Translations under genes and position numbers: made by a program | NCBI RefSeq assembly: GCF_027706745.1 | Contig: NZ_JAQFWP010000039.1 | Coordinates: 1-64,000, forward strand | Length of the DNA stretch: 64,000 nucleotides | Direction of reading: 5' to 3' | Origin: Nocardiopsis suaedae | GTDB taxonomy: Bacteria > Actinomycetota > Actinomycetes > Streptosporangiales > Streptosporangiaceae | Part shown: piece by piece, positions 1-64,000 of the stretch | How the letters are laid out: each line of letters opens with the position of its first letter | Position numbering within the stretch: position 1 is the first letter of the stretch | The notes under the pieces: model-generated | Databases searched by the model: none | Told to the model about the DNA's origin: nothing | Seen by the model: the letters and a program-made list of their open reading frames with translations, nothing else

Positions 1-90
1 GCCCTTCGTCGTCGCCGCTGTTTCCCCTGCACTCCGGCGGCCCGGCGGACGGTCATGACCCGGGAGTGGGGGACCAGCTCTGCCGTCGCC
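1..90. repeat. Direct repeat copy 1 (window edge)
   Basis: Positions 1-90 recur at 299-388 (offset 298) with two substitutions near the middle. The copy starts at the window edge, so its true length is unknown. A shorter piece of the same sequence, ccgggagNgggggaccagc, also appears around 137-155. No convincing coding frame is seen in 1-394; the open frames there are compositional. Confidence 0.85.
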
Positions 91-298
91 GCTGCCCTTC
101 ACCCCGCGCCCCGACGACCCGCCGCCCGGCCGGAGTCCGGGAGCGGGGGACCAGCCGAGCCGCCCGCCGACCCGGACCGGGAGGGGCCGGACGGACGGCA
201 GGCAGGGGGTGGGGAATCGCCCCTGCTCTGGCCGTCGCCGCCATCCACGGTGACCGCGCACACGCCGCGCGGCCGACCGACCCGCAGGTAGGGCCGCC

Positions 299-388
299 GC
301 CCTTCGTCGTCGCCGCTGTTTCCCCTGCACTCCGGCGGCCCGGCGGACGGTCACGGCCCGGGAGTGGGGGACCAGCTCTGCCGTCGCC
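299..388. repeat. Direct repeat copy 2, just 3' of the GT4 gene
   Basis: Second copy of the 90-bp repeat. It begins 6 bases beyond the TAA stop (395-397) of the minus-strand glycosyltransferase gene, so it lies immediately downstream of that operon. The arrangement suggests duplication of an intergenic or 3' segment, perhaps together with a neighbouring gene outside the window. Confidence 0.85.
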
Positions 389-394
389 CTCCTC

Positions 395-2872
395 TTACCC
401 CCGCCCCCGCCACAGGCGGCCGAGGACCGGGACCCGGGGGAGACGCCTGCGCGCCGCCAGGAGCAGGCGCACCGGGGCGTGTTCGATCACCGTCCTCCGG
501 CCGTTGGCCGGGGACGCCACGGCGTACACCGGTACCGGTCCCCGCCACCACCTCTTGCGCAGCCAGGGGCCCGGGTACCCGGGGAAGGACCAGACCGGCC
601 CCCCGTCGGCGCCCCGGCTCCGCACCTCCAGCCGCCAGCGGCCGAACGGGAGGCGGTCGGCCCCCGCCAGGTCGATCGGCGCCGTGAACCGCACCCCGGC
701 CGGAGTGCGGGAGCAGGTGACCGGGAGGTCGACCGGCGCCCCCTCCCCGTTCTCCGGGGCCAGGCGCACCCCCACGTCGCCGGGCCCGGCCCCGAGGGTG
801 CGCACCGTCCCCGACACCTCGAACCGGCGCCGCCGCGGCAGCCAGCAGACGGAGACGTCCGGGACCGGCGCCCGGCCCGTGCCCTCCTCCTCCGGCGCCG
901 TCCGCACGGCGAGGTGGCCGCCCGCGGTGATGTAGGGGCCGACCCGCATCCGCCCCTGCCGCTCGCCGCCCGGCCAGGGGTGCTCGGCCTCCGGGTACGC
1001 GCTCGCCTGCCTCCAGTCGCCCACCCCGAGCAGGCACCGGCCGACCAGGTGGTCGCCCCGGCCGTTGCGCAGCCGGACGTCCCACACCACCTCGTGCCTC
1101 CCGGCCCCCTCCTCCGCCCCGAGGAGCCCGGCGGCCGCCTCGGCGAGCGCCCCGAGCGGCACCAGGGCGCCGAACCCGCCCGACGCGTCCACCGGGCACG
1201 GGCACCGCACCTCGGTGCCCCGGCCCTCGCGCGCGGCCAGCACCAGCTCGGCCCCCGGGTCGGGCCCGGTCGAGCCGAGCACCGTCCCCGACACCGCGAT
1301 CCGCTCGGCCGCCACCGCCACCTCGCCCACCTCGGCGAACCGGTCGGCGTGCCGCGCCGCGAACCGCAGCCTCCCGCCGGGCCCGCGCTCGGGAACCGCC
1401 ACCGCCAGCCGCTTCACCGTCCGCGGCTCGTGCGGGGCCGAGCGCAGGTCGACGAGCGAGGCGGGCACCGGGACCGGCGCGCCCCCGCCGTCGCTGCGGA
1501 ACACCTCCCACCGCGTGGTGCCCTGCGGGAAGTCCCGCGGGTCGACGTGCACGGTCCGGGCGCCCTCCGGGCACAGCCGGCGCTCCCGCCGCCCGGCGGC
1601 CCCCGCCCCGACCGGGCGCAGCACCACCAGGCCCGGCGGCGTCGCGAACCGCAGCTCCAGCACCCCGTCCGCCCCGACGGCGACCGTGCACCGGTCGGGC
1701 GGCGCGGCCGCGCGCGGGGCGGGTACCGCCGTCCGGCGCCCGGACCCGGCCAGCAGGTCCTGGAAGAGCGCCTCGTGCACCCGTGCCACCGCCTCGGGCG
1801 AGTACCGCTCGGAGTTGCGCAGCGCCGCCGCCCCCATCCGGGCGCGCAGCCCGTCGTCGCCCATGACCCGGTCGAGCCCGCGGGCGAACGCGTCGGGGTC
1901 CTCGTTCTCCACCAGCAGCCCGTCCTCGCCGTGCCGCAGGATCTCCGCCGGGCCGTGCGGGCAGTCCGACGACACCACCGGCACCCCGGCCCGCATCGCC
2001 TCCACCAGGATCATCCCGAACGGCTCGTCCCGGGACGGCACCGCGCACACCGACGCCAGCGGCCACACCTCGTCCATGCGCGGGTGCGCCCCCATCATGA
2101 ACGCGCGGTCCTCCAGTCCCAGCGCGTGGATCTGCCGGCGGCGGTCCTCCAGCCCCTTGCCCCGGCCGAACACCCGCACCGTCCAGTCCGGGTGGTCCCC
2201 GGCCACGCGCGCGAACGCCTCCAGCAGCAGGTCGAACCCCTTCATGCCGGTGACCCGCCCGGCGGCGACGATGCTGGGCGGGCCGTCGCCCGACGTGCGC
2301 AGCTCCGGTGCGGGCACGCAGTTGGGCACCGCCTGCACCCGCACCCCCGGGAGGCGCATCCGGGCCCGGTAGGCCGCGGCGTCGGCCTCGGTGACCGGCG
2401 CGAGGGCGTCGAGCCTCCGGTAGTCGCGCGTCATGGCCTGCAACAGCGCGGGGTCGTACATCCGGTAGGTCAGGTGCTCCTGTCCCACGACCGCCGCGCC
2501 GTCGGGTCTCAGCCGCGCCAACAGGATGTTCAGCCCGGCCCGCGTGCCGACGACGACGTCGGGGGCGGCTTCGGCCAGGCGCTCGGCGATCAGGGCGTCG
2601 GTGAGTGCGCTGTGCGATCCGTAGAGCTTCTCCTCGGCCGGGTAGAGCCGCGACGGGCGGTCGGCCCCGGGCCCCTCCGGGGCGCGGGTGTCGACCAGCC
2701 ATGTGACCCGGACCGACGGCCCCACCGGCAGCACCGGGTCGTCCCGGTGCCGGAACACCGAGACCACCTCGACCTCGTGCCCCAGCGCCGCCATCGCCTC
2801 GGCCTGGTTGACCACCGTCCGGATGGTCCCCCCGATCCCGTACAGCGTGTGCAGCACGTAGACGATCCTCAT
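395..2872 (-). CDS. GT4-family glycosyltransferase with large C-terminal beta-rich extension
   Basis: 825 aa. Residues 1 to about 375 are a GT-B fold, family 4 glycosyltransferase: the N-terminus reads MRIVYVLHTLYGIGGT, and the acceptor/donor loop EPFGMILVE (EX7E motif) is followed by GVPVVSSDCPHGPAE. This resembles retaining transferases that build cell-wall or capsular glycans from nucleotide sugars on the cytoplasmic face. Residues about 400-825 match no domain I can name; they look like consecutive beta-rich modules, one of which resembles the 291-aa protein encoded at 5719-6594. The ATG lies 18 bases after the stop of the upstream GT4-Stealth gene, so this is the last gene of a four-gene operon. 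The sugar and acceptor are unknown. A teichoic-acid-like or capsule role is inferred from the Stealth neighbours. Confidence 0.85.
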   Translation of the reverse strand: MRIVYVLHTLYGIGGTIRTVVNQAEAMAALGHEVEVVSVFRHRDDPVLPVGPSVRVTWLVDTRAPEGPGADRPSRLYPAEEKLYGSHSALTDALIAERLAEAAPDVVVGTRAGLNILLARLRPDGAAVVGQEHLTYRMYDPALLQAMTRDYRRLDALAPVTEADAAAYRARMRLPGVRVQAVPNCVPAPELRTSGDGPPSIVAAGRVTGMKGFDLLLEAFARVAGDHPDWTVRVFGRGKGLEDRRRQIHALGLEDRAFMMGAHPRMDEVWPLASVCAVPSRDEPFGMILVEAMRAGVPVVSSDCPHGPAEILRHGEDGLLVENEDPDAFARGLDRVMGDDGLRARMGAAALRNSERYSPEAVARVHEALFQDLLAGSGRRTAVPAPRAAAPPDRCTVAVGADGVLELRFATPPGLVVLRPVGAGAAGRRERRLCPEGARTVHVDPRDFPQGTTRWEVFRSDGGGAPVPVPASLVDLRSAPHEPRTVKRLAVAVPERGPGGRLRFAARHADRFAEVGEVAVAAERIAVSGTVLGSTGPDPGAELVLAAREGRGTEVRCPCPVDASGGFGALVPLGALAEAAAGLLGAEEGAGRHEVVWDVRLRNGRGDHLVGRCLLGVGDWRQASAYPEAEHPWPGGERQGRMRVGPYITAGGHLAVRTAPEEEGTGRAPVPDVSVCWLPRRRRFEVSGTVRTLGAGPGDVGVRLAPENGEGAPVDLPVTCSRTPAGVRFTAPIDLAGADRLPFGRWRLEVRSRGADGGPVWSFPGYPGPWLRKRWWRGPVPVYAVASPANGRRTVIEHAPVRLLLAARRRLPRVPVLGRLWRGRG

Positions 2873-2890
2873 GTGCCCCCCTATCGCCGC

Positions 2891-5722
2891 TTACGCCTCC
2901 CAAGGCGCCCTCAGGGGGAAGTAGTTCTCCAGGAACGCCCCCATGAGCCTGATCTGTTCGTCCCGAGTTACGCGGTCGGGAGTCGCGTCCGTGAGGCAGA
3001 ACACCTCGTGCTTGCGCCGCAGCAGCTTTTCGAGCCGCGCGTGCTGGCCCGGGTCGCCCAGGTCGACGTAGGCGTACGCGACCGACCCGGGGCAGGCGCG
3101 CCCGGTGAGGTGCGCGTAGTAGTGGTGCAGGGGGACGGGGGACAGGTCGGTCGGCCCCCGGAAGCGCGCGGCGGCGGTGGCGGCGAACTCCTCGGGGAAA
3201 CGCTCCTCCATCTCCGTAAGGACCGACCGCCGCAGCGCGTGGGGCGTGTGTTGGAAGGCCGCCACCGGTGCCCGCCCGAAGACCCTCTCCAGCAGCGCCC
3301 TGTTGTTCTTCTGCGCGGCGAAGAACGCGGGCTCCTCGGGGGAGGGCGCGCCGAACGGCACCGATGTCGTCGACCGGAAGTAGTGCGCGGCCCCGTTCCC
3401 GGAGAAGAACGCCTCCGGCGGCATCGGCCGCCCCAGGAACACGTCGTCGTTGACGTACAGGAAGTGCTCGGCCAGCCCCGGGATGCGGTGCAGCCGCGAC
3501 TCGATGGCGTGGGAGTTGAACGTGGGGAGGTCGGCCACGTCGAACAGGGCCGTGTGGTCGACGACCCGCACCCCGGGGTGCGCGGTGTCCAGCCAGGCGG
3601 GCACCTGGTCATCGGTGACCAGGTGGATCCGGCGCACCCACGGCGCGAACATGGCGATCGAACGGAGCGCGTACCGCAGCTCGTCCGCACCGGAGAACCG
3701 GTGCTCCGCGGCGCCGTCGGCGCCCGCGCGGCCGCCGTGCCGGGCCAGCGCCTCGGCGAACCGGCGGCGCCAGCGCGGGTCGTCCCCGTCGACCCACGTG
3801 ACGACGGCGTCGACCGGGTGGTCCACGTCGTCCACCAGCGGCCGGGTGAACGGCTCCAGCGTCGGGTACTCCCGGTCGGCGTAGCGCGTGCGCACGCGCG
3901 CGGTGAACGCGCCCGCGTCCACCCGGTCCCCGGCCGGGCACGGGCGCGGCGCGACCAGCCACCGGCCGCCGGAGTCCGGCTCGGTTTCCGGCTCCGGTTC
4001 CCAGAACTCCAGGTCGGCGCCGTACCCCTCGCCGTAGCGCAGGGTCCGGCCGGAGGTGATGACGGGGCGGAACACCCGCACCCCGTCCGACTCGGCCAGG
4101 GACGGGCACATCGGCAGCGGCACCGGCTGCGGCAGGGCCCCGCGCGGGCGGATCGCCCGGGCGTAGACCGGGGGCTCGGCCCCGGGCCGCTCCAGCGCGC
4201 GCGCCAGCGCGGCCAGCGCCCCGGCACGCCGGTCGCCCGGCACCATCACCCGCGGGTTGCGCCCACGGTGGCGGACGAGGGCGTTCGGTACGCCCGCGTG
4301 CTCCAGAGCGTCGACGACCAGGTCGAGGTTGGCGCGCAGCGCCTGTTCGGGGAAGAGGTCGTCGCGCACCTCGGCCAGGCCGCCGCCCGAACGCACCAGG
4401 TCCGGGCGCGCGCGGCACCACGCCTTCTCGTGCTCCCCGGCCCCCTCGGCCTGCGGGAGCGTCCCCTCCCAGGGGAGGGCGCGCAGCGCCGCCCCCTTGG
4501 CCGCCCGCCGCGCCTCGAACCGTGCCGCGCGGTCGGCGCGGGCGGCGGCGCGCTCCTCGGGCGGAACCGCCACCAGGTCGCCGTAGAGCCGCTCCCAGCG
4601 GGCGGCGATCCGCTCAGGGGCGAACCGCTCGACCCCCTGCAGGGCCGACCCGCCCATCTCCGCGCGCAGCGCGTCGTCCTCCATCAGCTTGGACAGGGCG
4701 GCCGCCAGGCTTCCGATGTCGTCGGGGGCGGCCAGCAGCCCGTCGACGCCGTGCCGTACGACCTCGGCCGGGCCGGTGGGGCAGTCGTAGGCGACGGCCG
4801 GGACCCCCGCCGCGAACGCCTCGGTCAGCACCAGCCCGAACGGCTCGGTCCGCGACGGCAGCAGGCACACCGCGGCCCGCGCCCACTCGGCGGCCATGTC
4901 GGCTGTGGGCCCGGCGAATTCCACCCGCCCGTGCAGGTCGAGCTCGCCCGCCAGGGCGCGCAGGTCCGGCAGCTCCGGGCCCTGCCCGCAGATCCGCAGG
5001 CGCCAGCCCGGGTGCTCCCCGCAGACCTGCGCGAACGCCCGGACCGCGTGGTCGACCTGCTTCTCGGCGACCAGGCGGCGGGCCACCAGCACCGTCCGCG
5101 CGTCCAGCGACGAGCGCGGCACCGGACCGGCGGGGGCGGCGTTGGGGACCGCCTCCAGGCGCGGGGCGGCCGGCCCCAGCGTCTCGGCCAGCCACGACCG
5201 GGACGGCTCGGTGAGCGCCACCAGGGCGTCCACGCGCGGCGCGAACGGGAGCAGCGGCGCGCCGGTGCGCCCGCGCAGCTCGGGCGCGCGGTGCTCCTGG
5301 GCGACCAGGGCGGCCCCGGGCGGGGCCAGCGGGGCGGCCAGGGCCGTCAGCGCGGGGCTGGTGGTGACCAGCACGTCGGTGTCCAGGCGGGGCAGGGCGC
5401 GCGCGGCCTCGATGTCGCAGAGCCGGTCGTAGGCCGGTTCCCAGACCGGGTCCACCAGCTCGCTGGGCAGGGCGGACAGCTCCCGGCAGGTGTCCTCGCC
5501 GGGCCCCGGGGAGCGGACCGGCCGCCGGACCGGGCCCCGCGCGTCCACCAGGTAGTCCACGCGCACGCGCGGGTCGACCCGGAAGAACGGGGCGTCGGCG
5601 GTGCGCAGCACGCTCAGCACCCGGGTCTCGTGCCGCCCGGCGAGCGAGGAGGCCTGGGAGAACGTGGCCGCCTCGGTGCCGCCCATGGCGTCGGCCCAGG
5701 TCACCATGTACGTGATCTTCAT
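2891..5722 (-). CDS. GT4 glycosyltransferase-Stealth phosphotransferase fusion
   Basis: 943 aa. The N-terminal ~400 residues form a GT4 glycosyltransferase (MKITYMVTWADAMGGTEAAT; donor-site EPFGLVLTE, EX7E). The C-terminal ~330 residues form a Stealth domain set: CR1 VTWVDGDDPRW near residue 637, CR2 DELRYALRSIAMF near 680, CR3 FLYVNDDVFLGRPM near 760, and CR4 PLHHYYAHLTGR near 870. Stealth proteins are hexose-1-phosphate transferases making phosphodiester-linked surface polysaccharides. The ATG is chosen because GGGAGGAG precedes it by 6 bases and overlaps the TGA of the previous gene (ATGA); the frame runs further upstream without a better start. Having both activities in one chain suggests it adds a sugar and then a sugar-phosphate to one repeat unit, which is inference. 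Confidence 0.87.
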   Translation of the reverse strand: MKITYMVTWADAMGGTEAATFSQASSLAGRHETRVLSVLRTADAPFFRVDPRVRVDYLVDARGPVRRPVRSPGPGEDTCRELSALPSELVDPVWEPAYDRLCDIEAARALPRLDTDVLVTTSPALTALAAPLAPPGAALVAQEHRAPELRGRTGAPLLPFAPRVDALVALTEPSRSWLAETLGPAAPRLEAVPNAAPAGPVPRSSLDARTVLVARRLVAEKQVDHAVRAFAQVCGEHPGWRLRICGQGPELPDLRALAGELDLHGRVEFAGPTADMAAEWARAAVCLLPSRTEPFGLVLTEAFAAGVPAVAYDCPTGPAEVVRHGVDGLLAAPDDIGSLAAALSKLMEDDALRAEMGGSALQGVERFAPERIAARWERLYGDLVAVPPEERAAARADRAARFEARRAAKGAALRALPWEGTLPQAEGAGEHEKAWCRARPDLVRSGGGLAEVRDDLFPEQALRANLDLVVDALEHAGVPNALVRHRGRNPRVMVPGDRRAGALAALARALERPGAEPPVYARAIRPRGALPQPVPLPMCPSLAESDGVRVFRPVITSGRTLRYGEGYGADLEFWEPEPETEPDSGGRWLVAPRPCPAGDRVDAGAFTARVRTRYADREYPTLEPFTRPLVDDVDHPVDAVVTWVDGDDPRWRRRFAEALARHGGRAGADGAAEHRFSGADELRYALRSIAMFAPWVRRIHLVTDDQVPAWLDTAHPGVRVVDHTALFDVADLPTFNSHAIESRLHRIPGLAEHFLYVNDDVFLGRPMPPEAFFSGNGAAHYFRSTTSVPFGAPSPEEPAFFAAQKNNRALLERVFGRAPVAAFQHTPHALRRSVLTEMEERFPEEFAATAAARFRGPTDLSPVPLHHYYAHLTGRACPGSVAYAYVDLGDPGQHARLEKLLRRKHEVFCLTDATPDRVTRDEQIRLMGAFLENYFPLRAPWEA

Positions 5723-6594
5723 GCGTCTCCTCCCGGGGGCGGGGGGTCGGACAGCGGGCGCACCCCGACCACCAGGGCGGTGCCGCCGCCGGGCCGCGGG
5801 CCGTCGTGGAAGACGCGCACGCGCAGCGGTGGGCAGGGGCGCCCGGGGCGCACGGTCGCGTCGGGGATGCGGAGCGCGGAGCGCGGGTCGGCCAGGTCGG
5901 TGCGGGGCAGCCCGGCGACGAGGTCGTTCGCGGAGGCGGGGCGGAAGTGGATCCCCCAGCGGACCTCGGCGCCGTCGGCCCGGGGGACCGCCTCCGCCAT
6001 CCGCCCGAGGGGCAGGTCGAGGGTGAACAGCGTCCCGCGGCGGTCGGTGCGCAGCTCGGGGGCGACCGGCAGCTCGGTCCCGTGCCGCCGCGCGCGCAGG
6101 AGGCACGTCGGCCCGCTCCCGTGGAGCAGCCCTTCGACCCGCACGCCGTGCGGGCGCACGCGCACCCGCTCGACCTCCGCCGCCGACGGTGGTGCCTCCA
6201 CGCGCACCTCGGCGCGGCCGCCCCGGCCGGCCGCGAGGGCCAGGCCGGGGGCGGCGGACGGGCGGGCGTCTGCGTCGGCCGCGAGGTCGAACGCGCGGTT
6301 CCGCAGCCGTCCGGCGACGATGAGCCGCACCCGCCACACCCCTGCCTCCAGGCGCACCGCGGGCAGGTCCGGTGGGACGGGGACGGCGGGGGCGCCCGGG
6401 CCGACGAGGGCGGCCGCCGCGCGCACACCCCACCGCCCGTCGGCGGCGCGGTACGGCTCGGCGGGCAGCCGTACGCTGTGCCCGCGCGAGCGCAGTTCCA
6501 ACGCGGCCGCGCGGGGTGCGGCCCCGGAGGCGCCCGGGACGGCGGCCGCGTTCAGCGCGGAACCGGCCAGCATGAGCAGTTCGGGGCGGATCAC
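5719..6594 (-). CDS. Polysaccharide-locus accessory protein, beta-rich, unknown function
   Basis: 291 aa. No family recognised. The GTG start shares four bases (GTGA) with the stop of the upstream Stealth gene, and its own stop overlaps the next ATG (ATGA), so it is translationally coupled on both sides. There is no signal peptide or membrane segment. The middle (VRVEGLLHGSGPTCLLRAR, then a leucine-rich strand and VRWGIHFRP) resembles a segment of the C-terminal extension of the GT4 at 395-2872 (VSGTVLGSTGP, then VVWDVRLRNGRG). I infer a free-standing version of that module, perhaps binding the glycan chain or assembling the transferases. It could also be an enzyme of a divergent fold. Confidence 0.75.
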   Translation of the reverse strand: MIRPELLMLAGSALNAAAVPGASGAAPRAAALELRSRGHSVRLPAEPYRAADGRWGVRAAAALVGPGAPAVPVPPDLPAVRLEAGVWRVRLIVAGRLRNRAFDLAADADARPSAAPGLALAAGRGGRAEVRVEAPPSAAEVERVRVRPHGVRVEGLLHGSGPTCLLRARRHGTELPVAPELRTDRRGTLFTLDLPLGRMAEAVPRADGAEVRWGIHFRPASANDLVAGLPRTDLADPRSALRIPDATVRPGRPCPPLRVRVFHDGPRPGGGTALVVGVRPLSDPPPPGGDA

Positions 6595-8357
6595 ACCGCC
6601 TCCAGCTCCGCTTCGGGCACCTGCGGCACGGCGCGCGGCGGGCGCTCCATGGAGGAGGGGAACGGGAACCGCTCCTCCAGCACCCGGTGCACGGCCCGGG
6701 TGACGGCCCGCTCGTCCTCCTCGTCCACCGGCACGGTGTCGTTCAGGCACACCGTGTCGAACCGCCGCCCCGCCAGCAGCCGCGCCAGCCGGTCGGCCGC
6801 CGCGCCCGTGTCGGCCAGGTCGACGTAGGCCGAGCGGATGCGCCCCCGGACCGCGCGCCCGGTGAGCAGGGCGTAGGTGTGGTGCAGGGAGGAGGCCACG
6901 GACACGTCCGCGGTGTCGCGGAAGCGGGAGGAGGCGGTGCGCCCGACGGCGTCCGGGAAGCGCTTCTCCAGCTCCAGCATCACCTCCTTCACGTGCGCGA
7001 AAGGGGCGTGCTTGTACTTCTGCGCGGCGAACCGGCCGAACTCCTCCCACAGCAGGCGCCGGTTGTTCTTGGCGGCCGCGTCCACCGCCCGCTCCCCGGG
7101 GGCCGGGTCGCCCACGCCGAACTGGAAGGGCGAGGGGAACGCCTTCGCGATGCCGTTGGGGTGGAAGAACAGGTCCGGGGCCACCGGGCGGGCGAAGAGG
7201 ATGTCGTCGTTCAGATAGAGGTAGTGCTCGCTGAGCCCGTCGATCCGGTGCAGCCGGGTCTCGATCGCGTGCGAGTTGAACACCGGCAGGCCGTCGCCCG
7301 GACCGAAGACCTCCCGGTGGTCGACCAGCCGCACCCGGGGGCAGGACGTGTCCAGCCAGTCGGGGCGCTGGCCGTCGGTGACGATGTAGACGGTGCGCAC
7401 GAACCCCGCGTACATCTCCAGCGACCGCAGCGCGTAGCGCAGCTCGTCGCGGGCGGTGAAGCGGGAGCGGGCGGTGCCGTCCGGCGGGGCGCCGCCCGCC
7501 GCGGCCAGGTGGCGGTCGCGGCGCGCGGCCCAGGCCGGGTCGTCGCCGTCCACCCAGGTGAACACGGCGTCGACGGGGAACTCCACGTCGTCGGGGAGGG
7601 GGCGGGAGAAGGCCGGGAAGGTGGGGTAGGAGCGGTCGCCGACCCTGGTGCGGGCGGGGGTCTGCTCGTCGGGCGGGAACACGTCGGCGACGCGGTTGCG
7701 GCGCGGCGCCAGCAGGGTGCCGGGGGCCGGGTGGTCGGGCAGCGGGGCCCGCAGCCGGGAGCGTGCGGCGTCCGCGCCGGGGGTGTCTGGGCCCTCCGGG
7801 GCGTCGCGCCAGAACTCGACGACGCACCCGTGCTCCGGCCCGGCGACGACGCCCGCCCCGGGCCCGGCGATGAACGCGCCCACGCGCACCGCCCCGGCGT
7901 TCCGCAGGCGGCGCAGGCAGCCGGGGGAGGCCAGGGGGCGCAGGTAGTCGCGCGGATCGGGGCGCAGGGCGGCGGCGTAGAGGGCCTCGGCGGCGCCGGC
8001 CGCGGCGAGCAGCTCCAGGACCCGGCCGCGCTCGGACTCGTGCACGCCGATGGTGTGCTCATGCGGGTTCCGGCCGTTGACCAGGAAGTAGTCGACGCCC
8101 GCGCTTTCGAGGGCGTCGGCGCAGTGCTCCAGGGCGCGGCGGGCCAGCAGGCCGGTGGACAGCGGCCCGGCCCAGCGGCGGGCCAGGACGGGGCGGCCGC
8201 GGTGCAGGGCGGGGGTCAGGCGGGCGTCGGCCTCCAGCAGTGACCGCCACCGCAGGGCCAGCAGCCGGGTGCGGGCCCCGGAGGGGAGCCGGTCGAGTGC
8301 GGCGGTCGCGCTCCGCCTGAGCCTCCGCGCCAGTGGTGTGGTGATGGAATCCAGCAA
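6591..8357 (-). CDS. Stealth family sugar-phosphate transferase
   Basis: 588 aa. All Stealth conserved regions are present: CR1 FTWVDGDDPAW near residue 260, CR2 RDELRYALRSLEMY near 300 followed by YIVTDGQRPDWLD, CR3 YLYLNDDILFARPV near 380, and CR4 SLHHTYALLTGR near 490. The family transfers hexose-1-phosphate from UDP-sugar in capsule or wall phosphoglycan synthesis. The first in-frame start is TTG, preceded by AAGGGGA with 8 bases spacing; no in-frame ATG or GTG lies near it, so TTG is likely real. Its stop overlaps the next GTG (GTGA). It is the first gene of the operon D-C-B-A read leftwards. It is clearly related to the C-terminal half of the 943-aa fusion, so the two probably act on alternating linkages. 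Confidence 0.88.
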   Translation of the reverse strand: MLDSITTPLARRLRRSATAALDRLPSGARTRLLALRWRSLLEADARLTPALHRGRPVLARRWAGPLSTGLLARRALEHCADALESAGVDYFLVNGRNPHEHTIGVHESERGRVLELLAAAGAAEALYAAALRPDPRDYLRPLASPGCLRRLRNAGAVRVGAFIAGPGAGVVAGPEHGCVVEFWRDAPEGPDTPGADAARSRLRAPLPDHPAPGTLLAPRRNRVADVFPPDEQTPARTRVGDRSYPTFPAFSRPLPDDVEFPVDAVFTWVDGDDPAWAARRDRHLAAAGGAPPDGTARSRFTARDELRYALRSLEMYAGFVRTVYIVTDGQRPDWLDTSCPRVRLVDHREVFGPGDGLPVFNSHAIETRLHRIDGLSEHYLYLNDDILFARPVAPDLFFHPNGIAKAFPSPFQFGVGDPAPGERAVDAAAKNNRRLLWEEFGRFAAQKYKHAPFAHVKEVMLELEKRFPDAVGRTASSRFRDTADVSVASSLHHTYALLTGRAVRGRIRSAYVDLADTGAAADRLARLLAGRRFDTVCLNDTVPVDEEDERAVTRAVHRVLEERFPFPSSMERPPRAVPQVPEAELEAV

Positions 8358-8639
8358 GGCAGGCGTCCCCTTAGCCGTATCGATCGGTCCGGTACGGCTG
8401 CGCGGAGGGAAGGCGCAGCAAACGGTGCTCGTCCTTCTTTGCGGGGGGACGCAAAGACCCGGTATGCGGTTGTCCTATATGGCGGGCGACCAGGCGTTTC
8501 GTGGCCTGTCACGGGTCAGTGTCGCGTAAAAGGGGTGTGGGCGGACGGTGACACGCCGCTCACGCCGGGTCAAAGCGCTCAGGGGGAGCGCCGGCCGCTC
8601 GGCCTCCTCGGCGTCGGCGGCGGCCGGCATGGGCGGGGC

Positions 8640-8770
8640 GGGCGCGTACAGGTTGCCGGTGGCCTGTACCAGCGCCCCGGCCATCAGCGGCGCCGTGCCG
8701 CCGAACAGCGACACCGACACCGACACCGACACGTTGAAGCCGATGGCCGGCCCGGCGTAGCGGCCCCCGG
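8640..8770 (-). pseudogene. Remnant of an MHS-type MFS symporter
   Basis: Read on the minus strand, this stretch gives RYAGPAIGFNVSVSVSVSLF followed by GGTAPL and an ATGN-like end. That is the signature segment of metabolite:H+ symporter transporters (usual form RYSGLAIGYNVSVSLFGGTAPL). Neither the preceding nor the following transmembrane segments are recognisable, and the VS dipeptide has been expanded by a tandem hexamer. It is a short decayed fragment, not a gene. The rest of 8358-8909 shows nothing coding; the promoter of the Stealth operon should lie at about 8370-8560. Confidence 0.6.
8709..8732. repeat. Four perfect tandem copies of cgacac
   Basis: A hexanucleotide microsatellite of four exact units lies inside the decayed MFS fragment. 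It adds in-frame Val-Ser repeats to the conserved VSVSLFGG motif, consistent with slippage after loss of selection. Confidence 0.9.
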
Positions 8771-8909
8771 GCCGCCCGCCGCACCGCCCCCCGATCGGAC
8801 CATCCCCGCTCCCCGCCCCGCTCGGTGACCGCCGGTGACGACGGCCTCACCAAGTATCACCGCGGGTGGGCGCGTGGGACGGGTGCGGCGCACCGTGCCG
8901 CCGCGGGCC

Positions 8910-10061
8910 TCAGAGCTCGCGGACCCACCCGCCCCGGTACATCACCCCGGCGACCGACAGGTCCCCGTCCAGCACCACCAGGTCGGCCCGGTTGCCCGCG
9001 ACGAGCTCGCCCACGCCCTCGATGCCCAGCGCCCGGGCCGGGACCGACGTCGCCGAGCGGGCCGCGGTCTCCAGGTCGACGCCCTCGACGGTCTCCACCG
9101 CCCGCCGGACCGCGTCCGGAAGGACGATGGTGCTGCTGGCGATGGTCCCGTCCTCCACCAGGCGCGCCTCGCCGCCGCTCACCCGCACCTGCAGCTTGCC
9201 CAGGGTGTACTCGCCGTCGCCCAGGCCCGTGGCGGCCATGGCGTCGGTCACCAGGCTGATCCGGTCGCCCCCGGCGGCCTCGAAGGCCACCTGGGCGGCG
9301 GCGGGGTGGACGTGCACGCCGTCGTTGATCAGCTCGACGGTGACCCGCTCGTCGGTCAGGGCCGCCCCGATCGGGCCCGGCTCCCGGTGGTTGAACGGGC
9401 GCATCGCGTTGTACAGGTGGGTGGCCACGGTCGCCCCGGCGTCGAAGGCGGCGCGGGCCTGGTCGTAGGTGGCCTCGGTGTGGCCGACCGCCACCGTCAC
9501 CCCCTGCGAGGCGGCCGCCGCCACCAGCTCCAGGGCGCCCGGCAGCTCCGGGGCGACGGTGACCATGCGCAGGTGCCCGCGGGAGGCCTTGAGCAGGGCG
9601 TCGAACTCGCCCGTGCCGGGGTCGCGCAGCAGCGCCGGGTCGTGCGCCCCGTGCTTGTTCGGCGAGATCCAGGGGCCCTCCAGGAACATCCCGGCGATCA
9701 GCCCCTCGTCGGCCAGGTCGGCCAGCGCCCGCACCTGCTCCAGGGTGTCCTCCGGGGTGGCCGCGACCAGCCCGCCGACCAGCGTCGTCGCCCCGTTGGC
9801 GCGGTTGAACTCCACGATCGAGCGGAGCCGCTCGGGGTCGGTCTCGGTGAACGCCGCCCCCGCCCCGCCGTGGATGTGCGTGTCCACCGTGCCGGGCAGC
9901 ACGGTGCGCCCGCCCGCGTCCACGGCGGCGCCCGTCCCGGCCGGGGGCGCTCCGGCGCCCAGGCCGGTGATGGCCCCGTCCTCGGTGCTCAGCCACCCGT
10001 CGACGAAGCCGTCGGGGGTGAGCAGCCGTGCGTTGGTCAGGGTCGTCCGGCTCGCGCCCAT
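8910..10061 (-). CDS. nagA: N-acetylglucosamine-6-phosphate deacetylase
   Basis: 383 aa, the normal NagA length. It hydrolyses GlcNAc-6-P to GlcN-6-P and acetate in amino-sugar catabolism and cell-wall recycling (amidohydrolase superfamily, TIM barrel). Visible motifs are the metal ligand pair DTHIHGG, the metal-binding glutamate in FLEGPWI, the histidine motifs VGHTEA and THLYNAM, the substrate loop ELINDGVHVHP and the catalytic aspartate in LVTDAMAA. The start MGASRTTLTNARLL is preferred to upstream in-frame ATGs because GAGAGGA sits 9 bases ahead and family alignment begins there. It stands alone, with no nagB or PTS gene beside it. I looked for a DasR-type box upstream and did not find a clear one. 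Confidence 0.95.
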   Translation of the reverse strand: MGASRTTLTNARLLTPDGFVDGWLSTEDGAITGLGAGAPPAGTGAAVDAGGRTVLPGTVDTHIHGGAGAAFTETDPERLRSIVEFNRANGATTLVGGLVAATPEDTLEQVRALADLADEGLIAGMFLEGPWISPNKHGAHDPALLRDPGTGEFDALLKASRGHLRMVTVAPELPGALELVAAAASQGVTVAVGHTEATYDQARAAFDAGATVATHLYNAMRPFNHREPGPIGAALTDERVTVELINDGVHVHPAAAQVAFEAAGGDRISLVTDAMAATGLGDGEYTLGKLQVRVSGGEARLVEDGTIASSTIVLPDAVRRAVETVEGVDLETAARSATSVPARALGIEGVGELVAGNRADLVVLDGDLSVAGVMYRGGWVREL

Positions 10062-10550
10062 GCTCGGTGGTCCTCTCTCGGCTGTGCCCGATGCCACACC
10101 CGGGGGGTGCGACATTTCCGCCCATGATGCATTGACCATAGCGCCGGGGCCGCCCATCATTGTGGGCATGTCCGCCGGTGAGCTGCTCGTACAGCGCCTG
10201 CATGTCGACCTCCGACAGCAGGCCAGCGCCCTGTGTCTTAGCTAGCGCCGTTCGGGGGCCCAGCCCCCGCCCACCGGTGGCGTTCCCGCCCCTCCCTCCG
10301 CCCGGCTCCCGGCGCGCCCCGTGCGCCCGCCCGCCGACCCGTGTCGGCGGCGCCCGAGCCCGCGGCCGCGCCCGGAAGAGTCGGCCCGGCCCCGTGGGAG
10401 GCGCGGTCCCGCCCGGTGGCGTCGTTCCCCTCGCTTCCACCGCCCGACCGGCGCGAACCCCGCGCGGCGATGACGCCCGCGCCCGCGCCCGACGCCCCAC
10501 ACGCGCTCGCGCGGCCCCCGCGGCCGCGCCGCCAGGAGCAGGAGACCGCC
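10062..10550. other. 489-bp intergenic region between nagA and the FMN reductase gene
   Basis: Divergent promoter region. On the minus strand 10110-10250 reads as a short protein-like stretch (LLSEVDMQALYEQLTGG) of normal codon usage, but no family match or start supports a gene. 10250-10540 is extremely GC-rich low-complexity sequence. I see no confident operator, RNA or terminator. Confidence 0.5.
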
Positions 10551-11069
10551 ATGATCCGTTTCACCGTGCTCGTCGCCGATCCCGATCCGCATTCCGCCCT
10601 CGCCGCGGCCGCCGGCCGCGCCGCCCGCGCCCTGGCCGCCCAGGCCGGCCTGGACGCCGAACCGCACACCGTCGACCTGGCCGAACTCGGCCCGGCGCTG
10701 CTCGCCGCCGACGCGGGGCGGGACGTCACCGACGCCGTCGAGCGGGTGCGCGACGCCGACGTGGTGCTGGTCGCCACGCCGCAGACGCACGGGTCCTACA
10801 CCGGCCTGCTCAAGGTCTTCCTGGACCGGCTGCCCGAGCTGGGCATGGGCCGCGGGGTCGCGGTGCCCATGGCCGCGGTGCCGGACCTGCGCAACGGCCG
10901 CAACATCGAGGAGGACCTGCGGGTGCTCCTGTCCGACCTGGGCGCGTGGGTGCTGGAGCCCGCGCTGCTGCTGGCCGCCGCCGAACTCGCCGACCCCGCC
11001 GAGGTCATCGGCGCCTGGGCCGAGGTCGCGGCCCCGGCGGTGGGACAGGCGGTCGCCGTCTCGGCGTAA
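10551..11069 (+). CDS. NADPH-dependent FMN reductase family flavoprotein
   Basis: 172 aa with a flavodoxin-like fold. The family (SsuE/ArsH/ChrR type) reduces FMN or quinones with NAD(P)H. The characteristic segment is LVATPQTHGSYTGLLKVFLD at about residues 75-95, where the THGSYTG loop binds FMN phosphate. The start MIRFTVLV is chosen because AGGAGCAGGAGA precedes it; an open frame continues about 70 residues upstream but is low-complexity and has no family counterpart. A strong hairpin follows at 11085-11110, so it is probably monocistronic. Its physiological substrate cannot be told from sequence. Confidence 0.85.
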   Translation: MIRFTVLVADPDPHSALAAAAGRAARALAAQAGLDAEPHTVDLAELGPALLAADAGRDVTDAVERVRDADVVLVATPQTHGSYTGLLKVFLDRLPELGMGRGVAVPMAAVPDLRNGRNIEEDLRVLLSDLGAWVLEPALLLAAAELADPAEVIGAWAEVAAPAVGQAVAVSA

Positions 11070-11084
11070 CGGCCCGGAACGCAA

Positions 11085-11110
11085 CCGGATGCGGCCCCGG
11101 CCGCATCCGG
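11085..11110 (+). terminator. Hairpin terminator, 12-bp stem
   Basis: ccggatgcggcc and ggccgcatccgg form a perfect 12-bp stem with a two-base loop, 16 bases after the stop of the FMN reductase gene. There is no T-tract, as is common in high-GC actinomycetes. Confidence 0.7.
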
Positions 11111-11159
11111 CCACCGGGGCCTCCCGGCCCCGCGGTGGGGCCGGGCTACTCTGCCCCCG

Positions 11160-11888
11160 ATGAGCGAGTCACGGAAGGTCACCTGGGACGGGTTCTTCAA
11201 TTCGCGCGACCTCGGAGGGCTGCCGACCCGCGATGGGCGGACCGTTCGGCGCGGCGCCTTCATCCGCGCGGCCGACCCCCGGTTCGTCACCGATGAGGGG
11301 TGGCAGGCCGCTTACGACGCCGGGGTCCGGACCATCGTGGACCTGCGCGACCCCGACGAGGTCAGGAGGGGCGCGGGCGAGGGGCGGCCCGCAGGGGACA
11401 GGATGCGGCGTTCCGAGGTCCCCCTCGACGACGCCGCGGACGTCCTGTACTGGCGGGAGGTGGCCCGGCGGCGCCAGCACGGCACTCCGCTCTACTACCG
11501 CTCCTTCCTCGAGCGCAAGAAGGAGCGGTGCGCGGCGGTGTTCACCGCCCTGGCCCAGGCCGGGCCCGGGGGCGTCCTGTTCCATTGCGCGGTCGGCCGC
11601 GACCGCACCGGACTGGTCGCGCTGCTGCTCCTGGCCCTGGCCGGCGTCGAGGACGAGGCCATCGCCGACGACTACGAGCTCTCCGCCCCTGAACTCGTCC
11701 CCCTGTTCGCGGCGATGGGCCAGGTGGACCAAGGGCCGATGATCGCGGCCGCGCTGGCCGGACACGGCCTGACGGCCCGGGAGGCCGTCCACGACGTCCT
11801 GCGCGACCTGGACGCGCACGCCTATCTGCGTGGGGCCGGCGTCCGGGAGGAGGACGTGGACGCGGTCCGGGCGCGGCTGCTCGGCTGA
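11160..11888 (+). CDS. Tyrosine-protein phosphatase (dual-specificity-like, Y_phosphatase3 type)
   Basis: 242 aa cytosolic phosphatase. The N-terminal [20 protein letters not shown] is typical of the bacterial PtpB/Y_phosphatase3 family, and the CX5R active-site loop is [10 protein letters not shown], with nucleophile Cys143 and phosphate-binding Arg149. The preceding IVDLRDPDE is also conserved. In mycobacteria the family includes MptpB, which acts on phosphoproteins and phosphoinositides; the substrate here is unknown. The ATG is the first in frame; no strong Shine-Dalgarno is visible, suggesting a short leader. It ends 8 bases from the convergent transporter gene, leaving no room for a separate terminator. 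Confidence 0.9.
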
Positions 11889-11896
11889 CCGGCCGC

Positions 11897-12799
11897 CTAT
11901 GCCGCCCCGGCGGCCTCGCGCATGCGGGTGGTGTCGGCTTCGGCCTTCGCGCCGTTGCCGCGGACCAGGACCACCACGACCAGGGTCAGCGCGAACCCGC
12001 CCGCGCGCAGGGCCAGCATCAGCGGGTCGTCCGGCAGGGCCTCGCTGAAGATCAGCGTCCCCAGCACCACCATGAACACGTTGCCCGCCACGTTGGCCAC
12101 CGGTGCGGTGATGGACGCCCGCGCGCGCTGCATCGACGTCTGGAACAGCACGATCCCGACCGCCCACCCCAGCGCGTACAGGTACGGGAACGGCGACGCC
12201 AGCGCCGGGAGCACCGCCCCGGGCAGGCCCTCGTCGGCCAGCAGGCCGCCCAGGGCCTTGCCCTGCAGCCCGGCCGTTCCCTGGGCCAGTCCGGCCGCCG
12301 CGCCCATCGCCGCCGAGGACACGTAGCGCCCCCCGCCCGACGCCAGGGCGACCGCGCCCACGCACGCCACCACCGTGCCGATGCTGACGGCCGGCAGGAG
12401 CGGCATGTCCGGCACGGTCCCGGTGTCGCCCCCCTCGCCCAGGGACAGGCTCAGCAGGAGCAGCGCCACCGGCATCAGCCCCAGCGCCGCCTTCTCCCCG
12501 CGGGTGATGGGGTCGCCCAGCACGAGGGCGGTCACCAGCAGCATCACGGCGATGCCGCCCGCGAACGCGGGTTGGACCACCGACACCGGCGCCAGGCCCA
12601 GTGCCACCACCAGGCCGAGGCTGCCGAGCGCCGCCATCGCGCAGCCGCCCACCCAGCGCGGGTTGGACAGCAGCACCCGGGCCAGGTGCAGGGGGCGCCG
12701 CACCCCGATGGAGGGCGCGCCGTGGAGCGCGCGCTGCTCGACGGCCAGTCCGATCGAGTAGACCGCCGCCGAGAGCAGGGCCGCGAGCAGTCCGAGCAC
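11897..12799 (-). CDS. DMT-superfamily transporter (EamA/NIPA-like)
   Basis: 300 aa integral membrane protein with about nine hydrophobic segments from residue 1 to about 285 and a short charged C-terminal tail. The fold of two repeated halves and the segment LGLAPVSVVQPAFAGGIAVM are characteristic of drug/metabolite transporter superfamily members, and it resembles the DMT group often annotated as DUF-type or NIPA-like. The substrate is unknown. The GTG start is preceded by AAAGGCGGG. It is divergent from the fused acyl-CoA dehydrogenase gene and shares with it a 141-bp promoter region containing two KstR-like palindromes, so the two genes may be co-regulated. Confidence 0.82.
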   Translation of the reverse strand: MLGLLAALLSAAVYSIGLAVEQRALHGAPSIGVRRPLHLARVLLSNPRWVGGCAMAALGSLGLVVALGLAPVSVVQPAFAGGIAVMLLVTALVLGDPITRGEKAALGLMPVALLLLSLSLGEGGDTGTVPDMPLLPAVSIGTVVACVGAVALASGGGRYVSSAAMGAAAGLAQGTAGLQGKALGGLLADEGLPGAVLPALASPFPYLYALGWAVGIVLFQTSMQRARASITAPVANVAGNVFMVVLGTLIFSEALPDDPLMLALRAGGFALTLVVVVLVRGNGAKAEADTTRMREAAGAA

Positions 12800-12813
12800 G
12801 GGTCCCGCCTTTC

Positions 12814-12827
12814 TGGAACGCGTTCGC
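12814..12827. promoter_or_regulatory. Near-match TetR/KstR-like palindrome
   Basis: tggaacgcgttcgc carries the core AACNNGTT within TNNAACNNGTTNNA and deviates only at the last position. It lies 15 bases upstream of the transporter start. An almost identical sequence lies upstream of the nitronate monooxygenase gene (60367-60380). Confidence 0.45.
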
Positions 12828-12887
12828 GCCCCGGAGATGTCCGGAGATCTCCGGAGCGTGTCGTCCGATGGTAGTTGACGGCGTGTA

Positions 12888-12901
12888 TATAACCAGTTCT
12901 A
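12888..12901. promoter_or_regulatory. KstR-type operator, exact TNNAACNNGTTNNA
   Basis: tataaccagttcta fits the published KstR consensus TNNAACNNGTTNNA exactly. It overlaps the spacer and probable -10 of a candidate promoter whose -35 is TTGACG at 12875-12880, which is where a repressor would block the acyl-CoA dehydrogenase gene at 12941. Which TetR protein binds is not visible. Confidence 0.6.
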
Positions 12902-12940
12902 GTCTGGCTGCATCGGCGACCGACCCCCCAGGGAGCTGCC

Positions 12941-15190
12941 ATGGCGATCGGACTGACCGGAGAGCACGAGGAGCTGGCGGAGGCGGTCCGCGGCTGGATC
13001 GGGCGCCTGGACGCCGGGTGGGAGGACGACTCCGGCGCGCAGGCCCCGCCCCCGTTCTGGTCCGGCCTCGCCGACCAGGGCCTCCTGGGCCTGCACCTGC
13101 CCGAGGAGTACGGCGGCCAGGGCGCCGGGCTGCTGGAGCTCGCCGCGGCGCTGGAGGAGGCCGGCCGCGGACTGCTGCCCGGCCCCTACGCCCCGACCGT
13201 GCTCGCCGCCGCCCTCATCGACCGCTGGGGCTCCCCCGGGCTGCGCGCCCGTGTGCTGCCGGGCCTGGCCGGCGGGGCGGCCGCCGCCGCCTTCGCCCCC
13301 GGCCCCGTCCTGGAGGCCGAGGAGGACCCCGGCGGGCGGCTGCTCCTCACCGGCACCCTGCGCCCGGTCCCCGGCGGCGCCCCGGCCGCCCTCGTGGTCG
13401 CCCCCTACCGCCTCGACGGGCGCGAGGGGTGGGCCGTGCTCGACGGCTCCGCCCTGCGCGCCGAACCGCTGGCCCCGCTCGACCGGGGCCGGGCCGTCGC
13501 CGCCCTGCACGCCGACGGTGCCGCCGTCGGCGGCGACGCCCTCCTGGACGGGCTGGACCGCAGGGACGCCGAGGGCGTGGCCGCGGTCCTGCTCGGCGCC
13601 GAGGCCGCCGGGGTGGCGGCCTGGTGCATGGAGGCCGCCGCCGAGTACGCCAAGGTCCGCGTCCAGTTCGGCCGCCCCATCGGCGGCTTCCAGGGCGTCA
13701 AGCACCGCTGCGCCCGCATGGCCGTCGCGGTCGAGCAGGCCCGCGCCGCGGTGTGGGACGCCGCGCGCGCCTACGACGAGCTCCGGGACGGCGCCGCCGG
13801 AACCGCCCCCGACCACGCCCGGTTCGCCGCCGCCGTCGCCGGGCTCACCGCCCCCGACACCGCCCTGGAGTGCGCCCGCGACTGCATCCAGGTCCACGGC
13901 GGCATCGGGTTCACCTGGGAGCACGACGCCCACCGCTACCTGCGCCGCGCTTCGGCCCTGCGCGTCCTGGCCGGGGCCGCCGCCGACCGGGCCGCCGACG
14001 TGGCCGCCCTCGCCCTCGCCGGGCGGCGGCGCACCGTGGCCGTCGGCCCCGACCTGGGCGCCGAGGAGCAGCGGGCGCGCATCCGCGCCGACGCCGACCG
14101 GCTCGCCGCCATCGGCGACGAGCGCGAGCGGTTCACCGCCCTCGCCGACGAGGGCTGGGTGATGCCGCACCTGCCCCGCCCCTGGGGCCGCGACGCCTCC
14201 CCGCTGGAGCAGGTCCTCATCGAGCAGGAGTCCCGCCGCGCCGGGGTGAAGGGGCCGCGCCTGGCGATCGGCGCCTGGGTACTGCCGTCCCTGGCCGCGC
14301 ACGGCACCCCCGGGCAGCAGGAGCGGTTCCTGCGGCCGACCCTGCGCGGCGAGATCACCTGGTGCCAGCTGTTCAGCGAGCCCGGCGCGGGGTCGGACCT
14401 GGCCTCGCTGGCCATGCGCGCCGACCGGGTCGACGGCGGGTACCGGCTCACCGGGCAGAAGATCTGGACGTCGATGGCGCAGGCCGCCCAATGGGGCATC
14501 TGCCTGGCCCGCACCGACCCCGGCGCCCCCGGCAAGCACGCGGGCATCACCTACTTCCTCGTGGACATGGCCGCGGCCGGGGTGGACGTGCGGCCGCTGC
14601 GCGAGCTCACCGGGCAGGCGCTGTTCAACGAGGTCTTCTTCGACGGCGTGTTCGTCCCCGACGACCAGGTGGTGGGCGCGCCCGGCGACGGATGGCGGGT
14701 CGCCCGCACCACCCTGGGCAACGAGCGGGTGGCCCTGTCGTCGGGCGGCGGCATCGGCGCGGGCCTGGACGAGGTGCTCGGCTTCCACCGGGCCGGGCCC
14801 GGCCCGGACGGCTGGGGCGCCGCACCGCCCGCCGACGCCTCCACCGACCGCGAGGCGAAGGTCCGGGTGGGGCGGCTCCTCGCCCAGGGGCAGGTGCTGG
14901 AGCTGCTGGGCCTGCGCGTCACCCTCAAACGGCTGTCCGGCACCGAGCCCGGGGCCGAGGCGAGCGTCCGCAAGCTGCTGGGCGTGGAGTTCTCCCAGCG
15001 TGCGGCCGACCACCTGTGGGAGGCGCAGGGCGGGGCCGCGGTGTGCGAGGAGCCCGGCGAGCCGACCGGGGTCTGGGCGTGGTACATGCTGTTCGGCCGG
15101 TCCATGACCATCTACGGCGGCACCACCGAGGTGCAGCTCAACATCATCGCCGAGCGGCTGCTCGGCCTACCGCGGGACCCGGAGGACTAG
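12941..15190 (+). CDS. Acyl-CoA dehydrogenase, two fused ACAD domains
   Basis: 749 aa, twice the usual size, because two acyl-CoA dehydrogenase units are joined. The first unit (about 1-365) contains LPEEYGGQGAGLLELAAALEE and QVHGGIGFTWEHDAHRYL; the second (about 380-749) contains the FAD/substrate segment SEPGAGSDLASLAMRA, KIWTSMAQAA and the C-terminal GGTTEVQLNIIAERLLGLPR. They introduce a double bond into acyl-CoA with FAD. Mycobacterial steroid-side-chain enzymes (ChsE4-ChsE5, ChsE1-ChsE2) are known heterotetramers of two such units, one lacking catalysis; this looks like a fused version. The KstR-like operator upstream supports a sterol or lipid substrate. The ATG has AGGGAG 6 bases ahead. 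Confidence 0.88.
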   Translation: MAIGLTGEHEELAEAVRGWIGRLDAGWEDDSGAQAPPPFWSGLADQGLLGLHLPEEYGGQGAGLLELAAALEEAGRGLLPGPYAPTVLAAALIDRWGSPGLRARVLPGLAGGAAAAAFAPGPVLEAEEDPGGRLLLTGTLRPVPGGAPAALVVAPYRLDGREGWAVLDGSALRAEPLAPLDRGRAVAALHADGAAVGGDALLDGLDRRDAEGVAAVLLGAEAAGVAAWCMEAAAEYAKVRVQFGRPIGGFQGVKHRCARMAVAVEQARAAVWDAARAYDELRDGAAGTAPDHARFAAAVAGLTAPDTALECARDCIQVHGGIGFTWEHDAHRYLRRASALRVLAGAAADRAADVAALALAGRRRTVAVGPDLGAEEQRARIRADADRLAAIGDERERFTALADEGWVMPHLPRPWGRDASPLEQVLIEQESRRAGVKGPRLAIGAWVLPSLAAHGTPGQQERFLRPTLRGEITWCQLFSEPGAGSDLASLAMRADRVDGGYRLTGQKIWTSMAQAAQWGICLARTDPGAPGKHAGITYFLVDMAAAGVDVRPLRELTGQALFNEVFFDGVFVPDDQVVGAPGDGWRVARTTLGNERVALSSGGGIGAGLDEVLGFHRAGPGPDGWGAAPPADASTDREAKVRVGRLLAQGQVLELLGLRVTLKRLSGTEPGAEASVRKLLGVEFSQRAADHLWEAQGGAAVCEEPGEPTGVWAWYMLFGRSMTIYGGTTEVQLNIIAERLLGLPRDPED

Positions 15191-15196
15191 GCGGGC

Positions 15197-16960
15197 GTGT
15201 CGGAAGCGGACGGCGGCCCCGGCGGGGGCGCCGAAGGAGAGGACGGGAAGGGCGAGGGCGGCGGCCCCGGGGCCGCTCCCGGCGGAGGGGCCGGGAGCGG
15301 GAAGTGGCCCCGCCGCCGCTTCGCGCTGCCCTGGCGGAAGGCGGGGCCGGGAGGCGAGGGCGCCCCCGGGGGCCCCGAGAAGCCCCCGGACCCCGAGGAC
15401 GCCGAGCCGTCCGGCCCGTCACCGGCCGGGCGGCCCGCCCGCTTCACCCTGCCCCGGTTCGAGCCGACCCCGCTCGGCCTGATCGCGATCGGCCTGGCCG
15501 CCATGTTCGCGACCCTGCTGGTGATCCAGGCCGCCCTGGGCACCTTCCGCCCCGGCGGCCCGGCCGACGAGCCGGCGGCGCCGCCCGCGAGCGGCACCCC
15601 GCCCGAGGGCACCGCCCGGATCCTGGTCGTGGGGGACTCCATCGTGCAGGGCAGCAGCGGCGACTTCACCTGGCGCTACCGGCTCTGGCGGCACCTGGAG
15701 CGCACCGGCGTCGACGCCGACTTCGTGGGGCCCTACGACGACCTGCTGGACGTGAACACCGGCAGGCCCGGCGACGACCGCTACGCCGAACCGGACTTCG
15801 ACGCCGACCACGCCGGGGTGTGGGGCGCCACGACCGAGGACGCGGCGGCCGCGCTCGGCGAGCACGTCGCCGAGTACGACCCGCACTACCTGCTGTTCAT
15901 GGCCGGGGCCAACGACTTCGCCGAGGACTCCACCCCCGCCTGGGCCCTGGAGGCGGTGCGGGACGCGGTGACGGCCGCGCGCGTGGCCGACGGCGACGTG
16001 CAGATCGTGCTCGGCCAGGTCACCCCCGTGGCCGGGACCGGGCGCGACGACGAGCTGAACGACAAGGCCCGCACCTTCAACGAGGGGCTGGACGACCTGG
16101 CCGCCGAGCTGAGCGGGCCGGTCCCGGTGGCGGTGGCCCGCACGGCCGACGGGTACGACGCGGAGAGCGACAACTGGGACACCACCCACCCCAACGCGCG
16201 CGGGGAGCTGAAGATCGCGGCGGCGTTCGCCGACGCGCTCGCCGACCCGCTGCGGCTGGGCGGCCCCTACCGGCGCCCGCTGCCCGACGTGGCGGTCGGG
16301 CCCCGGCAGGCCCCGCAGGTCGAGGTGGAGGACGAGGGCGGCGGCGAGGTGCGGTTGAGCTGGGAGCCGGTACCGGGGGCCACCCGGTACGAGGTGCGCC
16401 AGCGGCGGGTGCGGCCCGACCCGGACGAGGAGGTGGCGCTCCCGGCGCAGGTGGCGGGCGGCGACGGCGGGACGCGCACGGCGACGGTGGACCGGCTGCT
16501 CAGCGGGGCCGAGTACGCGTTCACGGTGCGGCCCTACAAGGGGGACGACGCGGGGCGCGGGTCGGAGCCGGTCCGCATCGAGGCCGATCCGGACCCGCCG
16601 GGGGCGCCGGACCGGCTGCGCGTCGGCGGCGCGGACGGGGACGCCCCCGAGCTGGTCTGGGAGGAGGCCGAGGGGGCCGGGCACTACGAGGTCCTGCGCC
16701 GCGAGATGGTGTGCCCCGACCCGTCCCCGCCGCCCTCCGGGAGCCCCGGCCCGCAGGACCCCGAAGAGGAGCCCGAGTGCGAACCCGTCGACGACGAGGG
16801 GCCGGACGAGGGCGAGGGGTGGGCGACGGCCGCCATCGTTGACGACGGCACGAGCTGGCCCCTCCCCGAGGCGGGGGACGGCGGATACGAGTTCGCGGTC
16901 CGCTCCCACCGCGACTACGTGGCGGGCGGCTACTCGGGGACGGTCGCCTACACCGGCTGA
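15197..16960 (+). CDS. Membrane-anchored SGNH/GDSL hydrolase with fibronectin type III-like domains
   Basis: 587 aa. The first ~90 residues are a Gly/Pro/acidic-rich cytosolic tail with basic patches, then comes one membrane helix at about 93-114, placing the rest outside. The SGNH esterase domain spans about 138-350: block I VVGDSIVQGSS with nucleophile Ser148, block III MAGANDF with the oxyanion Asn, and block V WDTTHPNARG with the catalytic Asp/His. Two FN3-like repeats follow (EVRLSWEPVPGATRYEVRQR; then PELVWEEAEGAGHYEVLRR). The substrate could be an acetylated surface glycan. The GTG start is 7 bases after the preceding stop, so it may be cotranscribed with the acyl-CoA dehydrogenase gene, though the functions look unrelated. 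Confidence 0.85.
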   Translation: MSEADGGPGGGAEGEDGKGEGGGPGAAPGGGAGSGKWPRRRFALPWRKAGPGGEGAPGGPEKPPDPEDAEPSGPSPAGRPARFTLPRFEPTPLGLIAIGLAAMFATLLVIQAALGTFRPGGPADEPAAPPASGTPPEGTARILVVGDSIVQGSSGDFTWRYRLWRHLERTGVDADFVGPYDDLLDVNTGRPGDDRYAEPDFDADHAGVWGATTEDAAAALGEHVAEYDPHYLLFMAGANDFAEDSTPAWALEAVRDAVTAARVADGDVQIVLGQVTPVAGTGRDDELNDKARTFNEGLDDLAAELSGPVPVAVARTADGYDAESDNWDTTHPNARGELKIAAAFADALADPLRLGGPYRRPLPDVAVGPRQAPQVEVEDEGGGEVRLSWEPVPGATRYEVRQRRVRPDPDEEVALPAQVAGGDGGTRTATVDRLLSGAEYAFTVRPYKGDDAGRGSEPVRIEADPDPPGAPDRLRVGGADGDAPELVWEEAEGAGHYEVLRREMVCPDPSPPPSGSPGPQDPEEEPECEPVDDEGPDEGEGWATAAIVDDGTSWPLPEAGDGGYEFAVRSHRDYVAGGYSGTVAYTG

Positions 16961-17077
16961 GCGCCCGTCATTACGGACCTGTCCGGGACCGGCCCGCCGG
17001 TTCCGGTCCCTTGCCCCGCCCGCCCCCGGTGCGGGATAACGGGCCCATCGGATCCACCGAGGACGGGGGAGGGATCG

Positions 17078-18085
17078 GTGGCCACGATCGAGCGCGTCGA
17101 CCCGCACGACGGCGCGGCGCTGTCGGCCTGGTACCGGGCGCTGCGCGCCGGGGCGTCGGCCGGGCGCGGCAGCCCGCTGGTGGCGGCCTACGAGGAGCTG
17201 CGCTCCTCGCTCCGCGAACCGGGCTCGGCGGCGCAGCGGTCCGCCTGGGCGGCGGTGGACGGCGGCGCGGTCGTGGGCAGCATGCTCTTCGCCCTGCACG
17301 GCCGGGAGAACCCGGAGCTGGCGGACGTGGACGTCAACGTGCCCGCCGAGCACCGGGGGCGGGGCTATGGCGGCGCGCTCCTGGCGCACGCCGAGCGGCT
17401 GGCCCGCAAGGGCGGCCGCCGGGTGCTGCTGGCGGAGGCGTTCGTTCCGTCCGCGTGCGCCCCCGAGGAGCACCCCGGCGCCGGGTTCGCGCTGCGGCGC
17501 GGGTTCCAGAGCGTGCACCGGGAGGACCACCTGGTGCTGGAGCTGCCGGTGCCGGAGGAGCGCCTGCGCGCCTTCGTGGAGCGGACCCGGGGGCGGCGGC
17601 CCGGCTACCGGCTGTCCACGTGGAGCGGCGGCTGCCCGGACGGGGAGGCGGCGGCCGTGGCCGCCATGCGCACGGCGATGGAGCGGGCGGTGCCCTGCGG
17701 CGACCTCCAGGGCGAGCCCCGGGTCTGGGACGCGGAGCGGGTCCGCGCCGTGGAGGCCCGCACCCGGCGCCAGGGCTACGCCTCGATCGCGTCGATGGCC
17801 CGCGGCCCCGGCGGGGAGCCCGCGGGCTACAGCCAGCTCTTCGTCCCCGAGCACAACCCGGGCGAGGTGTACCAGGACGACACGGTGGTCCTGGAGCCCC
17901 ACCGGGGCCGCGGCCTGGGGGAGGCGCTGAAGGCGCTGAACCTGCTGCGCCTGAGGCGCGAACACCCGGACCGCGCCCGCGTGCACACCTGGACGGCCGC
18001 GGTGAACCCCTCGATGTGGGAGATCAACCGCCGCTTCGGCTTCCGCCCGGTGGAGGTGGCCCACCGCCTCCAGAAGGTCGCCTAG
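17078..18085 (+). CDS. Tandem-GNAT N-acetyltransferase
   Basis: 335 aa with two GNAT folds. The first (about 1-165) carries the acetyl-CoA loop VPAEHRGRGYGGALLAHAE (Q/RxxGxG/A type). The second (about 185-335) carries the equivalent LEPHRGRGLGEALKALNL and ends with the usual NPSMWEINRRFGFRPV motif. The two-domain layout is shared with mycothiol synthase-like and other small-molecule acetyltransferases, but MshD neighbours are absent and the substrate is unknown. The GTG has GGGGGAGGG upstream. The gene converges on the DUF1275 gene, and a large palindrome (18095-18156) sits between the two stops. Confidence 0.85.
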   Translation: MATIERVDPHDGAALSAWYRALRAGASAGRGSPLVAAYEELRSSLREPGSAAQRSAWAAVDGGAVVGSMLFALHGRENPELADVDVNVPAEHRGRGYGGALLAHAERLARKGGRRVLLAEAFVPSACAPEEHPGAGFALRRGFQSVHREDHLVLELPVPEERLRAFVERTRGRRPGYRLSTWSGGCPDGEAAAVAAMRTAMERAVPCGDLQGEPRVWDAERVRAVEARTRRQGYASIASMARGPGGEPAGYSQLFVPEHNPGEVYQDDTVVLEPHRGRGLGEALKALNLLRLRREHPDRARVHTWTAAVNPSMWEINRRFGFRPVEVAHRLQKVA

Positions 18086-18094
18086 GCTCTCCGC

Positions 18095-18156
18095 GATGAT
18101 CTCGACGAAAGTGCTGCCAAAACCGCCGGAATGACAGCACCTTTGTCGAGATCATC
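18095..18156. terminator. Dispersed palindrome, copy 1 (bidirectional terminator-like)
   Basis: Two 25-base arms (18095-18119 and 18132-18156) begin gatgatctcgac and end gtcgagatcatc, with a 12-base loop aaaccgccggaa. Three of 25 pairs are imperfect. The stop codon of the minus-strand DUF1275 gene (18152-18154) lies inside the right arm. A second member of the family is at 37708-37769, with arms and loop nearly identical. Confidence 0.85.
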
Positions 18157-18772
18157 GGGGATCCCCGCCGTCCGAGGGCGGGAACAGGGCTGCCGCCGCC
18201 ACGACCGCGGGCAGCGCCAGGTCCGCCGCCCACATCGGGGCCGCCTGCAGCACCGCCGTCGTGCAGGCCGCGCCGACCGCCAGGGACAGGATGATGCCCG
18301 CCTTCAGCGCCAGCGCCGCGTCGGGGCGGTTCAGCAGTGTCAGGTGTCCCAGCATCCCGGCCAGCACCCCGGTCACGTAGTTCACCGAGACCCCGGCCCC
18401 CGAGCGCTCCACGACGGCGCTCTGCATGCCCATCGCGACCGCCGCGACCGCCGTCATCGCCTCGATGGGGGCGCCCAGCATCCACGCCGTGGACAGTCCC
18501 GCGATCAGCACCGCCTCCACGGCCAGGATCCACCGCCTGCTCCGCCGGAAGACGTGGTCGGCGAGGGCGAATCCGGCCGCCAGCCCTGCGAGGAACGCGG
18601 CGAAGGCGGTCAGCGACCGCAGCGTCGCCGGGCCCGCCCCCTCGGCGAAGGACACCCCGAGCAGGACGACGTTGCCGGTCATGTTGGAGGTGAACACGTC
18701 CCCGAACCCGAGGAAGCTCAGCGTGTCGACGACCCCGGTCACGAAGGCCAGGGCGAGCAGGGACGTGCCCAT
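18152..18772 (-). CDS. DUF1275 (YoaK-like) membrane protein
   Basis: 206 aa with about six membrane helices. The opening LLALAFVTGVVDTLSFLGFG and the segment SNMTGNVVLLG are signatures of the DUF1275/YoaK family of small membrane proteins of unknown transport function, usual length 200-240. The ATG is the only start in the frame before conserved sequence; its upstream GGGGCACCGG is a weak ribosome site. The 95 bases after the preceding hypothetical gene suggest cotranscription with it. The last codon and stop run into the palindrome at 18095-18156, so the original C-terminus may have been altered by that element. Confidence 0.85.
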   Translation of the reverse strand: MGTSLLALAFVTGVVDTLSFLGFGDVFTSNMTGNVVLLGVSFAEGAGPATLRSLTAFAAFLAGLAAGFALADHVFRRSRRWILAVEAVLIAGLSTAWMLGAPIEAMTAVAAVAMGMQSAVVERSGAGVSVNYVTGVLAGMLGHLTLLNRPDAALALKAGIILSLAVGAACTTAVLQAAPMWAADLALPAVVAAAALFPPSDGGDPR

Positions 18773-18867
18773 CCGGTGCCCCGAGAGCGCCGTCGCGGCC
18801 CGCCCGGCGCCGTGGGCGAAACGGCCCCGGGCCCGTCCCGTTCCCTCCCCGTGCCCGGGTGCCGGGG

Positions 18868-19332
18868 TCAGGCGTCCTCCGTGGCGAGCAGGGCGCGGAA
18901 GCGGGCGTCGTGCTCGTCGGCGGGCGGGTCGGCGAAGTCCCCGACGAACACGGCCACGGCCCGCCGGCCGGTCCCCGCGGTGTTCTCGGTGTCGGCGGTG
19001 TCCTCGATCTCGGCGAGCATGCTCCGCCAGGCCGTCAGGTTGGGGTGCCGGACGTCCGTGCAGGCCTCGGCGGGGGACATCAGCCGAACGGCCTCGGCGA
19101 GCATGTACGGCGGGAGGTCGTAGGTGCGCGTCCCCGAGGCATGGCCGCACACCATCCCCAGGACGACGGCCGACAGGAACCCCGAGCGCCGGTTGACGGC
19201 AGGGAACGATGTTCCGTCATCGCCCACCAGCCCCACCCCGAAGGCCACCGGTGGCTCCCACCCCGGGATCGCCTCCTCGAACCGTTTGCGCGCGGCGGCG
19301 AGGTCGTCCTTGGTCGGCCATCGAGCAGTCAT
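18868..19332 (-). CDS. Hypothetical protein, 154 aa
   Basis: 154 aa, no family recognised. It is a mixed alpha/beta soluble protein, start MTARWPTKDDLAAARKRFEE, with a Trp/Pro-rich middle (WEPPVAFGVGLVGDDGTSF) and an acidic C-terminus. There are no membrane segments, signal peptide, metal motif or nucleotide loop. Codon usage is normal for the window. It lies between the Uma2 gene (35 bases upstream) and the DUF1275 gene and may be cotranscribed with both. Confidence 0.7.
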   Translation of the reverse strand: MTARWPTKDDLAAARKRFEEAIPGWEPPVAFGVGLVGDDGTSFPAVNRRSGFLSAVVLGMVCGHASGTRTYDLPPYMLAEAVRLMSPAEACTDVRHPNLTAWRSMLAEIEDTADTENTAGTGRRAVAVFVGDFADPPADEHDARFRALLATEDA

Positions 19333-19367
19333 GGGACGTATGGTGCCATAGGGCGAGGGCGCACCCG

Positions 19368-20006
19368 TCAGTCCTCAAGCTCCTCCGGGAGTCGGACCTC
19401 ATCGAGCTCGGCCAAGTCCACATCGATGTTGAACGGAACGGTCACCTTGAGGTGCTCTCGGAACACGCCGCTAGGACTGTACTGCTTCGTCGCCGGGTCC
19501 AACTCGTATACGTACGCCACGGCGGACTCGTCCTCTTCCAGCTCGATGCGCCAGAAGTGCTGAATGCCCGCCTCTGCATACAGGCGCGGCTTCCGCTCAC
19601 GGTCGCGAAGTTCGGAGTCAGGCGAGACCACTTCCACCGCGAGGGATACCGCTTCGACGGGAACCGAGGCATCCTTCCGACTCTTGATCTTTCTGGCGTC
19701 GACGATCATGAGGTCGGGGAGGGGGCGGTTCTTCGCGCTGATGACCGTCGAGATCTCACGGAGCACCCACATGGCCGGGGGCGCCTGATCCTTCAAGCGC
19801 TGCTCCAGCAGCGATATCAGGATCATGTGCAGGATCCTCTGGGGGCTCATGAAGATCAGGCTCCCGTCGATGAGCTCGGTGTGCGGAGGGAGGTCCGGGA
19901 TCCGGTCGAGGTCATCGGCGGTCCAGCCCTCAGGCGGAGGAACCGGCCACACACGCGGGGAAGGGGCGGGCTCGATCGGTTCCTCTTCCACGGGAAGGGC
20001 ACTCAT
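19368..20006 (-). CDS. Uma2 family (DUF820) PD-(D/E)XK-like protein
   Basis: 212 aa. The core reads TELIDGSLIFMSPQ, then RPLPDLMIVDARK, then SLAVEVVSPDSELRDRERK and YAEAGIQHFWRIELEE, which is the Uma2 family signature with the PD...EVxS nuclease-like site. Such proteins are abundant in actinomycetes and cyanobacteria; nuclease activity is predicted from fold but physiological roles are unclear. The start MSALPVEEE has GGAGG with 7 bases spacing; ATG at 20054 (AAGGGAGG, 6 bases) is an equally well-placed alternative adding 16 residues. GC content is visibly lower than in flanking genes, which hints at lateral acquisition. Confidence 0.85.
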   Translation of the reverse strand: MSALPVEEEPIEPAPSPRVWPVPPPEGWTADDLDRIPDLPPHTELIDGSLIFMSPQRILHMILISLLEQRLKDQAPPAMWVLREISTVISAKNRPLPDLMIVDARKIKSRKDASVPVEAVSLAVEVVSPDSELRDRERKPRLYAEAGIQHFWRIELEEDESAVAYVYELDPATKQYSPSGVFREHLKVTVPFNIDVDLAELDEVRLPEELED

Positions 20007-20161
20007 GTCGTCGCCTCCGGGGGGCGGATCGCGGTCGTCGCCAACGCCAGCCATCGCCATCCTCCCTTGACGGGTGTTTCTCGGATTCTCCCACCTCCAC
20101 CTGCCCATACCCGAAGGGAGCACTGTGTCGTGGCGGGCCGCATTGCTAGATTCGCCTGACC

Positions 20162-22003
20162 ATGAGCGGCGACGGCGCGGTATCCCACCGGAAAGGGCCC
20201 GTCCAGGAGGGCCTCCCCTGGGTGGTCGGGCTCCTGCTCGGGGTGCTCGCGCTCGGCCCCGGCCTCAAACGCGGGTTCATCCTCCGCTACGACATGGTCT
20301 TTGTGCCGAACCCCCCGCTCGGCCCCGTCCAGCTCGGGGCGGGGGAAGGGTTCCCGCGCGCCGTGCCCAGCGACGCTTTCGCCGCCCTCCTCTCCAAGGC
20401 GCTCCCGGCCGACATCGTCCAGTCGGTCCTGCTCCTCGCGATCTTCGTCCTCGCCTGCGCCGGAGCCGCGCGGCTCGTGCCCGGCCCACTCGCCGCCCGC
20501 CTGGCCGCCGGGGTCTTCTACGCCTGGAACCCCTTCATCGCCGAACGCCTCCTCCTCGGCCAGTGGGCCGTCCTCCTCGGCTGCGCCGGGCTGCCGTGGG
20601 CGCTGGCCGCCGCGGTGCGCCTGGCCGGGGCGAAGGACCTCCCCCGCCTGGTCACCGCGCTCGTCCCGGCGGCGGTCGGCGGGTTCTCATCGGCCGTGCT
20701 CTCCGCCCTGGTCGCCGTTCCCGCGGCGTTCGCCCGCCCCGGACCCGCCCTGCGGCGGTTCGGCTCGGCGCTGCTCGCCGTCGCCGCCGTCGCCGCGGTC
20801 TGCCTGCCCTGGCTCGTCCCGGCCCTGTCCGCGGCCGGCGGGGGCGCCCGCACCGACCCCGGGGCCGTCGACCTGTTCGCCGCCCGCGCCGACACCCCCT
20901 TCGGCGTCGCCGGGTCGCTGCTGACCCTCGGCGGCATCTGGAACGCCCAGGCCGTCCCCGACCTGTACGGCCACCCCTTCTTCGCCGCCTGCCGCCTGGC
21001 CCTGGCCCTGGCCGCCCTCGCCGGGTGGGTCCTCCTCCTGCGCCGGGGCTCCCTCGGACCGGCCGGGCCGGGGCTGACCGCCGCCGCGCTCGCCGGGTCC
21101 GCCGTCGCCCTGCTCGGCACCGTCGACCCCGGCCGCGACCTGCTGCGCGCGCTCATCGGGGCCTGGCCCGGCTTCGGTGCGCTGCGCGACGGCCACCTGT
21201 ACACCCCCCCGCACGCGCTCCTGCAGGCGGTCCGACTCGGCGGAGCCGCGGCCGGGCCGGCGCCGGGCGCCGGGCGGGCCGACCGCTCCGGGGCCGTCGC
21301 CGCCGCCCTGCTCGTCGCCGCGCCGCTCATCCTCCTCCCCGGCCTGGCCTGGGGCGCCGCCGGGAGGCTGACCCCCGTCGTCTACCCGGCGGAGTGGAGC
21401 GAGGTCCAGCGCGCCGTCGACGGCGACCCCGCCCCCGGATCGGTCCTGGTCCTGCCCTGGAGCGCCTACCGGGGCCTCGAAACGGCCGGCCCCGGCCGCA
21501 CCGCCGTCGTGCTCGACCCCGCCGTGAAACTGTTCGAGCGGCCCGTCGTGTGGAACGATGACCTTCGGGTCGCCGACGGCGGCACCGTGCGCGCCGCGGA
21601 GGGGGAGGACCCCGCCGCCCGCGCGGCCGCCGAGGCCGCCGCCGGGCCGGGCGGTGCGAGCGCGCCGGAGATCGGCGCGCTGGGCGTGCGGTACGTGCTC
21701 GTCGAGCGCGAGGCGCCCGACCCCACCTCCGCGGACGGCCCCCGGCACCTGAGCAAGAACAGGTTCTCGTCTGTTCTCCGCGCCTCGGAAAAGGTCCATG
21801 ACGGCCCTCTGCTGACCCTCTACCGCCTCCCGGCCGCGCATGTGAACGCGGTAAAAGTGGATCTGTCGGGCTTGGAAGTTACCGGCTGGTTGGTTACAGT
21901 TGGGTCCATCCTCTGGTCCCTGATTGCATCGAGTTCTAATCTCGTTTCCATGCGTCCGCTCCGGCCGGTCGGGGCGGAGCCGCGGAAGGAGAACCCCTCG
22001 TGA
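20162..22003 (+). CDS. Polytopic membrane protein, Rv0226c-like, cell-envelope locus
   Basis: 613 aa with roughly 11 hydrophobic helices. The conserved N-terminal motif LRYDMVFVPNPPLGP follows helix 1 in the first extracytoplasmic loop, and a long extracytoplasmic-looking segment with VLVLPWSAYRG lies near residue 425. The layout is that of GT-C-like membrane proteins. In Mycobacterium tuberculosis a comparable protein (Rv0226c) sits beside a GT4 (Rv0225) and a DUF3068 protein (Rv0227c), as here. A role in lipid-linked glycan transfer is plausible but not shown. Its TGA overlaps the GTG of the DUF2613 microprotein. Confidence 0.75.
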   Translation: MSGDGAVSHRKGPVQEGLPWVVGLLLGVLALGPGLKRGFILRYDMVFVPNPPLGPVQLGAGEGFPRAVPSDAFAALLSKALPADIVQSVLLLAIFVLACAGAARLVPGPLAARLAAGVFYAWNPFIAERLLLGQWAVLLGCAGLPWALAAAVRLAGAKDLPRLVTALVPAAVGGFSSAVLSALVAVPAAFARPGPALRRFGSALLAVAAVAAVCLPWLVPALSAAGGGARTDPGAVDLFAARADTPFGVAGSLLTLGGIWNAQAVPDLYGHPFFAACRLALALAALAGWVLLLRRGSLGPAGPGLTAAALAGSAVALLGTVDPGRDLLRALIGAWPGFGALRDGHLYTPPHALLQAVRLGGAAAGPAPGAGRADRSGAVAAALLVAAPLILLPGLAWGAAGRLTPVVYPAEWSEVQRAVDGDPAPGSVLVLPWSAYRGLETAGPGRTAVVLDPAVKLFERPVVWNDDLRVADGGTVRAAEGEDPAARAAAEAAAGPGGASAPEIGALGVRYVLVEREAPDPTSADGPRHLSKNRFSSVLRASEKVHDGPLLTLYRLPAAHVNAVKVDLSGLEVTGWLVTVGSILWSLIASSSNLVSMRPLRPVGAEPRKENPS

Positions 22004-22140
22004 TCAAGATCCTCGCCGCCTGCGTGATCGGCGCGGCGCTGGCGGGTGGGCTGGCCCTGGTCGGCACCACCGTCGCCACCAATTCCTCGGCGACCGCCGA
22101 GCCGGTCAACGAGTCCCTGTACAACTACGGCGACCGCTAG
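22000..22140 (+). CDS. DUF2613 small secreted/membrane protein, 46 aa
   Basis: 46 aa. GTG overlaps the upstream stop (GTGA) and AAGGAG precedes it, so it is translationally coupled. One hydrophobic helix (VIKILAACVIGAALAGGLAL) is followed by a short polar tail ending ESLYNYGDR, the hallmark of DUF2613. In mycobacteria a similar microprotein (Rv0236A) sits next to aftD, and here an aftD-like gene follows two genes later. The function is unknown. It could stabilise the membrane glycosyltransferases it accompanies. Confidence 0.85.
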   Translation: MIKILAACVIGAALAGGLALVGTTVATNSSATAEPVNESLYNYGDR

Positions 22141-22148
22141 CGCCGGGT

Positions 22149-22183
22149 CGGCGGGTGCGGCCCCTGGGGGGCCGCACCCGCCG
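22149..22183 (+). terminator. Perfect 16-bp hairpin
   Basis: Arms 22149-22164 and 22168-22183 pair perfectly around a three-base loop (tgg), 8 bases after the DUF2613 stop. It separates this transcript from the GT4-aftD operon. The remaining bases to 22326 should hold that operon's promoter; I see no certain boxes. Confidence 0.8.
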
Positions 22184-22326
22184 CCGCACCCGCGCCGACG
22201 GCCCCGTTCCCGCACCGTGCTCCCATCTCCCCTTCCGACCCTTCGATCCCCTACCCCTGGTGACCGGCGTGTAGCGGTCGGTGAAAAGTGCTTTCGTCGG
22301 GGGGAGCGGGCGGAACAGGAGAGCAT

Positions 22327-23679
22327 GTGGTCCACCCTGACCCGTACACCCCCCTCGTCCCCGACGCCTCCTACGGCCCGCCGGTGACCATGGCCCCCGA
22401 GGCCGTGCCCGACCCGCGTCCGACCCGCGCGCCGGACACCGACGCCGCCACCGGCGGCGCCACCGACGACGAGGCCGCTCTCGGCCCCCGCCTGGACGGC
22501 CGCCGCCTGGTGGTGGTCAACTGGCGCTGCCCCTGGCAGTCCACGGCCGGAGGGGCCGAGGAGTACGCCTGGCGGATCAGCCGCCACCTGGTCGGCCGCG
22601 GCGCCGTGGTCACCTTCCTCACCAGCCGCGAGCCGGGCCAGCCCCGGGTGGAGACCCGCGACGGGGTGGTCATCCGCCGGATGGGCGGAAAGTTCACCGT
22701 GTACCCGCTGGTGCTGCTGTGGCTGCTGCTCTGGCGCCGCGAGTTCCACGCCGCCCTGGACTGCATGAACGGCGTCCCGTTCTTCTCCCGCCTGGTGCTG
22801 CCCCGCCGCACCCGGGTGGTCAGCGTCGTGCACCACGTCCACGACCTGCAGTTCAACGCCTACTTCAGCCGCCCGCTGGCCTGGCTGGGCCGGTTCATCG
22901 AGTCGAGGGTCGCCTCCCTGGTCTACCGGTGCTGCACCACCGTCACCGTGTCGGAGTCCTCCCGCCGCGCCATGCGCGAGAAGCTGGGCTGGCGCGCCCC
23001 CATCGCCATCGTGCACAACGGCCGCCCGCCGCTGCAGCCGGTCGCCGGGGCCCCCGCCCGCACCCCCGGCCACCCCGCCGCGGACCTGGGCGCGCCCGCC
23101 CTGGTCAGCGTCGGGCGCCTGGTGGTGCAGAAGCGCGTCGCCCGCATCGTCGACGCCGCCGTCGCCCTGCGCGAGGAGCACCCCGGCCTGCGCGTGCACA
23201 TCGTCGGCCGTGGCCCCGAGGCCGACCCCATCGCCGAGCGCATCGGGCGCGAGGGACTGCACGACGCCGTGCGGCTGCACGGATTCCTGCCCGAGGACGA
23301 CAAGAACGCGGTGCTGGCCGGGGCGCTGCTGCACGTCACCGCCTCGGAGTTCGAGGGGTGGGGGCTGACCGTGATCGAGGCGGCGGCCCTCGGCGTCCCC
23401 ACGGTGGCCTACGATGTCGACGGCCTGCGCGACTCGGTGCGCGACGGTGAGACCGGGTGGCTCGTCCGCGACGGCGAGGACCTGGCCCAGGTCGTCGGCA
23501 AGGCCCTGGCCGAGCTGAGCGACCCGGCGCGGGCCGCGCAGGTGCGCCGGGCCTGCCGGGAGTGGGCGTCCCGCTTCACCTGGCAGCGCAGCGGCGCCGC
23601 GATGGCCCGGATCATCGCGGACGAGATCGACGGCATCGACGGCGCAGTGCGACAGGCAGGCACAGAGGCAGGCACGTGA
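22327..23679 (+). CDS. GT4-family glycosyltransferase (Rv0225-like)
   Basis: 450 aa. After a variable ~60-residue N-terminus the GT-B fold starts with VVVNWRCPWQSTAGGAEEYA. The second Rossmann half opens with LVSVGRLVVQKRVARIV, and the donor-site EFEGWGLTVIE (EX7E) is followed by GVPTVAYDVDGLRD. It is probably a retaining cytosolic transferase acting on a lipid-linked acceptor. The GTG is chosen because AGGAGA is 4 bases ahead; the frame extends 13 codons further without a ribosome site. Its TGA overlaps the GTG of the aftD-like gene, so the two are coupled, which fits sequential steps of the same envelope glycan. Confidence 0.87.
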   Translation: MVHPDPYTPLVPDASYGPPVTMAPEAVPDPRPTRAPDTDAATGGATDDEAALGPRLDGRRLVVVNWRCPWQSTAGGAEEYAWRISRHLVGRGAVVTFLTSREPGQPRVETRDGVVIRRMGGKFTVYPLVLLWLLLWRREFHAALDCMNGVPFFSRLVLPRRTRVVSVVHHVHDLQFNAYFSRPLAWLGRFIESRVASLVYRCCTTVTVSESSRRAMREKLGWRAPIAIVHNGRPPLQPVAGAPARTPGHPAADLGAPALVSVGRLVVQKRVARIVDAAVALREEHPGLRVHIVGRGPEADPIAERIGREGLHDAVRLHGFLPEDDKNAVLAGALLHVTASEFEGWGLTVIEAAALGVPTVAYDVDGLRDSVRDGETGWLVRDGEDLAQVVGKALAELSDPARAAQVRRACREWASRFTWQRSGAAMARIIADEIDGIDGAVRQAGTEAGT

Positions 23680-26600
23680 CCTTCACCGACGGCGAGGCGG
23701 ACGGCGGCCGCACCGCGGGCACCGACCAGGCCCTGGTCCGCAGGCTCAAGCTGCTGGCGGTCTGCCTGCTGCTGACCGGGGCCGCCCTCAGCCTGGACCC
23801 GCCGCTCATCGTCGGCGACACCAAGATCGACCTCACCGTCAACCCCACCGGGTTCCTGGAGCGCGCGCTCCACCTGTGGGACCCCTCCTACTTCGGGCAG
23901 ATCCAGAACCAGGCCTACGGGTACTTCTTCCCCAACGGCCCCTTCCACGCCCTGCTCATCGCGCTGGACATGCCCGAGTGGATGGTCCAGCGCACCTGGA
24001 TGGCGGTGCTTCTGTGCGCCGCCTTCCTGGGCACCGTCAAGGTCGCCGAGGCGCTGGGCATCGGCACCCTGAACACCCGCATCGTCGCCGGGCTCGCCTA
24101 CGCGCTGGCCCCCCGGGTGCTCACCCTCGTCTCCTACAACTCCGCCGAGCTGCAGCCGATGCTGCTGCTGCCGTGGATCCTGCTCCCGCTGGTCCACGGC
24201 AGCAGGCGCGGGACCCCGCCCATGCGCGCGGCCGCGCTCTCGGCGCTGGCGTTCCTGCTGTGCGGCGGCACCAACGCCGCCTCCGAGCTGGCCGTCCTCG
24301 TCGTCCCGCTGCTGTACCTGATCACCCGCGCCCCCGGGCCGCGCAAGCGCCGCCTGCTCCTCTGGTGGCTGGCGGCGCTGTTCTGCGTGTCGTTCTGGTG
24401 GCTGGTGCCGCTGCTGATCATGGGCCGCTACGTGTGGTCCTTCATGCCCTACACCGAGGACGCGGCCACCACCACCGGCATCACCTCGCTCGTCAACGCG
24501 CTGCGCGGCGCCTCCAACTGGATGGGCTACGTCCCCTCCTCCGCCGGGCGCCCGGCGCTGCCCGCCGGGGCCGAGCTGTCCACCGAGCCGTGGCTGGTGG
24601 CGGCCACGGCGGTGGTCGCCGGGCTGGGACTGGCCGGGCTGATCTGGCGGCGCACCCCCGAGCGGCTGTTCCTGCTCACCTCGGTGCTGGCCGGGACCGC
24701 GATCGTGGTGGCCGGGTACACCGGGCAGCTCGCCGGGCCGCTCGGGCCGACCGTGCAGGGGCTCCTCGACGGCGTGCTGGCGCCGTTCCGCAACATCCAC
24801 AAGTTCGACGCGCTGATCCGGTTCCCGCTGGTGCTGGGCCTGGCGCAGCTCCCGGTGGCCGTCGGCACCGACGCCGCGGCCCGCCGCGGCGGCCTGCTGC
24901 GCGCGCTCGCGCTGCCTCCGGGCACCGCCTACCGGGCCACCGCCGGCGCCTGCGCGGTGGCGTTCGCCGCGACGCTCACCCCCATCGCCACGGTCGGCAT
25001 CGCCACCCCCGGCGGCTTCGAGCGCATCCCCGCCTACTGGTACGACGCCACCCGCTGGATCGACGAGCACTCCACCGGCGGCATGACCATGGCCGTGCCC
25101 GGCTCCGCGCGCGGCGAGTACCAGTGGGGCCGCCCCATGGACGAGCCCATGCAGCCGCTCCTGGACAGCCCGTGGACCAACCAGCAGATCATCCCCTGGG
25201 GCTCGGCCGGGGTCTCCCGCCTCACCCAGGAGATCGACCAGCGCATCTCCTCGGGGCGGGGATCGGAGGGGCTGGCCCAGGCGCTCGCCCGGATGGGCGT
25301 CACCCACCTCCTCGTCCGCAACGACCTCCAGCGCGGCGGCAACAACGGGGGCTGGCCCGCGCGTGTGCACGAGGCCCTGCAGGACTCCCCGGGCATCGTG
25401 CGCCGCGCCTCCTTCGGGCCGACCGTCGGGGACGACCGGGCGGTGCCCGCCTCCCGCTGGTACGACCAGCCCTACCAGGCGCTGGAGATCTACGAGGTGC
25501 GCGGCGCCGCCCCCACGGTCGGCACCGTGCCCGCCGACGGGACCATGCGGGTCACCGGCGGCCCCGAATCCCTGCTGGCCCTGGCCGAGCAGGGGGCGCT
25601 CCCCGGCGACCGGCCGGTGATCATCGGCGACGACCCGGGCGCCGAGGACATCGCCCCGCAGGACACCGTCGCCGCCGATTCGGCCCGCCGCCGCGAGATC
25701 GTCTACTCCGACGTGCGGCGCAACATCAGCGCCACCCTGACCGCCGACGAGGACTACGAGCGCGACGCCCCCGCGCCCGACATCACCGACCCCGCCTGGG
25801 ACGGCTACACCGCGGTCGCCGAGGACTCCGGCATCGCCGCCGTCACCGCCTCCTCCACCGAGGCCGGGGCGGACGCCAGCCCCGGCACCCGCGACCCCGG
25901 GCGCAGCCCCTTCGCCGCCCTGGACGAGGCCCCCGACACCTCCTGGCGCTCCAGCTCCTTCAGCGGGGCCGAGGGCCAGTGGCTGGAGATCGGATTCGAG
26001 GAGCCGCGCGAGGTCGGCACCTTCACCGTCGCCTTCGAGCGGCTCGCCGGGGAGCCGCCGCCCTCGCGCATCAGCATCGTCACCGACGCGGGCCGCACCA
26101 CCGCCGCCGTGGCCGACGACGACCGGCCCCAGGAGTTCACCGCCCCCGAGGGCGAGACCGGGCGCCTGCGCGTCCGCGTCGACGAGCTCGCCTACGAGCC
26201 CGAGTACCGCTTCGGCACCCGCGTGGGCATCACCTCCATCGAGATCCCGGGCATGGAGGCGTCCCGGTCGCTGGCGGTGCCGGTCCCCGAGGGCGGTGCG
26301 GGGTCGTTCTTCTTCACCGGCTCCACCGGCACCGTCCCCGGCTGCATGGAGGGCTCCCAGGCGTGGGTGTGCAACCCCGGCCTGGAGGTGCAGGGCGAGG
26401 ACGCCGTGGGCATGAGCCGCACCTTCGACGTGGGGGCCGAGGCCGCCGCGCGGCCGAGCACCATCACCGGCCGGGTGGTCGCCGTCGACCCGCGCGACCT
26501 GGAGAACGCCGCCAACCGCGCGGGCGGGTACCCCGAAGTGACCTCCTCCTCCACCTCGGTGGGGCACCCGGCCGCCATCGGCCGCAACGCCTTCGACGGC

Positions 26601-28040
26601 GACGACGCCACCGTCTGGTACCCCGATCCGCAGGAGGACGCGCCCTCCCTGGAGGTCGACCTGGGCCGCGAGCGGGAGATCGGCGGCCTCAAGGTGGAGT
26701 TCCCCCGCCCCGACGCCGTCGCCCGCCCGATCCGCCTGACCGTCGACACCGGCACCACGGTCCGCGAGGCCTGGCTGGACGGCGACGGGTGGGTGGGCTT
26801 CGACCCGGTCGAGGCCGACGGACTCACCCTGACCTTCGAGCCGCCGGAGGGCCAGCCGCTGGAGGTCGCGCGCATCGCCCTGCCCGGCACCGACCCCCTG
26901 GAGCCGATCGAGGACGGGTCGGCCCGCACCTCCTGCGGGCTCGGCCCGGTGCTGCGGGTGAACGGCGAGCGGGTGGACACCCGCATCTCCTCCGGGACGC
27001 TGGAGGACAAGCTGGCCGGGCGCCCGCTGGGCTTCGAGAGCTGCGGGGCGGTCTCCCTCGACGAGGGGGAGGCCACGGTCGAGGTCGAGCCCGGCCGCCA
27101 GTACCAGGTGCGGTCGGTGCTGGTGGGGCCGGACGGCGGTGCGGACGGCGGCGGCCGGGAGGAGGTCGAGACCGCCGGGCCGGCCGCGGTCAACGGCTGG
27201 GGGCGCAGCGAGCGCAGCGTCGACGTCGCCGTCGACGAGGACAGCTACCTGGTGGTCAACGAGAACTTCAACGAGGGCTGGGAGGCGGTCCTCGGCGGCG
27301 ACGGCGGCACGCCCCTGGAGCCCGTCCGCCTGGACGGGTGGAAGCAGGCGTGGAAGCTGCCCGCGGGCGCCTCCGGCACCGTCACCATGAACTACACGCC
27401 CGACGCCCCCTACCACGCGGCCCTGGGCATCGGGGCGGCCCTGGCGCTGCTGGTCGGCGTGCTCGCCCTCAAGGGCGGCGTCCCCGTGCCCGCGCGCCTG
27501 CGGCGCCGCGCCCGCACCGCGCCCGCCTCGGCCCTCCTGCCCGACGCGCTCCCCGCGCGCATCCCGCGCGCCCCCCTGGCCCTGCTCGGCCCGCTCTACG
27601 GGGCCTGGGTGGCCGGTGCCGCCGGGGCGGCGGTCATGGGCGGCGTGCTGCTGGCCGTGTGGTGGCTGGGCCGCGCCCCGTCGAAGAACCTCAAGCACGC
27701 CAAGCCCGGCCGCCCGACCCTCGGCGGCACCCTGCTGCGGTGGACCGCCGGTCCGTGGACCATCCTGGCGTTCCTCGCCGCCGCCGGGGTGAGCACGGCG
27801 GCCGGGACCTACCTCGCCATGTACCTGCCGTTCCACGACGTCAGCGGCCTGCTCAGCGATCCGCTGCGCGGGTGGGTCGCCCAGCTGCTGTGCCTGCCCG
27901 CGCTGGCCCGCCTGGTGCTGGCGCTGGGCGAGGCCCCGCGCACCTCCGGCATGGAGCCCGGCCGCGGCCCCGCCCCCGGGACCGCGGCGGTGCGGGAGCG
28001 GCCGGCCGGCGGCCGCGAGGTCCAGGAGGTGCGGGCATGA
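23676..28040 (+). CDS. AftD-like alpha-(1->3)-arabinofuranosyltransferase (DUF3367)
   Basis: 1454 aa, close to mycobacterial AftD. The N-terminal half is polytopic (GT-C fold): GDTKIDLTVNPTGFLERAL with the catalytic-loop aspartate, then LWDPSYFGQIQNQAYGYFFP, both AftD hallmarks. Extracytoplasmic beta-sandwich modules follow: discoidin-like repeats near residues 725-850 and 955-1080. Two or more helices return near the C-terminus (ALGIGAALALLVGVLALKGG, and around 1305-1400). AftD adds arabinofuranose from decaprenyl-phosphoryl-arabinose outside the membrane. UbiA, DprE1 and DprE2 homologues in this window could supply that donor. GTGA and ATGA overlaps link it to the genes on either side. Confidence 0.88.
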   Translation: MTFTDGEADGGRTAGTDQALVRRLKLLAVCLLLTGAALSLDPPLIVGDTKIDLTVNPTGFLERALHLWDPSYFGQIQNQAYGYFFPNGPFHALLIALDMPEWMVQRTWMAVLLCAAFLGTVKVAEALGIGTLNTRIVAGLAYALAPRVLTLVSYNSAELQPMLLLPWILLPLVHGSRRGTPPMRAAALSALAFLLCGGTNAASELAVLVVPLLYLITRAPGPRKRRLLLWWLAALFCVSFWWLVPLLIMGRYVWSFMPYTEDAATTTGITSLVNALRGASNWMGYVPSSAGRPALPAGAELSTEPWLVAATAVVAGLGLAGLIWRRTPERLFLLTSVLAGTAIVVAGYTGQLAGPLGPTVQGLLDGVLAPFRNIHKFDALIRFPLVLGLAQLPVAVGTDAAARRGGLLRALALPPGTAYRATAGACAVAFAATLTPIATVGIATPGGFERIPAYWYDATRWIDEHSTGGMTMAVPGSARGEYQWGRPMDEPMQPLLDSPWTNQQIIPWGSAGVSRLTQEIDQRISSGRGSEGLAQALARMGVTHLLVRNDLQRGGNNGGWPARVHEALQDSPGIVRRASFGPTVGDDRAVPASRWYDQPYQALEIYEVRGAAPTVGTVPADGTMRVTGGPESLLALAEQGALPGDRPVIIGDDPGAEDIAPQDTVAADSARRREIVYSDVRRNISATLTADEDYERDAPAPDITDPAWDGYTAVAEDSGIAAVTASSTEAGADASPGTRDPGRSPFAALDEAPDTSWRSSSFSGAEGQWLEIGFEEPREVGTFTVAFERLAGEPPPSRISIVTDAGRTTAAVADDDRPQEFTAPEGETGRLRVRVDELAYEPEYRFGTRVGITSIEIPGMEASRSLAVPVPEGGAGSFFFTGSTGTVPGCMEGSQAWVCNPGLEVQGEDAVGMSRTFDVGAEAAARPSTITGRVVAVDPRDLENAANRAGGYPEVTSSSTSVGHPAAIGRNAFDGDDATVWYPDPQEDAPSLEVDLGREREIGGLKVEFPRPDAVARPIRLTVDTGTTVREAWLDGDGWVGFDPVEADGLTLTFEPPEGQPLEVARIALPGTDPLEPIEDGSARTSCGLGPVLRVNGERVDTRISSGTLEDKLAGRPLGFESCGAVSLDEGEATVEVEPGRQYQVRSVLVGPDGGADGGGREEVETAGPAAVNGWGRSERSVDVAVDEDSYLVVNENFNEGWEAVLGGDGGTPLEPVRLDGWKQAWKLPAGASGTVTMNYTPDAPYHAALGIGAALALLVGVLALKGGVPVPARLRRRARTAPASALLPDALPARIPRAPLALLGPLYGAWVAGAAGAAVMGGVLLAVWWLGRAPSKNLKHAKPGRPTLGGTLLRWTAGPWTILAFLAAAGVSTAAGTYLAMYLPFHDVSGLLSDPLRGWVAQLLCLPALARLVLALGEAPRTSGMEPGRGPAPGTAAVRERPAGGREVQEVRA

Positions 28041-29086
28041 GGCGCCGTCCCACCGGGGCCGCCCTGGCCCGCCAGGGCGCGGTGATCGCGGTCGCGCTCG
28101 GCGTCTTCCTGCTGACGTCGGCGCTGATGCTGCGGTTCTACGTCTACGACCAGCTCGCGGTGATCGGGCCCCGCACCGACCTGACCCTGCGGATGACCGA
28201 CCCGGAGGCCGACTACCTGGACACTTCCACCTGGAGCACCCGGGAGGGGCGCGAGGTGGTGCGCACCACCGAGATCTCCGGCGGCGCGGCCGCGGGCAAC
28301 GACGGCTGGGCCACCTGGGAGGTGTCGGTGGACACCGCCAGCGGCTCGGCGATGATCGGCCACATGGACCGCCGGGTGGTGGTCGACCGGGCCACCGGCC
28401 GGGCGGTGAACTGCTGCGGCGAGCACGTGGACGGCGACCGGGCGGTGCGCCAGGCCGGGCTGGTGCTGTACTGGCCGGCCGGGGCGGACACGGGGGACCG
28501 GCCGCTCTACGACGCCGACGTGCGCTCCGCACCGGCCATGCGCTACCAGGGCGACGACGAGGTGGCCGGGGTGCCGGTGCGGCGCTACACGCAGACGATC
28601 CCGCCCACCCAGGTGCCCGGCTCGGCGCGCCCGGTGCCCGCGCGCGCTCTGGGACTGGACCGTTCGGGAACCGTCGAGGCGTCCCGCTGGCTGGAACTGG
28701 AGCGCACCTACTGGGTGGAGCCGGTCTCGGGCCGCGTCGTCTCGGCCGAGGAGTCGCGCCGCGAGACGCTGCGCACCGAGGACGGCCGCGGGGAGCGGCT
28801 GTTCCTGGACGTGGACCTGGAGACCGATCCCGGCCTGGTGGCGGCCTTCGCCGAGGAGGCCGACGGGCTGCGCTTCACCTTGCGCGCGGTGCGCACCTGG
28901 GCGCCGATCGGCCTGGGGGCGCTGGGCGGCCTGGTGCTCGCGTCCGCCCCGCTGCTGGCCCTGCGCGCCGCCCGCAAGGCCGACGAGGAGGAGCAGGACT
29001 CAGCTCCGCTTGCGGAGGACCAGAAGCAGGTTCCAGGTGACGATCTCGCGCACGCCGGGAACGGCCACGATGGGCTTCATCCATGA
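28037..29086 (+). CDS. DUF3068 (PorA-family) envelope protein, copy 1
   Basis: 349 aa. An N-terminal signal-anchor helix (about 10-32), an extracytoplasmic domain and a second helix near residue 290-315 give the usual DUF3068 topology. The conserved di-cysteine appears as AVNCCGEHVDGD, and RTYWVEPVSGRVV is also family-typical. In corynebacteria and mycobacteria the family is called PorA-like, but pore activity of this protein is not established. The ATG overlaps the aftD-like stop (ATGA). Its last 29 codons run antisense through the 3' end of the methyltransferase gene, giving an 87-bp tail-to-tail overlap and a C-terminal tail that is merely the complement of that gene. Confidence 0.85.
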   Translation: MRRRPTGAALARQGAVIAVALGVFLLTSALMLRFYVYDQLAVIGPRTDLTLRMTDPEADYLDTSTWSTREGREVVRTTEISGGAAAGNDGWATWEVSVDTASGSAMIGHMDRRVVVDRATGRAVNCCGEHVDGDRAVRQAGLVLYWPAGADTGDRPLYDADVRSAPAMRYQGDDEVAGVPVRRYTQTIPPTQVPGSARPVPARALGLDRSGTVEASRWLELERTYWVEPVSGRVVSAEESRRETLRTEDGRGERLFLDVDLETDPGLVAAFAEEADGLRFTLRAVRTWAPIGLGALGGLVLASAPLLALRAARKADEEEQDSAPLAEDQKQVPGDDLAHAGNGHDGLHP

Positions 29087-29743
29087 CGGGAGGTAGCGCG
29101 GCAGGACGTCCACGGCCTCAACGTCGTGCTTGCCGCGCAGCCATCGCAGCATCTCCGCCGCAGACACCGCGAACATGGTCCGGCCGAAGTCGTTCTTGGG
29201 GCGGCGCCCGTTCTTTCGCGCGAAGCGTTCGGCCGCGTACCGGCCGCCCAGGAAGTGCCACGGGGACGTCTCGTGGCCGCCCCAGGGGGACAGCCACAGG
29301 GTGTACGACAGGTACACCAGCCCGCCCGGGCGGGTCACGCGCACCATCTCGTCGGCCATGCGGCGCGGGTCGGGGACGTGCTCCAGCACGTTGGAGGAGA
29401 AGCACACGTCCACCGAGCCGGTCCGCAGCGGCATCTCCAGCGCGCTGCCGAGAAGGGCGGTGTCCGGCAGCGCGCCGTCGCGCAGGCGCATCTCACCGGC
29501 GTCGGCGTCCACGCACACGCAGCGCGCGCCCTGCGCCCTCAGCTCGTCGGCGAAGTACCCGGGCCCACCGCCCACGTCGACCACCACGGCCCCGTCCAGC
29601 GGCGTGTACCGGAGGAGCTGGGACACCGTGTCCCGGGCGAGCGTCCCGTAGAACAGGTCGGGGTCGGTCTGCTCCTTGCGGAACGCCGAGAACAGTGCCG
29701 CCGACCGCCCGAGGGTCGCGCGGAACGGGGGCGGCGCGCTCAT
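29000..29743 (-). CDS. Class I SAM-dependent methyltransferase (Rv0224c-like)
   Basis: 247 aa. Motif I is VVDVGGGPGYFADEL near residues 53-67, motif II ends in CVCVDADAGEM, and the motif IV region contains VCFSSNVLEHVPDP. The C-terminal half (LGGRYAAERFARKNGRRPKN) is shared with the mycobacterial Rv0224c group, which neighbours GT4 and DUF3068 genes there as well. A role in methylating an envelope glycan or lipid is inferred from context. The ATG overlaps the TGA of the upstream methyltransferase. The 3' end overlaps the DUF3068 gene by 87 bp. Confidence 0.85.
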   Translation of the reverse strand: MSAPPPFRATLGRSAALFSAFRKEQTDPDLFYGTLARDTVSQLLRYTPLDGAVVVDVGGGPGYFADELRAQGARCVCVDADAGEMRLRDGALPDTALLGSALEMPLRTGSVDVCFSSNVLEHVPDPRRMADEMVRVTRPGGLVYLSYTLWLSPWGGHETSPWHFLGGRYAAERFARKNGRRPKNDFGRTMFAVSAAEMLRWLRGKHDVEAVDVLPRYLPSWMKPIVAVPGVREIVTWNLLLVLRKRS

Positions 29744-30525
29744 GCGTCCTCCCCGTTGGACGGGACGGCGTCAGTGGGGACGGCGGCGAAGTGCTTCAGG
29801 TGCCGCCAGTGGTCCCCGCCCCAGTACTCGTCGGAGGCGGTGATGCGCGGTGCGGGCCGCCCCGCGGCGCGCGCCCCGGCCTCCAGCTCGGCGGTGATCC
29901 GGCCGGCCGTCCAGGTGTGCATGCGCATCGGCGCCGGGTAGCGCAGCACCACCCGCTGGGCGAACCGGATCAGCGGCCAGGGCGCGTACCGGAAGACCAG
30001 CCCCTTGAAGGTGGGGCGCTCGCGCTCGGGGACGCCCAGCACCAGCGCCGCCCCGGGGCGCGCCACCCGGGCGAACTCGCGCAGGTAGGCCGCCGCGGCC
30101 TCCGGCGGAAGGTGCTGCAGCACCAGGTCGGTGTAGACCAGGTCCACCGAGGCGTCCGGCAGCATCCGCAGGTCGGGGCCGGTGTTCAGGACGAACTCGA
30201 TGCGGCCGCCGCTGCGGTCCAGCGCGTGGGCGCGCTCCAGCATCGGCTCGGAGATGTCCACGCCCACCACCGAGGAGAACCGGCGGGCCAGGGCGTTGGA
30301 CAGGCGCCCGGCCCCGCACCCGAAGTCCAGGGCGCGGCCGGGGGCGGGGGCGATGCCCAGCTCCTCCAGGCGGCCGAGCGCGGTGGCGACCTCGTCCTCG
30401 CCGGTGGCCAGGAACTCCTCGGCGTCCCACCGCCCGCCGCGCTTGTCCGGGTCGACGCAGACCGCCCACAGCGGCTCGTCGGCGCCGAGCCGGGTCCAGT
30501 CCCGGCGGACCTCCTCCAGGCTCAC
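29740..30525 (-). CDS. Class I SAM-dependent methyltransferase, second
   Basis: 261 aa. Motif I ALDFGCGAGRLSNALA lies near residues 65-80, followed by VVGVDISEPMLERA (acidic residue for SAM ribose) and DLVYTDLVLQHLPP. It is a Methyltransf_11/25-type enzyme. The GTG start has AAGGA 9 bases ahead. It is cotranscribed with and coupled to the Rv0224c-like gene (ATGA overlap). The two may methylate different positions of one glycan or lipid; the substrate is unknown. It is divergent from the 682-aa membrane protein, and the ~195-bp gap between them must hold both promoters. Confidence 0.87.
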   Translation of the reverse strand: MSLEEVRRDWTRLGADEPLWAVCVDPDKRGGRWDAEEFLATGEDEVATALGRLEELGIAPAPGRALDFGCGAGRLSNALARRFSSVVGVDISEPMLERAHALDRSGGRIEFVLNTGPDLRMLPDASVDLVYTDLVLQHLPPEAAAAYLREFARVARPGAALVLGVPERERPTFKGLVFRYAPWPLIRFAQRVVLRYPAPMRMHTWTAGRITAELEAGARAAGRPAPRITASDEYWGGDHWRHLKHFAAVPTDAVPSNGEDA

Positions 30526-30722
30526 GCGGGCGTCCTTCCGTCACGGTACGGCGGTGCCCGCCGACCTCATGGATCCTGTTCTCATCCGCCCCTGGTTACC
30601 TGCGGGTATCGCCCCTGTACCAGGGATGATCATCACGAGAGGCGGTGGAACGTGTTGTATTGTTTCACTCCCTTACACGGTGACGTCAACCGGTCGGCCC
30701 CCGGGCCGGGGAAGTGAGCGGC

Positions 30723-32771
30723 ATGCGTGCGACCGAGGACGCGCCCGACGGACGGGCGCCCCAGGGCGAGGACGGCCCGGCTCGGGACGGTACCGGAGGC
30801 GGAGGGACGGACCCCGGCGGGCCGACGGCCGCGCAGCGGGTCTCGGCGGCCCTGTCCCACGGGCTCCGCGACCGGATCGTCCTCGTCGGCGGCGCCCTGG
30901 CCGTGGTCTCCCTCGTCCTCAAGGCCTACGTGCTGCGCGAGGCCTACTTCATCGAGGACGACTTCCTGTTCGTCGGGGCCGCCGACAGCGGCGGCCTCAC
31001 CGTCCAGTACCTGACCGACCTGCACAAAGGCCACTTCATGCCGGGGGCCAAGCTCCTGGCCTACATCCAGACGGCCATCGCCCCCTACAACTGGCCGCTG
31101 ACCGCCGGAGTGATGCTGGCCTTCCAGGCCGGGGCGTTCGCGGGCCTGTTCCGGCTGCTGTGGGTGCTCTTCGGCCGCCGCTGGGGCATCGTCCCCCCGC
31201 TGGCCGCCTTCCTCTTCGCCCCGCTCACCGTCCCCGTGCTCGCCTGGTGGTCGGCGGCGCTGAACGCCGTTCCCTTCCAGCTCGCCATCGTGCTGGCGCT
31301 GCTGTGGACGGTGCGCTACCTGCGCAGCGGGGAGGCGCGCTTCGGCTGGATGGCGGCCGGGGCCGTGGTGCTCGGCATGGCCTTCTCGGTCAAGGCCCTG
31401 TTCCTGCCGCCGCTGCTGTTCGCGGTGGCCGCGGCCTTCGTCGTGCAAGGGCGGCTGCCGGGGGTGCTCTGGCGCACCCTCGACCGCGACATGCCCTTCT
31501 GGATCGGCATGGCGCTGCTCAGCGTCGGGCACGGGCTGGTCTACCTGTCGCTGCAGGACACCGCGGGCGGTGAGGGCGCCGGGCGGCCCGACGGCGACAC
31601 GTCGCTGGCCATGGCGCGGCGCCTCCTCGGCGAGACCTTCCCGGCCGGTGCGGCGGGCGGGCCGCTGGAGTGGGGCCCGGTGACGCCCTCCGGCGGCCTG
31701 GCCCAGCCCGAGGCCTGGGTGGTGGCGGCCGCGTGGACGGCCATCGGCCTGCTGGTCGCGGTCAGCCTCCTGCTGCGGCACCGGGCCTGGCGCGCGTGGG
31801 CGCTGCTGGCCGGGTACCTGGTGGTGGTGGACGTGCTGCCCACGCTCATCGCCCGCGGCCGCTACGAGGAGATGGTGGGCTACGACCCGCGCTACGTCGC
31901 CGACGCGGCGCTGGTCTTCGCCATCGTGCTGGCCCTGGCCTTCCTGCCGACCGAGGAGGAGGCCGAGGCCGCCTCCGAGGGCGGCGGGAGCGTGTACCGC
32001 AGGAGCGCGCCGCCCGAGCGCACGCGGCAGGCGGCGCTGGCCGCGGCGACCGCCACGGCGGTGTTCGTCGGGGTCGGCGGGTACTCCGCCTACTCCTTCG
32101 CCGACACCCTCTCCGGCGACCGGGTGCGGTGGTACCTGGACACCGTCCGCGCGTCCATGACGGGGGTCCCGGCCGACGCCGGGATCTACCCGCGGCCCGT
32201 GCCGCAGGACATCGTGCTGCCGTGGAACGGCGACCGGCGGCTCAGCTCGAACGTGCTCAGCCCGCTGGCCCCCGACGGGCTGGCCGACCGCATCCGCGAC
32301 CCGCGGCCCGCCGACACGGCCATGGTGTTCAACGACGCCGGGTACCTCGTGGGGGCGCGACCGTCGCAGGAGCGGAGCGCGGTGTTCGGCCCGCCCGAGG
32401 ACGAGGAGTGCATCGTCACCTTCGGCGGGCAGACGCTGTGGGACGTGGAGACCTTCGGCGGGCCGTCGATGGTGCTGGCCGTGCGCTACGAGTCCGAGAA
32501 GGACACCCAGCTGCACGCGGTCATCGGCGACACCTGGGAGACCACGACCCTCCCGGCGGCGCCCGACGGCGGGTCCTGGTACCTGCCGCTGTCCGGGGCC
32601 GGGGCGCAGCTGTCGCTCGGCACCGAGGAGGACGCCCTGTGCATGACCTGGGTGACCTATGGGCCGCTGGAGCCGGTCACCGGAGGGGACCCGTGGGGCG
32701 CTCAGGAGGACGGCGATGAGGACGGCGACGACGGGTCCGGCGACGAGGACGGCGAGGGCTCCGGCGACTGA
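30723..32771 (+). CDS. Large polytopic membrane protein, possible GT-C glycosyltransferase
   Basis: 682 aa. About ten helices span residues 45-430, followed by an extracytoplasmic domain (about 445-655) and a very acidic tail (DGDEDGDDGSGDEDGEGSGD). The first loop holds FIEDDFLFVGAADSGG, an acidic motif where GT-C enzymes keep their catalytic Asp/Glu, and KGHFMPGAKLLAYIQ follows. This resembles membrane glycosyltransferases using polyprenyl-phosphate sugars, but I recognise no named family. ATG 30723 is preferred to GTG 30714 because GGGGAAG is then correctly spaced. The last 70 bp overlap, tail to tail, with the acyltransferase gene. Confidence 0.75.
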   Translation: MRATEDAPDGRAPQGEDGPARDGTGGGGTDPGGPTAAQRVSAALSHGLRDRIVLVGGALAVVSLVLKAYVLREAYFIEDDFLFVGAADSGGLTVQYLTDLHKGHFMPGAKLLAYIQTAIAPYNWPLTAGVMLAFQAGAFAGLFRLLWVLFGRRWGIVPPLAAFLFAPLTVPVLAWWSAALNAVPFQLAIVLALLWTVRYLRSGEARFGWMAAGAVVLGMAFSVKALFLPPLLFAVAAAFVVQGRLPGVLWRTLDRDMPFWIGMALLSVGHGLVYLSLQDTAGGEGAGRPDGDTSLAMARRLLGETFPAGAAGGPLEWGPVTPSGGLAQPEAWVVAAAWTAIGLLVAVSLLLRHRAWRAWALLAGYLVVVDVLPTLIARGRYEEMVGYDPRYVADAALVFAIVLALAFLPTEEEAEAASEGGGSVYRRSAPPERTRQAALAAATATAVFVGVGGYSAYSFADTLSGDRVRWYLDTVRASMTGVPADAGIYPRPVPQDIVLPWNGDRRLSSNVLSPLAPDGLADRIRDPRPADTAMVFNDAGYLVGARPSQERSAVFGPPEDEECIVTFGGQTLWDVETFGGPSMVLAVRYESEKDTQLHAVIGDTWETTTLPAAPDGGSWYLPLSGAGAQLSLGTEEDALCMTWVTYGPLEPVTGGDPWGAQEDGDEDGDDGSGDEDGEGSGD

Positions 32772-34063
32772 CGCCCGGTCAGGCTCGGCTTGGGGCGCTT
32801 GGGCGCCCCGGCCGGGCGCACCCGGCCGGCCAGGCGCTGGCTCGGCTCCTCCACGAACCGGTGGGTGAGGGCCGCCAGCAGCACCGTTCCCGCCGTCACC
32901 GGCACCATGTCCAGCCAGAACGAGCCGGTGAAGATCTCCTGCCCGGTGAACGACCGCCACGAGTACAGCACCACGAACTGCCAGATGAAGATGCCGTAGG
33001 ACACCTTCCCCAGGAAGAGGCTGAGGCGGTGCGAGAGCACCGTCTCCAGCCAGGCGCCGCCGCGCCACCGGTGCGCGCGCGGGGCGGAGCCCGGCTCCGG
33101 CATGACCGCCACCGGGGCGATGATGAAGAACGCGAACCCCATGGCGGTGACCGTCGCGAACACCGAGATCCACAGGCCGTCCGTGCCGACGAAGCGCGGG
33201 CCGCCGGCCGGGGTGGAGTTCAGGGCGTACAGGATCGCGGCCAGGACCCAGCACAGCGTGGCGTTGGCATACAGGGTGCGGCACAGGCGGCGCACCGGGC
33301 CGTCGGGGCCCTTCTCCCGCCAGGCCCACTCGGTCAGCACCGCCAGGGCCATGCCGACCGCGAAGAGGCCCAGCGTCCGGGGCAGCCACGCGTTCATGTA
33401 AGGGCGCGGCTCCGGGTAGAACTGCGGCAGGAACGCCAGCAGCCCCAGGACCGACAGGGCGCCCAGGCCCACGAGCAGCCGCCGCGCGCGCTTGCCGGGG
33501 TCGCTCCCGCGCGCCGCGTACCGGGTCAGCACCAGGGCGATCAGGGGGAGCAGCGCGTAGAAGCTGACCTCCACGCACAGGCTCCACATCTGGCCCAGCC
33601 CGTAGGGGCCGGTGCCCACCCACCAGGGGTCGGTGTTGTAGGTGAAGGTCAGGGTGAGGACCTCGACCCAGGGGCGCACCGCGTCGAGCTGGTCGCGCGA
33701 CCAGATGAGCAGGGCGACGACGGCCACCAGCCAGTACGCCGGGAGCACGCGCAGGGCGCGCTTCCACAGGTAGACGCGGACGTCGGGGCCGCGGGTGCCG
33801 TCCAGGCAGGCGCGCACCCACGGGCGGAACAGCAGCAGCCCGGACAGCGCGAAGAAGAGCGGGACCGCCAGCTCGGCGGCGGACAGCAGGGCGCCGCGCA
33901 CACCGGGCTCCAGGGCCGCGCCGGTCTCCACGGCGACGTGGAAGACGAGCACCATCAGGGCGGCGATCGCGCGGATCCCGTCCAGCGGCGCGTTGTGCCC
34001 GCGGACCTGCGGAAGGGGGGCTCGGGGGACGGCGCTGACCTGCAGCGGCGCCGCCGCGCTCAC
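32702..34063 (-). CDS. Acyltransferase family 3 (OafA/YrhL-like), Rv0228-like
   Basis: 453 aa with ten helices. Family signatures are PLDGIRAIAALMVLVFHVAV (catalytic His in the first helix) and VPLFFALSGLLLFRPW, followed by the arginine-containing YLWKRALRVLPAYW. These integral membrane enzymes O-acylate extracytoplasmic glycans or lipids. The C-terminal ~35 residues are a Ser/Pro tail encoded opposite the acidic tail of the neighbouring gene. The GTG start has only a weak ribosome site (GGGTGC). It is divergent from the DUF3068-UbiA-DprE1 operon, and the shared 140-bp region holds an exact KstR-type palindrome. Confidence 0.88.
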   Translation of the reverse strand: MSAAAPLQVSAVPRAPLPQVRGHNAPLDGIRAIAALMVLVFHVAVETGAALEPGVRGALLSAAELAVPLFFALSGLLLFRPWVRACLDGTRGPDVRVYLWKRALRVLPAYWLVAVVALLIWSRDQLDAVRPWVEVLTLTFTYNTDPWWVGTGPYGLGQMWSLCVEVSFYALLPLIALVLTRYAARGSDPGKRARRLLVGLGALSVLGLLAFLPQFYPEPRPYMNAWLPRTLGLFAVGMALAVLTEWAWREKGPDGPVRRLCRTLYANATLCWVLAAILYALNSTPAGGPRFVGTDGLWISVFATVTAMGFAFFIIAPVAVMPEPGSAPRAHRWRGGAWLETVLSHRLSLFLGKVSYGIFIWQFVVLYSWRSFTGQEIFTGSFWLDMVPVTAGTVLLAALTHRFVEEPSQRLAGRVRPAGAPKRPKPSLTGRQSPEPSPSSSPDPSSPSSSPSS

Positions 34064-34088
34064 CGGCGCACCCGGCTCTGGATCAAAC

Positions 34089-34102
34089 TAGAACCTGTTA
34101 TA
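34089..34102. promoter_or_regulatory. KstR-type operator, exact TNNAACNNGTTNNA
   Basis: tagaacctgttata fits TNNAACNNGTTNNA exactly and sits in an AT-rich island between the acyltransferase start (34063) and the DUF3068 start (34204), so a bound TetR protein could affect both directions. It is the second of three exact matches in the window. Confidence 0.6.
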
Positions 34103-34203
34103 AACATTCGGACACGCCCTGGTGACGCTGGCCACTACTGGGGAGTACTCTACCCGAAACTGAAGCAAGTTCCAGATCTGTCCCATTCCGCCCGGGAGGG
34201 CTC

Positions 34204-35142
34204 ATGCGCCGCACCGTCGCCGCCGTCTGCATCGCATTGGGGGTCTTCAGTCTGGTGCTGGCCCCTCTCATGCGATTCTGGATGGCCAGCGCCGTGATGA
34301 AAACCCCGATGGACTACTACAGCGAGAAAGTCGTCCGCGGGGAGAACGTCACCTACTTCAGCGCCGAGGAGCTGGAGCTGATCGAGGGCGCGACGGTCGA
34401 GGGCTACACCACCCTGCGCGCGGACGTGGCCGCCAGCGACTCCGACACCGTGGTCTGGGACCAGTTCACCTGGATCGAGGACATCGACCGGGACTTCGCC
34501 ATCACCTCCTCCTCCCGGCGGGCCGGCCACGACCGCGTCACCGGCGAGGCGGTGGACTGCTGCGACGCCTCGGTCAACGAGGAACCGGTCGCCCAGACCG
34601 GCCAGGCGTTCAAGTTCCCCTTCCTCACCGAGAAGAAGGACTACGAGTTCTTCGACGCCACGGCCAAGGAGACCGAACCCATCGAGTTCGCCGGCGAGGA
34701 GGAGGTCGAGGGCGTCACCACCTACAAGTTCGTCCAGGAGATCGAGCCCACCAAGGTCGGCGAGCGCGAGATGCCCCGGTCGCTGCTGGGCATGGACGGC
34801 GACGGCGACGTGGTGACCGACGAGATGTACAGCGTCACCCGCACCTACTGGATCGAGCCGACCAGCGGCGCGCCCATCACGGTCACCGAGGAGCAGCACC
34901 GCGGCGCCTTCGTCGACGGCGAGGAGCGGTTGGTCCTCTTCGACGGCGACATGCGCATGACCGACGAGACGGTCCAGGCCAATATCGACAACGCCGAGCA
35001 GGGGATGACGATGATCCCGCTGCTGCGCACCGTCCTGCCGCTCGTGCTCCTGGCGGCCGGGGCCGTGCTGGTCGGGGTCGGCGCCGTGCTGTGGCTGGTG
35101 GGCGGCGGCAGAGGCGGCGCCGCGGCGGCCCGGCACGGGTAG
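34204..35142 (+). CDS. DUF3068 (PorA-family) envelope protein, copy 2
   Basis: 312 aa. The topology matches copy 1: a signal-anchor helix near 5-25, an extracytoplasmic domain with the conserved di-cysteine (AVDCCDASVNEEPVAQTG) and TRTYWIEPTSGAPI, then a C-terminal helix near 280-302. The extracytoplasmic region is notably acidic. The ATG has GGGAGGG with 5 bases spacing. UbiA follows after 7 bases and DprE1 after 39 more, so this DUF3068 protein is operonic with enzymes making the decaprenyl-phosphoryl sugar donor. That context suggests a part in handling the lipid-linked sugar or its polymer outside the membrane. Being a porin is only one published suggestion. Confidence 0.87.
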   Translation: MRRTVAAVCIALGVFSLVLAPLMRFWMASAVMKTPMDYYSEKVVRGENVTYFSAEELELIEGATVEGYTTLRADVAASDSDTVVWDQFTWIEDIDRDFAITSSSRRAGHDRVTGEAVDCCDASVNEEPVAQTGQAFKFPFLTEKKDYEFFDATAKETEPIEFAGEEEVEGVTTYKFVQEIEPTKVGEREMPRSLLGMDGDGDVVTDEMYSVTRTYWIEPTSGAPITVTEEQHRGAFVDGEERLVLFDGDMRMTDETVQANIDNAEQGMTMIPLLRTVLPLVLLAAGAVLVGVGAVLWLVGGGRGGAAAARHG

Positions 35143-35149
35143 GGCGGAC

Positions 35150-36097
35150 GTGAACGCGGCCGGGACCGGAGCGCAGGCGCGGGCGGCGGCGCAGGACGGC
35201 GCGCCCGCGCCCCGCACCGGCACGGCGCGGGCGCTGCTGCGGGCCGCCCGCCCCAAGCAGTGGCTGAAGAACCTGCTGGTCTTCGCGGCGCCGGGGGCGG
35301 CCGGGGTGCTCTTCGACCCCGCCCCGCTCGCTTGGGCGCTGGTGGCCTTCGCCGCGTTCTGCCTGGCCGCCAGCGGGACCTACCTGCTCAACGACGTCCG
35401 GGACGCCGAGGCCGACCGGGCGCACGAGCGCAAGCGGCACCGGCCCGTCGCCTCCGGTGCGGTACCGGTGCCGCTCGCCCTGGGCGCGGGGGCGGCGGCG
35501 GTCGCCGCCTCCCTGGGGGCGGCGGGCGCGGCGGCCGCGGCCACCGGGCGGTACGCGCTGCTCGCCGTGCTCGTGGCGTACCTGGTCCTGACCACCGCCT
35601 ACACCTACGGGCTCAAGCGCGTCACCATCGCCGACATCGTCGCCGTGGCCGGGTGCCACGTGCTGCGGGCGCTCGCCGGGGGCGTGGCCGTGGGGGTGCC
35701 CTTCACCAGCTGGTTCCTCATCGTGGTGTCCCTGGCGGCGCTGCTGGTGGTCGTCGGCAAGCGCGAGGCCGAGCTGCGCAACCCCCGCGCCGGGGACGGG
35801 CGCACCGCGCTGCGCGGGTACACCCGCTCCTACCTGGTGCAGATCCGCACCATGGCCTCGGCCGCCATGATCGTCACCTACTGCCTGTGGGCGCTGGACG
35901 GCCAGGGGCAGGGCGGCGTCCCGCCGTTCCACGCGGCGAGTATCGTTCCGTTCATCGTCTTCGTGCTCCGCTACCACCTGCTGGTCGACCGCGGGGTGGG
36001 GGAGGAGCCCGAGGAGATCGCGCTGCGCGACCGGCCCCTGCAGCTGTGCCTGCTGTCGCTGGCCGCCCTGGTCGGCCTGGGCGTGTACCTCGGATGA
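35150..36097 (+). CDS. ubiA: Decaprenyl-phosphate phosphoribosyltransferase (UbiA superfamily)
   Basis: 315 aa, eight to nine helices. It transfers 5-phosphoribose from PRPP to decaprenyl phosphate, the first step to decaprenyl-phosphoryl-arabinose (Rv3806c in M. tuberculosis). Seen directly: RPKQWLKNLLVFAAP at the start of the fold, the Mg-binding NDVRDAEADRAH with KRHRPVASG, the second motif VAGCHVLRALAGGVAVGVP, GKREAELRNP, and the C-terminal EPEEIALRDRPLQ. All of these correspond to Rv3806c. The first ~25 residues are a variable Ala-rich tail. The GTG start follows the DUF3068 stop by 7 bases. DprE1, the next pathway-specific enzyme known, is immediately downstream. Confidence 0.93.
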   Translation: MNAAGTGAQARAAAQDGAPAPRTGTARALLRAARPKQWLKNLLVFAAPGAAGVLFDPAPLAWALVAFAAFCLAASGTYLLNDVRDAEADRAHERKRHRPVASGAVPVPLALGAGAAAVAASLGAAGAAAAATGRYALLAVLVAYLVLTTAYTYGLKRVTIADIVAVAGCHVLRALAGGVAVGVPFTSWFLIVVSLAALLVVVGKREAELRNPRAGDGRTALRGYTRSYLVQIRTMASAAMIVTYCLWALDGQGQGGVPPFHAASIVPFIVFVLRYHLLVDRGVGEEPEEIALRDRPLQLCLLSLAALVGLGVYLG

Positions 36098-36136
36098 CCG
36101 ACCGCATCGGATGACCGACGGCAGGAGGGGTGCCCC

Positions 36137-37528
36137 GTGCGGACCCGACGCCGGCTGCTGACCGGGTGGGGCAGGACCGCCCCCACCGCGGCCACCGTGG
36201 TGCGCCCGCGCACGCCCGAGGAGGCGGCCGCCGTCCTCCGCGGAGCGGGGCCCCGCCCGGACGGCCGGGACCAGGGGCGCGGGCTCGGGCGGGGGGCGAT
36301 CCCGCGCGGGCTGGGCCGGTCCTACGGCGACGCCGCCCAGAGCGCGGGCGGGCTGGTGCTGGACTGCGCGGAGCTGGCGCCCGGGTTCCGGCTCGACCCC
36401 GCCGAGGGCACCGTGACCGCCGCGTCGGGCACCCGGCTCAGCGACCTGATGGCCCGCCTGCTCCCGCTCGGCCGGTTCCTCCCGGTCACGCCGGGGACCC
36501 GGCAGGTGACCGTGGGCGGGGCGATCGCCGCCGACATCCACGGCAAGAACCACCACCGGGACTCCTCCTTCGGGGCGCACGTGCGGGAGCTGACCCTGGT
36601 CACCCCGGACGGCGCGGAGCGCGTGTGCGGACCCGGCCGCGACCCCGACCTCTTCTGGGCCACGGTCGGAGGGATGGGGCTGACGGGCGTCGTCACCGAG
36701 GCGCGGTTCGACGTGCCGCCCGTGGAGACGTCGATGATGCGGGTGGACACCGACCGGACGCGCGACCTGGACGAGGCGCTGGAGCTGATGGCGGCCACCG
36801 ACGACCGGTACCACTACACGGTGTGCTGGGTGGACCTGCTGGCGCGGGGGGCGTCCACCGGGAGAGGGGTGCTGACCCGGGCGCACCATGCGGGCATCGA
36901 CGAGCTGTCGGCCCGCGCGCGCCGGGACCCGCTGGGCTTCTCGCCCCGGGCCCTGTTCACCGCGCCGAAGGGCGTCCCTTCCGGGCTGCTGAACACGTGG
37001 TCGGTCCGTGCGTTCAACACGGCCTACTACGCCAAGGCGCCGAAGAGGGGGAGGGACGAGATCCAGCCGCTGGGGTCGTTCTTCCACCCGTTGGACGCGG
37101 TGCGGGACTGGAACCGCGTCTACGGGCCGTCGGGGCTGGTGCAGTACCAGTTCGTGGTGCCGTTCGGGGCCGAGGACACCCTGCGCTCCATCGTCGCCCG
37201 GCTGTCGGCGGCGGGCGCGCCGTCGTTCCTGGCGGTGCTCAAGCGCTTCGGCGAGGGCACGCGCGGCCCCCTCTCCTTTCCCCGGCCGGGCTGGACGCTC
37301 GCCCTGGACCTGCCGGCCTCCCTGCCCGGCCTGGCCCGCCTGCTCGACGGGTTCGACGAGAAGGTGCTGGAGGCCGGGGGAGCGATCTACCTGGCGAAGG
37401 ACTCAAGGGCGAAGGCGGAGACCGTCCACGCGATGTACCCGCACATGGACGAGTGGAGGACGGTCCGCAAACGCGTCGACCCGGACGGCGTCCTGGTGTC
37501 GGACCTGTCCCGGCGTTTGGATCTGTAG
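36137..37528 (+). CDS. dprE1: Decaprenylphosphoryl-beta-D-ribose 2'-oxidase
   Basis: 463 aa. FAD-dependent oxidase converting decaprenylphosphoryl-ribose to the 2'-keto intermediate in arabinose donor synthesis. The N-terminus LTGWGRTAPTAATV, FAD loop RGLGRSYGDAAQS, GTRQVTVGGAIAADIHGKNHH and C-terminal YLAKDSRAKAETVHAMYPHM match M. tuberculosis DprE1 closely. The cysteine targeted by benzothiazinones (Cys387 in PGWNICVDFP) is Ala389 here (PGWTLALDLP), as in naturally tolerant species. The GTG has AGGAGGGG 6 bases ahead. It is the last gene of the DUF3068-ubiA-dprE1 operon; the 2'-reductase dprE2 is not adjacent but lies at 59564-60340. Confidence 0.95.
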   Translation: MRTRRRLLTGWGRTAPTAATVVRPRTPEEAAAVLRGAGPRPDGRDQGRGLGRGAIPRGLGRSYGDAAQSAGGLVLDCAELAPGFRLDPAEGTVTAASGTRLSDLMARLLPLGRFLPVTPGTRQVTVGGAIAADIHGKNHHRDSSFGAHVRELTLVTPDGAERVCGPGRDPDLFWATVGGMGLTGVVTEARFDVPPVETSMMRVDTDRTRDLDEALELMAATDDRYHYTVCWVDLLARGASTGRGVLTRAHHAGIDELSARARRDPLGFSPRALFTAPKGVPSGLLNTWSVRAFNTAYYAKAPKRGRDEIQPLGSFFHPLDAVRDWNRVYGPSGLVQYQFVVPFGAEDTLRSIVARLSAAGAPSFLAVLKRFGEGTRGPLSFPRPGWTLALDLPASLPGLARLLDGFDEKVLEAGGAIYLAKDSRAKAETVHAMYPHMDEWRTVRKRVDPDGVLVSDLSRRLDL

Positions 37529-37661
37529 GGGGCTTGGAGCCCCGCAGGTTCGCGTTCCGCCGGTCCGCGTGGACGGTCTCGCGTCACGTGATCCGGAGCA
37601 GGACCCACTTGTTCGGGTAGGGCCCCGAGAAGTCCTCACTGCCTGCTTCGAAGCGGTTCTT

Positions 37662-38132
37662 TCACCACGCCAGGTGGCCACAAAGACCCTGCCCCGCCCC
37701 TCTCGGCGATGATCTCGACGATAGTGCTGCCAAAATCGCCAGAATGGCAGCACCATCGTCGAGATCATCGCTGCAAGGGCGCACCGGCCCGCCGACCGCC
37801 GGTTCGTCGGGGTCCTGATTTCCGCGCAGCGCCTCGTCGGCGGCGATGATTTCCTGGTACCACTGCCGATGGACCTTGTATGTGCGGTCGAGCTCGATCT
37901 CGTGGTACAGCCCGGTCGGCTTGCCGAACCAGAAGTCGCGGGGGAGGCGCTGCGTTTCGCGACCGCCCACGATGAGGATCGCCCGGTCGGTGACCACGAT
38001 CCACTCCGCCGGCCACGTGAAGATCCCCGAACCCTTGATCGTCAGGAAACCCGTCTGGATCTGCTCCCCGGTCTCCAGATGCGGATCCGCGAGGGTGGAA
38101 ATCTTCTCGGCTCGTCGTTCCTTGTAGCCCAC
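37662..38132 (-). CDS. PH-like domain protein with palindrome-extended C-terminus
   Basis: 156 aa. Residues about 5-100 look like a small bacterial PH-like beta-barrel: HLETGEQIQTGFLTIKGSG, then WIVVTDRAILIVGGRE and LYHEIELDRTYKVHRQWYQE. The GTG start has a textbook GGAGG 6 bases ahead, and the frame upstream of it is not conserved-looking. The final ~35 residues (from about 122) are simply the translation of the dispersed palindrome at 37708-37769 and beyond, so that element has probably displaced the original stop. GC content is lower than in the envelope genes to the left. The function is unknown. Confidence 0.75.
   Translation of the reverse strand: MGYKERRAEKISTLADPHLETGEQIQTGFLTIKGSGIFTWPAEWIVVTDRAILIVGGRETQRLPRDFWFGKPTGLYHEIELDRTYKVHRQWYQEIIAADEALRGNQDPDEPAVGGPVRPCSDDLDDGAAILAILAALSSRSSPRGAGQGLCGHLAW
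37708..37769. terminator. Dispersed palindrome, copy 2
   Basis: Arms 37708-37732 and 37745-37769 (25 bases each) pair with a single mismatch around the loop aaatcgccagaa. Compared with copy 1, arm position 15 is T:A instead of A:T, a compensatory change that keeps the stem. It lies at the 3' side of dprE1, inside the end of the convergent PH-like reading frame. Confidence 0.87.
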
Positions 38133-38311
38133 AGCATTCCTCCGGCACGCATGGTCTGAATCGCTGATTCGTGTGCAATGGGCGGCGGGTCTCCAGGGCT
38201 CCGTCGGATCTCCGGTACGGAAATCCACGTGGCGCGCAGCCTGCGCACCGTACCAACGCGCAGACAGGAGGAGTTAGAGGGGTTCGACGCCGTTGGGCTT
38301 CCTGAAGAACG
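38133..38311. other. 179-bp gap between the PH-like and methyltransferase genes
   Basis: No gene seen. It contains the ribosome site and presumably the promoter of the PH-like gene. tggcgcgcagcctgcgcacc (38231-38250) is a weak dyad. Nothing else is supportable. Confidence 0.4.
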
Positions 38312-39487
38312 TCACGCCGATCGCCGTGGCAACAGCCGATCCGGGGCTCGCAGCCATGCCTGTTGCGCGCCGTCGGCGGTCACCGTGAGGCCGAACTCCT
38401 CAACGCCGGGGCGACCCTGCCGCTCCCACCACGTCCACGCCGCTTCGACGTCGTCCCAGAGGGAGCGCGGTCCGGACTGGTGGACCCGGCCCGTGCCCGT
38501 GTCGCCGTCGAAGACCGCCGCCGCCCAGGACCGATCGGACAGGCCGTAGACCCAGACGACCGTGCGGTGCTCGTCGTCATGGCGCACGTGGACCGCCTCA
38601 TCGACCAGCAGGCCGAGCACGAAGGCAGGTGATCCGTAGGGGTCCTTCGGCGCGATGTCATCGGCGGTCAGGGATGTCGTCGAGGTCCGTCCCGGCCAGT
38701 CGTGAACGTGCCTGTCTCCGCCGGGCCATGCCAGCCTCTGCGACCGCGCCTTCATGAACTGCACCGGTCCCGTGAAGCGGCCCGAAGCGCTCAGCCCGTC
38801 CTCTGCGACGACCAACCGCGCCACGGCGTCCTGGGGCGAGAAGTCGGTTCCCCAGGGCACCAGGAGGATGCCGCCCGGGCGGGTCTGGGTCACCCAGGTA
38901 GCCGGAACCGTGCGCAGGCCGAAGGTCGCGATCACCCGGTCGAAGGGTGCGCGGTCCGGGGCGCCGAGCAGTCCGTCGCCAGCCACGACGTGCACGTCCC
39001 CGCCGACCCGGCGGAGGTTGTCCCTGGCGGCGCGCGCGATCTCCGGATCGGCCTCGATGCTCGTCACCGCGTGCGGTCCGAGCCGGTGGGCGAGCAGGGC
39101 CGCGTTCCATCCGGTGCCGGTCCCCAGTTCCAGGACGGTCATCCCGGGGTGGGCGTCGAGGTCGCGCAGCATGGAGGCCACGACCGAAGGCATCGACGCC
39201 GAAGAGGTGGGGACCGTGCCGTGCCGGGGCGACCCGTATGCGCCGTCGTCCCATTGCACGGTGATCGGTGCATCGGCTGTGGCCCAATAGGTCCATGACT
39301 CGGGCGACGCCGTGCGGTCCACCAGGCTGCTCTGCCCGGTGCGGGTGTCGAAGGCCCACATCTTCTCAGGGAGGAATGCGGACCGGGGCAGCTCTTTGAA
39401 GGCCGGTGCCCACTCGGGGGTCAGCGCGCCCGCCTCCAGAAGCATGCTGATCAGTTCTTCGGAGGCGGGCACAGGGGGCATGCTCAC
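38312..39487 (-). CDS. Protein-L-isoaspartate methyltransferase-like enzyme with C-terminal extension
   Basis: 391 aa. The first ~220 residues are a PIMT fold: an N-terminal KELPRSAFLPEKMW helix, motif I TVLELGTGTGWNAALLA near residue 115, SIEADPEIARAARDNL, and PFDRVIATFGLRTVPATWV. The extra ~170 residues (FMKARSQRLAWPGGDRHVHD onwards) are absent from repair PIMTs but typical of the methyltransferases of RiPP systems (graspetide and FxLD types), where methylation of Asp leads to aspartimide. The GTG start overlaps the stop of a 27-residue peptide gene (GTGA), so the two are coupled. No ATP-grasp, LanM or lasso enzyme is nearby. A role in peptide modification is inference; a protein-repair role is the alternative. 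Confidence 0.83.
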   Translation of the reverse strand: MSMPPVPASEELISMLLEAGALTPEWAPAFKELPRSAFLPEKMWAFDTRTGQSSLVDRTASPESWTYWATADAPITVQWDDGAYGSPRHGTVPTSSASMPSVVASMLRDLDAHPGMTVLELGTGTGWNAALLAHRLGPHAVTSIEADPEIARAARDNLRRVGGDVHVVAGDGLLGAPDRAPFDRVIATFGLRTVPATWVTQTRPGGILLVPWGTDFSPQDAVARLVVAEDGLSASGRFTGPVQFMKARSQRLAWPGGDRHVHDWPGRTSTTSLTADDIAPKDPYGSPAFVLGLLVDEAVHVRHDDEHRTVVWVYGLSDRSWAAAVFDGDTGTGRVHQSGPRSLWDDVEAAWTWWERQGRPGVEEFGLTVTADGAQQAWLRAPDRLLPRRSA

Positions 39488-39567
39488 TTCTCGTGCCTGC
39501 CGGGCGGCGGCGGGGGCGGTGGTGGCGGCTTCGGCATGTCCTTCGGAGGGCCTTCATGCTTGGCCAT
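39484..39567 (-). CDS. 27-residue proline-rich peptide, possible RiPP precursor
   Basis: 27 aa: MAKHEGPPKDMPK, then nine consecutive prolines (residues 14-22), then GRHEK. GAGAGGTG stands 5 bases before the ATG, and the TGA shares bases with the methyltransferase GTG (GTGA), which argues for real translation. It has one aspartate (Asp10), no cysteine, serine or threonine, and a basic, highly soluble composition. A precursor of a methyltransferase-modified peptide is possible because of the coupling. A simple translational-coupling leader, or an unmodified partner protein, are alternatives. I know of no family it belongs to. Confidence 0.6.
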   Translation of the reverse strand: MAKHEGPPKDMPKPPPPPPPPPGRHEK

Positions 39568-39824
39568 CGGTCACCTCTCAGGGGGCGTGGTCGTCAGGCG
39601 AAGGAGGAGTCGGGAGCCGGAGAGGCTTCCGTTCATGATTCCCGGTCGCCGGGGGCGGGGCACTCGTCTTCGCGAAGTAAGCGGGTGGGTGCGGACGAGG
39701 GAGGACCGCCCGGCGAGGGACCCACGAACCCTCGCCGGGCGGGTGGCCGCCGCTGCCCTCCGAACTGGGCGGCCGGGGAGCCGTCGGCCCGGGGGTCGAC
39801 TGGGCCGACAGCGGGTGCGGGAGG
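39568..39824. other. 257-bp gap upstream of the proline-rich peptide gene
   Basis: No convincing gene. A 21-codon frame (39571-39636, minus) ends 3 bases before the peptide start but lacks a good ribosome site. The region is GC-rich without an obvious terminator, so the peptide and methyltransferase could be transcribed from here or from 40408. Confidence 0.4.
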
Positions 39825-40229
39825 TCAGGCGCGCGGTGTTCTCGCGAATCGGCAGCCGGTCGGACGCGGCTGTGGAGGAGTTCCACGCGCCACGGTCGGG
39901 GACGCCCTGGGGGCGGGGGCCGGGGCGGCCGGTTCCGCGAGGTGGCGACGCTCCCCGGACGCCTGGTCCGCGTCGTGGGCCTGGTGGGGGCCGGGCGTCG
40001 GCGGCAGGCGGCGCAGGCGGTCGTCGGCCTGTTCGAGGGCGGCGGCGAAGGACGCCAGGTCATGGCAGGCGACCTCGAAGTCGTGCCGGGCGTGCTGGGC
40101 GGTGAAGAGCAGCGCCGCGCCGTCGGTGGTGTAGCCGAGTCCCCAGGCAGGGGCGTAGTGCAGGGCCAGTTCGACGAAGCGGGCGTAATCGCCGCCTTCG
40201 AGCCGGGGGAGCGTGTAGGAGACGCTCAT
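39825..40229 (-). CDS. Small protein of unknown function, 134 aa
   Basis: 134 aa. Residues 1-75 look folded (YTLPRLEGGDYARFVELALH, then APAWGLGYTTDGAALLFTAQ and a helix LASFAAALEQADDRLRR); the remainder is a Pro/Ala/Arg-rich tail that may be disordered. No family recognised. The ATG has GGAGG 8 bases ahead and overlaps the stop of the upstream 60-aa gene (ATGA), so both are likely translated together. It is transcribed away from the XRE-DUF397 pair, an arrangement in which the XRE protein often controls its neighbours. Confidence 0.65.
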   Translation of the reverse strand: MSVSYTLPRLEGGDYARFVELALHYAPAWGLGYTTDGAALLFTAQHARHDFEVACHDLASFAAALEQADDRLRRLPPTPGPHQAHDADQASGERRHLAEPAAPAPAPRASPTVARGTPPQPRPTGCRFARTPRA

Positions 40230-40408
40230 CGGGCCACCTCCGGCCGGACCGCCAGCAGCTCGCGGACGAGCGGGGCGAGCTCGGCGCGGAGCGCGTCGAG
40301 GCCGTCGTTGTGGGCGGGGCCGCCGGGTCGGGGCCGTGCGTGACGGCCACGCGGGCGCGGGGGCCGCGGCGTCGTCAGCAGGGACCATAGAGACCGCAGG
40401 TAGGACAT
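40226..40408 (-). CDS. Small basic protein of unknown function, 60 aa
   Basis: 60 aa. The N-terminus MSYLRSLWSLL is amphipathic or weakly hydrophobic, then comes a Pro/Arg-rich stretch and a C-terminal helix (LDALRAELAPLVRELLAVRP). No family recognised. GGGGG lies 4 bases before the ATG. Coupled to the 134-aa gene by an ATGA overlap, it heads the leftward operon that may include the proline-rich peptide and the PIMT-like gene. Its start lies in the AT-rich divergent promoter region opposite the XRE regulator. Confidence 0.6.
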   Translation of the reverse strand: MSYLRSLWSLLTTPRPPRPRGRHARPRPGGPAHNDGLDALRAELAPLVRELLAVRPEVAR

Positions 40409-40476
40409 GGTTCCCCCAAGGGGATCGGCCGGATGGGTGGTCCGGCATGGGATCGAGTTGCCACCAAGGATGCAAT

Positions 40477-40487
40477 GTAGCCGCTAC
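40477..40487. promoter_or_regulatory. Short dyad in divergent promoter region
   Basis: gtagccgctac is a perfect 11-base dyad within an unusually AT-rich island (about 40470-40545) between the 60-aa gene and the XRE regulator. Related tgtag and gtagg steps recur to 40535. It is a plausible operator for the XRE protein, unproven. Confidence 0.4.
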
Positions 40488-40602
40488 GTTTTCAAGGAGA
40501 TCAATGTAGAAAGTAAAAAGTACCGTAGGTATCGTAGAGGGTGAAATGTCCAATTCTGATTGGCGCGGATACGCTGGACCAGCTCGTGAAGATGGGGGTG
40601 CG

Positions 40603-41439
40603 ATGCCGGACAGTCCAACGATCAAGCGCCGTCAGCTGTCGAACGAGCTGCGGCGCTTGCGCGCGGCGGCGGGGATGACGGTGGAGGAGGCCGCCGAGCG
40701 TCTGGAGTGGTCACGTGCGCGCCTCGGGCACATCGAGACGGGGCGCCGAAAGAAGCCGCTGGTGACAGACGTTCGAGCGCTGCTGGAGCTCTACAGGGTC
40801 AGCGACGAGCGTGAGCGTGAGGCGATCCTGGGGTTGGCGCGTGCGGCGCGCGAATCCGGTTGGTGGACCCGCTACGACGACGTTTTCACGGGGCGCTTCC
40901 CCGGATTCGAGGCCGCCGCCCGGAGCATCGGCACCTATCAGCCCGCGCTGATCCCCGGACTGCTGCAGACCCCCTCCTACATCCGAGCGATCACCGAGGC
41001 CACGCTCATTTACGATGCGGACGACGTGCAGCGGGTCATCGACGCGCGGCGGCAGCGGCAGGCCATCCTCACCGACCCGGACCAGCCGGAGCTGTGGGCC
41101 GTCATCGATGAGGCCGCGCTGCTCCGCCTCGGTGGCGGTGCGATGATGCGTGAGCAGGTCGAGTACCTGGTCAGCGTGGCCGAAGACCGATCGAACTCGG
41201 TCACGGTCCAGGTGCTCGGCATCGAAGCGGGCCTTCACGCGGGAATCGGAGGCCCCTTCGTACTTCTTGACTTCGACGAAGGCATGAACCCGCTCGTGTA
41301 CATCGAGACCGATACGGACGGTCTCTATCTGGAGGAGGCGGCCGAGGTTGAGCGGTACCGCAGACTCCTCCTCCACATCCAGGTGGCCGCGATGAAACCG
41401 CCCCGGTCCTTGGCCTACCTGAAGAGCAAGCTTGCGTAG
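40603..41439 (+). CDS. XRE-family transcriptional regulator with DUF5753 domain
   Basis: 278 aa. Helix-turn-helix at residues about 10-65 (ELRRLRAAAGMTVEEAAERL, then WSRARLGHIETGRRK). The C-terminal ~190 residues are the DUF5753 ligand-binding-like domain: YQPALIPGLLQTPSYIRAI, RQAILTDPDQPELWAVIDEA, and a conserved VLLDFDEGMNPLVYIET. The start MPDSPTIKRRQ is chosen because of GGGGGTG upstream and the family's usual length; ATG 40546 is an alternative adding 19 residues. It is followed after 9 bases by DUF397, the standard actinobacterial pair (as in BldB/WhiJ-like loci), where the DUF397 protein acts with the XRE partner. Its target is probably the leftward operon. Confidence 0.92.
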   Translation: MPDSPTIKRRQLSNELRRLRAAAGMTVEEAAERLEWSRARLGHIETGRRKKPLVTDVRALLELYRVSDEREREAILGLARAARESGWWTRYDDVFTGRFPGFEAAARSIGTYQPALIPGLLQTPSYIRAITEATLIYDADDVQRVIDARRQRQAILTDPDQPELWAVIDEAALLRLGGGAMMREQVEYLVSVAEDRSNSVTVQVLGIEAGLHAGIGGPFVLLDFDEGMNPLVYIETDTDGLYLEEAAEVERYRRLLLHIQVAAMKPPRSLAYLKSKLA

Positions 41440-41448
41440 AGAGAAGCC

Positions 41449-41649
41449 ATGAACTCGATCATCATCAATGAGGTGTCCGGCCGGTTCCGCAAGTCCTCGT
41501 ACTCGAAGACGAACGACTGCGTCGAGGTCGCGGACGCCCCCGGAACGAGCGCGATGCGCGACACGAGGCATCGTGACCTCGGCTCCCTGCACTTCGGCTC
41601 GCCCGAGTGGCAGGCGTTCATCGAGGCCGCGAAGCACGGCGAGATCTGA
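41449..41649 (+). CDS. DUF397 small regulatory partner
   Basis: 66 aa. RFRKSSYSKTNDCVEVADAP and AMRDTRHRDLGSLHFGSPEW are the DUF397 signature (WRKSSYS...NCVEVA...VRDSK...L.F....W..F). These proteins are made together with XRE/DUF5753 regulators and in Streptomyces WhiJ-type systems counteract or modulate them. AGAGAGAAG precedes the ATG. A hairpin at 41670-41699 ends the transcript. Confidence 0.93.
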   Translation: MNSIIINEVSGRFRKSSYSKTNDCVEVADAPGTSAMRDTRHRDLGSLHFGSPEWQAFIEAAKHGEI

Positions 41650-41669
41650 CCCTCTGGTGCGGACGCAGG

Positions 41670-41699
41670 AGAGGCCCCGCCGATTCCGGCGAGGCCTCT
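41670..41699 (+). terminator. Hairpin terminator after DUF397
   Basis: agaggccccgccg and cggcgaggcctct pair over 13 bases with one mismatch around a short attc loop, followed by tcttcg. It lies 20 bases after the DUF397 stop. Confidence 0.75.
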
Positions 41700-41847
41700 T
41701 CGAACTCGATCCCGCAGGGAGTCTAGCCGCCGCTTTTCGCTGCGTATAGCCCGGTGTGCCGCGCCGTACACAGCGTGCCCGGCTTTGTCGGTGCCGTCTG
41801 CGAACATGTCCCAGGACCGACGGAGCGTCCCCGGGAGGCGGGCGGGC

Positions 41848-42477
41848 ATGGACCGCTACGACGTCAAGCGCGACCTCAAGCACCTCTACGCGCCCAAGAA
41901 CACCGACTGGGCCCTCGTCGACGTGCCCCCGCAGCGGTTCATCGCCGTCGACGGGCGCGGCGACCCCAACACCAGCGCCGCCTACGCCGGTGCCGTCGAA
42001 GCGCTCTACTCCGTCGCCTACACCGCCAAGTTCGCCGCAAAGCGCACCCTCGGCCGGGACTTCGTCGTCGCCCCGCTCGAAGGGCTCTGGTGGGCCGACG
42101 ACCCCCGCGTGTTCATCACCCGCGACAAGGACGCCTGGCGGTGGCGCATGCTCATCTGCCTCCCCGCCTGGGTCCCCGACGGCCTCGTCGAGGACGCCAA
42201 GGCGGCCGCGCAGGACAAGAAGGGCCTTCCCGCGATCGCGGACGTCCTGCGGGTGGACCTGCACGAGGGCACCGGCGCCCAGCTCCTGCACATCGGCCCC
42301 TACGACGACGAGGGCCCCGCCCTCGCCCGCCTGCACGACGAGTACCTCGCCGCCAACGGCCTGCGCATGACCGGCCACCACCACGAGGTCTACCTCAGCG
42401 ACCCGCGCCGCACCGCCCCCGCCAGGCTCAAGACCGTCCTCCGGCAGCCCGTCGCGCCGGACGCTCAGGAGGCCTGA
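41848..42477 (+). CDS. GyrI-like small-molecule-binding domain protein
   Basis: 209 aa. The sequence KRDLKHLYAPKNTDWALVDV, PQRFIAVDGRGDPNTSAAYA and the ending MTGHHHEVYLSDPRRTAPAR characterise the stand-alone GyrI-like (SOUL/AraC-effector type) proteins that bind or hydrolyse small hydrophobic compounds. The length is that of the family. The ATG at 41848 is preferred (GGGAGG upstream) to in-frame starts further left. Its last 13 bp overlap the convergent membrane-protein gene. No partner gene suggests a specific ligand. Confidence 0.85.
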   Translation: MDRYDVKRDLKHLYAPKNTDWALVDVPPQRFIAVDGRGDPNTSAAYAGAVEALYSVAYTAKFAAKRTLGRDFVVAPLEGLWWADDPRVFITRDKDAWRWRMLICLPAWVPDGLVEDAKAAAQDKKGLPAIADVLRVDLHEGTGAQLLHIGPYDDEGPALARLHDEYLAANGLRMTGHHHEVYLSDPRRTAPARLKTVLRQPVAPDAQEA

Positions 42478-43637
42478 CCCCCGGAGCCCTCCTGCTCCGC
42501 CTCCTCTCCGTGCTCCTCATCGCTGCGCTCCTCCTCGAAGAGCTCCCGGCGCTCGCGCTCCCGCTTGCTGTACGCGGCGGCGCGCACCGCCGCCTCGCTC
42601 TCGAAGGTGGACCCCAGCGCCCCGGCCACCGTCCCCATGGAGCTGGCCATCCAGACGATGAGCAGGTACTCCTTCACCCCGGTCGGATGCCCCAGCACGG
42701 ACTCCATGAAGGAGGCGTCGATGACGACGAGCGCCTCGGCCAGCGTCACCGTGAACAGCAGGGCGTACATGCACAGCACGCCCACTCCCACCGTGCAGAT
42801 CGTGGACGCGTTGTACAGCATCACCTCCCGGCGCAGGCGCTCGCCGTCCGGCTCCTCCCACAGCCCGTTGTAGGCGATCAGCCAGGCGGCCAAGGCGACC
42901 ACCGCGAACACGTTGAGCAGGGCCGTCCGCGCCGGGTGCAGCGTGTCGGCCATCTGCCAGATCGAGTTGTAGAAGACGCCGAAGGAACTGGTGGCCACCG
43001 CCGCCGCGATGGCGCTGGACAGGCTGGGCAGCAGCCGCCACGGGCGGTTGGCGCGCACCATCCCCGTCAGCAGCCGCACCTTGCCGCGGGTGCCGACCAG
43101 CTCCAGCGACTCGTCCATGGACTCCGGGTCGGGCGAGGTGAAACGCCGCGCCGACGACGGGGGCGGCGCCGGCCGCCTCCGCCCTTCCGTGCGCCCCGGC
43201 GGGCCGCCGCACGTCCCGCCGTACAGCCTCCCCACCAGGTGAATGACGGTCTGGCGGACCCGCCGGAAGGACAGCGGCCACCCCGCTGCCGGGACCGACA
43301 CCAGGCCGGCCCGCGCGCCCGTGTCGATGCTGGCCAGCAGCGGCCGGGTGCCCACCCGCCGGGGCAGTTCGGTCAGCGCGACCAGCAGGTCCCAGCCCTC
43401 CCGGCGCCGCAGCCGGCGCGCGGTCGAGGCGAGGGGGATGTCGCCGTGCTCGTCCAGCGGCAGCGGGTCGGGGCGCGTGCACACCCGCCACTCCACCGCG
43501 CCGCCGACGGCGAGGGACAGCTCGCGGGGCAGCCGGTCCGCCAGCCGCTCCGCCATCTCGGCGGGCAGCCCGGGGTCGCAGACGAGGCCCACGACGACCG
43601 CGCCCCGCGCCTCCCGGTCCCCTTCCGCATCGCCCAT
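42465..43637 (-). CDS. Membrane protein of unknown function, 390 aa
   Basis: 390 aa. A soluble N-terminal domain (about 1-165: VVVGLVCDPGLPAEMAERLA, then LLVALTELPRRVGTRPLLAS) is followed by a MESLEL-like linker and four to five helices between about 205 and 345, then a highly charged tail (KRERERRELFEEERSDEEHG). Such proteins occur widely in actinomycetes without assigned role. No signal peptide. It overlaps the GyrI-like gene tail to tail by 13 bp. Upstream, 43638-43748 shows nothing beyond a likely promoter. Confidence 0.75.
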   Translation of the reverse strand: MGDAEGDREARGAVVVGLVCDPGLPAEMAERLADRLPRELSLAVGGAVEWRVCTRPDPLPLDEHGDIPLASTARRLRRREGWDLLVALTELPRRVGTRPLLASIDTGARAGLVSVPAAGWPLSFRRVRQTVIHLVGRLYGGTCGGPPGRTEGRRRPAPPPSSARRFTSPDPESMDESLELVGTRGKVRLLTGMVRANRPWRLLPSLSSAIAAAVATSSFGVFYNSIWQMADTLHPARTALLNVFAVVALAAWLIAYNGLWEEPDGERLRREVMLYNASTICTVGVGVLCMYALLFTVTLAEALVVIDASFMESVLGHPTGVKEYLLIVWMASSMGTVAGALGSTFESEAAVRAAAYSKRERERRELFEEERSDEEHGEEAEQEGSGGQAS

Positions 43638-43748
43638 CGGCCTGCCCCCCGGCGCCCCTCACCTGCACGGTCAGCACTTCCACCCCGCTGATCACCGCAC
43701 TACCCCAGGGGCGGGGCGCCGACGCACGGCGTCAGCCGGTCCGCCGCA

Positions 43749-44708
43749 CTAAGCCAGCGTCCGCACCGGCGCGCCGTCCAAGAAGGCCGCGATGTCCTCC
43801 ACCGCCTCGCCGTAGAACGTCCGGTAGTTCCGCTCGGTGACGTAGCCGAGGTGGGGCGTGGCCAGCACGTTGGGAAGCGTGCGCAGCGGGTCGCCGTCCG
43901 GGACGGGCTCGGTGTCGAACACGTCCAGCCCGGCCCCCGCGATCCGGCCCTCGCGCAGGGCGGCCAGCAGCGCCGCGCGGTCGACGATCCCGGCGCGGGA
44001 GGTGTTGACCAGGTAGGCGTGCGGCCGCATGGCGCGCAGCTCCGCGTCCCCGAGCAGGCCCCGGGTGCGCTCGGAGAGCTGCAGGTGGACCGACACGATG
44101 TCGCTGCCGCCCAGCAGTTCCTCCTTGCTCCGGGCGAGGTGGGCCCCGGCGTCGGCCGCGCGCTCCTCGGTCAGGTTCTCGCTCCAGGCCAGCACCTCCA
44201 TCCCGAAGGCGGTGGCGACGCGGGCGACCCGGCCGCCGATCCTGCCGAGCCCGAGCACGCCCAGCGTCCGCCCGTCCAGGTCGGTGCCGACGGTGGACTG
44301 CCACGGCCCGCCCTCGCGGAACGCCCGCGCCTCGGTCGGCAGGTGCCGGGCCAGGCCGAGGATGAGCGCCCAGGTGAGCTCGGCGGTCGGGTGCACCGCG
44401 CTGGAGGTGCCGCAGACGGTGACCCCGGCGGCCGCGGCCGCCTCCAGGTCGATGGAGGCGTTGCGCCTGCCGGTGGTCACCAGCAGCCGCAGCCGGGGCA
44501 GGCGGCGCAGCAGGTCGGCGCCGAACGGGGTGCGCTCGCGCATCGCCACGATGATCGCGCAGTCCCCGATCTCGGCGGCCAGCTCGTCCGGGTCGGCGAT
44601 GCGCCGGGTCAGGACGCGCACGTCCACCCGGCCCTCCAGGGGGCTCCAGTCGGCCATCGACAGGGAGACGCCCTGGTAGTCGTCCAGTACGGCACAGCGG
44701 AGAGTCAT
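43749..44708 (-). CDS. D-2-hydroxyacid dehydrogenase (NAD-dependent)
   Basis: 319 aa, family length. It reduces 2-oxoacids or oxidises D-2-hydroxyacids with NAD(P). The nucleotide fold shows LGVLGLGRIGGRVARVATAF, substrate/catalytic segments LVNTSRAGIVDRAALLAAL (Arg), GLDVFDTEPVPDGDPL (Glu) and LATPHLGYVTERNY (His). The second aspartate after the glycine motif is not clear, so NADP cannot be excluded. It resembles 3-phosphoglycerate dehydrogenase-like enzymes without the regulatory domain. Starts 9 bases after the DUF2306 stop, likely in one transcript. Confidence 0.9.
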   Translation of the reverse strand: MTLRCAVLDDYQGVSLSMADWSPLEGRVDVRVLTRRIADPDELAAEIGDCAIIVAMRERTPFGADLLRRLPRLRLLVTTGRRNASIDLEAAAAAGVTVCGTSSAVHPTAELTWALILGLARHLPTEARAFREGGPWQSTVGTDLDGRTLGVLGLGRIGGRVARVATAFGMEVLAWSENLTEERAADAGAHLARSKEELLGGSDIVSVHLQLSERTRGLLGDAELRAMRPHAYLVNTSRAGIVDRAALLAALREGRIAGAGLDVFDTEPVPDGDPLRTLPNVLATPHLGYVTERNYRTFYGEAVEDIAAFLDGAPVRTLA

Positions 44709-44717
44709 CGGTCGACT

Positions 44718-45392
44718 TTAGCGGAGTGCCTGTCCAGGAGAGCGCCCGCGCATCCTCCGGATCGCCCACTCGGCGACCACGGCGTTGACCGCCCAGCCGG
44801 CGCCCATGGCCACCGCCCTGGTCGGCTGGTCGAACTCGGCCCCGGCCAGCATCCACGGCAGGTGCGTGAACACCTGCGTCCCCGCGCCCTGGCCGATGGC
44901 GTACGCGCGGATCATCCACGCGGAGTGCCGGGCGGTGTCCCGGCGCCGCACCGCCAGCACCCCGAGGACGATGAACGCCGCCATCGCCGCCCCGACCACC
45001 AGCCGGATCACGACGAGCGGGCCCGTGTCGATCGCGGGGACGTCGTACAGGAGCGTCATCCACACCCCCGTCAGCGCCGCCGTGAGCCCGAGCGGGGCCA
45101 GGAGCCGCCCGGACACGCGGTGCCAGCGCCTGCGGCGCAGGCGCGGGACGAACTGGAAGGCGCCGAGCACGCAGTAGGGGCTCGCGGCCGCGATGTGCAG
45201 CACCAGCGGGACCGGCGCGGCGAAGAACCGGGCGTTCTCCGGCGTCACCGGTGCGTCGGCGGCCAGTTCGCCGACACGGAACGCCCCGGCGATCACGGGG
45301 ACGACGCTCAACAGGATCAGCAGGGCGGGCACGATCCACTCGCGTGCGGGGGAGGGGGCGGTGGGCGCCGGGTTCTTCTGAAGGGTCGGCAT
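44718..45392 (-). CDS. DUF2306 membrane protein
   Basis: 224 aa with about six helices. APVPLVLHIAAASPYCVLGA, FVPRLRRRRWHRVSGRLLAP and RDTARHSAWMIRAYAIGQGA are typical of DUF2306, a family with conserved histidines (HI, WHR, RH) that may bind heme or metal. ATG 45392 gives the normal family length; ATG 45428 is an alternative, and neither has a strong ribosome site. It lies between the response regulator and the dehydrogenase gene. Confidence 0.85.
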   Translation of the reverse strand: MPTLQKNPAPTAPSPAREWIVPALLILLSVVPVIAGAFRVGELAADAPVTPENARFFAAPVPLVLHIAAASPYCVLGAFQFVPRLRRRRWHRVSGRLLAPLGLTAALTGVWMTLLYDVPAIDTGPLVVIRLVVGAAMAAFIVLGVLAVRRRDTARHSAWMIRAYAIGQGAGTQVFTHLPWMLAGAEFDQPTRAVAMGAGWAVNAVVAEWAIRRMRGRSPGQALR

Positions 45393-45505
45393 ACAGGGAT
45401 CGTGGCCGCCCGGCCGGTACCCGGTCATCGGAGTTCAGGCCGGACCCGGACCGGCCGAAAGTACGAGGGAGGCCCCGTCCCTTCGGCGCCGTCCACCTCG
45501 CCCGT

Positions 45506-46174
45506 CTACCTCCCGCGCCCCGGGCGGACGCGCCCGGTCTCGTAGGCCCACATCGCGATCTCGACGCGGTTCCGTGCCCCCAGCTTGGCCATCAGGCTCG
45601 CGATGTGCGTCTTGACGGTGCTGAGCGAGATGTGGCACTCGGCGGCGATCTCCCCGTTGGTGCGCCCGCGCGCCACCGCGTCGAGGATCTCCTCCTCCCG
45701 GCCGGTGAGCGGTCCGGCGGGCTGCCGCGGCGGCCCCGCGGGGCCCACGTCGGCGAACGCCTCCAGCAGGCGGGCGGTGACGGCCGGGGCGATGAGCGCC
45801 TCGCCCGAGGCGGCGGCGCGCACCGCCTGCACGAGCATTCCGGTGCCCGCGTCCTTCAGCAGGAAGCCGCGGGCGCCCGCCCGCAGCGCGGCGTAGACGA
45901 GCTCATCGTGGTCGAACACGGTGATGACGACGACGGCGAGCGGGTCCGGCACCCCGGGCCCGGCCAGGGCGCGCGTGGCCTCGACCCCGTCCGTGCCGGG
46001 CATCCGGATGTCGAACAGGCACACGTCCGGCCGCAGGCGCCGGGCCAGGGCGACCGCCTCCCGCCCGTCGGCGGCCTGCCCGGCGACCTCGATGCCGGGC
46101 TGGGCGTCCAGGATCATGCACAGCCCGGTGCGGACGATCTCCTGGTCGTCGGCGACCACCACCCGGATGCTCAT
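45506..46174 (-). CDS. NarL/FixJ-family response regulator
   Basis: 222 aa. The receiver domain (1-120) opens RVVVADDQEIVRTGL with phosphoacceptor Asp55 in VCLFDIRMPGTDG and the conserved Lys in GARGFLLKD. The LuxR-type helix-turn-helix (about 150-215) reads PLTGREEEILDAVARGRTNG, then CHISLSTVKTHIASLMAKLG. The ATG overlaps the stop of the histidine-kinase gene (ATGA), so they form one two-component system. Target genes probably include the neighbouring DUF4386/oxidoreductase or DUF2306 genes, by context only. Confidence 0.93.
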   Translation of the reverse strand: MSIRVVVADDQEIVRTGLCMILDAQPGIEVAGQAADGREAVALARRLRPDVCLFDIRMPGTDGVEATRALAGPGVPDPLAVVVITVFDHDELVYAALRAGARGFLLKDAGTGMLVQAVRAAASGEALIAPAVTARLLEAFADVGPAGPPRQPAGPLTGREEEILDAVARGRTNGEIAAECHISLSTVKTHIASLMAKLGARNRVEIAMWAYETGRVRPGRGR

Positions 46175-47328
46175 GCGGCGCCTCCGGACCGGGGCAGCAC
46201 GGCGGTCACGGTCCACCCGCGCCCGGGGTCCGGGGCGGCCTCGCAGGTGCCTCCGAGCAGTTCCGCGCGCTCCTTCATCCCGGTGATCCCGTGCCCGGGC
46301 GCCTCAATGGCACGGTGCAGGGCGCCGTGCTCGCCGTCGTCGCTCACCCGCAGGCGCACGCCGCCGCCTTCGCCGCCGGCGGCGTCGACGCGGACCTCGA
46401 TGCGGGTGGCGTTCCGGGCATGGCGACGGGCGTTGGTGACCGCCTCCTGGGCGAGGCGGTGGACCGCCGCGGCGACCGCCGGGGCGACGTCGTCGAACGC
46501 CCCGGCCACCTCGACGGCGACCTCGGGGCCCGGCCCCGACCGGGTGGCCAGCCCCTCCAGGTCGCCGATGCGGGCGGCGGGCGCCGTGCGGCCCGGGTCG
46601 TCCCGGCGCAGGGCCCGGACCAGGGTGCGCATCTCGGCCAGGGTGCGCGCGGCCTCGGCCTCGATCACCGCGAGCGCCTCGACGGCGGCCTCCGGCCGGT
46701 CCGGTGCCACCGCCTGCCCCGCCTGGGCCCGGATCGCCATCGCCGAGACGTGGTGGGCGACGGTGTCGTGCAGGTCGCGGGCGATCCGCTCGCGCTCGCG
46801 GAGCCGGGCGCCCTCCAGCTCGCGCCGCCGGGCCCGGCTCCGGTACCGCAGGGCCGCCCCCAGCGCTCCGGCGGCGAAGACGACCGCCGCGCCTCCGGCG
46901 GCGTCGGCGATGCCGGACGCCCCCGCGCCGAGGAGGGCGTCGACCGGGCCGGTGACGGCGACGACGGCGGCGCCGACCGCGATCTGCCGCCCGGAGCCCC
47001 AGCGCACCAGGGCGAAGGGCAGCAGCAGGAGGTACACCGAGGTGATCATCTCCCCGGCCCGGCCGAGGCTGGCCAGGGAGAGCAGCGCCCCGCCGACGAA
47101 GGCGGCGGACACCGCGGCCAGAGGGCGGCTGCGCCGCCACAGCAGCACGGGCGCGAGCCCGGCGACCAGCGCCGTGGCGGCCTCCCGCCACGGCAGGTCG
47201 GGCCGCAGGGCGCCCTCGGCGAGCGCGGCCGCCGCGCACACGCCGACGAGCGCCCAGTCCCGCCACCCGCGCCTGGGCACGTGCGGGGGAGGGGGTTCGT
47301 CCCAGAGGGAGCGGAGAGTGCCGCGCAC
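46171..47328 (-). CDS. HisKA_3-type sensor histidine kinase
   Basis: 385 aa. Four to five membrane helices within residues 25-155 with little extracellular sequence suggest sensing in or at the membrane. The dimerisation box is ERERIARDLHDTVAHHVSAM with phospho-acceptor His near residue 184. The HATPase_c domain shows AVHRLAQEAVTNARRHA (N box) and GHGITGMKERAELLGG (G box). The GTG start has no clear ribosome site, but it lies only 9 bases after the DUF4386 stop, allowing coupling. Confidence 0.92.
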   Translation of the reverse strand: MRGTLRSLWDEPPPPHVPRRGWRDWALVGVCAAAALAEGALRPDLPWREAATALVAGLAPVLLWRRSRPLAAVSAAFVGGALLSLASLGRAGEMITSVYLLLLPFALVRWGSGRQIAVGAAVVAVTGPVDALLGAGASGIADAAGGAAVVFAAGALGAALRYRSRARRRELEGARLRERERIARDLHDTVAHHVSAMAIRAQAGQAVAPDRPEAAVEALAVIEAEAARTLAEMRTLVRALRRDDPGRTAPAARIGDLEGLATRSGPGPEVAVEVAGAFDDVAPAVAAAVHRLAQEAVTNARRHARNATRIEVRVDAAGGEGGGVRLRVSDDGEHGALHRAIEAPGHGITGMKERAELLGGTCEAAPDPGRGWTVTAVLPRSGGAA

Positions 47329-47337
47329 GGCACCAGG

Positions 47338-48057
47338 CTAGCCGGAGGGCGCCCTCCCGGCCGCAGCCGTGTCCGGCGCGGGTTCCCGGGCGGCTTTGAC
47401 CAGCAGCCACACGATGAACGAGATCTCCGCGACCGCCGCAGGTGTCATGGCGAAGGGCGAGATCGCCGCCCCGGCGCCCGGGGCGAGCAGCCGGGAGAAC
47501 ACGTCCGTGAGGTGGCCGGCCGACCCGGTCACCAGAAGCGCCCCCAGCGCCTTCGGGAAGTAGCCCGACCTGGCGACCAGGTAGGCCAGCGGCAGCAGCC
47601 ACAGCCCGAAGAACGTCTGGGAGATCAGGTACCCGTCCTGGTACATGTCGGTGAGGAGCGCGGCCAGGCGGTCGGGTCCCGTCGGCCCGAAGGCCCCGGA
47701 GTGGTCCTGGCCGGTGGCGACCGTCAGCGCCGCGCTCTGGTGGACGAGGTTCAGGGTCTGCATCGCGGCGCTGACCGCCACCACGACCACCATGGCCAGG
47801 GCGGCCGTCCGGTCGACGTGCCGCAGCAGCAGGTACAGGGCCAGGCTCGTGGCGAGGAAGCACACGGCGCCCGCCAGTTCGCTGACGAAGCCGACGCGGA
47901 ACAGCAGGGCCGAGTCGCGCAGGCCGTCGGCCGTGGCCGCGGCGTCCCCGGGTTCGACGACGTTCGCGTTCACCGCGCCCGCGAAGATCGTGAACACGGC
48001 GACCAGCAGGTACAGGGCTCCGGCGATCCTCGCGAGCCCCTTCGGCCCGGGCCTCAT
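47338..48057 (-). CDS. DUF4386 family membrane protein
   Basis: 239 aa with six helices. RIAGALYLLVAVFTIFAGAV, the GYLISQTFFGLWLLPLAYLV segment and RSGYFPKALGALLVTGSAGH are the DUF4386 signature. The role of the family is unknown; members often sit beside TetR genes and NAD(P)-binding oxidoreductases, as here. The ATG overlaps the stop of the oxidoreductase gene (ATGA). Confidence 0.87.
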   Translation of the reverse strand: MRPGPKGLARIAGALYLLVAVFTIFAGAVNANVVEPGDAAATADGLRDSALLFRVGFVSELAGAVCFLATSLALYLLLRHVDRTAALAMVVVVAVSAAMQTLNLVHQSAALTVATGQDHSGAFGPTGPDRLAALLTDMYQDGYLISQTFFGLWLLPLAYLVARSGYFPKALGALLVTGSAGHLTDVFSRLLAPGAGAAISPFAMTPAAVAEISFIVWLLVKAAREPAPDTAAAGRAPSG

Positions 48058-48749
48058 GCGGAGAGGGCGGACGGGGTGAGCCGCCCGACGATCGCAGGGG
48101 CCTCGTGCACCAGGGACGCGTCGTCCACCGCCTCCACCATGAACCGCGCGTAGTCCACCCGCCGGGTGCGGTTGCTGGCGAGGGCGGGGTCGCCGACGTG
48201 CCTCCTCCACACCGGGAGCCCCTGGCTCTCCCCCTCCTCCAGGTCGCTGCCGCGGACGACGGTCCACCGGGTGTCGCTGTCGAACACCGCCCGGCAGGCC
48301 GCCACCTGGTCATCGACGTCGACCACCCGGGCGAGCTTGGCCAGGCGGCCGACGACCGCCTCGTACACCTTGGTCCCGCGCGGGTACACGTCCTCGCCGT
48401 CGCGGCTGATGTGCCACCCGCACGAGAAGACCAGACGTGCCCCCGCGGGGGCGTGGTCGAGCACGGCGCGGGCGGTGCCCGAGGCGTAGTGCTTCACGCC
48501 CCACGGCACGAGGACGGTGAGCACGGCGTCGCACCCCTCCACCGCGCGGGCGATCGCGGCGCGGTCGTCGGTGGCCGCCGGGACCACGGTGATCGCGTCG
48601 CCGAAGTCCGCCAGCTTGGGCACGCTCTGCTCCCGGCACACGCCGGTGACCCGCCATCCGCGGTCGAGAGCGTGCCGGACCATGTACCGCCCGAGCTTCC
48701 CGGACGCGCCCACGACGCACATCCGCCTCCCGGCCCCTGTCGCTTCCAT
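48054..48749 (-). CDS. NAD(P)-binding (atypical SDR) oxidoreductase
   Basis: 231 aa. The dinucleotide loop is MCVVGASGKLGRYMVRHALD (GxSGxxG), then GVCREQSVPKL; the NmrA/atypical-SDR type continues with DAVLTVLVPWGVKHYASG and VFSCGWHISRD. It is likely a reductase or NADPH sensor. It is first in a leftward transcript with DUF4386 and the two-component genes, and divergent from the TetR gene at 48906. Three tandem operators between them predict TetR repression of this operon. ATG with AAGGGG upstream. Confidence 0.85.
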   Translation of the reverse strand: MEATGAGRRMCVVGASGKLGRYMVRHALDRGWRVTGVCREQSVPKLADFGDAITVVPAATDDRAAIARAVEGCDAVLTVLVPWGVKHYASGTARAVLDHAPAGARLVFSCGWHISRDGEDVYPRGTKVYEAVVGRLAKLARVVDVDDQVAACRAVFDSDTRWTVVRGSDLEEGESQGLPVWRRHVGDPALASNRTRRVDYARFMVEAVDDASLVHEAPAIVGRLTPSALSA

Positions 48750-48792
48750 CGCCTGCCCCTTCCCCTTGCGCCTCGCACTGGGCTTCGCACTG

Positions 48793-48852
48793 TGCCTTGC
48801 ACCGTAAGGCAGTGCCTTGCACTGTAAGGTAATGCCTTGCGGTGTAAGGTTG
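48793..48852. promoter_or_regulatory. Three tandem 20-bp TetR-type operators
   Basis: Units begin at 48793, 48813 and 48833, each tgccttgcNNNgtaaggNNN with a dyad CCTT(G/A)C-N3-G(T/C)AAGG. A degenerate fourth (tcgcactgggcttcgcactg) precedes them. They fill the gap between the oxidoreductase start (48749) and the TetR start (48906). The strict 20-bp phasing, about two helical turns, suggests cooperative binding on one DNA face. Confidence 0.75.
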
Positions 48853-48905
48853 TCAAGGGGGTCGGGACACCCGGCCCCCGCACGCCCCCGAGTGGAGGGA
48901 GCCCC

Positions 48906-49580
48906 GTGACCACGGAGCCGGTGGACGGCCCGCGCCGCCCCAACTTGAGCAGGGAGAAGGTGCTGCGCGCGGCGGTCGCCATGGCCGACGAGGGCGGCAC
49001 GGGGGCGCCGAGCGTGCGCGCCCTGGCCAAGCGGCTCGGCGTGGAGGCGATGTCGCTCTACCACCACTTCCGCAACAAGGACCTGATCCTCGACGGCATG
49101 GTCGACCTGGTCTTCGCCGAGGTCGAGGACCCGGGGGAGGGCGCCGCGTGGCGCCCGGCGATGCGGGGCCGGGCCGCGTCCATGCGCGCGGCGCTGGTCC
49201 GCCACCCCTGGGCCCTCGGCCTGATGGACTCGCGGACCAGCCCCGGACCGGCGACCCTGCGCCGCCACGACGCGGCGATCGGCTGCCTGCGGTCGGGCGG
49301 GTTCTCCGTCGCGGGCGCGGCGCACGCGCTGTCGGTGCTCGACGGCTACACCTACGGCTCCACGCTCCAGCAGCTCAGCCTGCCCTTCGCCGGGCCCGAC
49401 GGCGCCGGGGAGGTGGCGGGCGCGATGCTGGAGGAGATGCCCGCCGACGCCTACCCGCACCTCGCCGAGATGATCGGGGAGCTCGCGCTGAAGCCCGGCT
49501 ATACCTACGCCGACGAGTTCGAGACGGGGCTCGACCTGATCCTCGACGGCCTGGAGCGGCGGCGCGGGACCTGGGCATGA
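48906..49580 (+). CDS. TetR-family repressor (TetR_C, tetracycline-repressor type)
   Basis: 224 aa. The N-terminal helix-turn-helix is VLRAAVAMADEGGTGAPSVR, then LAKRLGVEAMSLYHHFRNKD; the C-terminal domain (ALVRHPWALGLMDSRTSPGP, then YTYGSTLQQLSLPF) is of the TetR_C type, as in TetR-class sensors of xenobiotics. The GTG start has GGAGGGAG ahead. It is divergent from the oxidoreductase-DUF4386 operon and faces three tandem operators, so it probably represses both itself and that operon. Confidence 0.9.
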   Translation: MTTEPVDGPRRPNLSREKVLRAAVAMADEGGTGAPSVRALAKRLGVEAMSLYHHFRNKDLILDGMVDLVFAEVEDPGEGAAWRPAMRGRAASMRAALVRHPWALGLMDSRTSPGPATLRRHDAAIGCLRSGGFSVAGAAHALSVLDGYTYGSTLQQLSLPFAGPDGAGEVAGAMLEEMPADAYPHLAEMIGELALKPGYTYADEFETGLDLILDGLERRRGTWA

Positions 49581-49583
49581 GAC

Positions 49584-49615
49584 GGCCCCCGCCGCCCCGG
49601 AGGACGGCGGGGGCC
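49584..49615. terminator. Bidirectional hairpin between convergent genes
   Basis: ggcccccgccg (49584-49594) and cggcgggggcc (49605-49615) pair perfectly over 11 bp with a 10-base loop, between the TetR stop and the multicopper oxidase stop. Confidence 0.8.
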
Positions 49616-49625
49616 GCGGCCTCCC

Positions 49626-51497
49626 TCAGCGGCCGCCGGTGTGCTCGCCGGTGCGGCCGCCGGACCCGTGGTCGAACCGCGTCAGCTCGGGCGGGCGGAC
49701 CACGAAGGGGAGCATCATCCCCATGTCCTCGTGCTCCAGCAGGTGGCAGTGGTGCATGTACCTGCCGGTGGCGCCCTCGAAGGGGCCGATGACGTCGGCC
49801 ATCTGGGCCGCCGGGACCCGGATCACGTCCTTCCAGCCGTGCTCCAGCTCCGGGACCGGCACCGAGCCGATCTGTACGACCGGCTCGCGGGTGCCTCCGA
49901 CCTCCGGGTCGAACCCGCCGACGTCGAAGGTGCGGCGCCCCAGCGCCTGGAAGGTGATCAGGTGGACGTGCATCGGGTGCATCGGCGCCGGGTCGGCCAG
50001 GTTGAGGAAGCTCCACTGCTCCCAGGCGCCCAGCTCGACGATGAACCCGAGGGCGTCGTCGAAGGCGCGGGACACCCTGCGGTAGGTGCGCGGCTCCTCC
50101 TCGCCCTCCCGGAGCACCTGGACCACCCCGTCCGAGGGGACCTCCACCTCCGCCGGGTCGGTCTCGACCATCTCCCACATCTCCGGGTGCCCGCCGCCGC
50201 CGACGGTGCCGGGCGGGGTGAGCACGATGAGCCGGTGCACGTGCTCCGGCGCGTTGTCATGGGTGATGCGCCGGAACGACGAGAGCACGGGCGGGAGCAC
50301 GAAGCCGTCCGCGACCGGCTCCTCGCCCACCCGGATCTGCATGACCTGCGGGAAGGGGATCCCACCGTCGGGGTCGGCTTCGCCCGGCGCGGCGCCCTCG
50401 GGCACGTTGACCAGGCGCAGCGTGCGCCCGCGCAGCCGGGAGAAGTCCACCAGCAGGTCCGCCCGCTCGGCGGGGGCGGCCACCAGCGGACCGTCGACCC
50501 GCGCCGGGCGCGCCATCAGCCCGCCCTCGGTGCCGATCTGCCGCACCGCCCAGCCGACGTCCTCGCCGGTGTCCTCGTCGATGAGGGAGAACCGGTAGGT
50601 GCGCGCGTTGGAGGCGTTGAGCAGCCGGAACCGGTACCAGCGCGCCTCGGCCTCGAAGTAGGGCCAGATCACCCCGTTGACCAGGGTGTAGGGGCCGGTG
50701 AAGGGGAGGGTGACGTTGACGCCCTCCGCGTCCTGGCCGACGATCCGGGTCTTGTGCAGCAGGCGGCCGGTGAGCCGGTCCCCGTCGTCGGTGTCGATGT
50801 TGCGGTCGGTGATGATCAGCGGCACCTCGTGCGCCCCGGACGGCAGGCCCAGCGCGTCCTCCTCCTCATCGCGGAGCAGGTAGAGGCCGTGCAGCCCGGT
50901 GTAGACGTTCCACCGGGTGATGTCCATGGCGTGGTCGTGGTACCAGAGGGTCATCGACCGCTGGTCGTTCGGGTACTCGGCGAGCATCGAGCGCCCCGGC
51001 AGCACCGCGTTCTGCGCCCACCCGTCGTTGCCCGCCGGGGTCGCCGCGCCGTGCAGGTGGGTGACGATCCACGGCGGCAGCTCGTCCACGCCCTCGACGA
51101 TCTCGGCCTTGGGGCCGCGCCCCGGGGTGTTGGAGGGCGGCGGCGCGCCGTCCTCCCGGGGCTCCTCGGCCGCGGTCACCGGATAGCCCCCGCTGATCCG
51201 GTTGGTCCACGAGATCCGGAGCGGACGCCCCCGGCGCGCCTCGATGGTCGGGCCGGGGAAGTGGCCGCCGTAGGCCCACACCCGCGTGGGCGGGAGCTGG
51301 GAGTGCAGGCGCACCCAGGTGGCGCGCAGCTCCACGGTGACGCCCTCGCGGCCCTCCCGCTCGGAGGGCGCCAGGCGCGGCGGGATCCGCAGCGGGTCCA
51401 GGAAGGGCGTCAGCCCGGCGCACCGCTCGGCCTCGGTCCCGGCTTCGCCGTCGAGCGGCTCGGCGGGGCCGGTGATCTTCTCCAGAAGTTCCGACAA
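49626..51497 (-). CDS. Multicopper oxidase (CotA/phenoxazinone synthase-like)
   Basis: 623 aa, three cupredoxin domains. All four copper motifs are present: HLHGAATPAGNDGW, TLWYHDHAMDITRWNVY, HPMHVHLITFQ and YMHHCHLLEHEDMGMM, the last with the T1 Cys and Met ligand. It oxidises phenols or metals with O2 reduced to water. The segment order and long N-terminal extension recall phenoxazinone synthase, bilirubin oxidase and CotA rather than laccases with signal peptides; no signal peptide is seen. The first in-frame start is TTG with AGGAG only two bases ahead, an unusually tight spacing that may lower translation. A perfect palindrome (51553-51568) upstream is a candidate operator. Confidence 0.9.
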   Translation of the reverse strand: MSELLEKITGPAEPLDGEAGTEAERCAGLTPFLDPLRIPPRLAPSEREGREGVTVELRATWVRLHSQLPPTRVWAYGGHFPGPTIEARRGRPLRISWTNRISGGYPVTAAEEPREDGAPPPSNTPGRGPKAEIVEGVDELPPWIVTHLHGAATPAGNDGWAQNAVLPGRSMLAEYPNDQRSMTLWYHDHAMDITRWNVYTGLHGLYLLRDEEEDALGLPSGAHEVPLIITDRNIDTDDGDRLTGRLLHKTRIVGQDAEGVNVTLPFTGPYTLVNGVIWPYFEAEARWYRFRLLNASNARTYRFSLIDEDTGEDVGWAVRQIGTEGGLMARPARVDGPLVAAPAERADLLVDFSRLRGRTLRLVNVPEGAAPGEADPDGGIPFPQVMQIRVGEEPVADGFVLPPVLSSFRRITHDNAPEHVHRLIVLTPPGTVGGGGHPEMWEMVETDPAEVEVPSDGVVQVLREGEEEPRTYRRVSRAFDDALGFIVELGAWEQWSFLNLADPAPMHPMHVHLITFQALGRRTFDVGGFDPEVGGTREPVVQIGSVPVPELEHGWKDVIRVPAAQMADVIGPFEGATGRYMHHCHLLEHEDMGMMLPFVVRPPELTRFDHGSGGRTGEHTGGR

Positions 51498-51552
51498 AAC
51501 TCCTACCCCCGTTCTTCTGTTGTCCCGAGTATCGGCGGCGGAATGCGGAAAA

Positions 51553-51568
51553 GGAAAGCGCGCTTTCC
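51553..51568. promoter_or_regulatory. Perfect 16-bp palindrome upstream of the multicopper oxidase gene
   Basis: ggaaagcgcgctttcc, 56 bases before the oxidase start. A related half (ggaaagcggg) follows at 51670. A regulator binding site is likely; which one is unknown. The rest of 51498-51884 shows no gene. Confidence 0.5.
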
Positions 51569-51884
51569 ATGATCGATTGCCGCGGAAAAGAGGCGGAGGT
51601 CACCCGAACTCGGCGTCTTTGGTCGGTCAACCGCGTTGACCTGGTCGAACAGTGTCGGATACGAAAAAGGAAAGCGGGTGTTCGGGTGAAGTCCGGGCAT
51701 CGTTCCATTCTGGCCGGAGTTGGACGCCTGGTGTCCGAATTCGGTCATCCGGGGGCGGAGGGGGAATGGATTCCCGGGTGGGTGCCCGGTCCCCGCCGCC
51801 GCGGCGGCCGCTGCGGGGGTCGCCGGGAGCCGGCTCCGACTTGCCGGTCGCTCCATGTTTCGGAGGCGTTGCGCGGGGTAGGAA

Positions 51885-51898
51885 TGGGAGCGCTCCCA
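51885..51898. promoter_or_regulatory. CelR/CebR-type operator
   Basis: TGGGAGCGCTCCCA is exactly the 14-bp palindrome bound by the LacI-family CelR of Thermobifida fusca and CebR of Streptomyces, which are released by cellobiose. It lies 35 bases upstream of the LPMO start, predicting repression relieved by cellobiose. Confidence 0.88.
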
Positions 51899-51933
51899 CA
51901 GCCCGGACACCCGCACCGGACCACGGAGACATC

Positions 51934-52602
51934 ATGCGAGGTCATGCACATCCCCCCATCCCCCGACGCGTCCTGACCCCCTTCACCCTGCTCGCGGCGG
52001 CCGCGCTCGCCGTGCTCCCCTGGGCCTCCCCGGCCAGCGCGCACGGGTCGATCATCGACCCCGCCTCCCGCAACTACGGCTGCTGGGAGCGCTGGGGCGA
52101 CGACCACCTGAACCCGGACATGGCGCAGGAAGACCCCATGTGCTGGCAGGCGTGGCAGGACGACCCCAACGCCATGTGGAACTGGAACGGCCTGTACCGC
52201 AACAACGTCGACGACGACCACCGCGGCGCGGTCCCCGACGGGCAGCTGTGCAGCGGCGGGCAGACCGAGGGCGGCCGCTACAACGCGCTGGACGAGCCCG
52301 GCGCCTGGAAGACCACCGACGTCGGCTCCGACTTCTCGCTCCACCTGTACGACCAGGCGAGCCACGGCGCCGACTACTTCCAGGTCTACGTGACCGAGCA
52401 GGGCTACGACCCCAAGACCGAGCCGCTGACCTGGGACGACCTGGAACTCGTGCGCGAGACCGGCTCCTATGACCCGGCCCAGGACATCACGTTCGACGTC
52501 AGCGCGCCGGGCCGCACCGGCCACCACGTGGTCTTCACCATCTGGAAGGCCTCCCACATGGACCAGAACTACTACATCTGCAGCGACGTGAACTTCACGT
52601 AG
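51934..52602 (+). CDS. AA10 lytic polysaccharide monooxygenase (E7/TfLPMO10A-like)
   Basis: 222 aa. A 36-residue signal peptide ends at ASPASA, so the mature enzyme starts with the copper-binding His37 (HGSIIDPASRNYGCWERWG). The second brace histidine is His144 in YDQASHGADYFQVYVTEQGY, and the C-terminal KASHMDQNYYICSDVNF is family-typical. The sequence is very close to the T. fusca AA10 LPMO called E7, which oxidatively cleaves crystalline cellulose (and chitin). There is no extra carbohydrate-binding module. The CelR-type operator just upstream supports a cellulose role. A hairpin terminator follows at 52613-52654. Confidence 0.95.
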   Translation: MRGHAHPPIPRRVLTPFTLLAAAALAVLPWASPASAHGSIIDPASRNYGCWERWGDDHLNPDMAQEDPMCWQAWQDDPNAMWNWNGLYRNNVDDDHRGAVPDGQLCSGGQTEGGRYNALDEPGAWKTTDVGSDFSLHLYDQASHGADYFQVYVTEQGYDPKTEPLTWDDLELVRETGSYDPAQDITFDVSAPGRTGHHVVFTIWKASHMDQNYYICSDVNFT

Positions 52603-52612
52603 CCCCGGACAG

Positions 52613-52654
52613 CCGCGGACCCGCCCCCTCCGAGCGGCCGGGGCGGGTCCGCGG
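52613..52654 (+). terminator. Perfect 15-bp hairpin after the LPMO gene
   Basis: ccgcggacccgcccc (52613-52627) and ggggcgggtccgcgg (52640-52654) with a 12-base loop, 10 bases after the stop. Confidence 0.85.
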
Positions 52655-52694
52655 TTCCTGAAGCGCTGTGGTCCGGGGACTTCTCCGGTGCCCC

Positions 52695-52751
52695 GGCGAT
52701 GCGGATCTCGTCTTCGGCGACCTTGCAGACCAAGCGGTGCTCAGAGAACAG
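52695..52751 (-). pseudogene. C-terminal fragment of a YoeB/Txe-like toxin
   Basis: The minus strand reads LFSEHRLVCKVAEDEIRIA, matching the C-terminal beta-strands of YoeB/Txe mRNA interferases (usual form EHRLVYKVEGDEIRI). The catalytic tail (RYHY) and all upstream sequence are missing, and there is no antitoxin gene. It abuts the stop of the TctC gene, so an old toxin-antitoxin locus was probably deleted here. Confidence 0.55.
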
Positions 52752-52753
52752 GG

Positions 52754-53752
52754 CTAGTCCACCCCCTGGCGCTCCAGCAGGTCGTCGACGGTCTCCTGCT
52801 CCTCGGCCAGGAACGCGCCGAAGCGGTCGCCCTCCAGGTAGGCGTCGGTCCAGTGGTTCTCCTCCAGGGCCTTGCGCCATTCCGGGCTCGTGCGCATGTC
52901 GGCGAGCATGCCCGTCAGCTCCTTCCGGCGCGCGTCGCCGATGCCCGGCGGGGCCACCAGCCCCCGCCAGTTGGTGAACTCCAGGTCCAGGCCCAGCTCC
53001 CGCAGGGTCGGCGCGTCGATGCCGGGGACGCGCTCGGCGCCCGTCACCGCCAGCGGGCGCAGCTCTCCGGCCGCGATCGCGTGGCGGTACTCGCCCGCGC
53101 CCGCCGCCGCCACGTCGATCTCGTGGCGCAGCAGTGCCGCCAGGGTGTCGCCGCCGCCGTCGTGGCGCACGTACCCCAGGCTCCCCGGCTCCAGGCCCAG
53201 CTCCTCGCCGATGAGCAGCAGGGCCAGGTGGTCGGGTCCGCCCCGGGTGGACCCGCCGCCCAGGCGCAGCACCGTGTCCGGGTCCTGCCAGTCCTCGGCG
53301 AGCTGCTCGAATCCGGTGTAGGGGGAGTCGGCCGGGACCAGGACCACCTCGGGCTCCTCCAGCAGCCGCGCGATCGGCGTGGTGTCGGCGGGGGTGTACT
53401 GCGACCCGCGCACCTGCGCCCCCGCGACCAGGCCGAGCCCCATCTGCAGCAGCAGGCGCCCGTTGCCCTCCTCGTGCACGGTGCGGGCCAGGGCCGCCGT
53501 GCCCGCCCCGCCCTGCAGGTTGAACACCTCCGGCGGCCCCGGCACCCCCGGCTCTGCGGCGAGCGCCTCGGCCAGCGCCCGCGCGGTGGTGTCGTACCCG
53601 CCTCCCGGCGGGTTGGGCACCATCACCCGCAGCTCCGGCGGGCGCGGCTGGGGCCCCCACAGCGCGAGCGCGGTCAGCGCCGCGGCCGCGCACAGCACGA
53701 GGGCGGCCCCGGCCGCGAGGAGGGGTCGCGGAGACCTGGGGCCGCCCGGCAT
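52754..53752 (-). CDS. TctC/Bug-family substrate-binding protein, second copy
   Basis: 332 aa. An N-terminal hydrophobic helix (LLAAGAALVLCAAAALTALA) anchors or exports it. VMVPNPPGGGYDTTARALAE and VFNLQGGAGTAALAR are the ligand loops of Bug-type receptors (extracytoplasmic, carboxylate-binding), and the ending NHWTDAYLEGDRFGAFLAEE is family-typical. It is the fourth gene of the tctC-tctB-tctA transcript, 18 bases after tctA. Two binding proteins for one permease suggest either broader specificity or a sensor role for one of them. Confidence 0.88.
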   Translation of the reverse strand: MPGGPRSPRPLLAAGAALVLCAAAALTALALWGPQPRPPELRVMVPNPPGGGYDTTARALAEALAAEPGVPGPPEVFNLQGGAGTAALARTVHEEGNGRLLLQMGLGLVAGAQVRGSQYTPADTTPIARLLEEPEVVLVPADSPYTGFEQLAEDWQDPDTVLRLGGGSTRGGPDHLALLLIGEELGLEPGSLGYVRHDGGGDTLAALLRHEIDVAAAGAGEYRHAIAAGELRPLAVTGAERVPGIDAPTLRELGLDLEFTNWRGLVAPPGIGDARRKELTGMLADMRTSPEWRKALEENHWTDAYLEGDRFGAFLAEEQETVDDLLERQGVD

Positions 53753-53770
53753 GTGCGTGCTCCTTCGTGC

Positions 53771-55312
53771 TCACGGGGTGGTGGTCGTGTCCTCCTTCTC
53801 CGCGCCCTCGGCGGGGGCGCCGGCGGCGGTGGCCGGTGCGCCCTTGCGCAGGCGCTTGACCAGCGGCCACACCAGCACGACCACGGTCAGCCCCAGCAGG
53901 GCCGCCGAGTACGGCGAGGTCACGAACGTCGTCCAGTCACCGTAGGAGATCTGCAGCGCCTGGCGCATCGACCGCTCCATCATGCTGCCCAGGATCAGCC
54001 CCAGGATCATCGGCGCGGCCGGGAACCCGTTCTGCCGCATCAGGTACCCGACGACGCCGAAGCCCAGCATCAGCCACAGGTCGAACACCGAGAAGCTCAG
54101 CCCGTACACGCCGACCACGCAGAAGACCACGACCAGCGGGATCAGCACCGCCCGCGGCGTCTTGAGCACCTTGGCGAACAGCGGGATCAGTGGCAGGTTC
54201 AGCACCAGCAGCACGATGTTGCCCACGTACATGCTGGCCACCAGGCCCCAGAACATCTCCGGGCGGTCCGAGAGCATCATCGGCCCCGGCGTCACGCCCA
54301 GCACCAGCAGCGCGCCCAGCAGGATCGCCGTGGTGCCCGACCCCGGCACGCCCAGGGTGAGCATCGGCACGAACGAGCCGACGGCGGCGGCGTTGTTGCC
54401 CGCCTCCGGGGCCGCGACCCCCTTGGGGTTGCCACTGCCGAAGGTGTCGCCGTCCTTGGCGATGCGCTTCTCCATCGAGTACGACAGGAACGAGGCCACG
54501 GTGGCGCCCGCGCCGGGCAGCACGCCGGTGAAGAAGCCCAGGATCGACCCGCGGCCGGTCGGCCCGGCGATCCGGCCCAGCTCGCGGCGGTTCAGCCGGA
54601 GCGAGCTCATGGCGCCGTCGGCGCCGCCGGCGCCCCGGCGGGCCAGCATCGAGAACACCTCGGCCAGCGCGAACAGCCCCAGCGCCACGATGAGGAACTT
54701 GACCCCCTCGTACAGCTCCGGCATGCCGAAGGTGAAGCGCAGGGTGGCGGTCTGGGAGTCGATGCCCACCAGGGACACCATCACCCCCGCCACCGCGGCG
54801 ATCAGGCCCTTGGTGATGTTGCGCCCGCCCAGGGTGACCACGGCGGTCAGGCCCAGGACCATCAGCGCGAAGTAGTCGGCCGGCCCGAAGCTGACCGCGA
54901 ACGACGACAGCGCCGGGGCGATCAGCATGAGCAGCACCACGCCGATGGTGCCGCCGGTGAAGGAGGCGATGGCGGCGATGGCCAGCGCCTTGCCCGCGGC
55001 GCCCTTGCGCGCCATCGGGTAGCCGTCGAAGGAGGTGGCCACCGTTCCGGCCACCCCGGGCGCGTTCAGCAGGATCGACGACGTCGACCCGCCGAAGATC
55101 GCCCCGTAGTACACCCCGGCCAGCATGATGATGGCGGTGGTGGGGTCCATGCCGAAGGCGATCGGGATCATCAGCGCGATCGCGCTCATCGGGCCCAGCC
55201 CCGGCAGGATGCCGATGACGGTCCCGGCGAGCACGCCGATGAAGACGAAGAGCAGGTTCTCGGGGGTGAAGGCGACGCCGAACCCGGCCCCCATCTGCTG
55301 CAGAGTTTCCAC
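53771..55312 (-). CDS. tctA: Tripartite tricarboxylate transporter large permease
   Basis: 513 aa, about 11-12 helices. It is the large membrane subunit that imports carboxylates delivered by TctC, driven by an ion gradient. The signature LPGLGPMSAIALMIPIAFGM is followed by AGVYYGAIFGGSTSSILLNA and GVAGTVATSFDGYPMARKG, which are diagnostic for TctA. GTG start with GAGGAG 6 bases ahead. It follows tctB after 26 bases. Confidence 0.95.
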   Translation of the reverse strand: METLQQMGAGFGVAFTPENLLFVFIGVLAGTVIGILPGLGPMSAIALMIPIAFGMDPTTAIIMLAGVYYGAIFGGSTSSILLNAPGVAGTVATSFDGYPMARKGAAGKALAIAAIASFTGGTIGVVLLMLIAPALSSFAVSFGPADYFALMVLGLTAVVTLGGRNITKGLIAAVAGVMVSLVGIDSQTATLRFTFGMPELYEGVKFLIVALGLFALAEVFSMLARRGAGGADGAMSSLRLNRRELGRIAGPTGRGSILGFFTGVLPGAGATVASFLSYSMEKRIAKDGDTFGSGNPKGVAAPEAGNNAAAVGSFVPMLTLGVPGSGTTAILLGALLVLGVTPGPMMLSDRPEMFWGLVASMYVGNIVLLVLNLPLIPLFAKVLKTPRAVLIPLVVVFCVVGVYGLSFSVFDLWLMLGFGVVGYLMRQNGFPAAPMILGLILGSMMERSMRQALQISYGDWTTFVTSPYSAALLGLTVVVLVWPLVKRLRKGAPATAAGAPAEGAEKEDTTTTP

Positions 55313-55338
55313 GTGCGACTCCTCAGGTCAGAAAGGGC

Positions 55339-55887
55339 TCAGAAGGGCAGCGGCCCGGTCGGCAGGGCGACCCGCAGGAAGTCCGACATGGCGAAGTACA
55401 GGACCGCCGAGACGCCCACGGCCACCAGCGCGTTCGCCCAGTGCCGCCGGTAGCCCAGGTACCAGGTGGCGGCGGCGATGTAGGCGGTGGTGGAGATGAG
55501 GAACCCCAGCGGCTCCAGCAGGGCGATGTACAGCCCGATGGAGGCCGCGAACAGGGCCAGCTCCTTGCGCGGGTCGGTCAGGCGCCCCAGCGCCGGGCGG
55601 GCGGCGGCGGGGCGCGCGGGGGCCCCGCCGCCGGTCTGGTCGGAGTCGGACCCGGTCCCGGACGGCTCACCGGAGTCCTCCTCCTCGTCCGCGTCGTCCT
55701 TCTGGAAGAACAGCACCGCGGCCAGGACCAGCAGCACCGCGCCGAGCCACTTGGGCAGCGTCGCCGGCTGCACCGGCACGCTCACCGCGGTGAACTCCTC
55801 CAGGGTGAACGCCAGGTAGAGGTAGCCGACGGCGAGCACGCCGACCGCCGCGCCCAGGACGCGGTTGGAGAAGGTGAACGGCTTCAT
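55339..55887 (-). CDS. tctB: Tripartite tricarboxylate transporter small permease
   Basis: 182 aa with four helices (near 8-27, 45-62, 110-150 and 155-172) and a long acidic/Ser loop between helices 2 and 3 (about 65-105). The segment order and the C-terminal ALVAVGVSAVLYFAMSDFLR are those of TctB. The acidic insertion is larger than usual. The ATG overlaps the stop of the upstream tctC gene (ATGA). Confidence 0.9.
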   Translation of the reverse strand: MKPFTFSNRVLGAAVGVLAVGYLYLAFTLEEFTAVSVPVQPATLPKWLGAVLLVLAAVLFFQKDDADEEEDSGEPSGTGSDSDQTGGGAPARPAAARPALGRLTDPRKELALFAASIGLYIALLEPLGFLISTTAYIAAATWYLGYRRHWANALVAVGVSAVLYFAMSDFLRVALPTGPLPF

Positions 55888-56906
55888 CGGCCCTCCTCGT
55901 CCTCGATCAGCCCGATCTTCATGAGGATCGCGGCCGAGTCCGTGCTCGACTGGTCGAGGAAGTCGCCGAACTCCTCGCTCCGCATGAAGGAGTCGGTCCA
56001 GCCGAGCGCCTCGGTCTGCTTCTTCCAGGACTCCTCCTCGGTCATGTCCGTGAACAGGTCCTCGTAGTAGGCGACCTGCTCGTCGGTCATGTCCGGCGGC
56101 CCCATGACACCGCGCCAGATGTCGTAGGTGAAGTCCACGCCCTCCTCCCGGAGGGTGGGGGTGTCCGGGAGGGTGGAGGCGCGTTCGGCGCCGGAGACCG
56201 CCAGGGGGCGCAGGTCGCCGGACTCCACCAGCCCGGCCGCCTCGGAGCCGCCGGTGACCACGGCGTCCACGTGGCCGCCGACCGCCTGGGTCATCGCCTC
56301 GCCGCCGCCGTCGAAGGGCACGTAGTTGATGGCGGTGGGGTCGATGCCCGCGGCCTCGACCGCCCCGGCCAGCGCGACGTGGTCCATGCTGCCGGGGGAG
56401 GACCCTCCGGCGATGCTCACCTGCCGCGGGTCCTCCTTCAACCGGTCCACCATGTCGCCCCACGACTCGATGGGCGAGTCCTCCGGGACGAGGTAGACCA
56501 TGTTCTCGGTGGCCAGTCGCGCGATCGGGGTGAAGTCCTCATGGTCGTAGGTCGACCCGCCCATCAGCGGGACGAGGCTGATCGGGGGGCTGGTGACGAA
56601 CAGGCGGGTGGGGGTGTCGGGGGTCTGGGCGACGTAGGCCCACCCGATCGAGCCGCCGCCGCCCGGCTTGTTCACCACCTGGACGGGCTCGTCCACCAGG
56701 CCGCCCTCCTCCAGGACGCGGCCGGAGGTGCGGGCGAGGGTGTCCCAGCCGCCGCCGGTGGCCGCGGGGGCGATGATCTCGATGGGGCGGTCGGGCTTCC
56801 AGGGGCCGCCGTCCTCCTGCTGCCCGCCGCCGGTGCCACACGCGGTGGCCGCCAGCGCCAGTGACGCCAGCGCGGCGGCCGCGGCGACAGGACGTGCGCG
56901 GAACAT
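55884..56906 (-). CDS. tctC: TctC/Bug-family substrate-binding lipoprotein
   Basis: 340 aa. A lipoprotein signal (ALASLALAATACGTGG, lipobox LAATAC) tethers it outside the membrane. Ligand loops are IIAPAATGGGWDTLARTSGR and VVNKPGGGGSIGWAYVAQTP, with AGGSSPGSMDHVALAGAVE in the second lobe. It captures a di- or tricarboxylate and passes it to TctAB. ATG with GGAG 5 bases ahead; a longer frame exists but would bury the lipobox. It is first in the tctCBA-tctC2 transcript and divergent from the CitAB-like two-component genes that probably sense the same substrate. Confidence 0.93.
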   Translation of the reverse strand: MFRARPVAAAAALASLALAATACGTGGGQQEDGGPWKPDRPIEIIAPAATGGGWDTLARTSGRVLEEGGLVDEPVQVVNKPGGGGSIGWAYVAQTPDTPTRLFVTSPPISLVPLMGGSTYDHEDFTPIARLATENMVYLVPEDSPIESWGDMVDRLKEDPRQVSIAGGSSPGSMDHVALAGAVEAAGIDPTAINYVPFDGGGEAMTQAVGGHVDAVVTGGSEAAGLVESGDLRPLAVSGAERASTLPDTPTLREEGVDFTYDIWRGVMGPPDMTDEQVAYYEDLFTDMTEEESWKKQTEALGWTDSFMRSEEFGDFLDQSSTDSAAILMKIGLIEDEEGR

Positions 56907-57024
56907 GCTGTCTCCAGGTACGGGGTGCGGGAATGGTGCGCGGGCCACAGGCCCACGTGAGGTGACACACATGTAAACAGCGGGAAATCCGCCGGAAAAG
57001 CGTTCTGTCGGTTGCGGGGGCAGT

Positions 57025-57052
57025 GGTCGTAGTGGATGTTCCGGTCGTAGTG
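57025..57052. promoter_or_regulatory. Direct repeat in the tctC/citA divergent promoter
   Basis: ggtcgtagtg occurs at 57025-57034 and 57043-57052, spaced 18 bases start to start. Direct repeats of this spacing are usual for dimeric response regulators, so it is a candidate site for the CitB-like regulator. Confidence 0.45.
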
Positions 57053-57150
57053 TTCACGGCCCGCCGCCCCGGCCCGGCCGGGTCCCCTCGCACGTCCGTG
57101 ACATGCGACGATTGCGCGGCACACCGTCGGCGGCGATCGAGGAGGGGCGC

Positions 57151-58776
57151 GTGCGCGGCAGGCTCACCCTGGCGGGGCAGTTCCTGGTCCTGCAGCTCGG
57201 GATCGTGGTCGCGCTGCTCATCGCCGTGGCCGGGGTGTCGCTGGCCCAGGCCGACGCCCGCTTCCGCGCCGAGGAGGGGCGACGCATGCTCACCGTCGCC
57301 GAGGCGGCCGCCGCGACCGACGTGGTGCGGGTGGGCCTGGCCGACCCCGACCGGGTCGGCATCCTGCAGCCCACCGCGGAGAACCTGCGCTCGCTGGCCG
57401 GGGCCGACCACCTGGTCGTCGCCGACGACCGGGGGCGGGCCCTGACCTCGCTGGGGGCGGGCGGCTCGGAGGCGGCGGGCGCCGACGCCGCCGGGGCTCC
57501 CCTGGACCTGGGGGAGAGCCGGGTGCTGTCCGGGCGGGCGTGGATCGGGGTGATGGACCTGGACGGCGAGCGCGCGGTGGTGGCGCACGCCCCGGTGATC
57601 GCCGACGACGGGCGGGTGCTCGGCTTCGCGCTGGCCGGGCGGGACGTGCCCGGCCCCGCCGCCAGCCTGGCCGGGTCGGCCCCCGACCTGTTCGTGTACC
57701 TGGGCGTGGCCTCGTTCCTGGGGGTGGTCGGCTCGCTGCTGCTGGCCCGCCGGGTCAAGCGCCAGACGCTGGGCATGGAGCCGGGCGAGATCGCCGGGCT
57801 GGCCCGGCACCGGGAGGCGATGCTGCAGGGCATCCGGGAGGGGGTGCTGGGCGTGGACGCCCAGGGCCGGGTGGCGCTGGTGAACGCGCCCGCCGCCGAC
57901 CTGCTGCGGCTGCCCGCCGGCGCCGCCGGGCGGGGGCTGGAGGAGCTGGGCGTGGAACCGGACACCGCCGCCGCGCTCACCGAGCGCGGGCAGGCCCCCG
58001 ACCGGGTGGTGCTGATCAACGGTCGGCTGGTGACGGTGAACTGCATGCCGCTGGGGCCGCAGGGCGCCGACGGATCGGTCACCACCCTGCGCGACCACAC
58101 CGACCTGGTGGCGATGCGCGGCGAGCTGGACGCCACCCGCACCGCCACCGAGGCGCTGCGCGCGCAGGCGCACGAGTTCAGCAACCAGCTGCACGTGATC
58201 GGCGGGCTCATCGGGCTGGAGGCCTACGGGGAGGCGGCCGAGTACATCGCCCGGGTGGGCGGCGCCCGGACCCGGCTCACCGAGGACGTCGCGGCGCGGG
58301 TGGCCGACCCGTCGGTGGCGGCGCTGCTCATCGCCAAGGCCAGCCTCGCCGCCGAGCAGGACACCGAGCTGGTGGTCGCGCCCGGGACGGACCTGCCCCA
58401 GCAGGACGGGGCGCTCTCGGCCGACCTGGTGACGGTGGTCGGCAACCTGGTGGACAACGCGCTGGAGGCGGTGCGCGGGCGGCGGGGCGGCCGGGTGGAG
58501 GTGGAGCTGGCCGAAGCCGCGCAGGGGGTGCGCGTGCGGGTGCGCGACTCGGGCCCGGGGGTGCCGCCGGAGCTGGCCGAGGCGGTGTTCCGGCGCGGGT
58601 TCAGTACCAAGGGCGGGGGCGGCCGCCGCGGGGTGGGCCTGGCGCTGATCCGGATGGTGTGCGAGCGCAGGGGAGGGTCGGTGCGCGTGGAGGGCGCGGA
58701 GTTCACCGCCGTGCTGCCCTCCGCCGGACCCGGGGGCGGACCGGACGTGCCGGAGGAGGAAGGAGGCCGCGGGTGA
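57151..58776 (+). CDS. CitA/DcuS-family sensor histidine kinase
   Basis: 541 aa. Helix 1 (about 10-30), an extracytoplasmic sensor (about 35-180), helix 2 (about 183-200), a PAS domain (about 220-310: REGVLGVDAQGRVALVNAPA), a SpoOB_a-type dimerisation box (AQAHEFSNQLHVIGGLIGLE with the phospho-His in HEF) and HATPase_c (GNLVDNALEA, DSGPGVP, GFSTKGGGGRRGVGLALIRM). The family senses citrate, C4-dicarboxylates or related acids. GTG 57151 is chosen because GAGGAGGGG precedes it; ATG 57103 lacks a ribosome site. Divergent from tctC. Confidence 0.92.
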   Translation: MRGRLTLAGQFLVLQLGIVVALLIAVAGVSLAQADARFRAEEGRRMLTVAEAAAATDVVRVGLADPDRVGILQPTAENLRSLAGADHLVVADDRGRALTSLGAGGSEAAGADAAGAPLDLGESRVLSGRAWIGVMDLDGERAVVAHAPVIADDGRVLGFALAGRDVPGPAASLAGSAPDLFVYLGVASFLGVVGSLLLARRVKRQTLGMEPGEIAGLARHREAMLQGIREGVLGVDAQGRVALVNAPAADLLRLPAGAAGRGLEELGVEPDTAAALTERGQAPDRVVLINGRLVTVNCMPLGPQGADGSVTTLRDHTDLVAMRGELDATRTATEALRAQAHEFSNQLHVIGGLIGLEAYGEAAEYIARVGGARTRLTEDVAARVADPSVAALLIAKASLAAEQDTELVVAPGTDLPQQDGALSADLVTVVGNLVDNALEAVRGRRGGRVEVELAEAAQGVRVRVRDSGPGVPPELAEAVFRRGFSTKGGGGRRGVGLALIRMVCERRGGSVRVEGAEFTAVLPSAGPGGGPDVPEEEGGRG

Positions 58777-59474
58777 TCCGCACGCTCGTCGTCGACGACG
58801 ACTTCATGGTGGCCCAGGTCCACCGCAGGATGGTGGAGCGGGTGCCGGGCTTCACCGTGGCGGGGGAGGCCCGCACCGGTGCCGAGGCCCTGGAGCGGGT
58901 CCGGGAGCTGCGCCCGGACCTGGTGCTGTTGGACGTCTACCTGCCCGACATCGGCGGCACCGAGGTGCTGCGGCGGCTGCGCGCCGGGGACGGGCCGCCG
59001 GTGGACGTCCTGATGATCACGGCGGCCCGGGACGCCGAGACGGTGCGCCGGGCGCTGCACGGCGGCGCGGTGCACTACATCGTCAAACCGTTCGCCCCGG
59101 AGACGCTGCGCGAGCGGCTGGTCCGCTACCAGGAGGCGCGGGGTGTGCTGGAGGGCGGCGAGGCGGGCCAGGAGGACCTGGACCGGGTCTTCGGCGCGCC
59201 GCCCTCAGGGAAGGCCCCATCGGGCCAGGCGAAGCCGGCGTCGATGCCGAAGGGGCTGACACCTGAGTCGGCGGCACTGGTCCGGTCGGAACTGGAGAAG
59301 ACCGAGGCGGACCTGTCGGCGTCCGAGTGCGCGGCCTTGACGGGGCTGTCGAGGGTGAGCGCCCGCAGGTACCTGGAGCACTTCGCCCAGGAGGGCAAGG
59401 CGGTGGTGCGCCTGAAGTACGGCACCGCAGGCCGCCCGGAACGCCGCTACCACTGGGTGCGGGGCGCCGAGTAG
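58773..59474 (+). CDS. CitB/DpiA-family response regulator
   Basis: 233 aa. The receiver domain has LVVDDDFMVAQVHRRMVERV, phospho-acceptor Asp54 in LVLLDVYLPDIGG, and YIVKPFAPETLRERL with the conserved Lys. The C-terminal helix-turn-helix (about 185-233: ASECAALTGLSRVSARRYLE, then VVRLKYGTAGRPERRYHW) is that of CitB-type regulators. The GTG overlaps the kinase stop (GTGA). With the divergent tct operon, it probably activates carboxylate uptake. Confidence 0.93.
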   Translation: MIRTLVVDDDFMVAQVHRRMVERVPGFTVAGEARTGAEALERVRELRPDLVLLDVYLPDIGGTEVLRRLRAGDGPPVDVLMITAARDAETVRRALHGGAVHYIVKPFAPETLRERLVRYQEARGVLEGGEAGQEDLDRVFGAPPSGKAPSGQAKPASMPKGLTPESAALVRSELEKTEADLSASECAALTGLSRVSARRYLEHFAQEGKAVVRLKYGTAGRPERRYHWVRGAE

Positions 59475-59563
59475 GGGCGCCCGGGTTCCGGCTTCGCGGT
59501 GGCCTCTGGGACGCTTCTGTCTCCAAGCAGGGGCGCGCACGTCACTCGATCGGAAGGACCGGC

Positions 59564-60340
59564 ATGCGGAACGCCGTCGGAGCCGTGGACACCGTTCTCC
59601 TCCTGGGCGGGCGCAGCGAGATCGGGCTCGCCATCGCCGAGCGCCTGGTGCGGGGCGGTGCGCGCACGGTCGTGCTCGCGGCCCGGGGCGCCGCAGGTGA
59701 GCGGGAGGGCGGGGTGAAGGAGCAGGCCGACCGGCTCCGCGCCGCCGGGGCGCGCGCCGTGCACCCGCTCGACTTCGACGCCGCCGACACCGCGGGGCAC
59801 GAGGCCGCCGTCGCCGCCGCCGTCGGGCTGGCGGGCGACCTCGACGTGGTCGTGGACGCCTTCGGGGTCCTGGGCGACCAGGCCGCCTTCGAGGCCGACC
59901 CGGCCTCGGCCGCCGACGCCGCCGCGGCCACCTTCACCGGCCACGTCTCCGCGGACCTGGCGGTCGCCGCGCGCCTGCGCGAGCAGGGGCACGGCACCCT
60001 GGTCGTGGTCTCCTCGGTGGCCGGGGTCCGGGTGCGCCGCGCCAACCTGGTGTACGGGGCCGCCAAGGCCGGGCTGGACGGCCTCGCCCAGGGCCTGGGC
60101 GACGCCCTGCACGGCACCGGCGCCCGGGTGATGGTGGTGCGCCCCGGCTACGTGCCGACCAAGATGTCCCGGCACGTGCCCGCCGCCCCGTTCCCCGCCA
60201 CCGCCGAGCAGGTGGCCGCCGCCGTCGCCGAAGGGCTGCGCACGGGCCGCGAGACGGTGTGGGTGCCCTCGGTGCTGCGCTACGTCTTCACCGGCATGCG
60301 GATGCTCCCGCGCTCGATGTGGCGGCGCCTGCCGCGCTGA
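59564..60340 (+). CDS. dprE2: Decaprenylphosphoryl-2-keto-ribose reductase (SDR)
   Basis: 258 aa (M. tuberculosis DprE2 is 254). It reduces the DprE1 product to decaprenyl-phosphoryl-arabinose with NADH. NAD loop TVLLLGGRSEIGLAIAERLV, catalytic VVSSVAGVRVRRANLVYGAA and GAAKAGLDGLAQGLGDAL (Tyr/Lys), VMVVRPGYVPTKMSRHV, and the closing RYVFTGMRMLPRSMWRRLPR all match the DprE2 lineage rather than generic SDRs. ATG with GGAAGGA. Its separation from dprE1 by 22 kb is unusual, since they are adjacent in mycobacteria. Confidence 0.92.
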   Translation: MRNAVGAVDTVLLLGGRSEIGLAIAERLVRGGARTVVLAARGAAGEREGGVKEQADRLRAAGARAVHPLDFDAADTAGHEAAVAAAVGLAGDLDVVVDAFGVLGDQAAFEADPASAADAAAATFTGHVSADLAVAARLREQGHGTLVVVSSVAGVRVRRANLVYGAAKAGLDGLAQGLGDALHGTGARVMVVRPGYVPTKMSRHVPAAPFPATAEQVAAAVAEGLRTGRETVWVPSVLRYVFTGMRMLPRSMWRRLPR

Positions 60341-60366
60341 CCGGCCGCCGGGTCGGCCGACGTTGC

Positions 60367-60380
60367 TGGAACGCGTTCTG
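60367..60380. promoter_or_regulatory. Near-match TetR/KstR-like palindrome
   Basis: tggaacgcgttctg has the core AACNNGTT and deviates from TNNAACNNGTTNNA at the last base; it is nearly identical to 12814-12827. Confidence 0.45.
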
Positions 60381-60422
60381 TTGCCGTGCGGAAACCGCCA
60401 GGAAGAGCGCGCTTTGCGGGTC

Positions 60423-60436
60423 TAGAACGTGTTTCA
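60423..60436. promoter_or_regulatory. KstR-type operator, exact TNNAACNNGTTNNA
   Basis: tagaacgtgtttca fits TNNAACNNGTTNNA exactly and ends 21 bases before the nitronate monooxygenase start at 60458. An incomplete repeat (cgtgttctca) follows directly. Confidence 0.6.
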
Positions 60437-60457
60437 ATTCCGTGTTCTCATGGCGGC

Positions 60458-61576
60458 ATGCGCACACGTGTCACCGAGATGTTCGGCATCGAGCTGCCCC
60501 TCTTCGCCTTCAGCCACTGCCGGGACGTCGTCGCGGCGGTGAGCCGGGCCGGGGGCATGGGCGTGCTCGGTGCCCTGTACTTCACCCCCGAGGAGCTGGA
60601 GACCGAGCTCGCCTGGATCGACGCGCACACCGGCGGCCGCCCCTACGGCGTCGACGTGGTGATGCCCTCCTCCTACGCCGGGGCCGAACTGGGCGCCGAC
60701 TCCGGAGAGGAGCTGCAGGAGCGGCTGCGCGCCCTCATCCCCGACGGGCACCGCCGCTTCGTCGACGCCCTGCTCGACGGGCACGGCGTCCCCGAGGCGG
60801 CCGGATCCGACGCGGACCGGTTCCTCCTCGGCTGGACCGACGCCACCGCCCGCCCCCAGGTCGAGGTCGCCCTCAAGCACCCCATCGGGCTGCTGGCCAA
60901 CGCCCTGGGCGCACCGCCGCCCGACGTCGTGGAGCAGGCCCACCGGCACGGCGTGAAGGTCGCCGGGCTCGCCAGCTCCCGCCGCCACGCCCGCAAGCAG
61001 TGCGACGCGGGCGTGGACGTCGTCGTCGCCCAGGGCACCGAGGCGGGCGGGCACACCGGCGAGGTGTCCACGATGGTGCTGGTCCCCGAGGCCGTCGACG
61101 AGGCCGGGGCCGTCCCGGTGCTGGCGGCCGGGGGCGTGGGGCGCGGCCGCCAGATGGCCGCGGGCATGGCCCTGGGCGCCGAGGGGGTGTGGACCGGGTC
61201 GGTGTGGCTGGCCACCGAGGAGGCCGACACGCCCCGGGGCGCCCTGGAGCAGATCCTCCGGGCCTCCTCGTCGGACACCGTCCGCTCGCGCTCCATGACC
61301 GGCAAGCCCGCCCGGATGCTGCGCAACGACTGGACCCGGGCCTGGGAGGAGGAGGGGTCGCCGGGGACGCTGCCCATGCCGCTGCAGTTCATGCTGATCG
61401 CCGACGCGCTGCGCCGGGTCGGGCGGGTCCGCCACCCGACCCTGACGCCCTCGCCGGTGGGCCAGATCGTCGGCAGCATGGACCGGGTGAAGCCCTGCTC
61501 CCAGGTCGTGTACGAGCTGATGGAGGAGTTCGGGGAGGCCGTGGAGCGGCTGGGCCGCCTGGCGGACCCCCGTTGA
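60458..61576 (+). CDS. Nitronate monooxygenase-family flavoprotein
   Basis: 372 aa TIM-barrel FMN protein. Motifs: FGIELPLFAFSHCRDVVAAV at the start, SRAGGMGVLGALYFTPEELE, VVAQGTEAGGHTGEVSTMVL and PVLAAGGVGRGRQMAAGMAL. The family includes nitronate monooxygenases and enoyl reductases; in mycobacteria a member (IpdC, Rv3553) is KstR2-regulated and acts in steroid ring degradation. The KstR-type site upstream favours a sterol or fatty-acid role over nitronate detoxification. No ribosome site precedes the ATG, so the mRNA may be leaderless. Its TGA (61574-61576) lies inside the following hairpin. Confidence 0.87.
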   Translation: MRTRVTEMFGIELPLFAFSHCRDVVAAVSRAGGMGVLGALYFTPEELETELAWIDAHTGGRPYGVDVVMPSSYAGAELGADSGEELQERLRALIPDGHRRFVDALLDGHGVPEAAGSDADRFLLGWTDATARPQVEVALKHPIGLLANALGAPPPDVVEQAHRHGVKVAGLASSRRHARKQCDAGVDVVVAQGTEAGGHTGEVSTMVLVPEAVDEAGAVPVLAAGGVGRGRQMAAGMALGAEGVWTGSVWLATEEADTPRGALEQILRASSSDTVRSRSMTGKPARMLRNDWTRAWEEEGSPGTLPMPLQFMLIADALRRVGRVRHPTLTPSPVGQIVGSMDRVKPCSQVVYELMEEFGEAVERLGRLADPR

Positions 61577-61633
61577 TCTCGGGAGGAACGACGCTACCGG
61601 GCCACTTTTAGGGGCGCATTTCCCGAGATCAAC
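61572..61633. terminator. Palindrome containing the stop codon
   Basis: gttgatctcggga (61572-61584) and tcccgagatcaac (61621-61633) form a perfect 13-bp stem with a 36-base loop. The TGA of the flavoprotein gene is within the left arm, as at the DUF1275 gene. Confidence 0.75.
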
Positions 61634-61690
61634 GACACGGGGGCGGCGATCGGTGACGGGGCGCGAGGCCCGGCCGCCTGGCGGACCCCC

Positions 61691-61752
61691 GTCGATCTCG
61701 GGGAAGTCGGGGTTATGCTGTCCGTTTTTACCCCGACTTCCCCGAGACCAAC
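61691..61752. terminator. Second palindrome, duplicated terminator
   Basis: gtcgatctcggggaagtcggggt (61691-61713; the last 18 bases pair perfectly) faces accccgacttccccgagaccaac (61730-61752), loop 16 bases. It follows a 31-base copy (61672-61702) of 61553-61583 with one mismatch, so it arose by duplication of the gene end. Confidence 0.8.
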
Positions 61753-61776
61753 GCCGGAGGAGCCGGGCGGCAGGAC

Positions 61777-62601
61777 CTAGCGCGCCGCCAGGGCCTCGGC
61801 GAACGCCTCCTCCAGCGCCCGCGGCGGGCGGCCGGTGGTGTCCAGGACGGCCGTGGTGGTGCGGTCCTCCGCGCCCGCCGCGATCGCGGTGTCCATGTCG
61901 GCGAGGAGGCGCGCGAACTCCGGGCGCATGCCCTCCTGGGCCCAGAACCCGGCGAGCTCGTCCGCGCTCAGGCGGCGGTGCCGCACGGCCCGCCCCAGGA
62001 CCCGGCCGAGCGCCTCGGCGGCCTCGTCGTAGGTCACCGCCCGCGGGCCGGTGAGGACGTGGTCCGTGCCGTGCGGGGCGGTGCCGGTGAGGGCCGCCAC
62101 CGCGACCTCGGCGATGTCCTCGGCGGCGACGAACGGCACCCGGCCCGTCCCCGTCGCGCTCACGATCTCCCCCCGCTCGCGGGCGAGGCGGGCCTGCAGG
62201 TGGTCGCCGGTGAAGTTGTCGGCGAACCACGTCGGACGCAGCACCGCCCACTCGGGGACGAGGCCGCCGAGCCGGGAGTGCACCCGGCCGAGCCCCGGCG
62301 TCCCCGGCTCGATCGGCGCCCCGCTGAGCAGGACGGCGCGGCGCACCCCCGCTTCGGCGGCGCGCTCCAGGAACGGGGCCATGACCGGCTCCGGGTCGGG
62401 TTCGCCGATGGGGGCGACGAGGTACAGGGCGGTCGCGCCCGCCAGCGCCCCGGCGTGGGTGGAGGAGTCGTACCAGTCGAAGGGGACCCGGCCGCCGGCG
62501 GCGCGCCTGCTGGCGACCCGGTGCGGGACCCCGCGCTCGGCCAGCTTCCGGGCGACCCGGCTCCCCGTGGTGCCGGTGCCCCCGGTGACGAGGACGCTCA
62601 T
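61777..62601 (-). CDS. NmrA-like NAD(P)-binding oxidoreductase
   Basis: 274 aa. Dinucleotide loop MSVLVTGGTGTTGSRVARKL, then RVASRRAAGG; VLLSGAPIEPGTPGL and LRPTWFADNFTGDHLQAR are typical of NmrA/QOR2-like atypical SDRs, often NAD(P)H-quinone or azo reductases. The ATG overlaps the stop of the SnoaL-like gene (ATGA). Both are divergent from the TetR gene at 63159 and are probably its target. Confidence 0.88.
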   Translation of the reverse strand: MSVLVTGGTGTTGSRVARKLAERGVPHRVASRRAAGGRVPFDWYDSSTHAGALAGATALYLVAPIGEPDPEPVMAPFLERAAEAGVRRAVLLSGAPIEPGTPGLGRVHSRLGGLVPEWAVLRPTWFADNFTGDHLQARLARERGEIVSATGTGRVPFVAAEDIAEVAVAALTGTAPHGTDHVLTGPRAVTYDEAAEALGRVLGRAVRHRRLSADELAGFWAQEGMRPEFARLLADMDTAIAAGAEDRTTTAVLDTTGRPPRALEEAFAEALAAR

Positions 62602-63020
62602 CCGGCCGTGCCCCCTTCCGCCGCGAGGGCGAGCAAAGGGTTCCAATAGTCGCGGTAGTGCGCGATACGGCCGTCCTTGACCGTCAGCACGGCGACGTAG
62701 TGCGCCTCGTACGGCTCGCCGGTGGCGACGATGGCCCCTTCGGCCGAGAACTCGGCCACGATCACCTCCGGGTCGGCGGTGGTGTGCAGGGTGTCGACCT
62801 CGACCCGGCGCACGTCGAAGGTGTCGGGGTAGTCGATCAGGTAGTGGTGCACCTCGCCGCGGCCCTCCAGGCGGCGGGGGCGGCCGGGCGGGGCGAACGG
62901 GAACTCCACGACCGCGTCGTCGGCGAACAGGCCGATGAAGCCCGGCATGTCCTTGGCGCGCAGGAGGTCGAGGCCGCGCCGGAAGAGCGCGTCGGGGCGC
63001 TCGGGTGCGTCGGTCGGCAT
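62598..63020 (-). CDS. SnoaL-like polyketide cyclase/NTF2-fold protein
   Basis: 140 aa. RGLDLLRAKDMPGFIGLFAD with DAVVEFPFAPPGRPRRLEG, then VAVLTVKDGRIAHYRDYWNP, are the NTF2-like SnoaL fold with the usual Asp/Tyr pocket residues. The ligand is unknown. It is coupled to the NmrA-like gene and faces two TetR-type dyads. ATG with AAGGG upstream. Confidence 0.88.
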   Translation of the reverse strand: MPTDAPERPDALFRRGLDLLRAKDMPGFIGLFADDAVVEFPFAPPGRPRRLEGRGEVHHYLIDYPDTFDVRRVEVDTLHTTADPEVIVAEFSAEGAIVATGEPYEAHYVAVLTVKDGRIAHYRDYWNPLLALAAEGGTAG

Positions 63021-63099
63021 GGGTGGGCCCTTCTCTGGCGGTGATTCTTGCGGCGATGGCGGCGCCCAGCGGCGCCCAGCGGCGGTGTCCGCTACGATT

Positions 63100-63139
63100 C
63101 GGACCATCGGTCCGCTTAACGTAGCGGACCGTCGGTCCG
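63100..63139. promoter_or_regulatory. Two TetR-type dyads, 25 bp apart
   Basis: cggaccatcggtccg (63100-63114) and cggaccgtcggtccg (63125-63139) differ in one base and lie on one helix face (25 bp apart), between the divergent SnoaL-like and TetR genes. The second ends 19 bases before the TetR start, consistent with autorepression. Confidence 0.8.
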
Positions 63140-63158
63140 TTTAGCAAGGAGGTGCTCC

Positions 63159-63722
63159 GTGCGGGCAGACGCCGCGCGCAACCGCGAGGCCGTGCTCCAG
63201 GCCGCAGGCCTGCTCTTCGACTCCGCCGACGACCCGGCGGGCGTGTCGATGGACGACGTCGCCGCCGCGGCGGGAGTGGGGAAGGGGACGCTCTTCCGGC
63301 GCTTCGGCGACCGGGCCGGGCTGGTCCGCGCGCTCTACGAGCTGCGCACGGAACGCATGGCCGCGGAGTTCGAGGGCGCAACAGGGGCCGACGATCCCGT
63401 CGATCCCGTCGAAGCGGTGGTGCGCACCATGGACGCGCTGTTGCGCTTCAAGATCGAGAACCGGGCGCTGTCCCGCGCGCTGGAGAGCCTCGGCGGGGGA
63501 AGCCCCTACACCAACGCGGCCTACGGGCACTGGCACGGGCGGGTGGCGGCCCTGATAGCCGAGGCGCGCGGCCCCGAGTCGGCCGACTTCCTCGCCCACG
63601 CGCTCTTGGCGGCGGTCCGCAGTGACCTCGTCGACCACCTCGCCGACTGGCCCGACGCCCGCCTGAAGGCGGGGGTGGAGGAGCTGGTCCGCTCCGTCTG
63701 CGGCGAACGGCCGACGGGCTGA
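63159..63722 (+). CDS. TetR-family transcriptional regulator
   Basis: 187 aa. Helix-turn-helix AVLQAAGLLFDSADDPAGVS, then MDDVAAAAGVGKGTLFRRFG. The C-terminal domain is a small AcrR-like effector pocket (RTMDALLRFKIENRALSRAL). GTG with AAGGAGG, 6-base spacing. It probably represses the divergent SnoaL-like/NmrA-like pair through the dyads at 63100-63139. Confidence 0.93.
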   Translation: MRADAARNREAVLQAAGLLFDSADDPAGVSMDDVAAAAGVGKGTLFRRFGDRAGLVRALYELRTERMAAEFEGATGADDPVDPVEAVVRTMDALLRFKIENRALSRALESLGGGSPYTNAAYGHWHGRVAALIAEARGPESADFLAHALLAAVRSDLVDHLADWPDARLKAGVEELVRSVCGERPTG

Positions 63723-63746
63723 CCGTCTCAGGCGGGTGGCAGCATC

Positions 63747-64000
63747 ATGCCCATGAACACCACCCGCACCACCCCGCCGCGGCCGGTCGACGTCGCGGCG
63801 GCCTTCCCCTGGCTCGCGCCGCTGGAGCGCACGGCCTACCGGCTGCACCCCCGCCCCGGTTCCCCGACCCCGCACGACAGCTCGGTCGGCGGGCCGCTGC
63901 TGTGGCCGGCCGACGAGCCGTGGCCGACCTGCGACCGGTGGCACGAGGGGCAGCCCTACCCTCTGATTCCCGTCGCCCAGGTGTACGCGCGCGATGTCCC
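63747..64000 (+). CDS. Hypothetical protein, DUF1963-like, 3' end outside window
   Basis: The open frame from ATG (63747, or 63753) runs off the window: about 84 residues. DSSVGGPLLWPADEPWPTCD with LIPVAQVYARDVP resembles the conserved N-terminus of DUF1963-like proteins (GGPLLWP...WP.C). The function is unknown. It starts 25 bases after the TetR stop. Confidence 0.6.
   Translation, partial: MPMNTTRTTPPRPVDVAAAFPWLAPLERTAYRLHPRPGSPTPHDSSVGGPLLWPADEPWPTCDRWHEGQPYPLIPVAQVYARDV

Follow-up and report, generated by a model that had tools for sequence, protein, structure and literature searches.

Type I pamtides, also called imiditides, are described as a precursor whose sole enzyme is a PIMT of the RiPP type (PMC10787088, PMC13001092). 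Lee 2023 (PMC10787088) gives more than 1,500 pamtide clusters in which the primary enzyme is a PAMT, and a review (PMC13001092) gives 1,414 clusters of type I. According to these two papers (PMC10787088, PMC13001092), the type I enzymes act on a linear peptide that has no other modification and methylate an Asp in it to yield an aspartimide, which can hydrolyse; for SpaM, Lee et al. (PMC10787088) note that there was no direct confirmation of isoAsp.

The locus analysed here is located in a window of 64,000 nt (positions 1 to 64,000) of contig NZ_JAQFWP010000039.1 (C39) of Nocardiopsis suaedae (GCF_027706745.1), a draft assembly of 139 contigs. As in the type I pamtides SpaA-SpaM and NmaA-NmaM, there are two genes with a small precursor adjoining a PIMT homologue, the enzyme has an extra C-terminal domain with a WxxxGxP motif, the peptide C-terminus is basic, and there is no ATP-grasp or LanC match on the contig. 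Unlike those systems, the N. suaedae peptide does not have the conserved Asp and is 27 residues long, compared with approximately 45 for type I pamtides and 33-34 for the sibling peptides described below; it also differs in composition, with 12 Pro against only 2 Gly and one Asp. The original prediction had presented the locus as an undescribed peptide system, a claim that has to be given up because type I pamtides have this layout in the published descriptions (PMC10787088, PMC13001092). From the sequence comparison we call the locus a derived type I pamtide/imiditide and not a full member, as the layout and the enzyme fit while the conserved Asp fails. In the most probable reading, the modifiable Asp of a type I pamtide precursor was lost here and the locus is likely to be decaying.

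Layout of the locus and class of the enzyme

The features of the locus and its surroundings, by window coordinates and strand, are as follows.

38312-39487, minus strand: PIMT-like methyltransferase of the PAMT type, 391 aa, GTG start
39484-39567, minus strand: precursor-like peptide of 27 aa, belonging in shortened form to the KHEGP...PDGGPPPGRHEK family (ORF and sibling comparison)
39484-39487, minus strand: GTGA overlap of the peptide stop and the methyltransferase GTG start (read from the letters; an NTGA overlap is also present in seven intact siblings)
39499-39528, minus strand: proline run plus Gly in place of the siblings' PD(G/S)G core (sibling comparison)
39572-39579, minus strand: GAGAGGTG, a ribosome-binding-site-like (SD-like) sequence four bases upstream of the peptide ATG (read directly)
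39825-40229, minus strand: 134-aa protein, uncharacterised neighbour, judged a member of the XRE-DUF397 module
40226-40408, minus strand: 60-aa protein, uncharacterised neighbour, whose matches adjoin the 134-aa relative in L129 and L130
40546-41439, plus strand: XRE regulator with DUF5753, neighbour (Pfam)
41449-41649, plus strand: DUF397 protein, neighbour (Pfam)

The peptide, MAKHEGPPKDMPKPPPPPPPPPGRHEK, contains 12 Pro including nine consecutive ones, 2 Gly, one Asp (D10) and no Cys. Its coupling to the methyltransferase through GTGA and its own ribosome-binding-like site, both predicted originally, are evident from the letters, and a small precursor gene coupled to the enzyme is a defining feature of type I pamtides. 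The methyltransferase frame is open and intact. A PCMT match covers residues 95-216 of 391 (2.4e-29, Pfam) and leaves approximately 175 residues after it, which confirms the RiPP-type C-terminal extension proposed earlier and agrees with the extension of more than 100 residues that defines type I enzymes. A structural model aligned with 1DL5 over residues 8-382 (VIA-align), where 1DL5 was fifth by Z and within 1 of the top; the matches listed cover mainly residues 2-251, and the assignment of the C-terminal domain therefore rests mainly on 1DL5. This domain includes WERQGRP at residue 354, a WxxxGxP motif that was present in 67 of the 78 enzymes compared and missing from L033. Since enzymes adjoining ATP-grasp matches also have the motif, it is not specific.

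Four described classes were considered and set aside. The repair PIMT (Pcm) has the catalytic domain in common with the N. suaedae enzyme, and the Thermotoga maritima PIMT 1DL5 is also C-terminally extended; unlike the repair form, the N. suaedae enzyme is coupled to a peptide and has the long region after the PCMT match, and it scored 83 bits against the TIGR00080 equivalog cut-off of 159.05. Group 13 graspetides (graspimiditides) have a homologous methyltransferase and, in the part of PMC13097080 that treats them, DUF397-DUF5753 nearby as in the window. This class was rejected as C39 has no ATP-grasp (TIGR04187) match and the enzyme was below the TIGR04188 cut-off (291.6 against 380 bits). 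FxLD lanthipeptides were excluded by a TIGR04364 score of 120 bits (cut-off 320) and by the lack of a LANC_like match on C39. Type II pamtides, or cysimiditides, share the two-gene layout with a PAMT and were rejected because a peptide with no Cys cannot have their two CxxCxGxG motifs.

As in type I pamtides, primary enzymes of other RiPP classes were not found in the cluster, on the basis of a genome-wide search with TIGR04187 and LANC_like and a Pfam scan of 11 window proteins; the earlier statement that the locus has no ATP-grasp or Lan enzyme was correct for C39. Elsewhere in the genome, TIGR04187 matched on C59 and C14 and LANC_like on C6 and C9. The TIGR04187 matches in N. suaedae were below the cut-off, as were all those in the control, where 7 of 14 genomes had a match. 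Further long PIMT-like enzymes are encoded on C15 (L002), C30 (L003), C59 (L004) and C14 (L005). L002 has a coupled 46-aa Gly/Asp-rich peptide, L004 adjoins the TIGR04187 match on its contig (299 bits, cut-off 350) and L005 a short one (94 bits), and the enzymes of L004 and L005 fall outside the clade of the window enzyme in a tree of 78 enzymes. Outside C39, N. suaedae so has a second locus of the type I-like kind and one or two that are graspetide-like.

Sibling peptides and wider relatives

Relatives of the enzyme were collected by seven genome searches (in partly overlapping sets of 1, 6, 297, 345, 394, 392 and 40 genomes), a scan of genome contigs (three loci, one of them N. chromatogenes) and a search of plasmids (15 records). 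Seven relatives (L010 and L032-L037) with enzymes 53-61% identical to that of the window all encode a peptide of 33-34 aa in the identical 4-base (NTGA) overlap. The consensus of these sibling peptides is MxKHEGPxQP...PPxPD(G/S)GPxPGRHEK, with deviations in L010 (ending RREK), L034 (ending HGK) and L036 (a TTG start and RREGP). All seven have exactly one Asp, always inside PD(G/S)G, with the residue after the Asp being Gly in five and Ser in two.

The sibling peptides gave a pooled pS of 0.63 and pN of 0.14, a ratio of 0.22 (15 pairs among the six 34-aa sequences), in a check for purifying selection that had been put forward with the original prediction. Among the same six sequences the first codon position varied at 9 of 33 codons, the second at 13 and the third at 29. 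Judging from this ratio and the mostly third-position variation, the sibling ORF family is a real gene under purifying selection.

Homologous loci without a peptide had been named in advance as a finding that would speak against the peptide. A coupled precursor-like peptide was found in 59 of the 78 enzyme loci compared, with none or an unclear case in the other 19, and the peptide was not refuted. A rule for a coupled MxxH peptide identified 44 loci, of which 35 showed the 4-base overlap, and one of the 44, L014, was removed as plainly a chance hit. The 34 loci missed by the rule included L009, L036 and L011, which have the peptide by comparison, 14 that were left unread and 17 that were read by eye; 13 of the latter have a coupled frame, L046, L048 and L065 do not, and L075 is unclear.

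Among wider relatives the Asp can be near the N-terminus (DGHKP and DGQW types). In a second genus, probably Streptomyces given that L153 matches L091, a locus on a Streptomyces plasmid, exactly over the coupled peptide and the neighbouring residues compared, PDG was present in the coupled frame of 27 of 29 loci read. L148 (PDP) and L152 (no peptide seen) were the exceptions and indicate that the PDG rule is not absolute. This search gave 60 places in 50 of 392 genomes, comprising the 29 new loci read, L087 and L088, and 29 left unread; any open frame ending at the enzyme start was counted, with start codons not fixed. Many of the peptides in L138-L166 of this genus resemble ...LPGEPYPGP..PPTPDGGPGVPNPPK or ...HPGQPWTP..PPPDG..GDGTHRK, forming recognisable subfamilies with a common PDG core and differing ends. 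Another genus (G222, G104, G227; L038-L040, L059-L067) encodes as many as six of these enzymes in one genome, many of them with MGDHxxKP... peptides, a local expansion.

A maximum likelihood tree of the 78 enzymes placed the window in a clade of ten (support 95/88) with L009 (N. chromatogenes, the same locus as L029), L010, L032-L037 and L045. The coupled peptides of all nine other loci have PD(G/S)G, and the sister group of L087, L088, L090, L091 and L092 (support 91/76) has PDG too. In L045 (G288:C70) the KHEGP...SPDSGPPPGQHEK peptide frame is intact and the N-terminal part of the enzyme is in another frame, damage of the reverse type to that in the window.

Neighbouring genes

The ATGA overlap of the 60-aa and 134-aa ORFs and the XRE-DUF397 pair facing them were as originally described (ORFs, Pfam). 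The XRE-DUF397 pair, presented originally as adjoining the peptide system, occurs near the enzyme in only part of its relatives, at differing places. An XRE match was present in 5 of 14 regions around other relatives (L094, L097, L101, L103 and L104), at variable distances, and two of these (L094 and L097) also had a DUF397 match; twelve of these regions were of 15 kb, while L102 (12.2 kb) and L105 (8.4 kb) end at contig ends. Neither family was found in three 9-kb plasmid regions around relatives. XRE-DUF5753 genes are common: the 7-Mb N. suaedae genome has 26 XRE matches, two of which are adjoining pieces. The five XRE regions may be above this background, which would amount to a loose association of XRE-DUF397 with such enzymes. 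A tendency of this kind would fit a remark in the section of PMC13097080 on graspetide groups 11 and 13, with which DUF397-DUF5753 is there said to co-occur.

A search of 60 genomes with the 134-aa protein gave 12 matches, spread over four genomes that all belong to the genus of the window, and an XRE match was present at 8 of the 10 loci fetched, the window included. The family is thus multi-copy, restricted to this genus among the 60 genomes and mostly adjoins XRE genes. The 60-aa and 134-aa proteins are possibly an extra partner of XRE-DUF397 modules, and the XRE, DUF397, 60-aa and 134-aa genes look like one separate neighbouring module. As parts of the peptide system these genes were rejected because only some relatives have XRE or DUF397 nearby, their places differ and the 134-aa protein mostly accompanies XRE genes.

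On the other side of the methyltransferase, between it and an FAD-binding gene, is an unclassified ORF (37662-38228, minus strand). Its 3' part contains an inverted repeat (37698-37779) with arms of 35 nt that are 89% complementary and 12 nt apart, and may represent a terminator or what is left of an element.

Loss of the core and competing explanations

The N. suaedae peptide has ends similar to those of its siblings (MAKHEGPP... and ...PGRHEK), is approximately seven residues shorter and does not include the PD(G/S)G core. Its sole Asp is D10 in K-D-M-P, at a position where none of the seven siblings has an Asp, and the N-terminal half also deviates from the siblings (KDMPK). Asp10 and the nine prolines, singled out at the outset as marks of the peptide, are present as stated; the conservation expected of them was not found in the relatives, where the Asp is in PD(G/S)G, and both are so derived features. 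A conserved Asp near a conserved Pro or Gly, as in type I pamtide precursors, is missing from the window peptide.

The nearest relative is in N. chromatogenes YIM 90109 (L029), with an enzyme 86% identical and flanks that are 94% (GyrI-like) and 95% (FAD-binding) identical in the matched parts. The distance from the GyrI-like match to the enzyme start is approximately 0.3 kb in L029 and 2.4 kb in the window, and the XRE, 60-aa and 134-aa proteins had no match in the 3.4-kb contig of N. chromatogenes. The end of a DUF397 gene on the opposite strand, 39% identical to that of the window over 33 residues, abuts the L029 peptide, which retains HPDGGPPPGRHEK and has a different N-terminus. The enzyme has LEPGTGTG where eight others of the alignment have LE(L/I/V)GTGTG. 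By this comparison the N. chromatogenes locus is damaged too, in another way than the window. The dN/dS of 0.32 between the two enzymes is an average that includes the time before the lesions and indicates selection on both for much, if not all, of the period after they diverged.

Relatives have a peptide of approximately 34 residues, with one Asp in PD(G/S)G, whose ORF overlaps the gene of its own PIMT-like enzyme. By analogy with SpaA/SpaM and NmaA/NmaM, the enzyme would methylate the core Asp to give an aspartimide and, by hydrolysis, isoAsp. In N. suaedae an in-frame loss of approximately seven residues would have removed the core, and slippage between CCG-rich stretches would be the simplest cause as proline codons flank the missing part. 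The enzyme frame stayed, and the cognate peptide is most likely no longer modified, so that the locus would decay. That the peptide lost the very Asp expected to be modified makes a decaying locus more likely than a new system. The open frame and the dN/dS of the enzyme count against decay, and so do the peptide start, SD-like site, ends, overlap and single Asp that were all retained, the N-terminal Asp of wider relatives and the exceptions L148 and L152.

A locus that shed its PD(G/S)G core and kept a working enzyme, either re-targeted to Asp10 of the nine-proline peptide or with a substrate in trans, is considered unlikely. The first of these, a functional pamtide whose shortened peptide is now modified at Asp10 (K-D-M-P), is favoured by the intact frames of both genes, the intact SD-like site and overlap, the dN/dS of 0.32 and the N-terminal Asp motif of other type I-like subgroups. 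It is nevertheless rather improbable because D10 occurs in no sibling, is followed by Met and not by Gly or Ser, and belongs to a locus whose enzyme clusters with PD(G/S)G enzymes in the tree.

Action in trans, with a different peptide or protein as substrate and the 27-aa ORF as a mere translational coupler, would account for an enzyme that is intact despite having no obvious cognate core, and the second type I-like locus of the genome (L002) could be read in its favour; L002, however, has its own enzyme, and no second PD(G/S)GxxPG precursor was found in the 64-kb window. A genome-wide DNA pattern allowing up to two mismatches gave 599+584 matches compared with 499+502 in the control, which makes the pattern too loose to be informative, and the sole exact match (L108), the only one inspected, was inside no precursor-like small ORF. 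We regard this explanation as very improbable. An assembly error hiding a full-length peptide and an ordinary type I pamtide locus, for which the draft state of this single genome in 139 contigs and its GC-rich proline codons might be cited, is scarcely credible as the reading frame is preserved, the absent segment does not exactly repeat the adjoining sequence and the N-terminal half deviates as well.

As a new peptide system the locus would not matter, its kind being already known. If re-targeting or action in trans were true, the enzymes would recognise the peptide ends and not the core, and the modified site could move. Read as a decaying type I pamtide locus, it looks like a natural core deletion in a young RiPP class, with the coupling, the peptide ends and the enzyme clade kept and the target Asp gone. 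Together with its siblings, a strongly conserved family (PPxPD(G/S)GPxPGRHEK), the locus offers a ready test of the substrate needs of the enzyme and of whether an orphaned enzyme is still active.
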